Shown here: positions 1 to 34,263 of the stretch, one piece after another
Layout: each line of letters starts with the position of its first letter
How positions within the stretch are numbered: position 1 is the first letter of the stretch
Assembly (NCBI GenBank): GCA_009885695.1
Contig: VFKE01000018.1
Location: 1 to 34,263 of the forward strand
From: Verrucomicrobiota bacterium
Lineage (GTDB): Bacteria; Verrucomicrobiota; Verrucomicrobiia; Verrucomicrobiales; Verrucomicrobiaceae
DNA: 34,263 nt
Direction of reading: 5' to 3'
Translations under genes and position numbers: made by a program
Notes under the pieces: generated by a model
The model's database searches: none
Told to the model about the DNA's origin: nothing
Seen by the model: only the letters and a program-made list of their open reading frames with translations

Positions 1-11
1 GACGCGTTGAT

Positions 12-59
12 CCGTTGAGCCGTTGAGCCGTTGAGCCGTTGAGCCGTTGAGCCGTTGAG
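12..59. repeat. Six perfect tandem copies of an 8-bp unit
   Basis: The unit CCGTTGAG is repeated six times without a mismatch, preceded by a related CGTTGA. It is a simple-sequence tract outside any convincing gene. The unit length is not a multiple of three and there are no spacers, so it is neither coding nor CRISPR. Such tracts usually vary in copy number by slippage. Confidence 0.9.
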
Positions 60-318
60 CTTTTAGCGGAAGCAACATGGAATTGGATGTTGAATCAGGC
101 TGGCGAAAATGGCAAGCGAAAAAATTACCTCATAGAAAAAATACGATTAATACAAGGGGATTCATCCTAAAACGGTGATGAGAACCTGAGGCCTCACGCA
201 GAGACGCAGAGGCTTCTTCGTGTCTTTGTGCCTTCGTGTGAGATTTCATCGCGGTTTCTAGCACATGCCTCTTGAAAGAAGTTGGCCGGACACAAGTGCC
301 GTGTAATATTGCGGAGCC
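60..318. other. Gene-free spacer with a dispersed-type repeat
   Basis: No convincing coding frame is visible. Bases 191-213 are a small imperfect palindrome starting GCCTC and ending GAGGC around an ACGCAGAGACGCA core, followed at about 214-247 by alternating GTGTCTTTGTGCC/TTCGTGTG text. From general knowledge, text of this kind occurs as multi-copy intergenic repeats in many environmental bacterial genomes. Copy number in this genome cannot be judged from the window. Confidence 0.5.
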
Positions 319-885
319 ATGCCGCCATTATCATCAGCACCCACTTTCGCCCACAAGCTGGGCATAGTGCCGCATGTCTCCCGCTTGCTGCACAAGGCGC
401 GGCGACTTGGATTAAACGGCTTAAAGAAGCTGCAAACACTGGCGGTGCAGCGCGGCTGCATTCACTACACCTGCGGTGATGAACCGGCGGGGGAACTCGT
501 TTCAAAAAAAGCTTTCTCGAACGAAGAACTTGCCATCGCCCTGCTTTCGACAGCCAACCCCTTCGACCCGCACAGCCAGCGCTGTGGCGCGGCGATGCTG
601 AGTGACGAGGGCAATGATGTCACGACTCTCGCGCGGCTGGCCGCTGAGGAACGCTGTGTCGCTGTCGTGCGTCACATCGCGCGCTCGGCGCTGCGCTACG
701 AGCCTGACGAGACCTACTGGACTCGTTTGCTAGATGCCCTGCCTCCGTCGGGCCCCGTGCGTGCGGAGGCGCTGCTGCACCCGACGCGCTACCTTTCACT
801 CATGGGCTATCTGCGGGGCCTCGGTATCGGAAAATATTTTCAATGGCAGCGCCCGCGCGTGCGCTCTCCGGCAGCCTATGTCTAG
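319..885 (+). CDS. Hypothetical protein, first gene of an overlapping pair
   Basis: This 188-residue protein matches no family I recognise. It has no signal peptide or membrane segment; the N-terminal 45 residues are basic, and the rest is predicted mostly helical with many Leu/Ala/Arg residues (for example around residues 105-130). Its stop overlaps the start of the next gene by 8 bases, which implies translational coupling and a joint function. The partner resembles a nucleotidyltransferase-fold (AbiEii/DUF6036) protein, so this one could be its cognate partner in a toxin-antitoxin-like or regulatory pair; that role is inferred from arrangement only. The upstream start at 319 is the only reasonable ATG giving the full frame. 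Confidence 0.65.
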   Translation: MPPLSSAPTFAHKLGIVPHVSRLLHKARRLGLNGLKKLQTLAVQRGCIHYTCGDEPAGELVSKKAFSNEELAIALLSTANPFDPHSQRCGAAMLSDEGNDVTTLARLAAEERCVAVVRHIARSALRYEPDETYWTRLLDALPPSGPVRAEALLHPTRYLSLMGYLRGLGIGKYFQWQRPRVRSPAAYV

Positions 886-1435
886 CAACGCAGAGAAAAT
901 TCTTCGCGCACTTGACAGCTTTCTCGATCACGAGACAGACCTCGTGATTTATGGCCGCGCTGCACTCGCGCTTGGATTCTCTAATCCACCGGTGGAAACG
1001 ACCAAGTCCGAGGGTGTGGATGTCATCCTTCCGCTCAGCCAGCTTGCGAAGATCGAAGGCGATGAGCAGTTCTGGCAGGCGCAGGAGAAGACCAATGCCG
1101 CCCTGCAACCAATGGGTCTCTATATGCTGCATCTGTTCGCTGCGGATCAGCTTTTTTTGCGGGCAGACTGGGAGGAGCATATCGTTCCCGTTTATGGACT
1201 CGATCTCCTGCACCTGCGCGTTTTCCGTCCCGGCACGCTTGATTTGATCCTCACCAAGACGATACGCGGTGACGACGAGCAGGACATCGCGTTCATGATC
1301 CGGCATGACAAGCTCACGCGCAGCCAGGTTGAGGAGGCTCTGGAAGCCGTCATCATCCCTGACCTCCAGGAATTTCGCGATGCGTTAGCCTGCGCGAAAC
1401 CAGAAGTCCTCGCCATTTTCGAGGGGGTTCACTGA
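878..1435 (+). CDS. DUF6036-like nucleotidyltransferase-fold protein
   Basis: The 185-residue product begins MSSNAEKIL at an ATG inside the last codons of the previous gene; this start is preferred over an upstream in-frame ATG at 734 that would overlap the neighbour by 150 bases. Residues about 20-30 read DLVIYGRAALALGF, followed by a VDVILPL strand at about 48. This is the layout of DUF6036/AbiEii-type minimal nucleotidyltransferase-fold proteins (a G-x-AL motif, then an acidic D-V-D-like strand). The canonical second Asp is not obvious, so catalytic activity is uncertain. AbiEii relatives act as toxins that modify tRNA, but many DUF6036 proteins are uncharacterised. Family assignment is moderately secure; function is not. 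Confidence 0.65.
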   Translation: MSSNAEKILRALDSFLDHETDLVIYGRAALALGFSNPPVETTKSEGVDVILPLSQLAKIEGDEQFWQAQEKTNAALQPMGLYMLHLFAADQLFLRADWEEHIVPVYGLDLLHLRVFRPGTLDLILTKTIRGDDEQDIAFMIRHDKLTRSQVEEALEAVIIPDLQEFRDALACAKPEVLAIFEGVH

Positions 1436-1440
1436 ATTTC

Positions 1441-1528
1441 ATCCGCTGATTGCGCAGATTTCACAGATTAAAAATAATCGGCATTCGTTATTGATCCTAA
1501 TCTGCGTCCATCTGCGTAATCTGCGGAT
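1441..1528. repeat. Imperfect palindrome of ATCTGCG-type repeat
   Basis: Bases 1441-1459 (ATCCGCTGATTGCGCAGAT) are the inverted counterpart of 1510-1528 with 17 of 19 positions matching; further CTGCG/CAGAT words lie between. The element fills most of the spacer between the DUF6036-like gene and the aldehyde dehydrogenase. Text of this style is a common multi-copy intergenic repeat in environmental genomes. It could form a hairpin in the transcript, but there is no T-tract to make it a classic terminator. Confidence 0.7.
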
Positions 1529-1546
1529 CATCCCATTCATTATCAA

Positions 1547-2977
1547 ATGAGCATCCCCCACCTCCCCGCGCTCCGCAAAGGCGCGCCCTATGAAAGTCTC
1601 GACAAGATCGACGTCAAAGACCACCGCACCGGTGAAGTCCTCGCGCAAGTTAGCCAGGTCAACGCCGGCATCGTGCGCCGCGACCTCGCCCGCATCTCCG
1701 AAACCCGAGCGGACTTGAAGAAATTCACCTGCGAACAACTCATCGCCTTCTGCAAGAAGGCGGGAGAAATTTTTCTCACAGGAACACTGCCGCTCGGCGA
1801 CAAAGGTCACACCCAGTCGCCCCAGCAATACATGGAGACGCTCTCGCGCACCAGCGGCCTGCCTTATGTGATGGTGAAACGCAACATGGCAAAAATTTAC
1901 GAAGCGCTGGCGAACATGCGCACCGTTCTCAACGGCCTGACACGCGGACTCGATTTGAGCATCATCGACGACGGCTTCGGCGAACAGGCCGGCTGCCCGG
2001 TGAGCTATTATCCCACAACCAATTGCCTCGGCCTTGTGATGCCGAGCAATTCGCCTGCGGTGAATTCACTCTGGCTTCCCGCGATCGCGCTGAAAACTCC
2101 CGTGATCATCAAGCCGGGCCGCGAAGAACCTTGGACACCTTTCCGCCTCATCCAGGCTTTCATTGCCGCGGGTGTCCCAGCCAGTGCGTTCGGCTTTTAT
2201 CCGACCGATCACGAAGGCTCTGGCGAAGTTCTGAAGCTCAGCGGTCGCGCGTTGATCTTCGGCGATGCCAACACCGTCGCGCAATACAAGGACAACCCGA
2301 AGTTCGAGTGCCACGGCCCCGGCTTCAGCAAGGTCATCATCGGTGAAGATCAGATCGAACAATGGGCCGAGTTCATTGATCTCATCGCCGCCTCCATTTC
2401 CGACAACGGCGGCCGCTCCTGCGTGAATGCTTCCGCCGTCGTGGTGCCGAAATACGGCAAGGAAATCGCCGATGCCCTCGCACAAAAGCTCGGCCCCGCA
2501 CAGCCGCTACCACGCGAAGATGAAAACGCGCGCCTCTCTGGTTTCGCCAATCCGAAGATGGCCGAGTTCATCGACACCGCCATCGAAGCCGGCCTCAAAG
2601 AACCCGGCGCGGAAGACATAACCGCGAAGTATCGCGGTGGCCCGCGCAGAGCCGAACTCGACGGCGGTGTGTACATGCGTCCGACCATCGTGCTTTGCGA
2701 CAGCTTCAAGCACTCATTGAGCAACCGCGAATATCTCTGCCCCTACGCCAGCGTGGTCGAAATGCCGCAAACGGAGATGCTCCAGCAAATAGGCCCGTCG
2801 CTGGTCGTCACCGCCATCACCAAGGATCCGAAGTTCATCGAGCAATTGCTCGACAGCCCGCTCATCGAGCGCCTCAACATCGGCCTGGTGCCCACGACGA
2901 AAATCTCATGGAACCAGCCGCACGAAGGCAACATGTTCGAGTTCCTCTATAAGCGCCGCTCCATTGAAGTAGCCTGA
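1547..2977 (+). CDS. Aldehyde dehydrogenase superfamily protein (atypical)
   Basis: At 476 residues this has normal ALDH length. It is expected to oxidise an aldehyde using NAD(P), giving an acid or, in acylating relatives, an acyl-CoA. The nucleophile Cys292 lies in the motif NGGRSCVNAS, and the cofactor domain carries IKPGREEPWTPF at about residues 187-198. The canonical ELGG box with the general-base Glu is missing; the matching stretch reads HGPGFSKVIIGED. Loss of that Glu is typical of CoA-acylating ALDHs, so an acylating or otherwise non-standard reaction is possible. An iron-type alcohol dehydrogenase starts 6 bases downstream, which suggests aldehyde/alcohol interconversion by the pair. 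The substrate is unknown, and no microcompartment shell gene is nearby. Confidence 0.85.
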   Translation: MSIPHLPALRKGAPYESLDKIDVKDHRTGEVLAQVSQVNAGIVRRDLARISETRADLKKFTCEQLIAFCKKAGEIFLTGTLPLGDKGHTQSPQQYMETLSRTSGLPYVMVKRNMAKIYEALANMRTVLNGLTRGLDLSIIDDGFGEQAGCPVSYYPTTNCLGLVMPSNSPAVNSLWLPAIALKTPVIIKPGREEPWTPFRLIQAFIAAGVPASAFGFYPTDHEGSGEVLKLSGRALIFGDANTVAQYKDNPKFECHGPGFSKVIIGEDQIEQWAEFIDLIAASISDNGGRSCVNASAVVVPKYGKEIADALAQKLGPAQPLPREDENARLSGFANPKMAEFIDTAIEAGLKEPGAEDITAKYRGGPRRAELDGGVYMRPTIVLCDSFKHSLSNREYLCPYASVVEMPQTEMLQQIGPSLVVTAITKDPKFIEQLLDSPLIERLNIGLVPTTKISWNQPHEGNMFEFLYKRRSIEVA

Positions 2978-2983
2978 CATCGC

Positions 2984-4102
2984 ATGACCCCGCTCTCCGC
3001 ATTCGACAAAACCCCGCGGACCCGCGTCGTCTTCGGCAACGGTGCGCTCGTGCGACTCGGTGAACTGGCGCGCAGTCTTGCCTCACGCGCGCTCGTGGTC
3101 ACGGATGCGGGCATCGTGAAAGCCGGGCACGCAGAACGCGCGCGCGACTCTCTGCGCGCCGCTGGCCTGAAGGTGGAACTCTTCGATCGTGTGCATGAGA
3201 ATCCCAGCACACGCGATGTAACCGACTGCGTCGCGGTCGCGCGCGCTTTCCAGGCTGACCTCATCATCGGCCTGGGCGGAGGCAGCAGCATGGACACCGC
3301 CAAGGGTTGCAACTTCATCATCACCAACGGTGGCGAAATGAAAGACTACTGGGGCGTGAACAAGGCCACGAAGGAAATGCTCCCGCTCATCGCCGTCCCC
3401 ACCACCGCCGGCACCGGCAGCGAATGCCAGAGCTTCGCGCTCATCTCCGACGAGGTCACGCACGCCAAAATGGCCTGCGGCGATACCAAGGCTGCCGCGA
3501 AGATCGCGTTGCTCGATCCGGAGCTCACGATCTCCATGCCGCAGCGCGTCACGGTGCTCACTGGCATCGACGCCATCGCCCACGCCATCGAGACTGCTGT
3601 AACCAAGAAGCGCAACGCCATCTCCGCGATGTATTCCCGCGAAGCCTTTCGCCTGCTCACTGGCGGTTTCGAGCGCGTGCTGCGCGATCCCAATGACCTC
3701 GAAGCCCGCGGCTTCATGCTGCTTGGCGCGGCCTTTGCGGGCACGGCGATTGAAAATTCCATGCTCGGCGCGGCACATTCTTGCGCCAACCCGCTCACTG
3801 CTCATTTCGACATTGTGCACGGGCACGCCGTCGGCCTGATGCTGCCGCACGTCATCCGTTTCAACAGCGTGCGGGTCGAATCCGCTCTGGAGTATCGCGA
3901 TCTCTACGACGGTGATCTCGCCGGGCGCGTCAGCATCCTCTTGAATGAAGCGCGCCTGCCCGGAAAGCTCGCGGACCTGGGCGTGGCAGAAGATGACATC
4001 TCCAAACTCGCAGCCGAAGCCGCCACGCAGTGGACCGCGCAGTTTAATCCGCGCGAAGTGACCGTGGCCGATTTCGCAAAGCTCTACGAAGCGGCCATGT
4101 AA
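2984..4102 (+). CDS. Iron-containing alcohol dehydrogenase
   Basis: This 372-residue group III (Fe-type) alcohol dehydrogenase probably reduces an aldehyde or oxidises an alcohol with NAD(P). The nucleotide-binding motif GLGGGSSMDTAKG is at about residues 96-108, and TTAGTGSE follows at about 140. The four metal ligands of the family are present: Asp196, His200, His265 and His279. The extra His found in FucO-type enzymes four residues after the third ligand (AHPLG context) is Asn269 here (HSCANPLTAH), a substitution that may affect catalysis or substrate choice. The gene lies 6 bases after the aldehyde dehydrogenase and is surely co-transcribed with it. The family is clear; the substrate is not. 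Confidence 0.93.
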   Translation: MTPLSAFDKTPRTRVVFGNGALVRLGELARSLASRALVVTDAGIVKAGHAERARDSLRAAGLKVELFDRVHENPSTRDVTDCVAVARAFQADLIIGLGGGSSMDTAKGCNFIITNGGEMKDYWGVNKATKEMLPLIAVPTTAGTGSECQSFALISDEVTHAKMACGDTKAAAKIALLDPELTISMPQRVTVLTGIDAIAHAIETAVTKKRNAISAMYSREAFRLLTGGFERVLRDPNDLEARGFMLLGAAFAGTAIENSMLGAAHSCANPLTAHFDIVHGHAVGLMLPHVIRFNSVRVESALEYRDLYDGDLAGRVSILLNEARLPGKLADLGVAEDDISKLAAEAATQWTAQFNPREVTVADFAKLYEAAM

Positions 4103-4104
4103 GT

Positions 4105-4155
4105 GATGCGTCCCGCTTCATCTCATACCCTTTGTCGGTATCAATCAGCAGAATG
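4105..4155. repeat. Left arm of long inverted repeat
   Basis: This arm starts 2 bases after the alcohol dehydrogenase stop. Bases 4105-4124 match the inverse of 4502-4521 at 19 of 20 positions, and weaker similarity (22 of 30 by eye) continues inwards to about 4154. A small hairpin, ATACC/GGTAT, lies in the weaker part. With the right arm it brackets two further palindromic units. Confidence 0.8.
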
Positions 4156-4178
4156 TGGGGTGCTCATCGGCAAGTGGC

Positions 4179-4267
4179 ACAGGTTTGCAACCTGTGTGTC
4201 GCCCGACCATTCTGGTCGGGTTTATGACGGAAACCAGCCCCGGCAGAATGCCCGGGCGACACACAGG
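4179..4267. repeat. Compound palindrome with 15-bp outer stem
   Basis: Bases 4191-4205 and 4253-4267 are perfect 15-bp inverted repeats (CCTGTGTGTCGCCCG and its complement). Inside is a perfect 8-bp hairpin (CCCGACCA, 4202-4209, with 4213-4220, loop TTC). Just outside lies another, ACAGGT/ACCTGT at 4179-4195. The fold would be a branched cruciform. It is nested inside the 4105-4521 inverted repeat. Confidence 0.85.
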
Positions 4268-4270
4268 CTC

Positions 4271-4397
4271 TAGAGCATATTAAAAAATTTCGTAGCCGCA
4301 TCTCGTTAGAGTGCGGGACAAAATCGCATGGCTAGAGAACTTCCAATCTTCCCGCGTTCTCACGAAGCGCGGCTACGTATTAAAGTAAAATGCTCTA
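4271..4397. repeat. Palindromic element; carries a repeat shared with 9125-9151
   Basis: The ends are TAGAGCAT (4271-4278) and ATGCTCTA (4390-4397), and a second inverted pair is CGTAGCCGC (4291-4299) with GCGGCTACG (4369-4377). The 27 bases 4291-4317 recur at 9125-9151 in the opposite orientation with a single mismatch. That marks this as a dispersed repeat family and not a chance palindrome. Confidence 0.85.
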
Positions 4398-4469
4398 AAA
4401 GCCTGCGCCACTCGTTCAAACCTTCGCTCCATATTCTCACCGCGTCGCAATGGTTGAGTCGGTTCTCCT

Positions 4470-4521
4470 CTTTTGCTGAGTGATGCCGACATCTGGCATC
4501 AGAGATGAAGCGAGACGCATC
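4470..4521. repeat. Right arm of long inverted repeat
   Basis: This is the inverse counterpart of 4105-4155; the outermost 20 bases (4502-4521) differ at one position. It contains a 7-bp hairpin TGATGCC/GGCATCA (4481-4487 with 4495-4501) matching the small hairpin position of the left arm. Together the arms span 417 bp of gene-free DNA. Confidence 0.8.
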
Positions 4522-4546
4522 ATCTACTTTGTTGAAGCATCGCCTG

Positions 4547-4593
4547 CAAACAAATCAGCCGTGGCTTGACCAGATGGCCAAATCCACGGCTGA
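4547..4593 (-). terminator. Probable intrinsic terminator of the DUF5069 gene
   Basis: Read on the minus strand, about 36 bases past the stop of the 4629-5069 gene, the transcript folds into a 10-bp stem TCAGCCGTGG/CCACGGCTGA (4584-4593 with 4555-4564). An inner extension TTGGCC/GGTCAA with one wobble pair adds to it. A T-rich tail TTTGTTT follows directly. Stem plus U-tract fits a rho-independent terminator. Confidence 0.65.
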
Positions 4594-4628
4594 CGTAATA
4601 AACAATTACCTGCGCCAAGCGGCGGCAG

Positions 4629-5069
4629 TTATTTCAATTCCGAATTGTAGAAGGTCTGCCAGTCATCGAGGTTGTTCAGATTGACCGCGTCCTTGATGCT
4701 GCCGTCATCGGGACGACCAGCGGATTCGAGGATGCCCTTGCGGGTGGCGTCGTCATGATTGTAGCCTTTGATGGCAGCGTTGAGTTCTTTCACCGCGTTC
4801 TGATCGAGGCTGCCGCCTTTTTTGGCCAGCACCCAGCTTTCGAGCTGGACGTAAGTAGGCTTGCTGCTCTTGATGTAGCCGAGGAATTCCTCACGATCGA
4901 GGCCGAGACCGTCGAGCACCATCTGGTCGTAGCCCTTGCCACAGCCGGGATAGTCAGCGTGCAATTTGCCGGCTGCTTCGAGGGAAGTCTTCTGCCAGAG
5001 GCGGGGAAGATGGAGAACGCCGAGGGGACCGGCGACGCCGGAGGAGATCATGGGAACGGATTTACTCAT
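4629..5069 (-). CDS. DUF5069-like protein
   Basis: This 146-residue soluble protein has no signal peptide or membrane segment. Landmarks are VLHLPRLWQK (about 18-27), a YPGCGKGYDQMVLDGLGLDREEFLGYI stretch in the centre, and KPTYVQLESWV (about 70-80). This pattern fits DUF5069, a family I associate with Verrucomicrobia and Planctomycetes and whose function is unknown. Conserved acidic and tyrosine residues in the centre suggest a binding role, but nothing identifies a reaction. It is transcribed opposite to its neighbours and has its own probable terminator at 4547-4593, so it is likely a single-gene unit. Confidence 0.8.
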   Translation of the reverse strand: MSKSVPMISSGVAGPLGVLHLPRLWQKTSLEAAGKLHADYPGCGKGYDQMVLDGLGLDREEFLGYIKSSKPTYVQLESWVLAKKGGSLDQNAVKELNAAIKGYNHDDATRKGILESAGRPDDGSIKDAVNLNNLDDWQTFYNSELK

Positions 5070-5268
5070 ATTTTTATATCAGTTGGATTGTGTTTAAGGC
5101 CTCTTGGAGACGGGACGGGGATTCTGGAGGTGGAGCACTTGCGTGGCAAGTCCAATTTTGACAGGGCGGCGCATAATCCCAAATGCGCTGGCACCTTGCA
5201 CTTGCAATTTCCACAAGCCCACCCTACAAACCACGGCTCCACAACCAAACCACTCACCTTTCCAAATC

Positions 5269-6153
5269 ATGTCTCAAAAAATCGCTTTCGTCGGAGTTGG
5301 CCGCATGGGTGCCAACATGGCCCGCCGCCTCCAGGACTGCGGCTACAACATCACCGCCGTCTATGACACCTATCGCGAGGGCGCGCAAACCCTCGCCACC
5401 GAACTCGGGTGCCAGGCCTGCGACAAGCTCGCGGATGTCACCGCCGCCGCCGACATCATCTTCACGGTCGTCACCAATGACGCATCGATGCGCAGCATCT
5501 TCCTGGAAAGCGCCGACAACCTGCTTATCAACTCGAAGGGCAAAATCTTTATCAACTGCGCCACGGTCACCCCCGGCGTCCATCGTGAGGTTTATGCCGC
5601 CGCGCATAAGGCGGGCGCAAATTCGCTTGAAACCTGCATGGCCTCCAGCATCAGCCAGGCACGCGAGGGCAAACTCTACCTCATGCTCGCTGGCGATGAG
5701 GCGGTCTATAATTCAGCATTGAAGATCATCGAAGACCTCAGCATCAATCACCGCCTCATCGGCGGCCCCGGTCGCGCCGCGGAAGTGAAGGCCCTGGTCA
5801 ACATGGTCATGAACATCAATACCGCCGGACTGGCCGAAGGCCTGGGCCTCGCAGCCGCCCTGGGCCACGATCTCGGACTGGTTCGTGAAGTATTTTCCCA
5901 AACCGGCGCCAACTCCCGCGTGCTGGAAACCGATGGCGGAGACATGGCGGACCGCTCCCACGACTGCTGGTTCAGCGCCGCGCACGCCGCCAAGGACAGC
6001 GGCATCGCCGGTTCCATCGCCAAGGAAGTTGGGCTCAATCTCCCGCTCAATGCCGCGACGGAAGCGCAATATAAAAAGATGGTGCAACTCGGCCTCGGCG
6101 AACTCGACAAGAGCGGCATTGCGGAACTGACGTTCAAGGGCCGGAATGCGTAA
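5269..6153 (+). CDS. Beta-hydroxyacid dehydrogenase family oxidoreductase
   Basis: The start chosen (MSQKIAFVGVG, 294 residues) places the Rossmann motif GVGRMG at residues 9-14; the upstream in-frame ATG at 5104 would add a non-homologous tail. The family includes 3-hydroxyisobutyrate, tartronate-semialdehyde and glyoxylate reductases, which convert semialdehydes and hydroxyacids with NAD(P). The catalytic Lys174 is present in EVKALVNMVMNIN, and KDSGIA follows at about 242. The usual substrate loop with S-G-G (as in DAPVSGG) is replaced by CMASSISQAREG at about 123-134, so the substrate probably differs from known members. Proximity to the aldehyde/alcohol dehydrogenase pair hints at a shared small-molecule pathway, but it is separated by a convergent gene. 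Confidence 0.88.
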   Translation: MSQKIAFVGVGRMGANMARRLQDCGYNITAVYDTYREGAQTLATELGCQACDKLADVTAAADIIFTVVTNDASMRSIFLESADNLLINSKGKIFINCATVTPGVHREVYAAAHKAGANSLETCMASSISQAREGKLYLMLAGDEAVYNSALKIIEDLSINHRLIGGPGRAAEVKALVNMVMNINTAGLAEGLGLAAALGHDLGLVREVFSQTGANSRVLETDGGDMADRSHDCWFSAAHAAKDSGIAGSIAKEVGLNLPLNAATEAQYKKMVQLGLGELDKSGIAELTFKGRNA

Positions 6154-6180
6154 CCGAGCGCCCGCTTCAAAGCGTTTGAA

Positions 6181-6201
6181 GATGAATTTGTAGGGCAAGC
6201 G
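6181..6201. repeat. 21-bp repeat, inverted copy at 6756-6776
   Basis: The sequence runs GATGAATTTG then TAGGGCAAGCG, and it recurs inverted at 6756-6776 with one mismatch in 21. The two copies bracket the exported-protein gene at 6228-6689. Confidence 0.75.
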
Positions 6202-6227
6202 CACTAGACGTGATGCGCAGAGCCAAT

Positions 6228-6689
6228 TCATTGGGATTGCCTCCGAAAATAGTCGATCTCGAAACTGCCTCTATCGATAGTCAGTAAATCCTTGCCGAAC
6301 GACCTGTGATCGAACCGGGAAGTATAGCCGATAGTAACGCCGGTATCAGAAACGGCGAGAACGGTGAACTCGATGGCCGAATGGTGATCCGGCTGAGTGT
6401 AAAAAGTGCCATTCGGCGCGAGGGACCAGTCCGAAACCCAACGTTTAGTTGTGCCGTCCCCGATCCAGGTGCCGAGCTTGCCGTCGGAAGTAAAAGCAAT
6501 CTGGTGGTCAAAACGTGAAATAGAAATCAGGTGAGTTTCGCAGAAGGTGCGAAGGTGCGTCTTGTGCTTGTCGGAAGTTTCTTGAGTTGGCGTAGCCCAG
6601 AGCGCTGATGGCAACGTCAAAAGGACCGCCAGCAGCGATAGCGCCTGACGGCGTTTCAGGTGTCGGTGGATAAACTTGTCCTCGTTCAT
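6228..6689 (-). CDS. Exported protein of unknown function
   Basis: The 153-residue product has a clear Sec signal peptide: basic start (HRHLKRRQ), hydrophobic core ALSLLAVLLTLPSALWA, likely cleavage after about residue 32. The mature part is about 120 residues, rich in Thr, Asp and aromatic residues and predicted mostly beta (for example FTVLAVSDTGVTIGYTS), which suggests a small beta-barrel or sandwich in the periplasm. I recognise no family. It stands alone between the oxidoreductase (convergent) and a small basic protein, flanked by a pair of inverted 21-bp repeats. Confidence 0.7.
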   Translation of the reverse strand: MNEDKFIHRHLKRRQALSLLAVLLTLPSALWATPTQETSDKHKTHLRTFCETHLISISRFDHQIAFTSDGKLGTWIGDGTTKRWVSDWSLAPNGTFYTQPDHHSAIEFTVLAVSDTGVTIGYTSRFDHRSFGKDLLTIDRGSFEIDYFRRQSQ

Positions 6690-6742
6690 ATGAAACTACT
6701 CTAATATTCACCGTAGTATTCATTCACGAAACCAATGAAATC

Positions 6743-6776
6743 AGGGCAAGCGGAGCGCTTGCCCTACAAATCCATC
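6743..6776. repeat. Hairpin plus inverted copy of the 6181-6201 repeat
   Basis: AGGGCAAGCG (6743-6752) pairs perfectly with CGCTTGCCCT (6756-6765) around a GAG loop. The right half together with its flank (6756-6776) is the inverse of 6181-6201 with one mismatch. Confidence 0.8.
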
Positions 6777-6820
6777 TCCAGACTCGAATCTGCCAATACT
6801 CGGCTCGCTCGCCAACCCAA

Positions 6821-7156
6821 TCAACCGGCTGCGGCGATTCGTGCGGCTACAGCCGCATCCGCCCGGGCCAGTTGATGCACACTGGATGCCTTCTCGATTC
6901 CCTTGAGGGCGCCGTAGTTTTTGCCGGTCTTGATCGCCAGACCGCGCCTGGTCAGGTTTTGCAGCTTCTCATAACAACGCAGCCGCAACATCTCTTCGCC
7001 ACCGCTCACCGCGTTCTTCAGCTTCAACCCGGCATAGACTTTCAGAAACAGCGCCTTGAACTCATATGTTTCCCCCTCCGATAGAACATCAACCAATGCA
7101 TCCGTGACATGATCTGGAGCACGACGTGAGAAGATAGTCCGAATGGGAGTAGTCAT
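6821..7156 (-). CDS. Small basic helical protein of unknown function
   Basis: From the ATG at 7156 the product has 111 residues starting MTTPIRTIF; a longer frame from 7255 would add a cysteine-containing leader unlikely to be coding. It is basic, with no signal peptide or membrane segment. The C-terminal part (KASSVHQLARADAAVAARIAAAG) is a regular alanine-rich helix, and the centre carries LRCYEKLQNLTRRGLAIKTGKNYGAL, which resembles a winged-helix-like segment with a basic turn. A DNA- or RNA-binding role is possible but only inferred. It is an independent minus-strand gene upstream of an exported-protein gene. Confidence 0.6.
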   Translation of the reverse strand: MTTPIRTIFSRRAPDHVTDALVDVLSEGETYEFKALFLKVYAGLKLKNAVSGGEEMLRLRCYEKLQNLTRRGLAIKTGKNYGALKGIEKASSVHQLARADAAVAARIAAAG

Positions 7157-7341
7157 AGAAGCTGAGTATGGCACACTTAACGCAAATTGGCAGGTCTTTT
7201 GCTCAAGATTAGGTGAATTAATGAAGTGCCCCGGGTGATGGCCCTCAGTTGACAAGAGTGAACGGGGTCTCGTTTGTCAACTGGCTCCCGTTTCCGACGC
7301 CTCGAATTCGGGTAATCTTGTCTGTTCGTTGTTTGATGGGC

Positions 7342-8145
7342 TTATTCAGATTTCTCGGAATCTGACGGAGCGACACGCAAGCGACAGACGCCTTTCTTCG
7401 TGGGTGCTTCGAGGAACTGAAGAAATTTATCCGCACACGGCGGCCAGGTTTTGCTGCGGGCGGCGGCGAGTGCCTGGGTGAGGTTCATTCCCCCGCGAAA
7501 GATCAGATCAAATAGCTCTTTCAAGGCGGAGCGATCATCTGTTTTGAATCCCGCCCGACGCAGGCCGACTATGTTGAGCCCGGTCACGCGGTTGATACGC
7601 TGCGCGGCGCAGTAGTGGGGAATGTCTTTGCTGAATGAACCATTGCCCTGGATGACACAATAATCACCGATGCGCAGGAACTGGTGAAACACGGCCCCGC
7701 CACCAATGAAGGTGTTGCTGCCGATGTTCACATGCCCCGCGAGCAGCACCCCGTTGGCGATCACGTTGCTGTCACCCATCTGAACGTCGTGCCCAAAATG
7801 CGCGCCAACCATGATAAAGTTTTTGTCTCCAATCACGGTCATGCTCCCCGGCTTGCTGCCGCGATGAATGGTGACGTGCTCGCGTATCACATTGTTCTTG
7901 CCAATCCGCACGCCGCTGGCCGTGGCCGGATCGAAGCTGAGATCCTGCGGAAGCTCACCAATGACCGCGCCGCGGCCAATGGTGGTGCCCTGGCCGATCG
8001 TGGCATCGCCCACGATCTGCGCGTGGGGAGCTATTTTGCATCCGGCGGCGATGCGGACAGGGCCCTCTATGATCGCATACGCGCCGATTTCTACCGTTGG
8101 ATCGATTTGCGCGTCAGGGGAGATGATGGCGGTCAGGTGGAACAT
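7342..8145 (-). CDS. lpxA: UDP-N-acetylglucosamine O-acyltransferase LpxA
   Basis: LpxA performs the first step of lipid A synthesis, moving a 3-hydroxyacyl chain from acyl carrier protein to the 3-OH of UDP-GlcNAc in the cytoplasm. The 267-residue protein begins with left-handed beta-helix hexapeptide repeats (residues about 5-180) and ends in a helical C-terminal domain. All signature histidines are present: His116 and catalytic His119 (GAHFGHD), His138 (LAGHV) and His154 (VFHQF); IHRGSKPG and VGLRRAGF are also typical. Length is close to the E. coli enzyme (262). No lpxD, fabZ or lpxB lies beside it. The gene implies an outer membrane with lipid A. Confidence 0.96.
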   Translation of the reverse strand: MFHLTAIISPDAQIDPTVEIGAYAIIEGPVRIAAGCKIAPHAQIVGDATIGQGTTIGRGAVIGELPQDLSFDPATASGVRIGKNNVIREHVTIHRGSKPGSMTVIGDKNFIMVGAHFGHDVQMGDSNVIANGVLLAGHVNIGSNTFIGGGAVFHQFLRIGDYCVIQGNGSFSKDIPHYCAAQRINRVTGLNIVGLRRAGFKTDDRSALKELFDLIFRGGMNLTQALAAARSKTWPPCADKFLQFLEAPTKKGVCRLRVAPSDSEKSE

Positions 8146-8195
8146 TGCTTCTTCTTCGTCTCAACCTTTCAACACTTCAACCATTCAACCAAGAC

Positions 8196-8888
8196 TCAAA
8201 GCATCCCCGCCTCGCGAAAACTGAAATACGGTTTCGCGCCCGCGCGCGGAGCGCCAACGATGATGTGATCGGCGAAGATGATTTTCATCAGCTCGGCGGC
8301 GTCGCGAATGCGCCGGGTGAGCTGCCGGTCCGCTTCGCTGGGCGAGGGGTCGCCGCTGGGATGGTTGTGCGCCAGGATGAAGGCGTGCGCATTGTGCTTC
8401 AAGGCACAACCGATGATGTCACGCGGGTGGGCCAGGCTTTCATTGACAGTTCCTTTGTGCAGCACCTCGTCATGGACCAGCTTCATGCGCGTGTTCAAGA
8501 CCAGGATGTGCAGCACCTCCTGATTGAGCTGTGCCATGTCCGCTCCGAGAAAATCATAGACCAGCTGGGGCTCGTCCATCTTCTTCTCAATAACATCCTC
8601 CTTCGCTGCACGACGTCCAAGCTCAAAGGCCGCGGCAATGTGCGCGGCTTTCGCGGGGCCGAGCCCGCGGTCTTCCGAAAGTTCTTTAGCCGTCCGACGC
8701 GAGAGTGTCCGGAGGTTTTTGTAATCGTTGAGCAGGCGAGTGCCAATCTGGATGGCATTCTCGCCCTTCAGCCCGGTGTTGATGAAGATCGCCAGCAACT
8801 CAGCATTGCTCAGCGCTTGCGCCCCTTGTTCGATAAGCCGCTCGCGCGGTCGGTCGCTCTCCGGCAGGTCGTGAATGCGGAGGGACAT
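8196..8888 (-). CDS. radC: RadC-family JAB1/MPN-domain protein
   Basis: The 230-residue length and order fit RadC: an N-terminal helix-hairpin-helix-like part (residues about 20-95, with GLGPAKAAHI) followed by a JAMM metal-site domain with HNHPSGDPSPSEAD at 174-187. In this family the His-x-His and Asp bind a metal. Despite its name, the RadC role in DNA repair is disputed; the biochemical function is unknown. It lies 9 bases after a small basic protein gene and about 50 bases before lpxA on the same strand, so the three may share a transcript. Confidence 0.95.
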   Translation of the reverse strand: MSLRIHDLPESDRPRERLIEQGAQALSNAELLAIFINTGLKGENAIQIGTRLLNDYKNLRTLSRRTAKELSEDRGLGPAKAAHIAAAFELGRRAAKEDVIEKKMDEPQLVYDFLGADMAQLNQEVLHILVLNTRMKLVHDEVLHKGTVNESLAHPRDIIGCALKHNAHAFILAHNHPSGDPSPSEADRQLTRRIRDAAELMKIIFADHIIVGAPRAGAKPYFSFREAGML

Positions 8889-8897
8889 GGCGAACGA

Positions 8898-9116
8898 TTA
8901 AATCAACAAAAAGCGGCCGCGAGTCACGCTGCGCTCGCCTGTTTCCTTGTCCACGACCAGCCAGTGGGTCGCGCCGGGCGGCAGCTTCTGCCCGGCTGAT
9001 TTTTTCTCCACCGCCTCACCCCTGGTGACCAGTTCATCAATGAAGCGCGCCGTGGACGCCGCGGTTTTTTTGAACTTCGGCTTGGCGGCCTTGGCTGACT
9101 TTTTTCTGGCTGCCAT
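8898..9116 (-). CDS. Small basic protein upstream of radC
   Basis: The chosen start (MAARKKSAKAAK, 72 residues) follows a GGGAAG Shine-Dalgarno-like stretch; an in-frame ATG at 9131 would lie inside the dispersed repeat at 9125-9151 and is rejected. The first 25 residues are Lys/Ala-rich, resembling a nucleic-acid-binding tail. The remainder (HWLVVDKETGERSVTRGRFLL) looks like a small beta unit. No family is recognised. The stop is 9 bases from the radC start, consistent with an operon. Confidence 0.7.
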   Translation of the reverse strand: MAARKKSAKAAKPKFKKTAASTARFIDELVTRGEAVEKKSAGQKLPPGATHWLVVDKETGERSVTRGRFLLI

Positions 9117-9124
9117 GGTTTCTT

Positions 9125-9171
9125 CCCGCACTCTTACGAGATGCGGCTACGTCCTTTTAATAATTCTCTAG
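9125..9171. repeat. Second copy of the 4291-4317 dispersed repeat
   Basis: Bases 9125-9151 are the inverse of 4291-4317 with one mismatch in 27. The similarity continues: 9152-9171 read inverted gives TAGAG followed by ATTAAAA, as seen in front of the first copy at 4271-4287. The copy overlaps the last codon of the metallopeptidase gene and lies just before the small basic gene start. This copy lacks the second half of the palindrome. Confidence 0.85.
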
Positions 9172-10805
9172 CTCCAGTCTTCGTAACCGTCATCGAAACA
9201 GCGACGCTTGAGATGGAACTGGCCGTTTTGCTCGACCAGGTAATGAGTCTTGCGCCGCACCGTGGGATGAGCCACGGCGCTGATCCCGGGCTTGAGTTGG
9301 GTAAAATCAACACGCCCGCGACGGAACAGTGTCTCGAGGAACGATTGCGTGGCCTGCTCGACGCCAGGCACAGCGGTGGAACCGGTGTCCAGCGCGGCGG
9401 GTGCGATGAGGCCGCGGCGCGAGAACGATGCGGTGCGCACCACCAGGGCGCCTTCGGTCAGACCGAAGGCGCTGGCGCGCAGAATCATGTCGCGGCCCCG
9501 GGGCATTTCATCGCCGGGAGTGGGTTTGGCGACCACGGCGCGGGCGGCTTCAGCCTTGAGCGAGCGGGCGGCTTCGAGCGAGAGCAGGCCGCGACGCACG
9601 AAGGCGCTGCGGAGAGCATCGTCGTATTTGCCTTCGAATGTCGCAGCGTCAGCCCAGATGATCTGGGCGGCCACCTCGCTGTAAAATGCGGCGCTGAGCG
9701 CGGCGGCTTGCGCGGCCTTGGAGAGCAGGGCCGCGGCGTCGTGGGCGACCTTGAGCAGGTCTTGCTCAGTGGGCTTGGGCGAGACAATCTTGAGCATGGC
9801 GCTCATGGCCTCGAAAAAACCGCCCGTGAACACGCGGGAAAACGAGTGCGGCTCCGACGAGAGCTGATCATCGGGCGCCATGGGCGGAAGATACATCGGG
9901 TCGCGGTAGAAAAAATTATTCACCGCATTGCGCAAACAATCCGTAGGGGCAGCCTGGGGGTTGATGGAGTGGACCGCCTTGCCGAACTGCTCGGCAACGC
10001 GCGAGAGCAGCGAGGTATGCCAGAGGTGGCCACCGGTTTCTTTCAGCACGGCGACGCGCACCTCGGGAAGCTGGAGCGCACACAGAATGGCGGAGATGTC
10101 GCCGAAGGACTCGTGGAAAGCCGCAACTTCATCGAGCGTGGCATCCCAGAGATCGGGCCGCAGGGAATCGAGCACAGCATGACCGAACTCATGGCAGACG
10201 ATGTCAGCGCTCTCGCCGGTGTAGATGGTCTGGCCGCTGACGCTGCCGTGGAAAAATGAGAGCGACTGGCGGTCGTAGTAGGCATTCAGATCCTCTCCGG
10301 CGTCGAGGTTGACGCTAAGGGTGCTTCCACCATGCCAGGCACCGCCATCTGGAAGATGCAGACGCCAGAATTCCTTTGCACGATGCAGTGCGTCAACTCC
10401 TGTCCAGTAGCGAAAGTTTGCCGTGCCAGGCGAATAGACGGCCGGTGCGGGCTGCGTGCCCTCGATTTGCAAGGGGAGCGGCGCAAGGGTCAGGGTGGCT
10501 CCGGGGCGCTTCTCTGATTTTAGGCCGGACTCTGGATCATCCTGCCATGCCAAGATGGGAGCCAGTGAGCGAGACTTTTTGGCCGCAGGCGCTGCTTTTA
10601 CTTTGGGTGCGGGTTTTGTTTTCGGTTCCGGTTTAGCTTTTGGCGCTGCTTTGGCTTTCGGTGCAGGCTTGGCCTTGGGCGTTACTTTCGCTTTCGGTTT
10701 CGCTTTCGGTTTTGCTTTCGGTTTTGCTTTCGGTGCGGACTTGGTCTTGGCCGGGGCTTTCTTGGCGGGTGCTTTTTTCGGTGTGGGTCGCTTGGATTTC
10801 TTCAT
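9168..10805 (-). CDS. HEXXH metallopeptidase with histone H1-like N-terminal tail
   Basis: The 545-residue protein has two parts. Residues 1-78 are almost only Lys, Ala and Pro with a repeated PKAK unit, like histone H1 tails or bacterial H1-like proteins. Residues about 120-330 hold a gluzincin site: His205-Glu206-Phe-Gly-His209, with Glu232 in HESFGD. The E-x-x-x-D spacing copies thermolysin (M4-like), where these residues bind and activate zinc. No signal peptide is visible, so it may act in the cytoplasm, unlike most M4 enzymes. The C-terminal 200 residues are alanine-rich and uncharacterised. The tail could bind nucleic acid or polyanions. The stop codon lies in a dispersed repeat. Confidence 0.8.
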   Translation of the reverse strand: MKKSKRPTPKKAPAKKAPAKTKSAPKAKPKAKPKAKPKAKVTPKAKPAPKAKAAPKAKPEPKTKPAPKVKAAPAAKKSRSLAPILAWQDDPESGLKSEKRPGATLTLAPLPLQIEGTQPAPAVYSPGTANFRYWTGVDALHRAKEFWRLHLPDGGAWHGGSTLSVNLDAGEDLNAYYDRQSLSFFHGSVSGQTIYTGESADIVCHEFGHAVLDSLRPDLWDATLDEVAAFHESFGDISAILCALQLPEVRVAVLKETGGHLWHTSLLSRVAEQFGKAVHSINPQAAPTDCLRNAVNNFFYRDPMYLPPMAPDDQLSSEPHSFSRVFTGGFFEAMSAMLKIVSPKPTEQDLLKVAHDAAALLSKAAQAAALSAAFYSEVAAQIIWADAATFEGKYDDALRSAFVRRGLLSLEAARSLKAEAARAVVAKPTPGDEMPRGRDMILRASAFGLTEGALVVRTASFSRRGLIAPAALDTGSTAVPGVEQATQSFLETLFRRGRVDFTQLKPGISAVAHPTVRRKTHYLVEQNGQFHLKRRCFDDGYEDWS

Positions 10806-10893
10806 AATATTGAAAAATAGAGCCGTCTATCAAAGCGCCGCCAGGGGGTGCGGAGTTCTGTATATCTGCCACCCTAATAAAGATGCTGCCCTG

Positions 10894-10920
10894 TTGACAA
10901 GTTTTTTGCGTGTCTAATCG
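10894..10920 (+). promoter_or_regulatory. Possible promoter of ispE
   Basis: A perfect TTGACA (10894-10899) is followed 15 bases later by TAATCG, a weak -10. It points towards ispE, about 80 bases ahead. The spacing is short, so this is tentative. The 194-bp divergent spacer must also hold the metallopeptidase promoter. Confidence 0.3.
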
Positions 10921-10999
10921 CTGTTTTTCTTCAGAAAACGGCCAGATTGAGCCTTTCGAGCCTTGACCTGCCCTCTCCCGGACGATATTCCGCCCTGCC

Positions 11000-11830
11000 A
11001 TGATCCTGACCGCCCCGGCTAAAATCAACCTCCACCTCCGAATTTTGAGACGGCGAGAAGACGGTTTTCACGATGTAGAGATGCGTCTGTGTCCCATTTC
11101 AGTGGCCGACGAGGTCCGTTTGGAGCCTCGATCAGACGGAAAAGTCAAACTGACCTGTTCCGACCCCACAGTGCCCGCAGACGAGTCGAATTTGGCCTTG
11201 CGAGCCTTGCGGGCATTTGAAGAAACCACCGGAATTCGTAGGGGATGGAACCTCGATCTGCAAAAATACATCCCGCACGGAGCGGGACTGGGCGGCGGGA
11301 GCAGTGATGCCGCGGCCGTTCTACGTGGTTTGAATGAATCCTGCGACTTCCCTCTCCAGACACAAGCTCTCGAAGGACTGGCGGCAGGACTGGGATCCGA
11401 TGTGCCGTTTTTTCTTCGAGAAAAAACCTGTGATGCCAGCGGCCGGGGCGAGACCGTGCAGCCCGTCGAGTTTCCCTGGCAACTGCCGCTGGTGCTGGTG
11501 AAGCCCACCTTCGGCGTCAGCACGCCCTGGGCCTACCAGTGCTGGAAGGATTCGCAGGAATTGCGCGGCGTGCTTTATGCCCCGCAACTCTGCGAATGGG
11601 GCATCATGGTGAACGATCTGGAGCGGCCCGTGTTTGAAAAATGGACGATGCTGGCCGCGCTAAAAATGTGGTTGCTGGATCAACCCGAGACGCGCACCGC
11701 GCTGATGTCAGGCTCCGGCTCCACAATGTTCGCCGTCACTCACAGTGGAGCGGCAGCGGCAGCCCTGGCGGAACGCGCTCAAGTTTGGTGTGGTGCCAGC
11801 ACCTGGATCCGCGTGGCGCAGACTTTGTAA
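11000..11830 (+). CDS. ispE: 4-diphosphocytidyl-2-C-methyl-D-erythritol kinase
   Basis: IspE phosphorylates CDP-methylerythritol with ATP in the non-mevalonate (MEP) isoprenoid pathway in the cytoplasm. The 276-residue protein is a normal-length GHMP kinase. The start MILTAPAKINLHLRI contains the conserved Lys8; the phosphate-binding loop PHGAGLGGGSSDAA is at about residues 92-105; Asp134 in GLGSDVPFFL matches the catalytic Asp; SGSGSTMFA near the C terminus is the third GHMP motif. It is a single gene on the plus strand, divergent from the metallopeptidase, and is followed by palindromic spacer DNA. Confidence 0.96.
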   Translation: MILTAPAKINLHLRILRRREDGFHDVEMRLCPISVADEVRLEPRSDGKVKLTCSDPTVPADESNLALRALRAFEETTGIRRGWNLDLQKYIPHGAGLGGGSSDAAAVLRGLNESCDFPLQTQALEGLAAGLGSDVPFFLREKTCDASGRGETVQPVEFPWQLPLVLVKPTFGVSTPWAYQCWKDSQELRGVLYAPQLCEWGIMVNDLERPVFEKWTMLAALKMWLLDQPETRTALMSGSGSTMFAVTHSGAAAAALAERAQVWCGASTWIRVAQTL

Positions 11831-11843
11831 CTCAAGTGGCCCT

Positions 11844-11909
11844 AGTGGGTCGGCAGCCCTCTGCCGACATCCCTGCACCCAAAGATCGGCAGAGGGCTGC
11901 CGACCCACT
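11844..11909. repeat. Perfect 24-bp inverted repeat after ispE
   Basis: Bases 11844-11867 and 11886-11909 are perfect inverse copies over 24 bp, with an 18-base loop. The stem core is GGTCGGCAGCCCTCTGCCGA. The long GC-rich hairpin begins 13 bases past the ispE stop and could end transcription, but no T-tract follows, so a mobile palindromic repeat is at least as likely. Confidence 0.9.
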
Positions 11910-12009
11910 GTAATGCAGTCTGCTAAAATATGTCTTCTGCCATCGAATGGCGTGAGAGCCAGGGAACGGCGTGTTTCCAAACGGCGAAGCCTGGCAGCTT
12001 CCCAGTCAG

Positions 12010-12028
12010 GCCGGTTGACACAACCGGC
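12010..12028. repeat. Short hairpin
   Basis: GCCGGTT (12010-12016) pairs with AACCGGC (12022-12028) around a five-base loop, within otherwise featureless spacer DNA at 11910-12086. Confidence 0.6.
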
Positions 12029-12086
12029 AATTTTCCCGTGTCATCATGGCCTTGCGGGGCAAGTGCCGCAGCGCTTCCCTCACTTC

Positions 12087-12148
12087 AAGGAGCGGCGGTA
12101 TGATACCGCCGTCATATTTGGGTCGGCGGTAGAAAACCGCCGCTCCTT
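12087..12148. repeat. Three-stem cruciform palindrome
   Basis: The outer stem is a perfect 13 bp: AAGGAGCGGCGGT (12087-12099) with 12136-12148. Alternative inner hairpins are GGCGGTA/TACCGCC (12094-12110) and GGCGGT/ACCGCC (12125-12141). The layout resembles the compound palindrome at 4179-4267, but the sequence differs. Confidence 0.85.
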
Positions 12149-12155
12149 GTCTTGC

Positions 12156-12341
12156 TCACTCAGACCAAAACCGACAGAAGAACGCAACAATCAAAAGCAC
12201 GATGCCTGCGAGTAAAATGGGCGCTGAAGCCCCCTCTTTCATTCCTGCTGGTCCCAACAACACAGTCGCCACTCCACAAAGCACCGCACCGGTGAACGCC
12301 ACCAGTCCAAAGGGCTTCATTCTGTTTCGTGATTGGCTCAT
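12156..12341 (-). CDS. Small two-helix membrane protein
   Basis: The 61-residue product has two hydrophobic spans (about residues 11-30 and 40-56) joined by a short loop GMKEGASA, with basic residues at the start (MSQSRNRMK). An internal Met8 is an alternative start. No family is recognised. It is isolated between palindromic repeats and ubiE; the strong hydrophobic pattern supports a real gene, but its size keeps the call tentative. Confidence 0.5.
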   Translation of the reverse strand: MSQSRNRMKPFGLVAFTGAVLCGVATVLLGPAGMKEGASAPILLAGIVLLIVAFFCRFWSE

Positions 12342-12493
12342 GGTTCGGCTTATTGGGCGAAGGTTTTAGACCATCCGTCTGCGAGCGTAACGAAGTTAAA
12401 GGGGGCAATCCTCGGACTGCAACATTCTAGTGAACTTTTCAGCCAGTGGCCGGGGCGTTGCGGTTCAAGTCTGCATTGCCCAGACTTAGAAAA

Positions 12494-13198
12494 TTATTCA
12501 GCCTTGGTGGCGGTATAAAGCGAGGCTATGCCAAAACTCAGCGGCAAGCACCGGGCCTTGTGAAATCCATTGGCCAGAATCAAATCACACATCGCTTCAC
12601 CGGCAGGAAACTTCTCGATGGATGAGCAAAGGTATTGGTATGCGGCGCGCTCCCCGGTCAGCATCCCCGCAATCATCGGCATGATCCGGCGCAGATAAAA
12701 CAAGTGACCCCAGCGCAAAAGTGGCTGCGTGGGCAGGGAAAAATCCAGCACCAACAACGACCCGCCGGGCCGGAGAACTCGCGCCATCTCGCGTAGCGCG
12801 TTCGGCCACGAAGCCATGTTGCGCAGGCCGAAGGCCACGGTGACCACGTCAAACGCACCATCGGCCACTGGCAGGTTCATGGCGTCGGCAACCATGAGAT
12901 TTTTTAAGCCAAGCTTGCGCGCCTGCTGGAGCATGGGCGGCGAAAAATCCGCGCCGAGCACCAGCGCATCCGGACATTCCCGCTGCACGGCGGCGGCAAG
13001 ATCGCCGCTGCCGGTGGCCAGATCGAGCACCCGATCAGGTTTGAGTGCCGCCACTTTGCGCGCAGTGGTTTTTCTCCACAACACATCGATGCCGAGGCTG
13101 AGCACGTGATTGGTCAGCACATAGCGGGCGGCGATTTTTCCGAACGCACCGCGCACGAACTCCGCATTCTGCCCTAGTTTCGCATCGCCTGGCTCCAT
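12494..13198 (-). CDS. ubiE: Ubiquinone/menaquinone biosynthesis C-methyltransferase
   Basis: The 234-residue protein is a class I SAM methyltransferase of the UbiE/MenG family, which methylates demethylmenaquinone and/or the ubiquinone precursor ring at the membrane. Signature parts are NHVLSLGIDVLWR (30-42), the SAM motif LDLATGSGDLA (58-68), the acidic DFSPPMLQQA (84-93), AFGLRN (122-127) and REMARVLRPGGSLLVLDFS (136-154). The length is typical. No other quinone gene lies nearby, and which quinone is used cannot be told from sequence; menaquinone is likely for this group of organisms (inference), in which case menG would be the apt name. Confidence 0.95.
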   Translation of the reverse strand: MEPGDAKLGQNAEFVRGAFGKIAARYVLTNHVLSLGIDVLWRKTTARKVAALKPDRVLDLATGSGDLAAAVQRECPDALVLGADFSPPMLQQARKLGLKNLMVADAMNLPVADGAFDVVTVAFGLRNMASWPNALREMARVLRPGGSLLVLDFSLPTQPLLRWGHLFYLRRIMPMIAGMLTGERAAYQYLCSSIEKFPAGEAMCDLILANGFHKARCLPLSFGIASLYTATKAE

Positions 13199-13231
13199 TC
13201 TTGTTCAGGAATGGAACCCTGACTGTCATAT

Positions 13232-14545
13232 TTGTCATGCGTTATTGAGGGTGTCTGGATGCGAATGACGGGTCATTTGCACTGGCCATTTGTCTGTCTA
13301 TGTTGCCGAATGAAGCGAGGCCAGAGCCGCCGAACACCTTTAACTAACCACCGTGAGAAAATATCCGCGCCCGTCAGAGGTCGCCACCTCATTCCGGTTG
13401 ACGATGGCCCGATGCGCAAGCGTGCCGCCACTGCGTTAAACCGGGCGCTGACAAAGCTGGACAAAGCCCGTGCTGAGTGGCGGTGCTTTGAAGAGGAGTA
13501 CCGGCCCTGCTATACGCAATGGATGGCTCTGACGTTTGGAGTTTTGCTGACCGAAGTGCGGGAGAATGATCGCGTGATCCATGAACAGCAGAATTTGATT
13601 AATGAGGTCGAGATGGAAATGATGTGGGGTCGGCAACGCAATCCGCGCAAAGCTTACGCCGCCGTGATGAAGCGCCGGGAGAATCCTGTTGCCGAAGATG
13701 ACTTCGCAAGGGCGGCTGAAGCCGGACAGGGCAATGGCTGCGACCATGATGATCATGGCGCGCGTGATGAGGCAGATAAAAATTGGGACCCGTTTAAAGA
13801 ACTGGACGCTGATCCTTCGGAGGAAGCGCGCCATGCGATGTTTGACGATTTTCTGGAGTCGTTTTTCGGCATCAACCCGGAGCACCTGGGAGAAACGGAA
13901 TATAATAGGATGTTCGACCAGTTTGAAGCGAACACGTTTGGAAGGGGCCAGCAAGAAGGTCGGGCCAGAATGCACCAAGCGACAAATTCCGTGGCAGGAC
14001 GCGACGCGGCACGAATCAAAGAAATCTACCGCACGTTGGTCCGCCGTTTGCATCCCGACGTGCAGGCAGACGAAGACAAAAATGTTTCAGCCATCTGGCA
14101 TGAAGTGCAGGATGCCTATGAGACGAGCAATCTCGAACGCCTGGAATCGCTGCTGGCGCTTGTCGAGATTCAGAACGGCACCATCGGGCGTGACACGAGT
14201 GTTTCCCAGTTGGAAGGAGCCCTGGCGGGGATCAAACATGGGCTGAGGGCAATTCAGCGGAGCATTCGCGAAGCCAAACACGATCCCGCATGGAGGTTCA
14301 GCCGGAGCGAAAACCGGATGGCGCTGGAAAAGTCCGTGAGGCGAGAACTGCAGCAGAACATATCCCAACAGCGCTGGATGATTTCGGATCTCAAACGCAC
14401 CCTTGATGATTGGTCGCGCCCCTTAGAACCGCCTGTGAAGAAAACAAAAAAACAGCCAGTGCCGGTCATCAACTCCAAAACTGAGAGCCCCGTGATGGCA
14501 TTCGATTCCCGCACGCCGACTCAGACTGAGTTCTTTGGATTCTGA
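13232..14545 (+). CDS. J-domain-like protein
   Basis: The frame gives up to 437 residues; internal starts at 13310 and 13412 are possible, because the first 60 residues look non-globular and no clear ribosome site chooses between them. A DnaJ-like segment at about residues 253-312 (RIKEIYRTLVRRLHPDV, with HPD at 274-276, then WHEVQDAYE) fits J-domain helices II-IV and would stimulate an Hsp70 partner. The segment before it is acidic (with HDDHGARDEADKNWD), and a long helical region, probably coiled coil, flanks it. Zinc-finger and C-terminal DnaJ domains are absent, so it is a type III (class C) J-protein. The client is unknown. Confidence 0.75.
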   Translation: MSCVIEGVWMRMTGHLHWPFVCLCCRMKRGQSRRTPLTNHREKISAPVRGRHLIPVDDGPMRKRAATALNRALTKLDKARAEWRCFEEEYRPCYTQWMALTFGVLLTEVRENDRVIHEQQNLINEVEMEMMWGRQRNPRKAYAAVMKRRENPVAEDDFARAAEAGQGNGCDHDDHGARDEADKNWDPFKELDADPSEEARHAMFDDFLESFFGINPEHLGETEYNRMFDQFEANTFGRGQQEGRARMHQATNSVAGRDAARIKEIYRTLVRRLHPDVQADEDKNVSAIWHEVQDAYETSNLERLESLLALVEIQNGTIGRDTSVSQLEGALAGIKHGLRAIQRSIREAKHDPAWRFSRSENRMALEKSVRRELQQNISQQRWMISDLKRTLDDWSRPLEPPVKKTKKQPVPVINSKTESPVMAFDSRTPTQTEFFGF

Positions 14546-14547
14546 CT

Positions 14548-14566
14548 CATCTTCGATTTGAAGATG
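14548..14566. terminator. Weak hairpin between the J-protein gene and tRNA-Leu
   Basis: CATCTTC (14548-14554) pairs with GAAGATG (14560-14566) around a GATTT loop, immediately after the J-protein stop and touching the tRNA CCA end. No T-tract follows; it may separate the convergent transcripts. Confidence 0.35.
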
Positions 14567-14649
14567 GTGCTCACGAGAGGACTCGAACCTCCACAGGTCT
14601 CCCCATAGGATCCTGAATCCTACGCGTCTACCAATTCCGCCACGTGAGC
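14565..14649 (-). tRNA. tRNA-Leu (anticodon CAG)
   Basis: On the minus strand the gene folds into a class II tRNA with a long variable arm. The 7-bp acceptor stem is GCTCACG with CGTGAGC, followed by discriminator A and an encoded CCA (14565-14567). The D-arm contains AATTGGTAGACGC; the anticodon arm is TAGGA-TTCAGGA-TCCTA giving CAG; the T-arm contains GGTTCGAGTCC. The 85-base length suits tRNA-Leu, and CAG decodes CUG. Confidence 0.97.
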
Positions 14650-14707
14650 ATTTACTTGCAGCAGGGTTCGCAACATGCGCTGCTGCTGGAATTTCTCAAA
14701 CGGTATT

Positions 14708-15841
14708 TCAATCTCCGACGCGACCCGAGGCCGGAGTTTGCAGTTTGAAGAGATAATTGACGGAAGCTTCAGGTGGAAGCCTGGCACCCCGGGGCAGCGC
14801 GCATCGTGGGTTGGTGAAAAAATAAAGTTTCCCGTCCGTTCCAAAGCACAAGCCGTCCGGCCACAAGAACCGGGGGTCGGCAGCCAGCACGCGATACTGG
14901 CGGGTGCCCGCAGCGATGAATCCAATGGCCTTGCCCGGAAGATCAGAAACATAAATGTTGTTTTTCGAATCCAGACTGATGCTGGAACACAGGGGTTTGG
15001 TGGAATACTCCTCCACAAGACCGGCCAGTTTGTCGGGCGGAAGCGCAATGTTGCGAAGGTGCTCGGCCTTGACGCGATAAAGCTTTAATGACCTCATCGG
15101 ACCAAAATAAAGCCATTCTCCACGTCGGTCGAGCGCGACTGGGCGGACGCCGCCGTCTGGATCAGCTGGTGTGCCGTCAAGTCGCCGGGTCTGGATTTTC
15201 TTTCCATCAATTAACAAATCAAGTCCGGTTACGGGAACAACTGAAGGATGCCCTTGAAGCACGCGTCTCCCCAGTCCAGTTGCCAGATCGATGATGACCA
15301 GCGCTGCGTCTGCGCCACTGTCGGAGTCCGCCACCACCAGGAACTGATGGTCCACGTCAATGGCGATGTCATTGAGATTGGAGCCGGGAAGCAATGCCGG
15401 CGATGACAAGTTCAACACGCGATGGAGTCGCTTGTGCTCCGCATCCCAGGCGATGATTTTTGGCGGCACCTCACTGCGCCGTCCGCAGTCGAGCATCCAG
15501 ACGATGCCATTCTTATCCAAGGCCATGCCGCGCACAGCATCCAGAGTGAGAGGCTCGTCCGGAGCAGCCTGGCTCACCCGGGTGTTGGGAAATGGCATTG
15601 TTTCGCCTGACTTCGTGAGTGAAACGACCCGGTTCTGTGGCTTCTCTTCGTAGCTGACGCTGATGAGGAACCCACCACCGGGTGCCATGGTCATGCCGGA
15701 CGGTGCGAGCGGAAGTTGAAACACGACCTCCGGCTGAGGCTCCAAATCGCGCGAGCCTGCCCGGGTGAGGCCCAATCCAAAAAGCAGCGCAACAACCAGG
15801 ATCCGGCCGTTATAAGTTCGCGATGGCCCGTATCCTGGCAT
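14708..15841 (-). CDS. Yellow/major royal jelly protein-like exported beta-propeller
   Basis: From the ATG at 15841 the protein has 377 residues with an N-terminal signal peptide (hydrophobic core ILVVALLFGLGLTRAG). The mature part shows MRJP/Yellow landmarks in order: AVRGMALDKNGIVWMLDCG, LNDIAIDVDHQFLVVADSD, VRPVALDRRGEWLYFGPM and CSSISLDSKNNIYVSDL, each a blade of a six-bladed propeller. Bacterial members are mostly uncharacterised; insect Yellow proteins bind amines or act in melanin formation, which should not be transferred. The start lies only 7 bases after the pseudopilin stop, so it is the last gene of the secretion operon and could be its cargo (inference). Confidence 0.82.
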   Translation of the reverse strand: MPGYGPSRTYNGRILVVALLFGLGLTRAGSRDLEPQPEVVFQLPLAPSGMTMAPGGGFLISVSYEEKPQNRVVSLTKSGETMPFPNTRVSQAAPDEPLTLDAVRGMALDKNGIVWMLDCGRRSEVPPKIIAWDAEHKRLHRVLNLSSPALLPGSNLNDIAIDVDHQFLVVADSDSGADAALVIIDLATGLGRRVLQGHPSVVPVTGLDLLIDGKKIQTRRLDGTPADPDGGVRPVALDRRGEWLYFGPMRSLKLYRVKAEHLRNIALPPDKLAGLVEEYSTKPLCSSISLDSKNNIYVSDLPGKAIGFIAAGTRQYRVLAADPRFLWPDGLCFGTDGKLYFFTNPRCALPRGARLPPEASVNYLFKLQTPASGRVGD

Positions 15842-15848
15842 GCAACGA

Positions 15849-16484
15849 TTACCAATTCTTGATCCACACAGCGGTGGCCTTCTCATCCTTCTTGGTGGCA
15901 AGGGAGCGGTCGGCAGATTCCTTCTGGGCATAGGACCAAATATCGAACGTGGTGTTCACAGCATCGGCAGCCCCGCCTTTTTCATACTGAAAGGGACGAC
16001 CGAAACCATCGATGATCATGTAGCCGTCCCCTGATTTTAACACCATCGCCTTGGGCAAATCGCCCTTGATGGAATTGGCGCTTTCATCAGTTTCATCAGT
16101 AGCAACCTTAATCTTTCCATCCGAAGCAGTGGCGGTCACTCCGCTGGCGAGTTTGATTTCGTTGTTCCCATCGCCGGTGATGGCCTGATAGAGCATCAAT
16201 GTCCCGCCGATGCTCCATGATGCCGCACTGCCACTGCCCATTTTCGTGGGGTTGGCCGGTTCCGGATACTCGCCAAATTTCGCCTTATATTGCTCGAGGG
16301 CAATGACGATGGCGGAGAGTGCGGCAGTGGTGCGATTCCGCGAGGAGACCTGCTGGGCGTAGGTGAATATCCCCATGGTTAGCGCGGCAAGAATGGCGAT
16401 GATGGTGATGACGACCAAAAGTTCAACCAACGTGAAGCCGCGAGAGTGCAGCTTCCACTTTTGAGAATGGTGGCGGGTTATCAT
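15849..16484 (-). CDS. Type II secretion/type IV pseudopilin (GspG-like)
   Basis: This 211-residue protein has a type IV pilin leader of 16 residues ending in Gly16, then FTLVELLVVITIIAILAAL; Glu21 is the invariant Glu5 of mature pilins. A prepilin peptidase would cut before Phe17 and methylate it. The helix continues to about residue 70, and the head domain ends with DGFGRPFQYEKGG, resembling the GspG core (D-x-W/F-G-x-P-x-x-Y). It would form the periplasmic pseudopilus driven by the ATPases encoded upstream. The head insert (residues about 85-150) is larger than in typical GspG. Confidence 0.9.
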   Translation of the reverse strand: MITRHHSQKWKLHSRGFTLVELLVVITIIAILAALTMGIFTYAQQVSSRNRTTAALSAIVIALEQYKAKFGEYPEPANPTKMGSGSAASWSIGGTLMLYQAITGDGNNEIKLASGVTATASDGKIKVATDETDESANSIKGDLPKAMVLKSGDGYMIIDGFGRPFQYEKGGAADAVNTTFDIWSYAQKESADRSLATKKDEKATAVWIKNW

Positions 16485-16524
16485 GAAGGTCGGGAGAATG
16501 GCGATTGAGGATAAAGCGCCTGGT

Positions 16525-17805
16525 TTATGACTTCTCGTTGATACCCTCGATGATCTTGATCAACGGCATGAACAGCGCGAGCACAATGACACCCACCACG
16601 ACAGCGAGAACGACAATCATGAGCGGCTCCAGCATGGAGGTGAGTGTGGTGACGGAGTTGTCAACTTCGTCCTCGTAGACGTCGGCGACTTTGAGCAGCA
16701 TCTCGGCAAGCTGGCCGGTTTCTTCGCCGACATCCACCATGCTGATGACCATGGGCGGGAAGACCTTGCTGGATTCCAGTGGTGACACCATGCTCTCCCC
16801 TTCTTTCACGGCGTCATGCACTTTATCGATGGCATTGGAGATGATGACATTGCCGGCAGTTTCACGCGTGATGTTGAGTGCCTGAAGGATGGGAACGCCA
16901 CTGGTCACGAGCGTGCCAAGAGTGCGCGCGAAACGTGAGATGGCGCTCTTGCGCTGCACATCGCCAAAAAGCGGCAGCTTCAATTTGACGGAATCAATCA
17001 TGCGACGGCCTCCGACGCTGGCCTTGACTAACTGCCACAGAACGATGAACACCGCGAAGATGGCCAGGATGCTGAGGACGTTGCCTTGAACCCAGCGGCT
17101 GAAGCCGATGACCAATTTGGTGAGGTCCGGCAGCTCATTACGGGAGCCAAGCATGTCCTCGAAGATTTTCTCGAACTTCGGCACGATCACGGTCATCAGG
17201 AAAATCATGATGCCAACGGCGATGACCATGACGATCATGGGATAAGCCATCGCGGCGACAATCTTGTTTTTCAACTTTTGGGCCTTTTCCTGGTATTCGG
17301 CCAGACGGTTGAGCACGAGTTCGAGCACCCCACCCAGCTCACCGGCCTTCACCATGTTGACATAGAGTTTGTTGAAGATTTTTGGGAACTGCTGAAGGCT
17401 TTCGGAGAACGTGCTCCCGGTCTGCACGGACTCGGCCAGTGTGATAATTGTTTTCTTCATCACTAGATCGGATTCCTGACGGCCAAGCACAGTGAGTCCG
17501 CGCAACAGGGGCAGCCCAGAGTCGATCAGGGTGGCGAGTTGGCGGGTGAAAATCATCAACACTTTGCTCTTCACCTTGGCCCCGCCGGACGCACGGCCAC
17601 CGCCCTTGGCCTTGCCTCTCCCCATGCTGCTTCGAACCACCCGCTTTATTTTCGAGGTGTCTCCTCTGCCCTCCTCAACCACTTGGGTGGGGTAGAGTTG
17701 ACTGCGGCGCAATTGCGCGATGGCATCAGCTTCGCCCGGCGCATCAACGACGCCGGCTGTTTCCTGACCGTTTTGGTCCAAGGCGGTGTAATGAAATTTT
17801 GGCAT
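16525..17805 (-). CDS. gspF: Type II secretion/type IV pilus inner-membrane platform protein GspF/PilC
   Basis: The 426-residue length and domain order fit GspF/PilC: a short N-terminal domain (MPKFHYTALDQNGQETAG), two cytoplasmic T2SSF four-helix domains and three membrane spans at about residues 185-212, 245-268 and 395-418. Family motifs include FTRQLATLIDSGLPLLRGL (86-104) and SRFARTLGTLVTSGVPILQAL in the second repeat. It anchors the ATPase and pulls on pseudopilin. A Gly/Lys-rich linker (RGKAKGGGRASGGAKVKSK) precedes the first domain and is longer than usual. It lies between the ATPase and pseudopilin genes on one strand. Confidence 0.95.
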   Translation of the reverse strand: MPKFHYTALDQNGQETAGVVDAPGEADAIAQLRRSQLYPTQVVEEGRGDTSKIKRVVRSSMGRGKAKGGGRASGGAKVKSKVLMIFTRQLATLIDSGLPLLRGLTVLGRQESDLVMKKTIITLAESVQTGSTFSESLQQFPKIFNKLYVNMVKAGELGGVLELVLNRLAEYQEKAQKLKNKIVAAMAYPMIVMVIAVGIMIFLMTVIVPKFEKIFEDMLGSRNELPDLTKLVIGFSRWVQGNVLSILAIFAVFIVLWQLVKASVGGRRMIDSVKLKLPLFGDVQRKSAISRFARTLGTLVTSGVPILQALNITRETAGNVIISNAIDKVHDAVKEGESMVSPLESSKVFPPMVISMVDVGEETGQLAEMLLKVADVYEDEVDNSVTTLTSMLEPLMIVVLAVVVGVIVLALFMPLIKIIEGINEKS

Positions 17806-17922
17806 GGCGCTGGGTCGTGATGAATATAGGAATTTGGTGGCTCAGACAAAGCTTACCGTTTTTGCCGCAAGATTGTCCACAGAGAAGATGAGTGGTTTTT
17901 TCATCGGAGAATGACGCGCAGG

Positions 17923-19596
17923 TCAGGTGTATTTCAAAACCTCTTCAATCGTGGTGTCTCCTTCGAAAATGTTACGCAGCCCGTCATCACGCAGGGTTAT
18001 CATGCCCAGCTCAATCCCCTTCTGCCGGACCACCAGCGTGGGTGCCTTGCGGGTGATAAGCTCCCGGATGGGGTCGGTGATGTCAAGCAGTTCATAAATG
18101 CCCCGCCGTCCCTTGTAGCCGGAGTTCGAGCAGCTGGCACAGCCGGTGCCCGTGTAAAATTTCTTTTTCCCGATGTCGCTGGGCATCAGTCCAAGCTGGC
18201 TCAGCACCACAGGACTCGGATCATAGGGTGTGCGGCATTCCTTGCAGATCGTGCGCAACAGTCGCTGGGCGAGCACACCTTCAAGTGTAGCGGCAACCAA
18301 AAATGGCTCGACGCCCATGTCGATCAACCGTGTGACCGCACCAGCAGCGTCATTCGTGTGCAGCGTGCTCAATACCAGATGCCCCGTCAGCGAGGCCTGG
18401 ATCGCGATCTGCGCCGTCTCTTTGTCACGCATCTCGCCCACCATGATGCGATCGGGATCCTGACGCAGGAATGCCCGTAACGCACGGGCGAAAGTAAGTC
18501 CGACCGCCTCATTCACGGGCACCTGCATGATACCATCGATCTCATACTCGACAGGATCCTCAGCAGTGAGCAGTTTGGAATCGATGGTGTTAATCTCCTT
18601 GAGCGCCGCATAGAGCGTCGTCGTCTTACCCGCCCCGGTGGGGCCGGTCACAATAAAAATACCATTCGGTTTGTGAATCGTTTCCTGGACATAGTCGAAA
18701 AGGTACTTCGGCAGGCCCAAGCCGCTCAGCGAGAGGTTGACCGAGGAACGGTCGAGCACGCGCAGCACCACGCTTTCGCCGTATTGCGTCGGCAATGAGG
18801 ATACGCGCATGTCCACCGGGCGATTGTCCACCACGGTCATGATGCGCCCGTCTTGCGGGAGGCGGCGTTCCGCGATGTTCATGTTCGCCATCACCTTCAC
18901 GCGGGAGATCACCGAGTTCGAAAGATGCACCGGTGGCGGTGCCATCTCATAAAGCGAGCCGTCCACGCGATAGCGAATTTTGAACTCGTGCTCGAAAGGC
19001 TCAAAGTGAATATCACTGGCCTTCTCCTTGATGGCCTGCCTCAGAACGATGTCCACAAACCGCACAATCGGTGCGCTGTTCGCCTCAATTTCCAGCCCCT
19101 TTGCGTCTCCGGCACCTTTGCTGGACGCACCCAGCTGATTGAGGATGTCTTCGATGCTCTCGATGCCGGTGCCGTAATGCTGGTCGAGAAGCGCCTGCAC
19201 CTGCTCCTCGCGGGCCACCACAGGTATGATGCTCATCCCCAGACCGAATCGCAGATCCTCCACCGCTTGGGGATTGAGGGGATCCATCAAAGCGACATGA
19301 AGCCCCTCCGGCGTGATCTGCACGGGAAAGGCGCCATACAGGCGCGCCATGCCCGCCGGAATTTGCAGCAGCAATCCCGGAGCCGGCTCGAATACGGATA
19401 GATCAAAATATTCCGCTCCAATTTCGTCCGCCACCGCACCCCAAAACTCGTCCTGTCCCCGGAACAGGCCATACTCCACCACTATCTCCTGGATATTCTT
19501 GCCCGTCGTCTGCGCGTCGTGCATGATGTCCTCAGCCTGGCTGCTGTTAACGAGGCTGCGGTGCTTGAGCATGTCCACTACGGTCTGTGCTTGCAT
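17923..19596 (-). CDS. GspE/PilB-type secretion ATPase (first)
   Basis: The 557-residue protein has an N-terminal GspE_N (MshEN) domain to about residue 140, then the ATPase. Motifs: Walker A GPTGAGKT (318-325), Asp box AEDPVEYE (345-352), Walker B IMVGEMRD (384-391), His box LSTLHTND (409-416). The zinc-binding tetracysteine loop is CKEC/CASC (451-454 and 486-489). It would power pseudopilus or pilus assembly on the cytoplasmic face together with GspF. A second, clearly different copy lies directly upstream on the same strand, so two assembly ATPases share the operon. Confidence 0.95.
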   Translation of the reverse strand: MQAQTVVDMLKHRSLVNSSQAEDIMHDAQTTGKNIQEIVVEYGLFRGQDEFWGAVADEIGAEYFDLSVFEPAPGLLLQIPAGMARLYGAFPVQITPEGLHVALMDPLNPQAVEDLRFGLGMSIIPVVAREEQVQALLDQHYGTGIESIEDILNQLGASSKGAGDAKGLEIEANSAPIVRFVDIVLRQAIKEKASDIHFEPFEHEFKIRYRVDGSLYEMAPPPVHLSNSVISRVKVMANMNIAERRLPQDGRIMTVVDNRPVDMRVSSLPTQYGESVVLRVLDRSSVNLSLSGLGLPKYLFDYVQETIHKPNGIFIVTGPTGAGKTTTLYAALKEINTIDSKLLTAEDPVEYEIDGIMQVPVNEAVGLTFARALRAFLRQDPDRIMVGEMRDKETAQIAIQASLTGHLVLSTLHTNDAAGAVTRLIDMGVEPFLVAATLEGVLAQRLLRTICKECRTPYDPSPVVLSQLGLMPSDIGKKKFYTGTGCASCSNSGYKGRRGIYELLDITDPIRELITRKAPTLVVRQKGIELGMITLRDDGLRNIFEGDTTIEEVLKYT

Positions 19597-19634
19597 GAGA
19601 ATTCGATAAAAATATTTGAATTAATAATCCCGAG

Positions 19635-21293
19635 TCAGTTGGCGTCGGACATGGTGGCCTCGATGACCTCTTCCGCAGTAGTCATGCCCGCGAGCACCTT
19701 GCGGATTCCATCCTCACGCATGGTTCGCATTCCCAGTTCACGGGCCCGTTTGCGCAAGGCGCTTCCTGAAAGTTGCTCGTTGATCATGCCGCGCACCTCG
19801 TCGTCAATCTTGAAAATCTCCACTAGGCTCATGCGGCCACGGTAACCTGAGTGACGGCATTTTGGACAACCCTTCGGCACTTTAATGGTTGCCGAATAAA
19901 GGGTGGAAGGATCCAGGTTCAGCGAACGAGACTCCTTCTCGGATTGCTGTCCGTCCTGTTTGCATTCGCCGCAAAGCTTGCGCACAAGTCGCTGCGCCTG
20001 GATCGCGCGGATCGACGACGCGATGAGGAATGGCTTGATGCCAATGTCAACCAGACGAGAGACGGCGCTGGGGGCATCATTGGTGTGCAAGGTGCTGAAG
20101 ACAAGGTGACCCGTGAGTGAGGCGTTGATGGCAATGCTTGCCGTTTCCATGTCGCGGATTTCCCCGATCATGATGATGTTGGGCGCCTGGCGCAGCATGG
20201 CACGCAGCGCGGCCGCAAACGTCATGCCAATGTCCTCCTTGACCATCACCTGGTTGATGCCGGGAAGCTCGTATTCAACGGGATCTTCCACAGTGATGAT
20301 CTTGCGGTCGGGACGGTTGATGTAATTGAGACAGGCATAGAGCGTCGTAGTCTTGCCGGAACCGGTCGGACCAGTGACCAGAATGATGCCGTCAGGCAGC
20401 GTAATGAGCTTCTCGAACACCTCTTGGTCGTCGGAAAGAAAACCCAAATCACTCAAGCCGAGCCGTAACGACGACTTGTCCAATATGCGCATGACCACGC
20501 TTTCTCCGTGCGTGGTGGGCACAATGCTGACGCGCAAATCGATATCCTTGTCCAAAGTCTTCATCTGAATGCGGCCGTCCTGCGGCACCCGCTTCTCATC
20601 GATGCTCATCGATCCCGTCATAATCTTGATGCGCGCAATGATAGAGGTATGAAGCTTTTTCGGGTGATGCTCCACATCGTGCATCACACCGTCAATGCGA
20701 TAGCGGACGCGAAGTTCGCGCTCCATGGGCTCGATGTGGATGTCACTGGCCCGGTTCTTCACACCCTCCGTAAGCGTGTTATGCACCAGACGAATAATCG
20801 GCGCGTCACTGTCAGTGGTGGTGCCGACCACACCCTTGATGAATGTATCCGCCATCTCTTCGGCATTCCCATAAATCGCGGTGATAATCGAGCGCACCGC
20901 CCCTGGAGTGCTGCAAAGGATGTCAATGTCCGGCCCAATGACGTGCGGCAGAGCGTCGAGCGTTTCAAAATTGTTCGGATCGGTAATCGCCACCTGAAGC
21001 CGGCCATGTTCGTATCCCAGCGGAACAGCTTGAAAGCGACGGGCCACATCCTCGGGCACAACCACCTTGAATTCCGGTGACGGTGTGAAGCCCGTCAGGT
21101 CCACGAACTCCATGCCGAAACTCACCGCCATGGTGCGCGCCACATCCTCCTCGTTGACAACGCCTGACTTGATAAGCCCCTCGACCATCGTCTCGTTAGG
21201 CTTCTTGGTCACCTTCGCATGATTGAGGTCCTTCTCCGTGACAAGACCCGCCTCGGTCAAAAGCTGGATCAAATAATCTTCGTGTGAATACAT
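19635..21293 (-). CDS. GspE/PilB-type secretion ATPase (second)
   Basis: The start MYSHEDYLIQLL at 21293 is preferred; an in-frame start at 21371 would add an arginine-rich leader not seen in the family. The 552-residue protein has a GspE_N domain, then Walker A GPTGSGKT (308-315), VEDPVEYE, Walker B IMIGEIRD (374-381), the His box STLHTND and zinc cysteines CGEC/CPKC (441-444, 476-479). The cysteine loop is longer (EKESRSLNLDPS insert) than in the paralogue at 17923-19596. Both copies keep every catalytic motif, so neither looks like a decayed duplicate, and sequence divergence shows an old duplication. No pilT-type retraction ATPase is present here. Confidence 0.95.
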   Translation of the reverse strand: MYSHEDYLIQLLTEAGLVTEKDLNHAKVTKKPNETMVEGLIKSGVVNEEDVARTMAVSFGMEFVDLTGFTPSPEFKVVVPEDVARRFQAVPLGYEHGRLQVAITDPNNFETLDALPHVIGPDIDILCSTPGAVRSIITAIYGNAEEMADTFIKGVVGTTTDSDAPIIRLVHNTLTEGVKNRASDIHIEPMERELRVRYRIDGVMHDVEHHPKKLHTSIIARIKIMTGSMSIDEKRVPQDGRIQMKTLDKDIDLRVSIVPTTHGESVVMRILDKSSLRLGLSDLGFLSDDQEVFEKLITLPDGIILVTGPTGSGKTTTLYACLNYINRPDRKIITVEDPVEYELPGINQVMVKEDIGMTFAAALRAMLRQAPNIIMIGEIRDMETASIAINASLTGHLVFSTLHTNDAPSAVSRLVDIGIKPFLIASSIRAIQAQRLVRKLCGECKQDGQQSEKESRSLNLDPSTLYSATIKVPKGCPKCRHSGYRGRMSLVEIFKIDDEVRGMINEQLSGSALRKRARELGMRTMREDGIRKVLAGMTTAEEVIEATMSDAN

Positions 21294-21463
21294 GAATTTA
21301 CGGAAAAATCTGCGTGTGGGAAATAATCGGAAATCCCCTGTCGAGCTTGGCAGATTAACAAAGGCGTGCAAACCCTGTCAACTCTGCGAGAGAAATATGG
21401 TTAAATTGTAAATTATAGCTTGCGACCCGCACGTTCCCTGTCAGCGCATCCGCCACGCCCATC

Positions 21464-22501
21464 ATGAACCCGCTCTCTATCCTCACCGTTGTCGCAGTCC
21501 TCATCTTATCGATTCCCCAAGCCCGCGCCCACGAAGCTGCGCAGCAGATGGCCGATGTCGCCAACGCCTACATCAGCACACTCTCCGCTGATCAGAAGTC
21601 TAAAACCATGTTTGATTTCTCTGACGATGAACGCGAAAACTGGCACTTCATCCCCCGCGAGCGCAAAGGACTCGCCCTGCGGGAGATGACCCCGGAACAG
21701 AGGTTGCTCGGCCACGCCCTGCTCAATACCGGACTGGGCAACCGCGGCCAACTCATGGCCTCGACCATCATGAGCCTGGAGGAAGTCCTCTACCAGATCG
21801 AGGGCGACGCCGATCCATCCAGGCGTGAAGTCACTCGCGAGAGGCGAAATCCGGAAAAATACTACATCAGCATTTTCGGCAACCCAGCCATGAATGGTGC
21901 CTGGGGCTGGCGCGTTGAAGGCCATCACCTCTCCCTGAATTTCACCATCAAGGACGGCACATTGCTCCGTGCCACACCCAGCTTTTTCGGCTCGAACCCC
22001 GGCGAAGTCCGCGCCGGTCAGCGCACCGGCACACGAATCCTTGCCATTGAAGAAGATCTCGGACGCGCTTTCGCCAAATCACTCTCTGCCGACCAGTGGA
22101 AAAAAGCGCTTGTCGATATCACCGCACCCAAGGAGATGATCACCGAGGCGAAGCATCACATTGATCCTCTCAGCCCCACTGGAATAAGCGAGACCGATTT
22201 GAAACCGGAGCAAAAAAACGCCTTGCGCCAGATCATCCACGAATACCTCTTCCGTGTGCGCCCCGAGATCGCAGAAGAACGCTGGCAGCAAGTTGAATCA
22301 GGTGGCCCTGTCAACTTTGCCTGGGCGGGCGATCTCGAGAAAGGCAGGCCTCATTACTACCGCGTGCAGGGCGCATCCTTCCTCCTCGAATACGACAACA
22401 CCCAGAATGACGCCAACCACATCCACACCGTCTGGCGCGATTTTGCAGGTGACTTCGGCAGCGACATTCTCGGTGCCCACGTAAAAGCTGATCACAACTA
22501 A
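21464..22501 (+). CDS. Exported DUF3500-family protein
   Basis: The 345-residue protein begins with a signal peptide (ILTVVAVLILSIPQARA, cut before His23). The mature part contains FDFSDDERENWHFIPRERKGLALREM (about 50-75), WGWRVEGHHLSLNFTI (about 145-160) and a C-terminal YDNTQNDANHIHTVWRDFAGDFG. These are the hallmarks of DUF3500, a secreted family of unknown function; the conserved His/Trp/Asp clusters suggest a binding or catalytic pocket. It diverges from the secretion operon with a 170-bp spacer and converges on the next gene with 12 bases between stops. Confidence 0.88.
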   Translation: MNPLSILTVVAVLILSIPQARAHEAAQQMADVANAYISTLSADQKSKTMFDFSDDERENWHFIPRERKGLALREMTPEQRLLGHALLNTGLGNRGQLMASTIMSLEEVLYQIEGDADPSRREVTRERRNPEKYYISIFGNPAMNGAWGWRVEGHHLSLNFTIKDGTLLRATPSFFGSNPGEVRAGQRTGTRILAIEEDLGRAFAKSLSADQWKKALVDITAPKEMITEAKHHIDPLSPTGISETDLKPEQKNALRQIIHEYLFRVRPEIAEERWQQVESGGPVNFAWAGDLEKGRPHYYRVQGASFLLEYDNTQNDANHIHTVWRDFAGDFGSDILGAHVKADHN

Positions 22502-22513
22502 GCCCCCTTCCAG

Positions 22514-23191
22514 TCACTTTCCACGGAGTTGCTTCATATACTCCGCTCCCGGTTCCGGCATGAGCTTGAGCTTGTCCTCGGCGCCACCCATAAAACCCTG
22601 GAACAATTGCTCCAGCCTGTCCACCGGCAGATCAAAGAACCAGGCTGCCGCAGCGCTTCCTGGATTACCATGCCACTCGAGCGTAAACGTGAATAATCGC
22701 TGGCGGCGGCGCGTGGTCTGCCCCTTGGCCGTGAGCATGCCGTCACTCTTGCGCGTGTGCAGCGTTTCGAAATCGCGGGATTTTTCGTTTGGTTTCGGAT
22801 TCACTTCATAGGGCAGTGGATCATAGGGCTTCCAGGCTGGTGAATTCTCCGCCTCCATCAATCCGAGACGAATATCATTCGCATCAAAATTCTGCGCGGT
22901 GCTGAAGTCATGCTGTTTCAGTACGCAGATGACTTTCATTTTGTCACTGTTCTGCGGGTCCGCGTTGTCGGCACGGTAACCCACGACGTATTCCCACGCA
23001 CCCACATGAAACTGCTCAGTCTTATCCTCGTCCCCCAGGCGCGGTGCAAACAAAGGGCTGCCGAACTGCGCAACGATCTGTGTCCGGGAACTTCCCAAAA
23101 GGTCCTGCGCCATGGCAGCATCAACACAAGACAGACCCCATAACACCATGAATCGAAACATGACCAGCAGTGATGGAAAATTGTTTGTCAT
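22514..23191 (-). CDS. Exported protein of unknown function
   Basis: Up to 225 residues; Met11 (23161) is an alternative start. Either start gives a signal peptide (FMVLWGLSCVDAAMA, cut before Gln). The mature region opens with DLLGSSRTQIVAQFGSP, a helix-turn reminiscent of SmpA/BamE-like small modules (a residue pattern of R-x-x-V-x-x-x-FG-x-P), then a WEYVVGYR strand. That resemblance is a suggestion only; the rest (residues 100-225) has no recognised domain. It is convergent with the DUF3500 gene. Confidence 0.7.
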   Translation of the reverse strand: MTNNFPSLLVMFRFMVLWGLSCVDAAMAQDLLGSSRTQIVAQFGSPLFAPRLGDEDKTEQFHVGAWEYVVGYRADNADPQNSDKMKVICVLKQHDFSTAQNFDANDIRLGLMEAENSPAWKPYDPLPYEVNPKPNEKSRDFETLHTRKSDGMLTAKGQTTRRRQRLFTFTLEWHGNPGSAAAAWFFDLPVDRLEQLFQGFMGGAEDKLKLMPEPGAEYMKQLRGK

Positions 23192-23251
23192 GTTCCGTTA
23201 TACAACCAGTCGCTCGAATAAATGTCAAGCTCGCATGCCCGACACTGTTTC

Positions 23252-23336
23252 TATTAATCCGGCATGTGGATAGCGCACACCGCTCACTGGTTAAAGTCAA
23301 TGCAAACGCATGTCCTATCATGGTGCCGGATTAATA
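23252..23336. repeat. 13-bp inverted repeats 59 bp apart
   Basis: TATTAATCCGGCA (23252-23264) is perfectly inverted at 23324-23336. The enclosed DNA has no gene. The AT-rich ends and spacing would suit a small non-autonomous element or an operator pair; there is no visible target duplication. Confidence 0.6.
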
Positions 23337-23399
23337 ATAACACAATAAATCGTATGCTGCTTATGGCGCTTCAGGTAATTAATGCTACATTCTGCCCCC

Positions 23400-23606
23400 A
23401 TGAAAAACATCCGCTCAATCGCCAGCATCATGATCATCATCGGTTCAGTGCTGGTCCAAATTTCCTACAAACTCCTTTCGGATACAGCTTCTGACAATCA
23501 ATTCCGGCACGGGCTGATTCAAAATCTCCTGCCGGCGATGGCCGGCCTGATTCTCATCCATAATGGCGTCAAGGGACTCCTCCATTCACCTGGTCAGTCC
23601 AATTAA
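23400..23606 (+). CDS. Small two-helix membrane protein
   Basis: From ATG 23400 the product has 68 residues: MKNIRSIASIMIIIGSVLVQISYKLL forms one hydrophobic span, QNLLPAMAGLILIHNGVKGLL a second. An in-frame ATG at 23382 would add six non-hydrophobic residues. No family is recognised. It is independent of its neighbours as far as spacing shows. Confidence 0.55.
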   Translation: MKNIRSIASIMIIIGSVLVQISYKLLSDTASDNQFRHGLIQNLLPAMAGLILIHNGVKGLLHSPGQSN

Positions 23607-23734
23607 GATAATTCAAATCTGATGTCGGCAGCCAGTTATCGCCATGGCCCGATTTTGAAACTAATCTCGCAGACGGACAAACCTTTTTCCTGCGACCCCT
23701 CCAGATTGTGCTACGGCCAGGATCTAATTCATTG

Positions 23735-24733
23735 ATGACCGGCTACGAACAGCTTCAGACAAATCTTCGATCCCAGCCGCTCCGCTGGCTGGTCACGGGC
23801 GGCGCAGGATTCATCGGCTCCCACCTCGTTGAACAATTGCTTTCGCTCGGCCAGCGTGTCCGCGTGCTCGACGACTTCTCCTTCGGGCACCGCCGCAACC
23901 TCGATGCCGCAGCTACGACGAACCATCATTCACTGGAAGTCATCGAAGGCAACGTCGCTGACTCAATAGTTTGCGCACACGCCGTCGCCAACGTGGATCA
24001 TGTCATCCATCTCGCCGCGCTAGGCAGCGTTCCGCTATCGTTGGAGAAACCAGATCTGTGCCATGCCAGCAATACCACCGGGACGCTGAACATCTTCATC
24101 GCCGCGCACACCGCCGGCATCAAAGCACTCTCCTACGCCAGCAGCAGCGCTGTTTATGGCGATGACACCCTGCCCTACAAACGCGAGGACTCCATCGGAC
24201 AATGTCTCTCCCCTTACGCCGCGAGCAAACGCATGAACGAGATTCACGCGCAGACCTGGCGCACCTGCTTCGGTCTCCGCGCCACCGGCCTGCGTTTCTT
24301 CAATGTCTTCGGCCCGCGCCAGGACCCAAATGGCGCCTACGCCGCCGTGATCCCTCAGTGGATCGCCGCCATGAAACAAGGCCAGGATGTTTTTATCAAC
24401 GGCGATGGCGCAAACACCCGCGACTTCTGCTTCGTGCGCGACATCGTGCAGGCCTTGCTTCTGGCCGCCACGACGGAAAACGAATCCGCAGCCGGCGAAG
24501 TCTTCAACGTCGGCCTCGGCAAAGGCACCAGCCTCAATGATCTCTTTGTAACGCTTAAAACACTCGTTGAAGAATCCACTGGCCAGACTGTCGCACCAGC
24601 CATCTATCGCGACTTCCGTCCGGGCGACATCCGTCACTCCTGCGCCGACGCCTCCAGGATCCAGCGCGTCCTCGGATTCTTCCCGCAGCACACCGTCATG
24701 GACGGCCTGCGCGGAACCGTTGCTGCGTTTTGA
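23735..24733 (+). CDS. NAD-dependent UDP-sugar epimerase (WbpP/TviC-like)
   Basis: The start MTGYEQLQ follows CAGGAT about 11 bases upstream; a GTG at 23708 is an alternative. The 332-residue extended SDR has the NAD motif TGGAGFIG (21-28), the Ser triplet SYASSSAVYG (133-142) and the catalytic pair Tyr161-x-x-x-Lys165 (YAASK). FFNVFGPRQDPNGAYAAVIP and INGDGANTRDFCFVRDIV are characteristic of UDP-GlcNAc/UDP-Glc C4 epimerases such as WbpP and TviC, which supply UDP-GalNAc-type sugars for surface polysaccharides. Exact substrate cannot be fixed. It precedes yicC by 27 bases. Confidence 0.88.
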   Translation: MTGYEQLQTNLRSQPLRWLVTGGAGFIGSHLVEQLLSLGQRVRVLDDFSFGHRRNLDAAATTNHHSLEVIEGNVADSIVCAHAVANVDHVIHLAALGSVPLSLEKPDLCHASNTTGTLNIFIAAHTAGIKALSYASSSAVYGDDTLPYKREDSIGQCLSPYAASKRMNEIHAQTWRTCFGLRATGLRFFNVFGPRQDPNGAYAAVIPQWIAAMKQGQDVFINGDGANTRDFCFVRDIVQALLLAATTENESAAGEVFNVGLGKGTSLNDLFVTLKTLVEESTGQTVAPAIYRDFRPGDIRHSCADASRIQRVLGFFPQHTVMDGLRGTVAAF

Positions 24734-24760
24734 CTTAACTCCTAACTCATCACATTTTCA

Positions 24761-25618
24761 ATGAACAGCATGACAGGCTTTGGCCACGGCGAAGCAGTTG
24801 CGGATGGCGTGATCTGGCGCGTGGAACTCAGTTCCGTGAACCGCAAGGCGCTGGAACTTGTCGTGCATCTGCCGCGCGATGTGGCGGATCTGGAGACGCC
24901 CCTGCGAAATCGTCTCGCAGAAAAACTTTCCCGCGGCCGCGTCCAATGCAACATCACCGCCGACCGCGGCTCGGGCACCAGCACCACACTGCGCCTCGAT
25001 GAATCGCTGGCTAAACAATACGCAGAACATCTGCATAAGCTCGGATTCAGAAAAGACATCTCCGACCCCACTCGCTGGCCTGGCGTCTTTACGCTGGAAC
25101 AAACCGGGATTTCCATCGACCTCGCCCAGCCCGTCATTGAAAAATCCGTGAATGCAGCGCTCGTTCAACTGCTGGCCATGCGGCAGACCGAAGGCTCCAA
25201 TTTGAAGGCTGACATCAGCGCGCGTCTCGATGCCCTGACTGCGATGCTCCAGTCTGCCCGCGAATCGTCACCGCAAATCGTCGAGCGCTACCGCGCGACG
25301 CTAAGTCAACGCCTCGCGGATGCAGGACTGCCGCTACCGCTCGACGACGAGCGTCTCCTGAAGGAGATCGTCATCTTTGCCGATCGCTGCGACATCAGCG
25401 AGGAGTTAACCCGGACGGAAAGCCACATCGCGCAGTTCCGTCAATACATGGACTCAGGTGAACCCGCAGGCCGGGCTCTCGATTTCCTCTGCCAGGAACT
25501 TTCCCGCGAATGGAACACCATGGGCAGTAAAGCCAATGACGCCGCGCTCGCCCAGACCGTGGTGCGCGCCAAGACAGAACTGGAAAAAATTCGTGAACAG
25601 GTGCAGAACATCGAGTGA
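24761..25618 (+). CDS. yicC: YicC-family endoribonuclease
   Basis: The 285-residue protein starts MNSMTGFGHGEA, as YicC/YloC proteins do, and ends with the conserved ELSREWNTMGSKANDAALAQTVVRAKTELEKIREQVQNIE-like helix (residues about 244-285). Family members are hexameric endoribonucleases involved in small-RNA and mRNA turnover. The neighbouring gmk gene is the usual partner of yicC in many phyla, which supports the call. HLPRDVADLETPLRNRL and DISEELTRTESHIAQF are further landmarks. Confidence 0.95.
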   Translation: MNSMTGFGHGEAVADGVIWRVELSSVNRKALELVVHLPRDVADLETPLRNRLAEKLSRGRVQCNITADRGSGTSTTLRLDESLAKQYAEHLHKLGFRKDISDPTRWPGVFTLEQTGISIDLAQPVIEKSVNAALVQLLAMRQTEGSNLKADISARLDALTAMLQSARESSPQIVERYRATLSQRLADAGLPLPLDDERLLKEIVIFADRCDISEELTRTESHIAQFRQYMDSGEPAGRALDFLCQELSREWNTMGSKANDAALAQTVVRAKTELEKIREQVQNIE

Positions 25619-25730
25619 ACTCCGCATCAAGGGGTGCGGCTCAAATGAATGGCGCGCAATTTCCTGGCTCATTCTCCATTCACCATTGGACATTCCTCAA
25701 AAATTCATCATTCATCATTCGTAATTTCAA

Positions 25731-26345
25731 ATGTCCTCTCCCGCCTTCCCCACCCGCCGTCTTGGCGTCCTGCTGGTTGTCTCCGGCCCCTCCGGCTCCG
25801 GCAAGACCACCCTCTGCCGCCAGCTGGCGGACGCAGGCGAAGTTGTCTATTCCGTCTCCGCCACCACCCGCCCGGCGAGGCCCGGTGAAGTCCATGGCCG
25901 CGACTATTTCTTTTTCTCCGAACCGGAGTTTGAGATGAAACTCGCGCAGGGCGAATTTTTCGAGCACGCGCGCGTCCACGGTAATCTCTACGGCACGCTG
26001 AAAAGCTTCGTAAAACAAAACCTCGAGAACGGCATAGATGTGGTCATGGACATCGACGTCGACGGTGCCGCTCAGATTCGCGCCTGCGACGACGAACTCG
26101 TGCGCCGCTGCCACGCCGACGTCTTCATCCTGCCGCCCGGCGTGGAATCATTGAAGGAGCGCCTCGCCAACCGTGGCACCGAGGACGGCGAGACTCTCGA
26201 CCTGCGCCTGAAAAACGCGCTCACTGAAATCGCCCACTGGCCAGAGTATCACTACGCCCTCGTCAGTGGATCACGCGCAGAAGATTTGGAAAGGTTCCGC
26301 TCGCTGCTGCTATCGGAGAGGATGCGGGTGGGGAGGCAGATTTAG
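25731..26345 (+). CDS. gmk: Guanylate kinase
   Basis: Guanylate kinase phosphorylates GMP (and dGMP) to GDP with ATP, essential for nucleotide supply. The 204-residue protein has the P-loop SGPSGSGKTT (18-27), the GMP-binding SATTRPARPGEVHGRDYFF (about 43-61), EFFEHARVHGNLYGT (74-88) and a DIDVDGAAQIR Walker B-like strand. It follows yicC after 112 bases of low-complexity spacer (CATTCATCATTC words). Length and motifs are standard. Confidence 0.97.
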   Translation: MSSPAFPTRRLGVLLVVSGPSGSGKTTLCRQLADAGEVVYSVSATTRPARPGEVHGRDYFFFSEPEFEMKLAQGEFFEHARVHGNLYGTLKSFVKQNLENGIDVVMDIDVDGAAQIRACDDELVRRCHADVFILPPGVESLKERLANRGTEDGETLDLRLKNALTEIAHWPEYHYALVSGSRAEDLERFRSLLLSERMRVGRQI

Positions 26346-26378
26346 TTTTCTGCGTCTTGATTGGATTTCGCAAGGGCC

Positions 26379-26582
26379 ATGGGCATTCCACTGTTACTTT
26401 CCCTCTTTATCACGGTTTCCATGCCATTCGCCATTTGGAATTCATGCTTAGCGATCCGTTGTTCCGCCGGACTTGATCGAAGCAAAAACATCGTCAAGTT
26501 ACTGTTCTACATAATCCTGTTCATGTTGCTTGGCCTATGGGACGGCTGGCGACTGCTTAATATTTTACTCGATAAAAATTAG
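26379..26582 (+). CDS. Small membrane protein downstream of gmk
   Basis: The chosen start (ATG 26379, preceded by CAAGGG) gives 67 residues with two hydrophobic spans: IPLLLSLFITVSMPFAIW and IVKLLFYIILFMLLGLW. The linker carries two cysteines. No family is recognised. Its stop is 34 bases from the left arm of the transposase element. Confidence 0.55.
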   Translation: MGIPLLLSLFITVSMPFAIWNSCLAIRCSAGLDRSKNIVKLLFYIILFMLLGLWDGWRLLNILLDKN

Positions 26583-26615
26583 AGCGCCTCACATCAAGCT
26601 TCCGACCTGTGCTGA

Positions 26616-26730
26616 ATTTCCGTGACCCGGCGGGTCAAGAGAAAATAGCCGGTGGTGAAGCAACGCGAAACCACCGGTTCACCGCATTCATTGCCCAGCG
26701 CCCTGGCAAGGGCGCGAGAAACCACCGCCA
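26616..26730 (+). repeat. Left REP-like arm of the RAYT element
   Basis: The arm holds three hairpins: GACCC/GGGTC (26624-26636, loop GGC), CCGGTGGT/ACCACCGG (26649-26656 with 26670-26677) and GCGCCC/GGGCGC (26698-26703 with 26710-26715). Inverted, it aligns along its full length with 27181-27294; the first 63 columns match at 52 positions by eye. Confidence 0.9.
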
Positions 26731-26733
26731 CAC

Positions 26734-27180
26734 TCACCATAAATATTTCTCGTCATATTTAATCCCGCATTTCTCCAAAAACTCCCGGTATTCCTCCTGA
26801 AACGTCCGGGTGCGGTGATGCTCCTCCTGATTCAACACATACTTCCGCACATCCTCGATCTGCGAGGGGCTCACCGCGATGGCGGCATATCCCTCCTGCC
26901 AGGCGAATCCCGGGACGGCCATCTTCTCATGAACCCACCGTGATGATTCACTCTTCAATTCACGCAATACATCCGCGATCGCGTGGGTAGCCTTCAGGCC
27001 GACGAGCAAATGCACATGGTCGGAGACGCCGCCCACCGCCATCGGGACGCCGTTCATTCCCTTGATGACGCCGCCCATGTATTGGTGGAGGCGGTCGCGC
27101 CATGAGGGGGCGATCCATGTTTCACGGTGCTTCGTGCTGAAAATCAGATGATAATTCAGGCTGAGGTGGGTCGAGGGCAT
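26734..27180 (-). CDS. REP-associated tyrosine transposase (Y1_Tnp, IS200-like)
   Basis: The 148-residue protein is a complete HUH single-strand transposase. It opens with LSLNYHLIFSTKHRE, the typical IS200/RAYT first strand, then has the metal-binding His55-Val-His57 (GVSDHVHLLVGL) and the catalytic Tyr114 in QIEDVRKYVLNQEEHH. FAWQEGYAAIAVS is the usual segment before the catalytic helix. No residue expected for activity is missing. It would nick and join single-stranded DNA at the hairpins of the flanking arms. The ATG directly abuts the right arm, so the arm is also its 5' leader and may fold to limit translation (inference). Confidence 0.93.
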   Translation of the reverse strand: MPSTHLSLNYHLIFSTKHRETWIAPSWRDRLHQYMGGVIKGMNGVPMAVGGVSDHVHLLVGLKATHAIADVLRELKSESSRWVHEKMAVPGFAWQEGYAAIAVSPSQIEDVRKYVLNQEEHHRTRTFQEEYREFLEKCGIKYDEKYLW

Positions 27181-27294
27181 GGCGGACGTTTCTCACGCTC
27201 CTATCGGAGCGCCAGCGGATGTTTCTCTGTGACCGGTGGTTCCGCTGCGCTGCACCACCGGCTAAGTTCTTTTGCCCCTCCGGGGCACGGAAAT
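27181..27294 (-). repeat. Right REP-like arm of the RAYT element
   Basis: Three hairpins: CGCTCC/GGAGCG (27196-27201 with 27206-27211), CCGGTGGT/ACCACCGG (27233-27240 with 27254-27261) and GCCCC/GGGGC (27274-27278 with 27282-27286). Relative to the left arm, stem changes come in pairs that keep base pairing: A-T to C-G in the outer hairpin and C-G to T-A in the inner one. Confidence 0.9.
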
Positions 27295-27306
27295 GTCTGC
27301 GGCAGA

Positions 27307-28182
27307 CTACTTATTCTTCTCTCCCCACGCCTTCACGAACTCGATGTTCTGTTTCACATCGCCGACGTTATCATCCCACTTATTTTCGTATTCGACTGAG
27401 ATGTTGCCCTTAAATCCCTGCGCTTTGAGCTCAGCCAGACAGCCGGCGATGTCGGTGATTCCAGTGCCGTAAATCTGATCCGGAAGCTGCTTGCCGATCG
27501 CCGCGCGATCCTTCAAATGGACGCTGATGATGCGGCCCTTGAGGATTTTCAGACAATCGATGGCCACCAAACCGCTGGTCTGCCAGTGACCGGTGTCGGC
27601 GCAGGCACCCATGCGCGGGTCGCGATTCTTCACCAGTGCCGCGACGAAATTTGGATCCCACAACTGATAGCTGCGGTCCAGCGCACGCTTCGCGTGCTCA
27701 TGATAGCCAACGCAGATGTCGAACTCCTTGATCAACTTTTCAATGATGTCGATGTGCTTCACGTCTTCGGTCGTGATGCCGTAAACCCCAAGCTTCTTGC
27801 CAAACTCAAAAATTTGCTTCCAGTCCGCCTCGTCCTTGCCACCGACCACGCCATAGTTAACGGCCTTGACGTTGTGCTGCGCCAGCTTTGCCTGAAGCGC
27901 GACGAAGTTCTCGTCGCTCATCGTATGATGCAACTTCCTGTCGGGATGCTCCTTGCTCAGCCTCTGCCCTGGAAAAAACTCAATGCACTTGGCCCCAGCC
28001 TGCTCGGCCTTCTCAATGGCCTCAAACGCAGTGAAACGATTGAAGGTGTAGGCTTGCGGTCCGACAGCGAAGCCGCCCTGCTTGACCCTGTCAGGGATAA
28101 TGTTCTCGGCGCGAACGGCCGTCACAAGTGCGAGCACGGCGGTCATAGATAGAATTGAGCATTTCATGATGGTAGACTGCAT
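27307..28182 (-). CDS. Exported TIM-barrel protein (sugar phosphate isomerase/epimerase-like)
   Basis: The start at 28182 (MQSTIMKCS) lies 4 bases after GGAG; nearby ATGs at 28185, 28197 and 28167 are alternatives. About 30 residues form a signal peptide (SILSMTAVLALVTAVRA). The rest of the 291 residues is an AP-endonuclease-2/xylose-isomerase-like barrel. Metal-site motifs are CIEFFPGQ, CVGYHEH, CADTGHW, SVHLKD and SVEYENKW, giving the expected Glu/His/Asp/His/Glu set. PVC bacteria carry many exported members of this family thought to act on sugars; the substrate here is unknown. The transposase element begins right after its stop. Confidence 0.85.
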   Translation of the reverse strand: MQSTIMKCSILSMTAVLALVTAVRAENIIPDRVKQGGFAVGPQAYTFNRFTAFEAIEKAEQAGAKCIEFFPGQRLSKEHPDRKLHHTMSDENFVALQAKLAQHNVKAVNYGVVGGKDEADWKQIFEFGKKLGVYGITTEDVKHIDIIEKLIKEFDICVGYHEHAKRALDRSYQLWDPNFVAALVKNRDPRMGACADTGHWQTSGLVAIDCLKILKGRIISVHLKDRAAIGKQLPDQIYGTGITDIAGCLAELKAQGFKGNISVEYENKWDDNVGDVKQNIEFVKAWGEKNK

Positions 28183-28286
28183 CATGCTCCGACCCACTTG
28201 TCAACAATCGGCATGACAACCGAAATACTGGAAACCGCAGGGGCGCAAGGCACTGAAAAAGATGTCAGAAGTCCTCACGCCGGCTG

Positions 28287-29843
28287 CTACTTTCCTAACT
28301 GCCGGGCTATTACAGCGTCGATCGGATTCCAGTCGTCGGTCAGCGCTTCGCGCGGCGCGGGCAGAAAGGCTGGTGACACCCGGGCACCAGTGAGCCGGCC
28401 CTGCCATGAACTTGGTGCGTAGAACCGATCCTCCAGCCACGGCTTCCATGACTTGAGCGAGGCCAACAGGATCACGTTCTGCGATTCGTGACGCGCATTT
28501 TCCGCAAAGACCTCAACATTCGGAAACACCTGGCGCAGCGTGGCCAGGATGTGCCCCAGCAGTGCGGCGCGATCACCCTCGACGGCGCTGATGACGTTCA
28601 TGAGAAAAACACCATCGGCAGACAAATGCGACTTCACCTGTGTAAAAAACTCACGCGTAACAAGATGAGCCGGTATGTGCCGCACGCCATTGTAGGCGTC
28701 GCCGAAAATCAGATCGTACTTCTCACCGCCGCGCTGAAGGAAGCGGCGCGCATCATCCGCGTGTGCGTGAATGTTCTGGAATTCATCCAGCTTGAAAAAC
28801 TTCCGCCCGACCTCGATCACCGCAGGATCGATCTCAACCACGTCCACGTTCACTCCGGCTCCGAGTCGCGCAACCTGCTCAGGCATGCCGAACGCGCCTG
28901 CCCCAATGAACAGCGCGCGCTGAATTTTCAGCCCGTCGTTCAACCGCGCGAGTTGCCAGAAACGCTGGTAGTCGAGAACAAGATCGCCGTTCTCCATCAT
29001 GCCGCCCTCCAGCGTGGAGTCGAGCTTGAGCCGTCGGTCCCAGCCCGCAGGCGTGTCACACTGGAGCACTTCGATCTGATGATAAAACGACTGGCTGTGG
29101 AATCTGACCGTCTTGTCCATCACCACCTCCGCAGGTAACGCGCTCGCGGCGGCGAGCAATCCCACCAGCATTGGAGCCATTTGGGACCGTAGTGATTTGC
29201 GCGCCAACCAAAATGCCAGCAGCGCGAGTAGAAGCAGCACGATACCGGCGCCCAGAAATATCGTTTTCACGCCGAAGGCCGACAGCAGCACAAAGCCCGA
29301 TAAAAAAGTGCCGGCAAAACTTCCGAGCGATCCGAGCATGCTGATCGTGCCCGCGGCCCGGCCAACGTGTTCGTCGTGTCCGGCCAGACTGTAGAATCGC
29401 ACCGACGCCGGCGAAACGGCACCGAGCAAAATTCCCGGCAGCGCGAAGAGAAACAGTGAGATGACAACGGGCCCCGAGATGAGCCCTGAATCCTTGAGCG
29501 AGTCCGCCATCATTGAATTCAAGAAGGGAATCAGCATCGTAAACGCCGCCGCGCCCGAGAGCAGCCAGCCAAGCAATTCCATTCGTTTCATTTTGTCCGC
29601 CAGCACTCCGCCAAGATAGCCCCCGACACTGAAGGCAATAAGGATCACGCCGATAAGCGCGGTCCATGTGTAAAGGCTGTTGCCGAAATTCGGTGCCAGC
29701 AGGCGATTGGCGCTGATTTCGATCACCATGATGGCCGCGCCGGCAACAAAGCAGACCAACCCGAGCAGAGCACGGATGAAACGGTGCGGAGCGGCAAGAG
29801 GCTCCGGTCGGGCTTTGGGGGTATTCGGTGCTGACCTGGACAT
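28287..29843 (-). CDS. Membrane protein fused to spermidine-synthase-like domain
   Basis: From ATG 29843 the product is 518 residues. Residues about 22-240 form roughly seven or eight membrane spans (for example LGLVCFVAGAAIMVIEISANRLLAP, SLFLFALPGILLGAVSPASVRF). Residues about 245-480 are a SAM-type Rossmann domain: SFYHQIEV (252-259), ALFIGAGAFGMPEQ (310-323), VDVVEIDP (333-340) and DLIFGDAYNG (377-386). True polyamine synthases use a GGGDGG loop and a D-x-T-D-P motif, which are replaced here, so polyamine synthesis is doubtful. Such fusions are widespread but uncharacterised. Confidence 0.85.
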   Translation of the reverse strand: MSRSAPNTPKARPEPLAAPHRFIRALLGLVCFVAGAAIMVIEISANRLLAPNFGNSLYTWTALIGVILIAFSVGGYLGGVLADKMKRMELLGWLLSGAAAFTMLIPFLNSMMADSLKDSGLISGPVVISLFLFALPGILLGAVSPASVRFYSLAGHDEHVGRAAGTISMLGSLGSFAGTFLSGFVLLSAFGVKTIFLGAGIVLLLLALLAFWLARKSLRSQMAPMLVGLLAAASALPAEVVMDKTVRFHSQSFYHQIEVLQCDTPAGWDRRLKLDSTLEGGMMENGDLVLDYQRFWQLARLNDGLKIQRALFIGAGAFGMPEQVARLGAGVNVDVVEIDPAVIEVGRKFFKLDEFQNIHAHADDARRFLQRGGEKYDLIFGDAYNGVRHIPAHLVTREFFTQVKSHLSADGVFLMNVISAVEGDRAALLGHILATLRQVFPNVEVFAENARHESQNVILLASLKSWKPWLEDRFYAPSSWQGRLTGARVSPAFLPAPREALTDDWNPIDAVIARQLGK

Positions 29844-30018
29844 CAGGATTCTTCTAGAGAAGTCCATCCCATATCCCATGGCTTGCGGTCATGCCAGCCG
29901 ATTTCATACACCCGGCCGCCACATTGTCGCATTACATTGAGATGAGATCTACCGGCTCACGTGCCAGTGAACCGAATTCAGCTTGACGCCATTCCCGAGT
30001 GCTGAGACCTGTTGCGCG

Positions 30019-31929
30019 ATGAAATCGCGCCGCGGCCTGCTGCTATTTGTGGTGCTTTTTTCGCTCTACTGGGCCGTCATGCCGCAAACGCCGGACGTCG
30101 GACTGGACGCCGCATGGCCAAAAGTAGTGTCGCGTGGTTTAAGCAGCGGTAAACAATTCGGCCGCGATATTGTGTTCACCTACGGCCCGCTTGGCGCAAT
30201 TGTGTCTCCGCTTGCGGACGGACATCTGATTGGAACAAAAATCGCCCTGCACCTTGGCCTCTGCGCATTAGTCGCTGCAGTATCTTGGATGAGCTGGAGG
30301 GCGATGCCGAGAGAAGAGGGAATCGTCTTTCTCTCGGCCCTGGTGCTTTGCCCCATGGCTCCCATAGCCCCATTGGAAGGATTGCTGGTGGTTGGCATGA
30401 CAGCCATCGCGCTGCTCGGGTCGAGATGCACTGCCAGACGCGAGGGATGGCTTCTGGTGGTGTTATGTCTCCTGATCACCATCCCTGCGGCGCTCAGCAA
30501 ATTCACCCTCACGGTGGTCTCGATAGGAATGGTGCTGGCCACTGTGGCCGCCCTATGGGGTGCGGGGCATGGTATTGCCGCAGCCACCATGGCAGTGGTC
30601 TGGTGGCCGGGGATGCTGGCTGCTGGGATGATGGCGGGGCAGAAACGTGGAGCGGTGCAGAGCTATATCCGCTGGGGGTGGGAAGTGTCCCGGGGCTATG
30701 CACAAATGTCGCTTCCCGCCGATCCTGGTTCGCTGGCACAGGGACTGATCATTCTGTCCGGGGGCTTCTTTCTCATCTTGTGGGGTGCATGGCGTCTTGG
30801 AAAAACGCTTCCGTCCCTCCGTGCACGCCTTGGAACCTGGGCCGGCTTGTCAGCCGTGTTGCTGGCGCTGTTTCTTTTTTGGAAGCATGGGTTCACACGT
30901 GCCGATGGACATGTGCGGATCTTCTTCTGTTTTGCCCCGGTCATTCTTCAATTGCCAGCTTTGCTGCCGCACGCCATCTGGCGGCGGCATGTGCTCGCCT
31001 GCGCAGGGACTGTCGCGCTGTTTGCCAGCATGGGCGAAGCTCCCGCCTCCAACCAGCGGCCGCCGGGCAACCTTCCCGGCGGCATCGCGACGCGCATTGC
31101 CGGAAACTGGAATTATCTACTACACCGGCAACGCAATGAGAAAGAATCGGCAAAAGCCTGGAAATTGGCGGCCGCGAATGTGGCTTTGCCCGCGCTCGCA
31201 GCCATCACGCGAGATGAGCCGGTCGATTTTCTGGGGGCGCATCTGGATTACATTTTCGCCAGCAGGATGAAATACCAGGGACGCCCGATTTTTCAGAGCT
31301 ACACGGCCATCACTGGGCCGCTGGCCCGGCTCAACGCCGAATACTTTTCCTCCAAACGCGCGCCCCGCTGGCTGCTCTGCTCGCTTTCGTCCATGGGACT
31401 CGATGGCCATTTCCCGGGCAGCGAAGATGCTCTCGCCTTCTGGAAGGTGCTGCACGATTACGACTTCAAGGCCGAGGAAAATAACATTCTGCTTTTGGAA
31501 AAAATGCGAGGTGACGCTCCAGACCCCGAACTCGCGCCAGTGCTGTTCGAAGGAATCTTACAGCTGGGAAACGCCGTCCCCATTCCTGCTGTGAAGGAGG
31601 GATGTCTTTGGTTTCAGGCCAGGATCACTTGGAATCTCACGGGAAAAATTCGGTCCGGCATCTACCAACAGCCGCCCATTTGGATGCACCTGAAGACCGC
31701 TGATGGACAAGTTGAGAAGTTTCGCTTCCTGCCCGATGCAGCAGAAGCCGGATTCTTGATTCACCCTTGCCTGCGCCACAACGATGACGTCCGTGGCACC
31801 CTCACCGGGCAAAGCGCGATGATACCAGCCGTCGTTGAAATCACCATTCAGCCAGCCGCAGAAATCGCGGGGTATATCAATCCGGAGTTCACCTGTCGCA
31901 TACGCCGCCTGCCGCCGCTTCGCCCCTGA
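30019..31929 (+). CDS. Large polytopic membrane protein (glycosyltransferase-C-like?)
   Basis: The start is the ATG at 30019 (MKSRRGLLLFVVLFSLYW); an upstream TTG at 29983 is less likely. Of 636 residues, the first about 360 form around ten membrane spans, and the last about 250 are extracytoplasmic with a beta-rich end. An Asp in the first loop (TPDVGLDAAWPKVV) and YGPLGAIVSP on the same face recall GT-C glycosyltransferases, where a first-loop acidic residue is catalytic. No family is firmly recognised, so the enzyme label is speculative. It is a single gene divergent from the spermidine-synthase-like fusion. Confidence 0.75.
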   Translation: MKSRRGLLLFVVLFSLYWAVMPQTPDVGLDAAWPKVVSRGLSSGKQFGRDIVFTYGPLGAIVSPLADGHLIGTKIALHLGLCALVAAVSWMSWRAMPREEGIVFLSALVLCPMAPIAPLEGLLVVGMTAIALLGSRCTARREGWLLVVLCLLITIPAALSKFTLTVVSIGMVLATVAALWGAGHGIAAATMAVVWWPGMLAAGMMAGQKRGAVQSYIRWGWEVSRGYAQMSLPADPGSLAQGLIILSGGFFLILWGAWRLGKTLPSLRARLGTWAGLSAVLLALFLFWKHGFTRADGHVRIFFCFAPVILQLPALLPHAIWRRHVLACAGTVALFASMGEAPASNQRPPGNLPGGIATRIAGNWNYLLHRQRNEKESAKAWKLAAANVALPALAAITRDEPVDFLGAHLDYIFASRMKYQGRPIFQSYTAITGPLARLNAEYFSSKRAPRWLLCSLSSMGLDGHFPGSEDALAFWKVLHDYDFKAEENNILLLEKMRGDAPDPELAPVLFEGILQLGNAVPIPAVKEGCLWFQARITWNLTGKIRSGIYQQPPIWMHLKTADGQVEKFRFLPDAAEAGFLIHPCLRHNDDVRGTLTGQSAMIPAVVEITIQPAAEIAGYINPEFTCRIRRLPPLRP

Positions 31930-31944
31930 AAGGGCGTCACCGGC

Positions 31945-32448
31945 TCACTCTTCGTCGGTATAGAAGACGAGGCTGACAATTTTCCATCCCGCATCAACGC
32001 GGCGCAGCGTGAAAAAATCGGTTCCACGTTCTTCCTTGGTGCCCTTGTTTAAGACCCAGGTCACAACGGCTTGCGCGACTTTTGTGTCGCCTTGGATCTT
32101 CATTTCCAATGGGCGCTCGGTCATGGGAGACTCGCTCTGCTCATGCGCGAGCCTTTGACCATGCAAAAAATCCACCGTGCCCTCACTGACAATCTCGCCG
32201 CCCTTCTCGACAAACAGGATGCGCGCCTGCGAATCGAAGCACGCGCCGTAGCCTGCCATGTCGCGCTTCGACCAGGTCTCAAAGTATCGGTTCAGGAAAG
32301 CACGGATCGCCGCGTCATCAGGATGCTCGCCGGACTTGGGCGAGCAAGCAGACAGGCTGATCACCAGCAGCACGATCCATGATGAAATCAACCGCTGGAC
32401 TGCACAGAGACTTTTCAATCCCGCTCTCACTTTTCCATCATCTGTCAT
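31945..32448 (-). CDS. Lipoprotein with SnoaL/NTF2-like fold
   Basis: The 167-residue protein has a lipoprotein signal with the lipobox LSAC; Cys35 would be lipidated. The mature part follows the NTF2-like alpha-plus-beta layout: AAIRAFLNRYFETWSKRDMAGYGACFD, VDFLHGQRLAHE, then strands ending DAGWKIVSLVFYTDE. Members often bind or convert small hydrophobic ligands, but no catalytic residue can be named. It begins 3 bases after the parB stop and is therefore co-transcribed with parB. Confidence 0.8.
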   Translation of the reverse strand: MTDDGKVRAGLKSLCAVQRLISSWIVLLVISLSACSPKSGEHPDDAAIRAFLNRYFETWSKRDMAGYGACFDSQARILFVEKGGEIVSEGTVDFLHGQRLAHEQSESPMTERPLEMKIQGDTKVAQAVVTWVLNKGTKEERGTDFFTLRRVDAGWKIVSLVFYTDEE

Positions 32449-32451
32449 TTG

Positions 32452-33417
32452 TCATTTTCCCTGCTCCGGCCAGTTGATGAAATCGCCCTCGGGCTGTTCC
32501 TCGCCCAGGCCCATCAAGCCCAGCAATCGGTTCAAATCATCCACGCCATAGTATTCTAATTCAACGCGGCCCTTCTTTTCACCGTGATGCACGGCAGCTG
32601 CGGTGGCAAAATATCGCGTGAGCTTCTGCTCGATGGCGCGCAGGGCTTGCTGGAGGTCCGCGCCAGCCGCAGGCAGTTGCGCCTTGGGCTTCGGAGGATT
32701 TAAGATGTGCCCGACCAGTTTTTCCGCGCCGCGCACGGTGAGTCCCTTGGCGATGATCTGATCGGCGGCGGACTCGATGTCAGTCTTCGATTTAAGCGAG
32801 AGTAAAACCTTCGCGTGACCGGTGCTCAGTTTGCCGTCGCGCACGCGCTGCTGCACAACGGCAGGCAGTTCCAGCAGTCGGATGGCATTGGCCACGGTCG
32901 CTCGGTTCTTGCCAACTCTTTGAGCGATGTCTTCCTGCCGCAAATTGAATTCCTTCGCCAACCGCTGGTAGGCCTGCGCCTCCTCGATGGCATTCAGACC
33001 TTCGCGCTGGAGGTTCTCGATGAGCGCCATCTCCAGCACATCCTTGTCACTGGCCTCGCGTACGATGACAGGAATTTCGCTCAAGCCCAGCTCGCGGGAC
33101 GCGCGCCAGCGACGCTCACCGGCGATGAGTTCGTGTTTCCCGTGGCGCAGGCGCACGATGAGCGGCTGGATGATGCCATGCTCGCGAATGGAATCCATCA
33201 ATTCGGTGAGCTGATCGCCCGCGAAATCTTTGCGAGGCTGGAGCGGGCTGGCCACGACGTCAGAGAGCGGGACCTTGCGCACAGCCTCACCCGGCGGAAG
33301 GGCGCTGGCTGGCGTCTGTGCAATATTCGGAACACCAACTCCCGCAGACGCGCTGCCCGCAGGTCTGCCGATCAATGCTCCGAGTCCTTTGCCGAGTGCT
33401 GGTTTAGCCGTTGCCAT
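32452..33417 (-). CDS. parB: Chromosome-partitioning protein ParB
   Basis: ParB/Spo0J is a CTP-dependent DNA clamp that loads at parS sites near the origin and drives chromosome segregation with ParA. The 321-residue protein has the ParB N-terminal domain with PLQPRKDF (58-65), the CTP-binding GERRWRA (100-106) and ENLQRE (134-139), a helix-turn-helix (QEDIAQRVGKNRATVANAIRLL, about 161-182) and a C-terminal dimer domain (VELEYYGVDDLNRLLGLMG). It starts MATAKPALGKGLGALIG, typical of chromosomal ParB. ParA normally lies directly upstream, but no parA frame is present in the following 846 bases to the window end. I saw no canonical parS palindrome. Confidence 0.95.
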   Translation of the reverse strand: MATAKPALGKGLGALIGRPAGSASAGVGVPNIAQTPASALPPGEAVRKVPLSDVVASPLQPRKDFAGDQLTELMDSIREHGIIQPLIVRLRHGKHELIAGERRWRASRELGLSEIPVIVREASDKDVLEMALIENLQREGLNAIEEAQAYQRLAKEFNLRQEDIAQRVGKNRATVANAIRLLELPAVVQQRVRDGKLSTGHAKVLLSLKSKTDIESAADQIIAKGLTVRGAEKLVGHILNPPKPKAQLPAAGADLQQALRAIEQKLTRYFATAAAVHHGEKKGRVELEYYGVDDLNRLLGLMGLGEEQPEGDFINWPEQGK

Positions 33418-34263
33418 AGGCGGCGGAGCCTAGTGCCCGTTGCGGAAAACTCAAACTCCAAACTTTAAATGTCAAACCGACTCACTTTCAAAGCCATCAT
33501 GGCCGACGCCGTGCAGTCAGATTTGACCGTAGAAGCTTTCACACGACTCGCATAGGCAGTGTCGAATGACCTGCAAGCCTTTATGTTACCTAGAGTGATG
33601 TGCTGAAAGTTGTCGGGGGTCGAATTGAGGTTTTTGCACGACCTTGTTTGCCCTTTTCTCTCAAAGTGAGTTTGACGGTTCAAACTGCGTGTCTCACACT
33701 GCGGCGACATCATCAGGAAAGTCGCATCTCTACCGAATTTGTTTCCGAACATGACCCAGCGCACGCGTCTGTCAGGGCTTCAGAAGGTTGACCGGGACAA
33801 ACGCCGAAGGATTTGGAGGCGTTTGAGATGCAGCGAAGATGCACCCACAGGGTGAGTCTGCGAGTGGAGCAGACGAATCAACCACATTCGAGGCGGGCAT
33901 GGCGTTGGGGTGTTGAGTTGGAAGTAGGCGAACTTGGCTCCGTCAACAGTGTCACAGGTTCTTGAAAAAAGCATCAGCCACAAGTGTGAAAGCGCAGGCC
34001 GGCAGGACTTCCAAGAGCCTATTCAACATAGGAGCTTTCATGGCCGAGCAGCTTTTTTGATTTCATTTTTTCAAGTGGGTTGGCACGGCCAATGCCATTG
34101 GTTGGCTCGTGGGTTCTATTGGCGGCGCAAATATTGTTTGTTGGGATGTGCCCCGAATGGCACTAACTTAAGCATCATTACGCGGCCTTGGCACGGTGTT
34201 TTGGCGGGGCTGGTTCGCGGCGAAATTCGGCGCGCGGTCGCGTGAGCAATGAATACGAGTCCC
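33418..34263. other. Gene-free end region with small hairpins
   Basis: Short open frames here (for example 33465-33764 minus, 33934-34245 plus) have odd residue composition and no family features, so I see no supported gene. Two neat hairpins lie side by side: CACCC/GGGTG (33842-33854) and GTCTGC/GCAGAC (33856-33874), with a GGAGGCGTTTGAGATGC run before them. The base composition is less GC-rich than in the genes. This could be a structured RNA, a decayed insertion or plain spacer. Confidence 0.4.

Follow-up and report, generated by a model that had tools for sequence, protein, structure and literature searches.

A probable REP-like mobile system: inverted three-hairpin arms around a subclass-1.2-type TnpA-Y1 transposase gene in a Verrucomicrobiota bacterium

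A 34,263-nucleotide stretch of DNA from a Verrucomicrobiota bacterium (the window, meaning the whole stretch that was analysed) holds a transposase gene, tnpA, enclosed by two inverted arms. The locus raises the question of which kind of enzyme the gene encodes, whether the arms belong to it, and whether gene and arms form part of a system that moves. We consider it highly probable that the window element is an autonomous copy of a REP-like single-strand mobile system run by a TnpA-Y1 (HUH) transposase of subclass 1.2.

Layout of the locus and subclass of its enzyme

In the window sequence, tnpA is flanked by the inverted arms listed in Table 1. Independent repeat detection returned an inverted repeat at 26616-26678 and 27232-27294 (83%), and a covariance model recovered both full arms with tnpA in between, at 26621-26721(+) with 97.7 bits and at 27189-27289(-) with 97.1 bits. 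Read from outside to inside, each arm consists of hairpin H1, a short linker and TAGCC-H2, followed after some 20 nt of spacer by H3 with its GAGAA tail. An earlier note on this DNA, made from the sequence alone, had placed tnpA between two inverted arms of about 115 bp with three hairpins each. The placement and the three hairpins hold for both arms; the length is corrected to about 105 bp, with 8 bp between the right arm and the tnpA start codon.

Table 1. Features of the window element (CM, covariance model)
Feature	Position	Strand	Description	Basis
Left arm	26616..26721	+	H1, linker, TAGCC-H2, spacer, H3, GAGAA tail	Inverted repeat, CM hit
H1 of left arm	26623..26637	+	TGACCC-GGC-GGGTCA	Sequence, covariation in 21 own-genome arms
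TAGCC motif	26646..26650	+	5' foot of H2 (left arm)	21-arm alignment
H2 of left arm	26649..26677	+	Stem CCGGTGGT/ACCACCGG	
H3 of left arm	26698..26715	+	GCGCCCT..AGGGCGC, then GAGAA 26716-26720	
tnpA	26734..27180	-	148-aa HUH/Y1 transposase, subclass-1.2 type (DHVH, WQ, YVLNQEEHH)	
Right arm	27189..27294	-	Same part order on minus strand	CM hit
H3 of right arm	27195..27212	-		Sequence
H2 of right arm	27233..27261	-	Stem same as left arm's	Sequence
H1 of right arm	27273..27287	-	TGCCCC-GGA-GGGGCA, compensated relative to left arm	
Right insertion boundary	27295..27298		Homology with same-genus genome stops	G001 flank matches up to GTAGTCTGCCGCAG, then diverges

The window protein matched Pfam Y1_Tnp (5.7e-23) and passed the NCBIfam IS200 cut-off (64.2 bits, cut-off 55), and failed that of REP_Tyr_transpos (21.4 bits, cut-off 80), against which its own-genome paralogues scored at most 28.8 bits. 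Its tyrosine motif reads YVLNQEEHH, in which Y114 and Q118 do not vary among 13 homologues, and the class-2 tyrosine motif Y---NP is not present. The failed cut-off and the missing Y---NP rule out the RAYT identity that the earlier note had assigned to the transposase. The protein has the DH[IV]H, WQ and Y---Q--HH motifs, the length of about 148 aa, the C-terminal tail and the low number of diverged copies that mark TnpA-Y1 subclass 1.2, and by its sequence it fits that type. An AlphaFold model (pLDDT 88) found its best PDB matches in ISDra2 and IS608 TnpA, with TnpAREP (4er8) lower. One trait is of the RAYT type: REP-like palindromes surround the gene and also occur as dispersed copies. At another locus, L068, the subclass-1.2 protein (1501-1944, minus strand) has DHVPV in place of DHVHL, which breaks the HUH motif, and the arms there are intact.

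Variation in the hairpin stems

The two window arms differ in 4 of 21 stem pairs, none of which is broken, and in 25 of 59 unpaired positions. Two-sided swaps account for one pair in H1 (A-T/C-G) and two in H3 (C-G/T-A and T-A/C-G), and the fourth pair changes from G-C to G-T with pairing retained. All seven differing stem positions thus stay paired, as the earlier note had claimed; when seven stem changes were placed at random, every pair remained intact in only 3 of 20,000 trials. The H2 stem CCGGTGGT, also described there as unchanged, indeed shows no difference between the arms.

A plain MAFFT alignment of 21 own-genome arms extended this pattern. All six H1 pairs showed two-sided changes (one of them C-G in 11 arms and G-C in 8), three H3 pairs covaried, H2 was nearly invariant, and each of the five letters of TAGCC was invariant or at least 90% conserved; the covariation score of 0.302 exceeded those of shuffles (0.106) and of slid pairing (at most 0.096). 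For 111 distinct arms, most of them from relatives, 19 of 21 pairs had two-sided changes, 97.2% of cells were paired and the score was 0.434 (shuffles 0.149, slid controls at most 0.062), in an alignment that was fitted to the covariance model and hence is biased towards it. Scores above both the shuffled and the slid controls in both alignments, together with the swaps between the two window arms, support on comparative grounds the earlier view that the folded structure of the arms is under selection.

Among elements the H2 stem takes several forms, including CCGGTGGT, CCGGGGGC, CCAGGGGT, CCACGGGC and others. In 37 of 47 elements the two arms carried one and the same stem, compared with 12% between elements, and H2 stems occurred 65 and 58 times on the arm strand versus 15 and 9 times on the opposite strand. 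Across 244 arms, no conserved sequence was found beyond the H3 tail or outside H1, and a target-site motif adjoining H1 was looked for in these arms and not found.

Arms, genes and the Rfam family RF01687 across genomes

We searched with R1, a covariance model built from the 21 own-genome arms only. Among 31 subclass-1.2 loci (29 from relatives and two own), R1 arms stood on both sides at 20 by automatic count, and at 21 when L067 is included, where the gene (1124-1567) lies near a contig end. The arms face inwards almost always, with H3 adjoining the gene; a minority of the loci had no arms by this model. R1 also detected arms beside many subclass-1.2 genes of other phyla, and arms flank such genes in Verrucomicrobiota, Planctomycetota, Acidobacteria, Bacteroidota and Proteobacteria (Methylobacter). 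A protein-alignment scan of named genomes covered these five phyla, reaching Methylobacter and Gallionellaceae in the Proteobacteria, as well as Fibrobacteres and Sumerlaeota. Prosthecobacter MAGs gave its nearest named hits, which suggests the family Verrucomicrobiaceae for the own genome. Inverted flanks exceeded the 99% level of mismatched pairs at 46 of 73 loci. Gene and arms occurred together in 44 of 57 genomes, the gene only in 3, the arms only in 2 and neither in 8, a count that is not phylogenetically independent, six of the last eight genomes belonging to one genus.

Quentin et al. (2018) described subclass 1.2 as having no REPs and generally no terminal structures, no IS properties, a low copy number and an unknown role, and reported it mostly from Cyanobacteria and Bacteroidetes (PMC6006769); we found no description of its ends in the open-access literature. 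The arms on both sides of 21 of the 31 loci, and in other phyla, contradict the stated lack of REPs or terminal structures. Because the class was defined by sequence clustering, we read the arms as correcting the published description.

The arms also correspond to an Rfam entry: the 46-nt consensus of RF01687 (Acido-Lenti-1) is the reverse complement of H1-linker-TAGCC-H2. The gathering score of the family is 37 bits; the window right arm is a weak match (20.7 bits), while own-genome arms on contigs C12 and C100 reached 40.8 and 39.6 bits and the arms of locus L187 55-58 bits. In Planctomycetota and other groups, RF01687 matches flank subclass-1.2 genes on either side. Among the matches listed, it occurred within 250 bp of 16 of 149 subclass-1.2 genes and within 700 bp of 18 of 149, compared with 0 of 150 class-2 genes at either distance. 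These comparisons suggest that the Acido-Lenti-1 'small RNA' family is really part of these arms. Rfam microRNA matches were disregarded, their scores being far under their thresholds.

The proximity counts bear directly on another reading, in which the arms would serve the class-2 RAYTs of the same genome as REPs, the subclass-1.2 gene being a passenger. Class-2 RAYT genes are common in these genomes, TAGCC-H2 is similar to a GTAG REP, and arm pairs in two relatives (G003 and G013) are enclosed by outer TAGAGCATTTT..CTATAGCC repeats that resemble other REPs. Of 20 class-2 RAYT loci, which include eight from the own genome, none has an adjacent arm, however, and most carry other inverted repeats; one isolated arm pair lies about 1 kb from such a locus. 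RF01687 was absent from the 16 class-2 loci searched for it and from the 700 bp around the 150 listed class-2 genes, and the two arms of a subclass-1.2 element have a common H2 stem. The reading was rejected on these proximity tests, and we regard it as very unlikely.

The own genome has at least eight class-2 RAYT-like genes beside its subclass-1.2 genes (L130-L137), most with inverted repeats of their own. It also holds a second repeat family, about 90% identical, that reads GTAGCCGCATCTCGTAAGAGTGCGG..., is preceded by GAGCATTTT-ATTAAA and resembles a class-2 RAYT REP; it was located at G000:C90:11593-11752 and at least 13 other places. At L263-L271 (G003 and G013), three-hairpin pairs are nested in outer inverted repeats TAGAGCATTTTNATTAAARCTATAGCC. 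The outer parts are likewise missing from the empty site of L270, and movement there may therefore be nested or composite.

Copies, movement and comparison with known systems

BLAST with the left arm found many copies in the own genome, and the genome-wide search that the earlier note had proposed returned 32 arms by R1 at E<0.01, mostly gene-less and often as inverted pairs. Only four of the 32 frame an intact gene (on C58 and C186). There are seven inverted pairs without a gene, each about 205-230 bp long (C185, C77, C85, C12, C100, C90 and C209), and on C202 a pair surrounds a broken gene. Full-length tnpA genes number five, the other four being 41-62% identical to the window gene; inverted repeats directly hug the paralogues on C186, C108 and C130, and an RF01687 match lies 95 bp from that on C55. 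Single-copy, diverged genes with many arms point to a REPtron/REPIN lifestyle and not to that of a classical IS.

Tandem forms clarify how an arm is built. At L187 (1260-1441), a unit of hairpin, tail, TAGCC-H2 and spacer is repeated three times with a 68-bp period and closed by a last hairpin. This shows H1 and H3 to be hairpins of one kind, and an arm to be a single hairpin-tail-TAGCC-H2-spacer unit plus a closing hairpin. Hairpin-TAGCC-H2 units also stand in tandem direct repeats at G050:C59:28710-29105, the period in G050 and L187 being 68-70 bp. Other arrangements are BIME-like: twelve alternating arms (+ - + - ...) in steps of about 117 bp at L173 of Rhodopirellula solitaria (2014-3406), and an alternating-arm array at L098 (G010). 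L070 and L073 have an arm doublet on each side of the gene.

Movement is evident from comparison with relatives. The C185 pair is absent at the matching site of the same-genus genome G001, with flanks about 85% identical: the empty site reads ...GTAA|GGGTATCAGTG..., and the own genome ...GTAA|ATTCAAGCC...GGAGCATTGGGCGCGGACTACGAATTCAGTG. One end of the insertion lies at H1, about 20 nt are left over on the other side, and no target duplication is visible against the empty site. Likewise, an arm pair of G013 is absent from G003, the insertion extending more than 40 nt past H1 on both sides. For the window element, homology with G001 stops beside the right arm (Table 1), and the left flank is unrelated and gave no alignment, so that only the right edge is fixed; flank searches against G037 and G021 gave no result. 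The earlier proposal to compare empty and filled sites thus succeeded for the C185 and G013 pairs, with the window element's left flank unalignable. One insertion is common to G012, G002 and G018, and some copies are therefore old. Single arms in G024 and G053 have mostly unrelated flanks that start near the base of H1. With empty sites and two species-specific insertions observed, the arm pairs are mobile. Further copies, covariation, and empty and filled sites were all found, and the earlier proposal of a selected, folded unit therefore stands on the points where it could have failed. At the C186 element (L002, G000:C186:49903-50929), a partial duplication surrounds the insertion: a similar copy of one stretch, AATCCACGC-AGAAACTCCCG..., is present in both flanks.

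Such mobility would also suit a palindrome-ended insertion sequence of the ordinary IS200 type, as would the passed IS200 cut-off and the nearest folds, ISDra2 and IS608 TnpA. Against this, the same-genome paralogues are only 41-62% identical to the window gene, most arms are gene-less, and the C-terminal extension and Y---Q--HH motif are those of subclass 1.2. The long inverted arms differ from IS200 ends, which are same-strand hairpins; we found neither the near-identical copies of IS200 (subclass 1.1) nor its same-strand LE/RE hairpins with fixed tetranucleotide cleavage sites. We judge an IS200-type element slightly less probable still than class-2 REPs. A function of the arms chiefly at the RNA level (terminator-like or as a regulatory sRNA), with the transposase incidental, agrees with their paired stems, with the first publication of RF01687 as a probable RNA (PMC2864571) and with a 2026 speculation that it regulates nearby proteases (PMC13298647), but is the least probable reading of all, given that the arms move, pair up in inverted orientation, build alternating arrays and tandem units in other genomes, and stand mirror-oriented on both gene sides in several phyla. 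A secondary RNA role, besides mobility, is possible.

For the REP-like system run by a subclass-1.2 enzyme, we infer enzyme action on the arms and propose the following mechanism. The arm strand would be exposed single-stranded, either on the lagging strand or through hairpin extrusion. Much as TnpAREP reads GTAG-hairpins, a TnpA dimer may recognise TAGCC-H2, presumably binding it on one strand only, and H1 and H3 with their AGAA tails could be flanking recognition or cleavage sites. The TnpA tyrosine would cut and rejoin DNA and in this way spread arms, pairs and the gene-bearing unit. Gene-less pairs would be mobilised in trans, which would explain why arms outnumber genes.

More broadly, it is likely, if less so than the reading of the window element itself, that subclass 1.2 constitutes, in many phyla, a second REP-like mobile system whose composite hairpin-TAGCC-hairpin-hairpin ends are extended by tandem addition and by inverted pairing, and that the Acido-Lenti-1 'RNA' is their single-stranded-DNA end and not a small RNA. 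Subclass 1.2 has so far been a set of proteins without a substrate, and the arms are a likely DNA partner that is concrete and testable. REP-like spread would then probably reach beyond class-2 RAYTs, and an Rfam family that genome papers still list as a possible regulatory RNA would have a possible explanation. The natural variation (H2 within and between elements, compensated H1) offers a map of where the enzyme should recognise sequence and where shape.

Compared with known systems, the locus shares with published TnpA-Y1 subclass 1.2 the DH[IV]H, WQ and Y---Q--HH motifs, the length of about 148 aa and the low, diverged copy number (PMC6006769), but it adds arms of a defined three-hairpin design, and its type is frequent in Verrucomicrobiota and Planctomycetota. 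With IS200/IS605 elements (IS608, ISDra2) it has in common the Y1 HUH fold and hairpin ends; it differs in that its ends are inverted arms where theirs are LE/RE hairpins on the same strand, that its gene copies are not nearly identical, and that no tnpB lies between the arms. TIRYTs likewise place a tyrosine transposase between inverted repeats that also occur dispersed (PMC3733652), but mostly belong to subclass 2.1 and carry an HTH-like tail as well as a GGGGWSAS motif (PMC6006769). Rfam files RF01687 as an sRNA whose function is unknown; at these loci it appears as a portion of a mobile DNA end beside a transposase. The earlier note had thought a three-hairpin unit in a probable verrucomicrobium less described. 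GTAG REPs are already known from the verrucomicrobium Opitutus terrae (PMC3733652), so REPs in this phylum are not new; new here are the three-hairpin ends and the subclass-1.2 enzyme branch that has them. The closest resemblance in lifestyle is to REPtron/REPIN/BIME systems with TnpAREP, in which inverted palindromes with a (G)TAG-like foot also frame the gene and many gene-less copies and inverted pairs are dispersed, but the enzyme here belongs to another branch than TnpAREP (RAYT, class 2), with Y---Q in place of Y---NP, and each end is a three-hairpin composite with H2 between two H1-like hairpins.
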